A stretch of DNA of 10,233 nucleotides, from the NCBI GenBank assembly GCA_019308705.1, contig JAFDHW010000050.1, forward strand, positions 1 to 10,233, given 5' to 3'. The DNA is from Deltaproteobacteria bacterium (lineage in GTDB: Bacteria > Desulfobacterota > Desulfobacteria > Desulfobacterales > Desulfatibacillaceae). Shown here piece after piece: positions 1-10,233 of the stretch. Every line of letters starts with the position of its first letter. The first letter of the stretch is position 1. The notes below the pieces were generated by a model. It did not search any database. It was not told the DNA's origin and was given only the letters and a program-made list of their open reading frames with translations. The position numbers and the translations under genes were made by a program.

Positions 1-147
1 CGCGTCAAAGAAAAAGCGGAAGGCAAACCGGTCCCGGCCGGTTTCTTCCGCTTCTTTCCCCTGTTCACCTCCCGCCAGGCGGCCGGGGCGCTCATTGTGG
101 CCGGGATCATCCTGGCGGCCTGGCTGGTCCGGATGCTGTTGTCCTGA
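1..147 (+). CDS. C-terminal end of an unidentified membrane protein (partial)
   Basis: The frame is open from base 1 and ends in a TGA at 145-147, giving 48 residues; the start lies outside the window. The segment begins with a charged, lysine-rich stretch (RVKEKAEGKP). An aromatic patch follows (GFFRFFPLF), then a hydrophobic segment of about 20 residues (AAGALIVAGIILAAWLVRML) that looks like a final transmembrane helix ending almost at the C-terminus. Codon use is GC-rich at third positions, as in the neighbouring genes, which supports it being real coding sequence. It converges on pyrF with only 6 bases between the stop codons, so no separate terminator can fit there. I do not recognise the family from this fragment and assign no function. 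Confidence 0.6.
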   Translation, partial: RVKEKAEGKPVPAGFFRFFPLFTSRQAAGALIVAGIILAAWLVRMLLS

Positions 148-153
148 GTCCGG

Positions 154-816
154 CTATCCCTGCCCCATTTCCTCCAGTATGGCCTTCACCACGGCCTCGG
201 GGTCCTTTGCGTCCCGGATGGGCCGGCCCACCACCACGTAGTCAGCCCCCGCGGCGGCGGCCCCGGCCGGAGTGACCACCCGCTTCTGGTCGCCCGCGTC
301 CCCGCCGGCCGGGCGGATGCCCGGGCACGCCACCAGCAGGCTCGGGTATTGCTTTTTCACCGCCGCGGCCTCCCTGCCCGAGCAAACCACCCCGGAAAGC
401 CCTGCCGCCGCGGCCTTTTCCGCACGGTCCAGAACAATATCTTGCGACGGCCGGCCATGGGACTCTATGGAAGTGAGCAGGGTCACGCCCAGGACCTTCA
501 CCTGGCCTCTTGCTCCCTCCACGGCGGCGGCCAGCATCTCCGGGCCGCCGGTGGCGTGCACCGTGGCCAAGTCCGCGCCCAGGGCGGCCACCCGCTCCAT
601 GGCCCGGCGCACCGTGGCGGGAATGTCCAGAAACTTGAGGTCCAAAAACACCTCCAGCCCCCGGCCCTTCAGCTCCCGCACCAGGCCCGGCCCCTCGGCG
701 GTGAAAAGCTCCAGGCCCACCTTGTAAACGGGCACCAGGCCGGAAAGGCGGTCGGCCCAGGCGAGGGCGGTCTTCTTGCCCGGCACGTCCAAGGCGAACA
801 CGAGCTTGGGGGGCAT
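154..816 (-). CDS. pyrF: Orotidine 5'-phosphate decarboxylase
   Basis: This cytoplasmic enzyme decarboxylates OMP to UMP, the last step of de novo pyrimidine synthesis. The 220-residue product is a single (beta/alpha)8 barrel and slightly short for the family (about 230-240). The signature DxKxxDIP is present as D59-L-K61-F-L-D64-I-P. Other family landmarks are FALDV at 7-11 with D10, YKVGLELF around K32, VTLLTSI at 111-117, the PGIRP phosphate loop at 165-169, QKR at 177-179, and the closing VVVGRPI at 194-200. The ATG at 816-814 is chosen because a full Shine-Dalgarno sequence (AAGGAGGT, 828-821) sits 4 bases upstream. The gene stands alone: its upstream side is a gene-free stretch and its 3' end converges on the partial gene at the window edge. 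There is no sign of damage or transfer, and the identification is secure. Confidence 0.96.
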   Translation of the reverse strand: MPPKLVFALDVPGKKTALAWADRLSGLVPVYKVGLELFTAEGPGLVRELKGRGLEVFLDLKFLDIPATVRRAMERVAALGADLATVHATGGPEMLAAAVEGARGQVKVLGVTLLTSIESHGRPSQDIVLDRAEKAAAAGLSGVVCSGREAAAVKKQYPSLLVACPGIRPAGGDAGDQKRVVTPAGAAAAGADYVVVGRPIRDAKDPEAVVKAILEEMGQG

Positions 817-1108
817 GGGGACCTCCTTGGGTAAAATGCGTTTTTGAAGTGCATTAGCCCACCGCCTCCCCGCGAATCAAGGAAAATCCCAAACGCCGCG
901 AGGCGGAGCGGAAAGGCCGAGGGCAAGGAAGCCGGAAAAGCATCCCGCGGAATTCAGCCTGCCGTCCTGCGCGCCATGGTCCGGCGGGGACCAAGCTCCG
1001 GTCCCGGGACGCCATATCCGAAACAAAGCTGCGGGAAATTCCGGGCACCACCATTCGTCACCCCTTGGCATTGCCCGCCCTTGGGAAACGGCTTCCCCAC
1101 CAAACAGG

Positions 1109-1140
1109 ACCGGCCGCCCCGGAAACAGGGGGCGGCCGGT
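1109..1140 (-). terminator. Strong hairpin, probable transcription terminator of the hdrA-metF operon
   Basis: A perfect 12-bp inverted repeat (accggccgcccc at 1109-1120 and its complement at 1129-1140) encloses an 8-base loop. It lies 37 bases past the stop codon of the last gene of the minus-strand operon. In the minus direction it is followed only by CCTGTTTGG, so the U-tract is poor. It may act with help from Rho, or mainly as an mRNA 3'-end stabiliser. Confidence 0.55.
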
Positions 1141-1155
1141 CTGCCCGGTTCGCTT

Positions 1156-1177
1156 GCCGCCGGGAGGCGGCTTTTCT
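1156..1177 (+). terminator. Short GC hairpin with T-run, plus-strand oriented
   Basis: The arms gccgcc (1156-1161) and ggcggc (1166-1171) enclose a ggga loop and are followed on the plus strand by ttttctc. Read on the plus strand this resembles a short intrinsic terminator. Read on the minus strand it is a second hairpin 6 bases after the response-regulator stop, ahead of the stronger 12-bp hairpin. No plus-strand gene needs it, so it may guard the operon against antisense transcription or simply be part of a tandem 3'-end structure. Confidence 0.35.
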
Positions 1178-1564
1178 CTATTCCAAAAGCAACTTTATGC
1201 TTTCGGTGATCTGCTCGGCGGTGGCCGGCTTGGGGATGTAGTCGTCCGCTTCCGTGCTCATGCCGTCGTAGTGCGAATAGCGCGTTGACGTCACGTGGCT
1301 GGCCACGGCGGTCAACAGGACGATGGGGATGTCCGCGGTCTTCTCGTCGGCCTTGAGTTCCGCGCACACCTGGTAGCCGTCCTTTTTCGGCATCATCACG
1401 TCCAGCACCAGGGCGTCGGGCGGGTTCCGGCGGACCTTCTCCAGGGCCTGCGCCCCGTCGTAGGCCACGTCCACCAAAAACCCCTCCTTCTCCAGGTAGG
1501 ATTTCACGATGTCCGCGAAATCCGGCTCGTCGTCCACCACCAAGATCCGCTTTGCTCCGGTCAT
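1178..1564 (-). CDS. Single-domain response regulator (CheY-like receiver)
   Basis: The product is 128 residues and consists of one receiver domain with no output domain. The receiver residues are all visible: acidic pair D11-D12, phospho-acceptor D55 in the ALVLDVMMP strand, T85 in IVLLTAVA, and K112 in DDYIPKP. Between T85 and K112 there is an extended, polar loop (about residues 88-108, rich in S, T, H and Y) longer than in CheY. The start is supported by GAGGAGG at 1578-1572, 7 bases upstream. It follows metF by 46 bases on the same strand and is the last gene before the hairpins, so it is probably co-transcribed with hdrA-mvhD-metV-metF. No histidine kinase lies in the window, so its partner and target are unknown. 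A role in controlling or docking to the redox complex is speculation from position only. Confidence 0.9.
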   Translation of the reverse strand: MTGAKRILVVDDEPDFADIVKSYLEKEGFLVDVAYDGAQALEKVRRNPPDALVLDVMMPKKDGYQVCAELKADEKTADIPIVLLTAVASHVTSTRYSHYDGMSTEADDYIPKPATAEQITESIKLLLE

Positions 1565-1610
1565 CCGTGTGCCTCCTCGGGGCCGCCGGAAGTCCGAAGA
1601 AAGGCGGCGG

Positions 1611-2546
1611 CTAGTCCACGGCAGGGCGCGGATACAGGCCCGATTCCTCCACGATGCGGGGGACCATTTCCTCCCACTCGATGGCCATGATGTGGAAGCC
1701 CGCCACCCCGGGAACCTCCTTCAGGCGCTGGATGGTCTCGATGCAGATCTTGATCCCTTCCTCGGCCTGCTTTTCCTTGGGGGTGTCGGCCATCCGCTGA
1801 ACCACCTCGTCGGGCACGTCCATGCCCGGCACGCGGTTCTTCATGTACTTGGCCATGCCCGCGCTCTTTAGGGGGGTCACGCCGGCAAGGATGTACACCT
1901 TCTCGGTCAGACCCCTCTCCCTTGCCATTCTTATCCAGTCCTCGAATTTGTCAATATTGTAGATGCACTGGGTCTGGATAAACTCCGCGCCCGCGGCGAT
2001 CTTCTTGGCCAGCCGGGGCACGCGGATCTCGTAGGGATCGGCAAAGGGGTTGGCCGCCGCGCCCACGAACATCTGCGGCGGACGGTGGATGTCCGCGCCG
2101 CCCAGGAACTTGCCCTCGTCGCGCATGTGGCGCACGGTCTGGATGAGCTGCATGCTGTCCAGGTCGTAGACGTTCTGGCCCGTGGCGCAGTCGCCGAAGC
2201 TTTGGTGGTCGCCGGAAAGGCACAGCATGGTGCAGATGTCAAAGGCCGCCGCGCCCAGGATGTCGGACTGCAGGGCGATGCGGTTCCTGTCCCTGGTCAC
2301 CATCTGCAATACCGGCTCCAGCCCCATCTGCTTGATCTTGATGCAGGCGGCCAGCGAGCACAGGCGGGTGACGGAAGTCTGGTTGTCCGTCACGTTGATG
2401 GCGTCCACGTGGTCCTTGATGAGGTTGGCCTTCTTCTCCACCTCGGCGATGTCGCTGCCCCGGGGAGGCCCGCACTCGGAGGTGACGGCCAGGTGCCCGG
2501 CGGCGAGGATCTTTTCCAGCTTGCTGGGGGTTTTGGGGCTTGTCAT
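1611..2546 (-). CDS. metF: Methylenetetrahydrofolate reductase, catalytic subunit MetF
   Basis: The 311-residue protein is a TIM-barrel flavoprotein that interconverts methylene-THF and methyl-THF. In anaerobes with a Wood-Ljungdahl pathway this is the step feeding or draining the methyl branch. Family marks include TSECGPPRG near residues 22-30, with E24 in the place of the catalytic glutamate. INVTDN and CLSGDH are typical strand ends, followed by VGAAANPF and FIQTQCIYNI (flavin/folate pocket region) and ILAGVTPL. The reading frame continues upstream to 2933, but the true start is the ATG at 2546-2544. It overlaps the metV stop as ATGA, and the upstream part only shadows metV. The gene directly follows metV, with which it forms the two-subunit MetFV type of the enzyme rather than the E. 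coli NADH-using type. Electrons then come through partner subunits, here most plausibly HdrA and MvhD. Confidence 0.95.
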   Translation of the reverse strand: MTSPKTPSKLEKILAAGHLAVTSECGPPRGSDIAEVEKKANLIKDHVDAINVTDNQTSVTRLCSLAACIKIKQMGLEPVLQMVTRDRNRIALQSDILGAAAFDICTMLCLSGDHQSFGDCATGQNVYDLDSMQLIQTVRHMRDEGKFLGGADIHRPPQMFVGAAANPFADPYEIRVPRLAKKIAAGAEFIQTQCIYNIDKFEDWIRMARERGLTEKVYILAGVTPLKSAGMAKYMKNRVPGMDVPDEVVQRMADTPKEKQAEEGIKICIETIQRLKEVPGVAGFHIMAIEWEEMVPRIVEESGLYPRPAVD

Positions 2547-3211
2547 AGCTTCACGTCCTCCCTGACAACCTTGCGGGGCCCGCCCGCCCGGTCCGTGGAC
2601 CAGTCCTTCAACGGCGTGATCTTCTCGTAGTCCGAAAACCGATCCAGGGCTTTCAGCCGGTCCACGATGAGCTGCCAGGCGCAGTCCACTTCCTTGTTGA
2701 TCTCGCACTTGCCCTTGGTCGAGCCGCCGCAGGGGCCGTTCAAAATCCGCTTGGCGCAGCGGGAGACGGGGCAGATCCCGCCGGTGACGGCCAGGATGCA
2801 GGACCCGCAGGCCTGGCAGCGCTCCGTCCACACCCCCCGTTCCTCGGTGGCCCCCAAAAAGCAGGTGTTCACCCCGGGGTACACGAACTGGGAGTGGTAT
2901 TTCTCGGCCATGAACTGGACGCCCACGCCGCACGCCAAGGAAAGGATGGCGTCGTAGGTGTCCGCGATGTCCCGGATCTCCTCCAGGTACTCATGGTCGC
3001 ACTGGCGCTCCAAGGTGCGCTCGTCGATCTGCACCTCCCTGCCCTGGTTGGCGAAATACATCCGCAACGCCGAGGCCAGGATGCCCACTTCCTTCTTGCC
3101 CCCCGCCTCGCACACGGTGACGCACTCGTTGCACCCCACGATGAGGAGCTTGTCGGCGTCCTTCACCATGTCGACTATTTCTTCAAAAGGTTTCTGCTTC
3201 GCCACGATCAT
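2543..3211 (-). CDS. metV: Methylenetetrahydrofolate reductase partner subunit MetV (iron-sulfur/zinc protein)
   Basis: The 222-residue protein matches the MetV/MTHFR C-terminal-domain family that accompanies MetF in acetogens and other Wood-Ljungdahl anaerobes. There it passes electrons to the MetF flavin. Cysteines fall in two groups. The first is VGCNECVTVC (C27, C30, C34) with C71 and C94 further on. The second is a C-terminal cluster of C132, C135, C138, C147, C152, C161 and C169, including the family-typical RCQACGSC and LNGPCGG motifs. These would hold the iron-sulfur clusters known for this family. The ATG at 3211-3209 has an excellent Shine-Dalgarno sequence (GAGGAGG at 3226-3220, 8 bases upstream). 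That sequence overlaps the end of mvhD, so translation is probably coupled. The stop overlaps the metF start as ATGA, pointing to equal production of the two subunits. Confidence 0.94.
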   Translation of the reverse strand: MIVAKQKPFEEIVDMVKDADKLLIVGCNECVTVCEAGGKKEVGILASALRMYFANQGREVQIDERTLERQCDHEYLEEIRDIADTYDAILSLACGVGVQFMAEKYHSQFVYPGVNTCFLGATEERGVWTERCQACGSCILAVTGGICPVSRCAKRILNGPCGGSTKGKCEINKEVDCAWQLIVDRLKALDRFSDYEKITPLKDWSTDRAGGPRKVVREDVKL

Positions 3212-3224
3212 GGCTGGATCCTCC

Positions 3225-3662
3225 TCAAGCGGCCTGCTGATTCTTTATCTTGGCCTTGATGGGGTTCGGCCCCAGTTCCCGGATATGATCGGTCATCTCC
3301 TTGGCGTAGGCCGCGAACTTCGGCCCCTCGGAGGAGGAAAGGTTGTACATGCGCACCCTCTCCCCGCCCACGCCTACGGCGTCCAGTATGGCGGCCGCCT
3401 GAGCCACGCGTTTCTTGGCCCGGAAGTTTCCGCCGTTGTAGTGGCACTCGCCTTCCATGCAGCCCACCACGTACACGCCGTCCGCGCCTTTTTCAAAGGC
3501 GTGCAGAAGGTGCAGAAGATCCACCTTGCCGGTGCAGGGCACCCGGATGATCTTCACGTTGGTGGGATAATCCAGTCGCATCGAACCTGCCAGGTCCGCG
3601 GCGGTGTACCCTCAGTAATTGCAGCAAAAGGCCAGGATGACCGGTTCGAAGTTGCTGCTCAT
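3225..3662 (-). CDS. mvhD: MvhD-type [2Fe-2S] electron-transfer subunit, selenoprotein
   Basis: Read with TGA as Sec, the product is 145 residues, a normal length for the hydrogenase delta (MvhD/FrhD/VhuD) family. MvhD carries electrons between a donor/acceptor module and the flavin of HdrA. The N-terminal family motif FCCNxC appears as F12-C13-C14-N15-Y16-Sec17, followed by GYTAADLAG and MRLDYPTNVKIIRVPCTG. Further cysteines are C43 in RVPCTG and C68 and C73 in GCMEGECHYNGGN, the other expected cluster-binding positions. The ATG at 3662-3660 overlaps the hdrA stop as ATGA. The TGA codon (3614-3612) stands exactly where relatives have cysteine, and a stem-loop with a G-starting loop follows (listed separately). 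A caller that stops at TGA would report only a 118-residue frame from 3581, losing the cluster motif. The terminal TGA at 3227-3225 is taken as a true stop because the length fits the family. Confidence 0.93.
3577..3614 (-). promoter_or_regulatory. Selenocysteine codon and SECIS-like element in mvhD
   Basis: The TGA is at 3614-3612. Starting 13 bases later on the minus strand, a 7-bp stem (CGGACCT at 3598-3592 with AGGTTCG at 3588-3582) encloses a GGC loop (3591-3589). A further 3-bp helix (CGC at 3603-3601 with GCG at 3579-3577) lies below it across a 2x2 internal loop. The loop begins with G and starts 21 nt after the TGA, matching the known form of bacterial SECIS elements, which lie just after the UGA and bind SelB. 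The fold was worked out by eye. Confidence 0.8.
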
Positions 3663-6600
3663 AGCACTCCCTCCAAAAGAGCATCCACCTTGCTCATAAT
3701 CTGGTTGTCCGCGTACCAGGACAGGGTGATGGCCTTGGCCGGGCACTCGGATGCGCACACCCCGCAACCATGGCACAGGGCTTCGTCGATTTCCGACACC
3801 CCGTCCTCGTTGATCCTGGGCACGCCGAAGGGGCAGGAACGCACGCAGATCAGGCACGACGCGCAGCGGTCCTGGTCCACTTTGGCGGTGACCGCGGACA
3901 GGGTGAGCTGGTCCTTGGACAGGTAGGTGGCCGCGCGGGCCGCGGCGGCCAGGGCCTGGGCCGTGGTCTCGGACAGAAGCTTGGGCCCGTGGGCCGTGCC
4001 GGCCACGAAAATGCCCTCGGTGGCCATGTCGACGGGCCTCAGCTTCACGTGGGCCTCGATGAAATAGCCTTCCTCGTTGGTCCCGAGCTTCATGATGGTG
4101 GCCAGTTCGCCGACGTCCGAAGGCCGCATGCCCGCGGAGAGGGCGAGGCAGTCCGCGTCCACCTGGAGCTTTTTGCCCAGCACGTGGTCCGTGAAGGTCA
4201 CCTGCACGCCGGAGTCGGCGGACTCCACCCGGGGCGGGTCCTCGGGGTCGTAGCGGAAGAACTTGACCCCGGCTTTGCGGGCCTTGGTGAAGTAGTCCTC
4301 CAGAAGCCCGTAGGTGCGCATGTCGCGGTACAGAACGAACACCTCGGCGTCCGGGTTGTCCTTCTTTATATGAAGGGCGTTCTTCACCGCGGCCTGGCAG
4401 CAGATCCGGGAGCAGTTCTTGTTCTCCTCGTTCCTGCTGCCCACGCACTGGATCATCACCACCCGGTCCAGGTCCTTGGCGTATCCCTCTTCCAGCTTGT
4501 CGGAGAGCTGGGTCTGGGTCATCACCCGCTCGTCCTGGCCGTAGAGGTATTCCGTGGGCTGGTATTCCGAGGCGCCGGTGGCCACCACGGTCACGCCATG
4601 CTCGATCTTCTTCTCCACCATCTCCGGGCCCACCAGCACCCTGGTGACGAAGTTGCCCATAAACCCGGTGAAGTCCGTGATGAGCCCGTTGGTGATCACC
4701 TCCACGTTTTCGTGGGCGCCCACCTTTTCCACCAGGTCGGCCACGGATTTCTTGATGTCCGCGCCCTCGATGGTGTGGAAAAGCTTGTTGGCGAAGCCGC
4801 CCAGGGCGGCTTCCTTTTCCACCAGGGCCACGGGGTATCCCTGGTCGGCCAAAGCCAGCGCAGCGGTCATGCCGGCCACGCCTCCGCCGATCACCAGGGC
4901 CTTGTGGTGCACGGGAATCTTCTTCTCGTGCAGCGGGTCCAAGGTGGCGGCCCGGGCCACGGCCATGCGCACCAGGTCCTTGGCCTTTTCCGTGGCCTGC
5001 TCCGGGTCCTTGGAATGCACCCAGGAGTCCTGGTTCCTGATGTTGGCCATCTCGAACAGGTACTTGTTCAGGCCCGAGGACTCCAGGGTGTCCATGAAGA
5101 TGCCCTCGTGGGTCTTGGGCGTGCACGAGGCCACCACCACGCGGTTTAACTTCTGTTCCGCGATGACCTCCTTCATGATGTCCTGGGTGTCCTGGGAGCA
5201 GGTGAACAGGTTGGTGCCCACGTAGACCACGCCGGGAAGCTTCTTGGTGTATTCCTCCAGGGCGTCCATGTCCACCACGCCGGCGATGTTGATGCCGCAC
5301 TTGCAGAGGAACACGCCGATGCGCGGCTCCTCCCCGGTCACGTCGCGCTCGGCGGGGAACTCCACGGTCTTGAGCAACGTGCCCCGCGCCTCGGCCAGCC
5401 CGCTTACAGCCGCGGCCGCGGCGGCGGAGGCTTCCGTCACCGAACTGGGGATGTCCTTGGGTCCGGCGAACACGCCGCAGGCGTACACGCCCGGCCGGGA
5501 AGTGGACACCGGGGTGAAGGGGTCGGTGGCCGCGAACCGGTACTGGTCCATGTCGACGTGCAGCCGGTGGGCAAGCTGTCCCACGGATTCGGGGATCCGC
5601 AGGCCCACCGAGAGCACCACGATGTCGAACTCCTCCACATGGATGTTCCCGGCCTCGTCCGCGTAGCGCAAAGACAGCCGGTTGGGGTCGCCCGGCACCG
5701 GGTCGATGGTGTGGACCCTGGCCTTGACGAACCGCACGCCCTCCTTGTCCCGGGCGCGTTCCAGGTATTTTTCGTAGTCCTTGCCAAAGGTCCGGATGTC
5801 CATGTTGAAGATGGCGCAGTCCAAGTCGCCCTTGGCGTGCTCCTTGGCGATCATGGCGTCCTTGATGGCGTACATGCAGCACACCGAGGAGCAGTAGCCG
5901 TTTCCGCACTGGTTGGTGTCCCGGGAGCCCACGCACTGCAACCAGGCCACCTTCTTGGGCTCCGCCTCGTCCGACGGGCGGACGAGGTGGCCCATGGTGG
6001 GGCCGGAGGCCGAGAGGTACCGCTCGAACTCCAGGCTGGTGAGCACGTTGGGGTGGGACTTGTAGTGGTACTGGTTCTCCAGGGGCGTGGGATCATAAAT
6101 CTCGCTGCCCGGACACAGCACCACGGAGCCCACCTCCAGGGTCAGGTCCTTGGGCTGGTCGTCGTGGATCACCGCCTTGGCCAGGCAGGCCTCCACGCAC
6201 TGGTAGCACTCGGAGCAGATGCCGCACTTCAGGCACCGGGAGGCTTCTTCCAGGGCATCCTCTTCGGAAAACGCGCAGGTCACTTCCTTGAAGTTGCCCT
6301 CGCGGTCCTGCGGCAGCAGGCAGGCAGGCTCCACCCGGGGCTTCTTGGGCTCCTCTTCGGTGTCGGGCTTGACGAAATCCCACTTCTTTTCCCGGCCCTC
6401 GGCAAGGTCCGCGCCGGTGACAAAGCGGTGGATGCTCTCCGCGGCTGTCTTGCCGCTCTCCACCGCCTCCACCACGCTTCTTGGGCCGTAGAACACGTCG
6501 CCGCCTGCGAACACCCAATCAAGGGGGGTTTGCAGGGTGACGGGGTCCGCGGCCAGGCCGCCCCGGGGGGTGGTTTCCACGGACTGGGTATCGGCAAAGG

Positions 6601-8095
6601 AGAGGTCCGCGCTCTGCCCGATGGCCACGATGACGGTGTCCGCCTCCATGTCCGTGGTGGTGGACTCGTCGTACCGGGGATTGAACCGGCGCTGTTCGTC
6701 GAACACCGCGGTGCAGGCCTTGAAGGATACGCCGGCCACCTTGCCGTCCTTTTCGATGAACTCCCTGGGGCCCCAGCAGTTGGCGATCTCCACCTCCTGC
6801 TCCTCGGCCTCGGTGATCTCGTAGTCCCAGGCGGGCATTTCCTCGCGGGACTCCAGGCAGACCATCTTCACGTCCTTGGCACCCAGGCGCTTGGCGGTCA
6901 GGGCCACGTCCACGGCCACGTTGCCGCCGCCCACCACCACCACCTTCTCGCCGATGGCGGGGTTCTTGCCCAGGGCGGCGTCGCGCAGGAAATCCACGCC
7001 CTGGAGCACGCCGGGCAGGTCTTCGCCGGGCACGCCGAGCTTGCGGCCCTTGTGCAGGCCGGTGGCCAAAAAGACCGCCTTGTAGCCGTCGGCCTTCAGG
7101 CCGTCCAAAGTGATGTCTTTGCCGAACTCCACCCCGCACTTGATCTCGACGCCCATGTCCTGGACGACCTTGATCTCGTTGGCCAGGACGTCACGCGGCA
7201 GGCGGTACTCGGGGATGCCCACCCGCATCATGCCGCCGGGCTCGGGAAGCTTCTCGAACACCGTGACGGCGTAGCCCTTCCTGGCCAGCTGCCAGGCGCA
7301 GGTGATGCCCGCGGGCCCGGAGCCGATGACCGCCACCTTGTCGTCTTCCCGCCGCGGCTCGCATTCGGGGATGTACATTTCCCCTTCCATGTCGCGGTCC
7401 GCCAAAAAGCGGTGGAGGTTGCGGATGGACAGGGGCTGGTCCACGTCGTTTCTGGTGCACTCCGCCTCGCAGGGATGGTGACACACCCGGCCGCAGGCCC
7501 CGGGGAACGGGTGCTCGTCCTTGAAGAGCTTCAGGGCCTCCTCGAACTTGCCCTGGTTCATCAAGGCGATGAACCCCTGGATGGAGGGATGGGCCGGGCA
7601 GGTGGCCTTGCAGGGCGCGGTGCCCCGCTTGCTGATGGCGTAGGCCCCGGGAATGGCCTGGGCGTAGCGCTTGAACGCCGCCTTGCGCTCGTTCAGACAC
7701 TGGTTGTACTCGTCGCCCACGGAGATGGGGCACACCTTGGCGCACTCGCCGCAGGAGGTGCACTTGGAAATGTCAATGTAACGCGGCTCCTGGTGGACCT
7801 TGGCGGTGAACCTGCCGGGTTCGCCGGAAAGTTCCATGAGTTCCGCGTTGGTGATGAGCTCGATGTTTAAGTGCCGGCCGACCTCGACCAGTTTGGGCGA
7901 GATCACTCACATGGCACAGTCGTTGGTGGGGAAGGTCTTGTCCAGCTGGCTCATCAAGCCGCCGATGGCCGAACTTTTCTCCACCAGGTACACGTAGTAG
8001 CCGGAGTTGGCCAGGTCCAGCGCGGACTGCATTCCCGCAATGCCCGCGCCCACCACCATTACGGCGCCGGTTTTGGCCTTGTTGTCATCCTTCAT
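3659..8095 (-). CDS. hdrA: Tandem HdrA fusion with inserted GltD/NfnB-like module, selenoprotein
   Basis: Read through one TGA as Sec63, the product is 1478 residues; ordinary HdrA is about 650. Domains in order follow. Unit 1 opens directly with an FAD-binding fold (GAGIAG, 16-21), then [11 protein letters not shown]63[16 protein letters not shown], where relatives have a cysteine. A [4Fe-4S] motif [12 protein letters not shown] lies near 111-123. A GltD/NfnB/DPYD-like module spans about 158-570: [28 protein letters not shown], a first nucleotide fold VIGSGPAG and a second one GGGNVAVD. A cysteine row at 621-637 follows, then unit 1 resumes with WLQCVGSRD and YCSSVCC (718-740). Unit 2 starts near 925 with an HdrA N-terminal domain (GVFLCKCG), a second FAD fold (GGGVAG, about 1070) and QCVGSRN. 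Two [4Fe-4S] motifs (1411-1424, 1441-1455) close it. The ATG has GAGGA 7 bases upstream. It heads the operon; no hdrB or hdrC follows. FAD-based routing of electrons between NAD(P)H, ferredoxin and MetFV is inferred. Confidence 0.94.
7874..7909 (-). promoter_or_regulatory. Selenocysteine codon and SECIS-like element in hdrA
   Basis: The TGA is at 7909-7907, inside [16 protein letters not shown]. A 6-bp stem (CTGGTC at 7891-7886 with GGCCGG at 7879-7874, including two G-U pairs) encloses the loop GAGGTC (7885-7880). That loop starts 22 nt after the TGA and begins with G. It contains GGUC, the same core as the E. coli formate dehydrogenase SECIS loop. Spacing is almost identical to the element in mvhD. 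The fold was worked out by eye. Confidence 0.78.
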
Positions 8096-8204
8096 GTCGC
8101 TATCCTCGCGCGTGTTTTACCCCAACCCGGGCCCCACCCGAGGCCCCGGGAAAAAAGATCAGGCAATGCGCCCCCGCCCGGGCCGGCGGGCGACGGGCGG
8201 CCGC

Positions 8205-8231
8205 AAAAAACCCCCCGGGCGAATCCCGGGG
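8205..8231 (-). terminator. Terminator-like hairpin (possible attenuator) in the hdrA leader
   Basis: Read on the minus strand, a perfect 7-bp stem (CCCCGGG at 8231-8225 with CCCGGGG at 8219-8213) encloses a 5-base loop ATTCG. Two G's and then a run of six T's (8210-8205) follow. That is the shape of an intrinsic terminator, and it points toward hdrA, about 110 bases upstream of its start codon. No minus-strand gene lies upstream that would need it, so it could be a conditional terminator in the hdrA 5' leader or the end of a small RNA. Confidence 0.5.
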
Positions 8232-8548
8232 CGGAAAATTGCGGACTCCACGGGCGGCTCCACGTAAGCAGCGGTTTTCGCCCCAAGCCTTCCGGGAGTT
8301 ATGCTCTACAGATTATTTTTTGACGTAATTTCCTATGGTTCTCTCGCCCGCGGCGCCCTCCGGGGCAGCCGGGGTTTTCTTTTTCCTGCGGCCGGGACAG
8401 CCCGGCCGGAATTCCCCTACTACAATAAACGGTTCGGGTCAAGGAATCCCGCCCGCCCGAAAAGCCCGCCGCGGATCCCGCCCCCCCGCCTTGATTCCAG
8501 GCCTCCGGTCCCGGCCGGACCACCGGCGAACCGGCCCCTGAAAAAGAG

Positions 8549-8571
8549 GTGTGGGAACCGTCCCTGTCCAC
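8549..8571. repeat. REP-like imperfect palindrome
   Basis: A 23-base imperfect palindrome has GTGTGGGA on the left and TCCCTGTCCAC on the right. GTG/CAC pairs outside and GGGA/TCCC inside, with an asymmetric bulge between, around a short AC-CG centre. On the minus strand it is followed by CTCTTTTT, so it could also act as a weak terminator. Bulged palindromes of this size in intergenic DNA resemble REP elements, but only one copy is visible here. Confidence 0.35.
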
Positions 8572-8630
8572 GAAGGCCGGCGCCCCGAAACCGGCGTTTG
8601 TGAATGCCCCAAAAAGCCATCGAATCTGTC

Positions 8631-8649
8631 AATAATGATTACCATTTAC
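8631..8649. promoter_or_regulatory. Candidate Fur-family operator upstream of the RNase D gene
   Basis: AATAATGATTACCATTTAC matches the classical 19-base Fur box at 14 of 19 positions and keeps the palindromic core AATG-N5-CATT. It ends 6 bases before the -35 element of the first promoter for the downstream gene, a plausible regulatory position. It stands out as AT-rich in very GC-rich surroundings, which also means some matches could arise from ordinary promoter-region composition. Zur or another Fur-family protein would be equally possible. Confidence 0.35.
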
Positions 8650-8655
8650 GGCAAA

Positions 8656-8684
8656 TTGTAAACCCGGCGCCAACGGCGTATACT
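8656..8684 (+). promoter_or_regulatory. sigma70-like promoter 1 for the RNase D gene
   Basis: TTGTAA (8656-8661; 4 of 6 to TTGACA) and TATACT (8679-8684; 5 of 6 to TATAAT) are separated by exactly 17 bases. Transcription would start near 8691, leaving a leader of about 190 bases before the coding region. Confidence 0.55.
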
Positions 8685-8763
8685 TGCCCGAAAGCCTGGC
8701 GCGGGCCTTGGGGGCCTGATTTTTCCGCCGTCCCGGGTCCCTGGCCGTCACGGCAACACGCCC

Positions 8764-8792
8764 ATGACAAAAGGCGCCGGTGGTTGTATAGT
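8764..8792 (+). promoter_or_regulatory. sigma70-like promoter 2 for the RNase D gene
   Basis: ATGACA (8764-8769; 5 of 6) and TATAGT (8787-8792; 5 of 6) are separated by exactly 17 bases. Transcription would start near 8799, about 80 bases before the start codon. Its hexamers fit slightly better than those of the first promoter, so the gene may be served by a tandem pair. Confidence 0.55.
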
Positions 8793-8881
8793 GGGCGCGG
8801 AGCCGCGCTTCCCGGCCCCGCCCCGCGGGACGGCCCGAACCGGTTGACCCGCGCCGAGAGCATGGAAGAAGACGTTTGGCC

Positions 8882-10090
8882 ATGACCAACCCCCAACCCG
8901 ATATTCCCGAGGACCCAAAGCCCGAATACACGTTCGTCCAGACCCCTGAAGGCGTCCGGGACCTGGCCGGGGAGCTGTCCTCGTGCAGCGAGATGGCCGT
9001 GGACCTGGAAGCCGACAGCATGTACCACTACCAGGAAAAAGTCTGCCTGTTGCAGTTTTCCGCCTGCGGAAAAAACTGGGTGGTGGATCCCCTGGCCGTG
9101 GGCGACCTCTCCCCCCTGGCGCCGGCGTTCGCAAACCCGGGGATACGCAAGGTCTTCCACGGGGCGGACTACGACATCCGCAGCCTCTACCGCGACTTCG
9201 GCATCTGCGTGGCCAACCTGTTCGACACCCAGGTGGCGGCCTGCTTTTTGGGCTACCGGGAAATCGGGCTGGCCAACCTCATCGCGGAGCGGTTCGGCGT
9301 GCACCTGGAGAAGAAGTACCAGAAGAGCAACTGGTCCAGGCGCCCCCTGCCACGGGACATGCTGGACTACGCGGCCATGGACACCGTATATCTCCTGGAA
9401 CTGGCCCACGGCCTGGCAGAGGATCTGAAGGCCGCGGGCCGGCTGGAGTGGGCCGTAGAGGAATCTTCCCTGCTCTGCGGGGTGCGGCCCTTCGAGCCCA
9501 ACGGCGAGCCGTTGTTTTTGCGGTTCAAGGGCGCCGGCCGGCTGAACCGGCGCACCCTGGCCGTGCTGGAAAGCCTGCTTGTGTTCCGCGACGAGGAGGC
9601 CAGACGCCTGGACAGGCCGCCCTTCAAGGTCATGGGCAACCACAGCCTGTTGCGCATCGCGGAAAAAAAGCCCCGCACCATGAAGGAACTGGAGGCCATA
9701 GACAACGTGACCCCCAAGCAGGTGCGGCTGTTCGGAAAAAAGATCCTGCCCCGGGTGAAAGCGGCCATGGCCCTGCCGGAAAAGGAGCTGCCGGTCTATC
9801 CCCGCCCCCCGCGCACCCGGGTGGACCACCGGGTGAGCCGCAGGGTCCAGAGCCTGAAAGAATGGCGCGCCGAGTACGCCGAGACCCTGGCGCTCGACCC
9901 GGGCATCATGCTGAACAACGCCCAGATCCGCGCCCTGGCCGCCTCCTGCCCCAAGACCCGGGAAGACCTGGACCGGATGGAGGAAATCCGCGACTGGCAA
10001 AAATCCGCCCTGGGCGCGGAACTGTTGTCCGCCCTGGCCCGTCCGCCCAAAAAGAAGAAAAAAGCCCCGGAAAAGACGAAAAAATCCTAG
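8882..10090 (+). CDS. rnd: Ribonuclease D (DEDDy 3'-5' exoribonuclease with HRDC domain)
   Basis: The 402-residue cytoplasmic enzyme trims RNA 3' ends, notably tRNA precursors in E. coli. The exonuclease domain (about 15-185) has all DEDDy residues: D41 and E43 in AVDLEADS, D98 in FHGADYDIRSL, and Y163 with D167 in LDYAAMDTVYLLEL. An HRDC domain covers about 222-300 (LNRRTLAVLESLLVFRDEEAR...). A second helical HRDC-like stretch spans about 320-385, as in E. coli RNase D. The tail is lysine-rich (KKKKK at about 390-394) and may contact RNA. The ATG at 8882 is preferred. A TTG at 8876 in the same frame sits 7 bases after GGAAG (8864-8868) and would add only two residues, so it cannot be excluded. 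The gene is divergent from hdrA and served by two promoter-like sequences. Some related Desulfobacterota proteins are annotated only as '3'-5' exonuclease with HRDC'. Confidence 0.93.
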   Translation: MTNPQPDIPEDPKPEYTFVQTPEGVRDLAGELSSCSEMAVDLEADSMYHYQEKVCLLQFSACGKNWVVDPLAVGDLSPLAPAFANPGIRKVFHGADYDIRSLYRDFGICVANLFDTQVAACFLGYREIGLANLIAERFGVHLEKKYQKSNWSRRPLPRDMLDYAAMDTVYLLELAHGLAEDLKAAGRLEWAVEESSLLCGVRPFEPNGEPLFLRFKGAGRLNRRTLAVLESLLVFRDEEARRLDRPPFKVMGNHSLLRIAEKKPRTMKELEAIDNVTPKQVRLFGKKILPRVKAAMALPEKELPVYPRPPRTRVDHRVSRRVQSLKEWRAEYAETLALDPGIMLNNAQIRALAASCPKTREDLDRMEEIRDWQKSALGAELLSALARPPKKKKKAPEKTKKS

Positions 10091-10140
10091 CCCGAATCAT
10101 TCATGAAAAATTTCACCGAATAACCCGGATTATTCACGAA
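10091..10140. repeat. Imperfect 17-base direct repeat after the RNase D gene
   Basis: CCCGAATCATTCATGAA (10091-10107) and CCCGGATTATTCACGAA (10124-10140) agree at 14 of 17 positions, and all three differences are transitions. They start 33 bases apart, the first directly after the stop codon and the second directly before the large inverted repeat. They look like decayed copies of one unit belonging to the adjacent repeat element. Confidence 0.6.
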
Positions 10141-10229
10141 GCCTGATTTCCGTGCTGGCAAGGCTAGAGGGGTGAAGGCGTACTTTGGTACGCCGAGCCC
10201 CGATAACGCGGCCAGCGCGGAAATCGGGC
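10141..10229. repeat. Long structured inverted repeat at the window edge
   Basis: Outer arms gcctgatttccgtgctgg (10141-10158) and ccagcgcggaaatcgggc (10212-10229) pair over 18 bp with two G-U pairs and no mismatch. Inside, GGGG (10169-10172) can pair with CCCC (10198-10201). Within that, a perfect 7-bp hairpin GGCGTAC/GTACGCC (10177-10183 and 10188-10194) has a TTTG loop. This is far more structure than an intrinsic terminator, and no T-run is visible. It has the look of a dispersed intergenic repeat (MITE- or REP-like) or a structured RNA. The window ends 4 bases later, so its right edge is not visible. Confidence 0.7.
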
Positions 10230-10233
10230 GAGC

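Follow-up and report, generated by a model that had tools for sequence, protein, structure and literature searches.

The window, a 10,233-nt stretch of DNA constituting contig C260 of a 2.84-Mb assembly (500 contigs, 95.68% complete), carries a minus-strand operon, hdrA(L)-mvhD-metV-metF, whose first two genes very probably each decode one in-frame UGA as selenocysteine (Sec). We hold with high confidence that the best overall explanation of this operon is an Hdr-type methylene-THF reductase of a Desulfobacterales sulfate reducer, with selenocysteine inserted at UGA 63 of hdrA and UGA 17 of mvhD. The find is sound and largely expected, the two-selenoprotein design of HdrA and MvhD having been published in 2006. 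Gene calling under the standard code would truncate HdrA at residue 62 and MvhD at residue 16. The junctions between the genes are 4-nt overlaps or a 13-nt gap, and the features are as follows:

3659..8095, minus strand: hdrA, HdrL type, 1478 aa (translation, Pfam, NCBIfam)
3225..3662, minus strand: mvhD/FlpD, 145 aa, its start overlapping the hdrA stop (ATGA) (PF02662, 170 bits)
2543..3211, minus strand: metV-like gene, PF12225 methylene-THF reductase C terminal (Pfam)
1611..2546, minus strand: metF, PF02219 methylene-THF reductase (Pfam)
7907..7909, minus strand: UGA very probably read as selenocysteine, HdrA residue 63, CxxU (translation, locus comparison, aligned PDB chains)
3612..3614, minus strand: UGA very probably read as selenocysteine, MvhD residue 17, CxxU (translation, locus comparison, aligned PDB chains)
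7873..7894, minus strand: 22-nt block conserved in Sec hdrA, containing the putative SECIS hairpin (locus comparison, folding)
3583..3599, minus strand: 17-nt block conserved in Sec mvhD, containing the putative SECIS hairpin (locus comparison, folding)

A gene for a single-domain response regulator lies 46 nt past metF (1178-1564, minus strand).

Translation revealed a single in-frame TGA in hdrA (7909-7907, residue 63), ahead of a TGA stop at codon 1479, and a single one in mvhD (3614-3612, residue 17), ahead of a TGA stop at codon 146. The contexts, DCAM-U-VISPK in HdrA (motif C60-x-x-U63) and FCCNY-U-GY in MvhD (motif C14-x-x-U17), were exactly those given in an earlier note on this DNA, which had described two neighbouring selenoprotein genes of one operon, each with one TGA in place of a family-conserved cysteine. 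Indeed, in the PDB alignments shown, the HdrA site was Cys in three of four and X in 9sfi, the MvhD site was Cys in two of three and X in 9sfi, and some related loci had TGC or TGT at one or both positions. The X residues of 9sfi occur in its HdrA chain A and MvhD-like chain K, exactly where U63 and U17 align, and we infer that they represent Sec. Chain K has a second X where the MvhD of the window has Cys68, and the HdrA chain of 9sfi, at 658 residues, cannot accommodate the long layout of HdrL.

The two codons were compared across 70 loci collected from 77 genomes, among them the locus of the window, together with the best 80 of 150 matches in a scan of named genomes. Loci were included when the N-terminal HdrA match exceeded 120 bits and covered the site; mvhD was taken from the same strand, 4.0-5.2 kb downstream. 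Removing 16 of the 152 HdrA stretches, which had an identical 79-nt stretch, left 136 distinct loci, whose rows are mutually related, such that the counts are of loci and not of independent events. At the HdrA site, the codon was TGA in 118 of these loci, TGC or TGT in 18 and nothing else. Similarly, in the 111 loci where mvhD lies next to hdrA, the MvhD codon was TGA in 91, TGC or TGT in 20 and nothing else (both sets include the best 80 of 150 named-genome matches). Four loci had two TGAs or an extra TAG or TAA in hdrA (L033, L063, L076 and L078); in each, the second stop fell at residue 1478-1482, where HdrA normally ends. Two loci with a TGA in mvhD and no HdrA N-terminus (L084 and L085) were not counted. 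Also outside the counts, G039:C29 combines a Cys HdrA (TGT) with a Cys MvhD in a different layout, and fits the pattern.

These distributions bear on two other readings of the TGA codons. If they were true stops or sequencing errors, hdrA and mvhD would be broken or split genes. The failure to find selD in the window's assembly, described below, is the one observation in favour of this very remote prospect. Against it, the site is TGA in most copies of both genes and never TAA or TAG, the reading frame continues for 1415 codons in hdrA and 128 codons in mvhD, and the downstream synonymous sites are frozen in the TGA copies only. Remoter still is a change of the genetic code by which UGA would be read as Trp or another residue instead of Sec. 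Nothing emerged in its favour, and hdrA, mvhD and metV of the operon all terminate in TGA, TGA alternates exclusively with Cys codons at both sites, and tRNA-Sec, selA and selB are present in the genome. The alternation of TGA with Cys codons, the frozen codons, the hairpins, and selA, selB and tRNA-Sec lend good support to the description of hdrA and mvhD as selenoprotein genes of a single operon.

In a bacterial SECIS element, the apical loop lies about 16-37 nt from the UGA and has a G among its first two bases. Both genes contain such a hairpin, conserved across relatives in the Sec copies. In hdrA, the hairpin (7891-7874) comprises 7 bp and an AGGU loop starting at the 23rd base after the UGA; in mvhD (3597-3583), it comprises 6 bp and a GGC loop starting at the 21st base. 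The earlier note had placed a stem-loop with a G-first loop 21-22 nt downstream of each TGA. The distances proved about right, and the loop is G-first in mvhD, but in hdrA the G is second.

Folding energy, calculated relative to synonymous shuffles, was much the same in Sec and Cys hdrA (mean z of -0.75 in 117 Sec genes and -0.82 in 18 Cys genes) and so did not tell them apart; the corresponding values for mvhD were -0.66 (91 Sec genes) and -0.13 (20 Cys genes). Moreover, the HdrA RNA of the window can adopt another fold that is more stable than the conserved hairpin (-13.5 versus -10.2 kcal/mol). Synonymous-codon conservation took the place of folding energy as the SECIS test, with synonymous-site identity defined as the probability that two sequences agreeing in a residue also agree in its codon. 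In codons 68-74 of the 118 Sec hdrA loci, this identity was 0.90-1.00 for a gene mean of 0.436, the best of 1133 seven-codon windows; in the 18 Cys loci, it was 0.16-0.63 for a gene mean of 0.431. In codons 22-26 of mvhD, it was 0.94-1.00 in the 91 Sec loci (gene mean 0.457) and 0.24-0.52 in the 20 Cys loci (gene mean 0.435), the latter not being a close control as 12 of these 20 Cys genes are of a distant type.

Among the Sec genes, 111 of 117 hdrA and 85 of 91 mvhD had the complete set of hairpin pairs; none of the 18 Cys hdrA or 20 Cys mvhD genes did (both sets including the best 80 of 150 named-genome matches). Among the six Sec hdrA genes with an incomplete stem, five miss the outermost pair only and the remaining one encodes the second HdrA of L078; among the six such mvhD genes, five miss one of the six pairs and one misses two. 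The second HdrA of L078 (codon at 6306) has TGA at residue 63, TAA at residue 524 and no conserved block (7 of 22 positions mismatched, 4 of 7 pairs), and may be another subtype or a decaying copy. The best control was provided by the mixed operons. In the six loci with Cys HdrA and Sec MvhD, the hdrA block had 3-8 mismatches and the mvhD block 0-2; in the 12 loci with Sec HdrA and Cys MvhD, the hdrA block had 0-2 and the mvhD block 3-6. Thus, the conserved block tracks the Sec codon gene by gene. The stems offered no compensatory changes to use: their pairs are nearly invariant across relatives, so covariation is uninformative either way. No Rfam family reached its gathering score in the window; at a loose setting, P6 matched near the HdrA site at chance level (E 9.6), nothing matched near the MvhD site, and no SECIS family was found.

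Decoding of the two UGAs calls on selA, selB and selC, which the earlier note had set, along with selD, as genes to look for in the same genome, and all three were found: selA at 607 bits, selB at 392 bits and tRNA-Sec at 76 bits, each over its cut-off, the tRNA-Sec with anticodon TCA (ARAGORN). A second tRNA-Sec match, at 48 bits (gathering score 47), is a tRNA-Leu according to ARAGORN. No selD match exceeded the cut-off in the 500-contig assembly of the window. In the 11 genomes searched, this one included, selD was over the cut-off in all ten relatives and missing only here. Two sub-cut-off matches were judged by eye and rejected: L010 was taken as ThiL, with a ThiD-like frame next to it, and L011 as HypE, with an adjoining HypD-like frame. 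DNA of the selD locus of a same-genus genome matched two contigs of the window's assembly. On the orn side, the match to contig C249 runs from base 174 on, near the contig edge. The other flank of selD (EcsC-like by eye) is followed by approximately 1.2 kb without selD and lends no support to an assembly gap. On balance, selD was probably lost in assembly. The selD genes of the ten relatives (L166-L175) have one in-frame TGA each, and their SelD is itself probably a selenoprotein.

The domain order of HdrA is a flavin domain containing U63, a GltD-like NAD(P)H/FAD insert, a second flavin domain and C-terminal 4Fe-4S domains. Residues 10-160 align to the flavin domain of 5odc HdrA. The insert spans approximately residues 155-560 (Fer4_20 at 158-237 and Pyr_redox_2 at 253-548 by Pfam), GltD-type matches cover about 152-659, and HdrA/HdrA2 models cover residues 925-1475. 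The protein is of the HdrL type in that the GltD-like domain lies between two HdrA flavin domains. Among NCBIfam models, HdrA2 scored 941 bits, below its cut-off of 1100, and PRK12771 scored 543 bits, above its cut-off of 516. The VhuD model matched MvhD at 181 bits, below its cut-off of 215.

HdrA and MvhD are encoded together with MetV and MetF: metV starts 13 nt past mvhD, and its TGA stop overlaps the start of metF. The earlier note was silent about metV and metF, which favour methylene-THF reduction over a hydrogenase. Across the 85 Sec/Sec loci, metV was present in 79 and metF in 77; the six without metV have just 4.7-5.6 kb of DNA past the HdrA codon, and its absence there likely reflects the contig end. 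With both met genes in the operon, the encoded enzyme is most likely an Hdr-type methylene-THF reductase, by which we mean that it would work like that enzyme and not that it is a full member of the group. Pfam scans of seven window genes revealed neither hdrB nor hdrC.

The complex could alternatively be an Mvh-hydrogenase- or formate-linked Hdr, with metVF as mere neighbours. This reading draws on the name of mvhD, which is that of a hydrogenase subunit, and on Desulfobacterium autotrophicum HRM2, whose HdrA/HdrL-MvhD pairs adjoin other enzymes in the available text of PMC2702500. We consider it improbable given the close spacing of mvhD, metV and metF, the recurrence of metV in the Sec/Sec loci, and the pull-downs from Sporomusa in which MetVF interacted with HdrA (PMC9430772, in the text available). 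In addition, besides mvhD, no hydrogenase family was found among the seven Pfam-scanned window genes.

An Hdr-type methylene-THF reductase has been put forward for Moorella. Work on the Sporomusa enzyme revealed interactions among HdrA, MvhD and the MetVF subunits in pull-downs, but the whole complex resisted purification (PMC9430772, in the part available). As described there, the Moorella HdrA, with residues numbered up to 1487, has a TrxR-GltD-TrxR layout and is accompanied by MvhD and MetVF, as in the window. However, the Moorella operon has hdrBC and the Sporomusa complex has hdrB/hdrC, neither of which occurs in the window operon.

Sec pairs of this kind are known from several lineages. 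Operons that encode both HdrA and FrhD (=MvhD) as selenoproteins were described from archaea and deltaproteobacteria by Zhang et al. 2006 (PMC1794560, available in part). As here, hdrA and mvhD (frhD) are adjacent in the operons of Syntrophobacter, Desulfotalea and methanogens, both are Sec in the deltaproteobacteria, and Sec/Cys changes were inferred in both families. Those operons carry frhG/frhA (and glpC in bacteria), whereas the window operon carries metV-metF. The same text lists HdrA and FrhD as selenoproteins of Moorella thermoacetica, by family; they may be those of the MetVF operon, with Sec at the residues matching 63 and 17. In HRM2, Strittmatter et al. 2009 (PMC2702500, available in part) reported Sec hdrA/hdrL genes and four Sec mvhD genes, with mvhD after the hdrA/hdrL genes except hdrA4. 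HdrL1 and HdrL3 of that strain are Sec fusions of HdrA with glutamate synthase followed by mvhD, like the window operon, but HdrL1 adjoins dsrABC and a metVF neighbour is not mentioned in the available text. In Desulfococcus multivorans, Sec occurs in an hdrA and in an mvhD that lie at different places, as judged from the locus numbers in the text available (PMC5109826). A 2026 review (PMC13188914, available in part) gives CxxU for both families and an frhA-frhD-hdrA operon. In the literature searched, largely outside subscription journals and in part as partial texts, the Desulfobacterales operon hdrL-mvhD-metVF with Sec in both genes was not found described as such, and nothing usable emerged on the exact role of the Sec/Cys site of HdrA, including any part as an iron-sulfur cluster ligand.

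By analogy with the Moorella and Sporomusa complexes and from the gene content, MvhD and the flavin domains of HdrA would link MetVF electronically to NAD(P)H/ferredoxin, probably by electron bifurcation or confurcation, as part of the Wood-Ljungdahl pathway operating towards either acetyl-CoA oxidation or CO2 fixation. The genome of the window contains dsrA (575 bits) and CODH/ACS (CdhC, 245 bits). During translation, SelB and tRNA-Sec would decode UGA 63 of hdrA and UGA 17 of mvhD with the aid of the SECIS hairpin just downstream. Each Sec would take the place of the second Cys in a CxxC motif, and should make this position quicker or more effective in redox chemistry or metal binding. The complex is likely central to how carbon and electrons flow in sulfate reducers.

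The earlier note had further suggested that Sec at both sites, which it took for cluster-ligand positions, has a shared functional reason such as potential tuning or faster electron transfer. This interpretation is supported in part. Both genes are very probably Sec here and either residue may ligate an iron-sulfur cluster, but such pairing had been published by 2006, and the state of one site does not fix that of the other. Specifically, among 111 operons, including the best 80 of 150 named-genome matches, HdrA/MvhD was Sec/Sec in 85, Cys/Cys in 8, Sec/Cys in 12 and Cys/Sec in 6. Because of the 12 and 6 mixed operons, Sec at one site appears unnecessary for Sec at the other, judging from the codons.

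A quick tree built from 127 HdrA proteins, 17 of them Cys rows, put 16 of these Cys rows in one 17-row group with support 100, which includes one Sec row (L068); the remaining Cys row (L123) was placed elsewhere. The MvhD of this group varies from row to row, Sec and Cys forms both occurring. The Sec HdrA of L068 (G022:C20) sits on a long branch in the Cys-HdrA clade and has the motif SPVLVEV, like L065 and L067 of another clade; recombination or misplacement is possible. Eleven of the 12 Sec/Cys rows (L063-L065, L067, L069, L072, L073, L075-L078) form one clade, a sister clade of long HdrA, together with two Sec rows in which no mvhD was seen (L070 and L071). The MvhD of the 12 Sec/Cys operons is of a distant type (39-44% identity), and in none of the 12 was a metV detected beyond it; these operons may encode a different enzyme. 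In L063 and L078, a second HdrA follows the Sec HdrA. The opposite combination, Cys HdrA with Sec MvhD, occurs at L061, L062, L144, L148, L153 and L154, and five of these six operons have metV.

That the two sites of the Sec/Sec pair act as one functional unit with shared potential tuning is unlikely. It is consistent with the 93 of 111 operons whose sites match, and the Sec/Cys operons would weigh less against it if they do encode another enzyme. Nevertheless, much of the matching is explained by shared ancestry, both kinds of mixed operon occur, metV accompanies most of those with Cys HdrA and Sec MvhD, and MvhD varies between Sec and Cys by row inside the Cys-HdrA clade. A more novel reading, though less likely than not, is that Sec is gained and lost at the HdrA and MvhD sites independently, with Desulfobacterales keeping Sec and Cys HdrL-MvhD in one genome as selenium-responsive isoenzymes. 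If so, the UU, UC, CU and CC operons would constitute a natural series in which the effect of Sec could be measured at each site apart. Several genomes contain both forms, among them G002 (L027 Sec/Sec and L054 Cys/Cys), G035 (L020 Sec/Sec and L061 Cys/Sec) and G055 (L034 Sec/Sec and L062 Cys/Sec). The window's own genome contains a second HdrA homologue (G000:C343:183-2735), which matches residues 628-1476 only and has a TAA, with no TGA inside the match.
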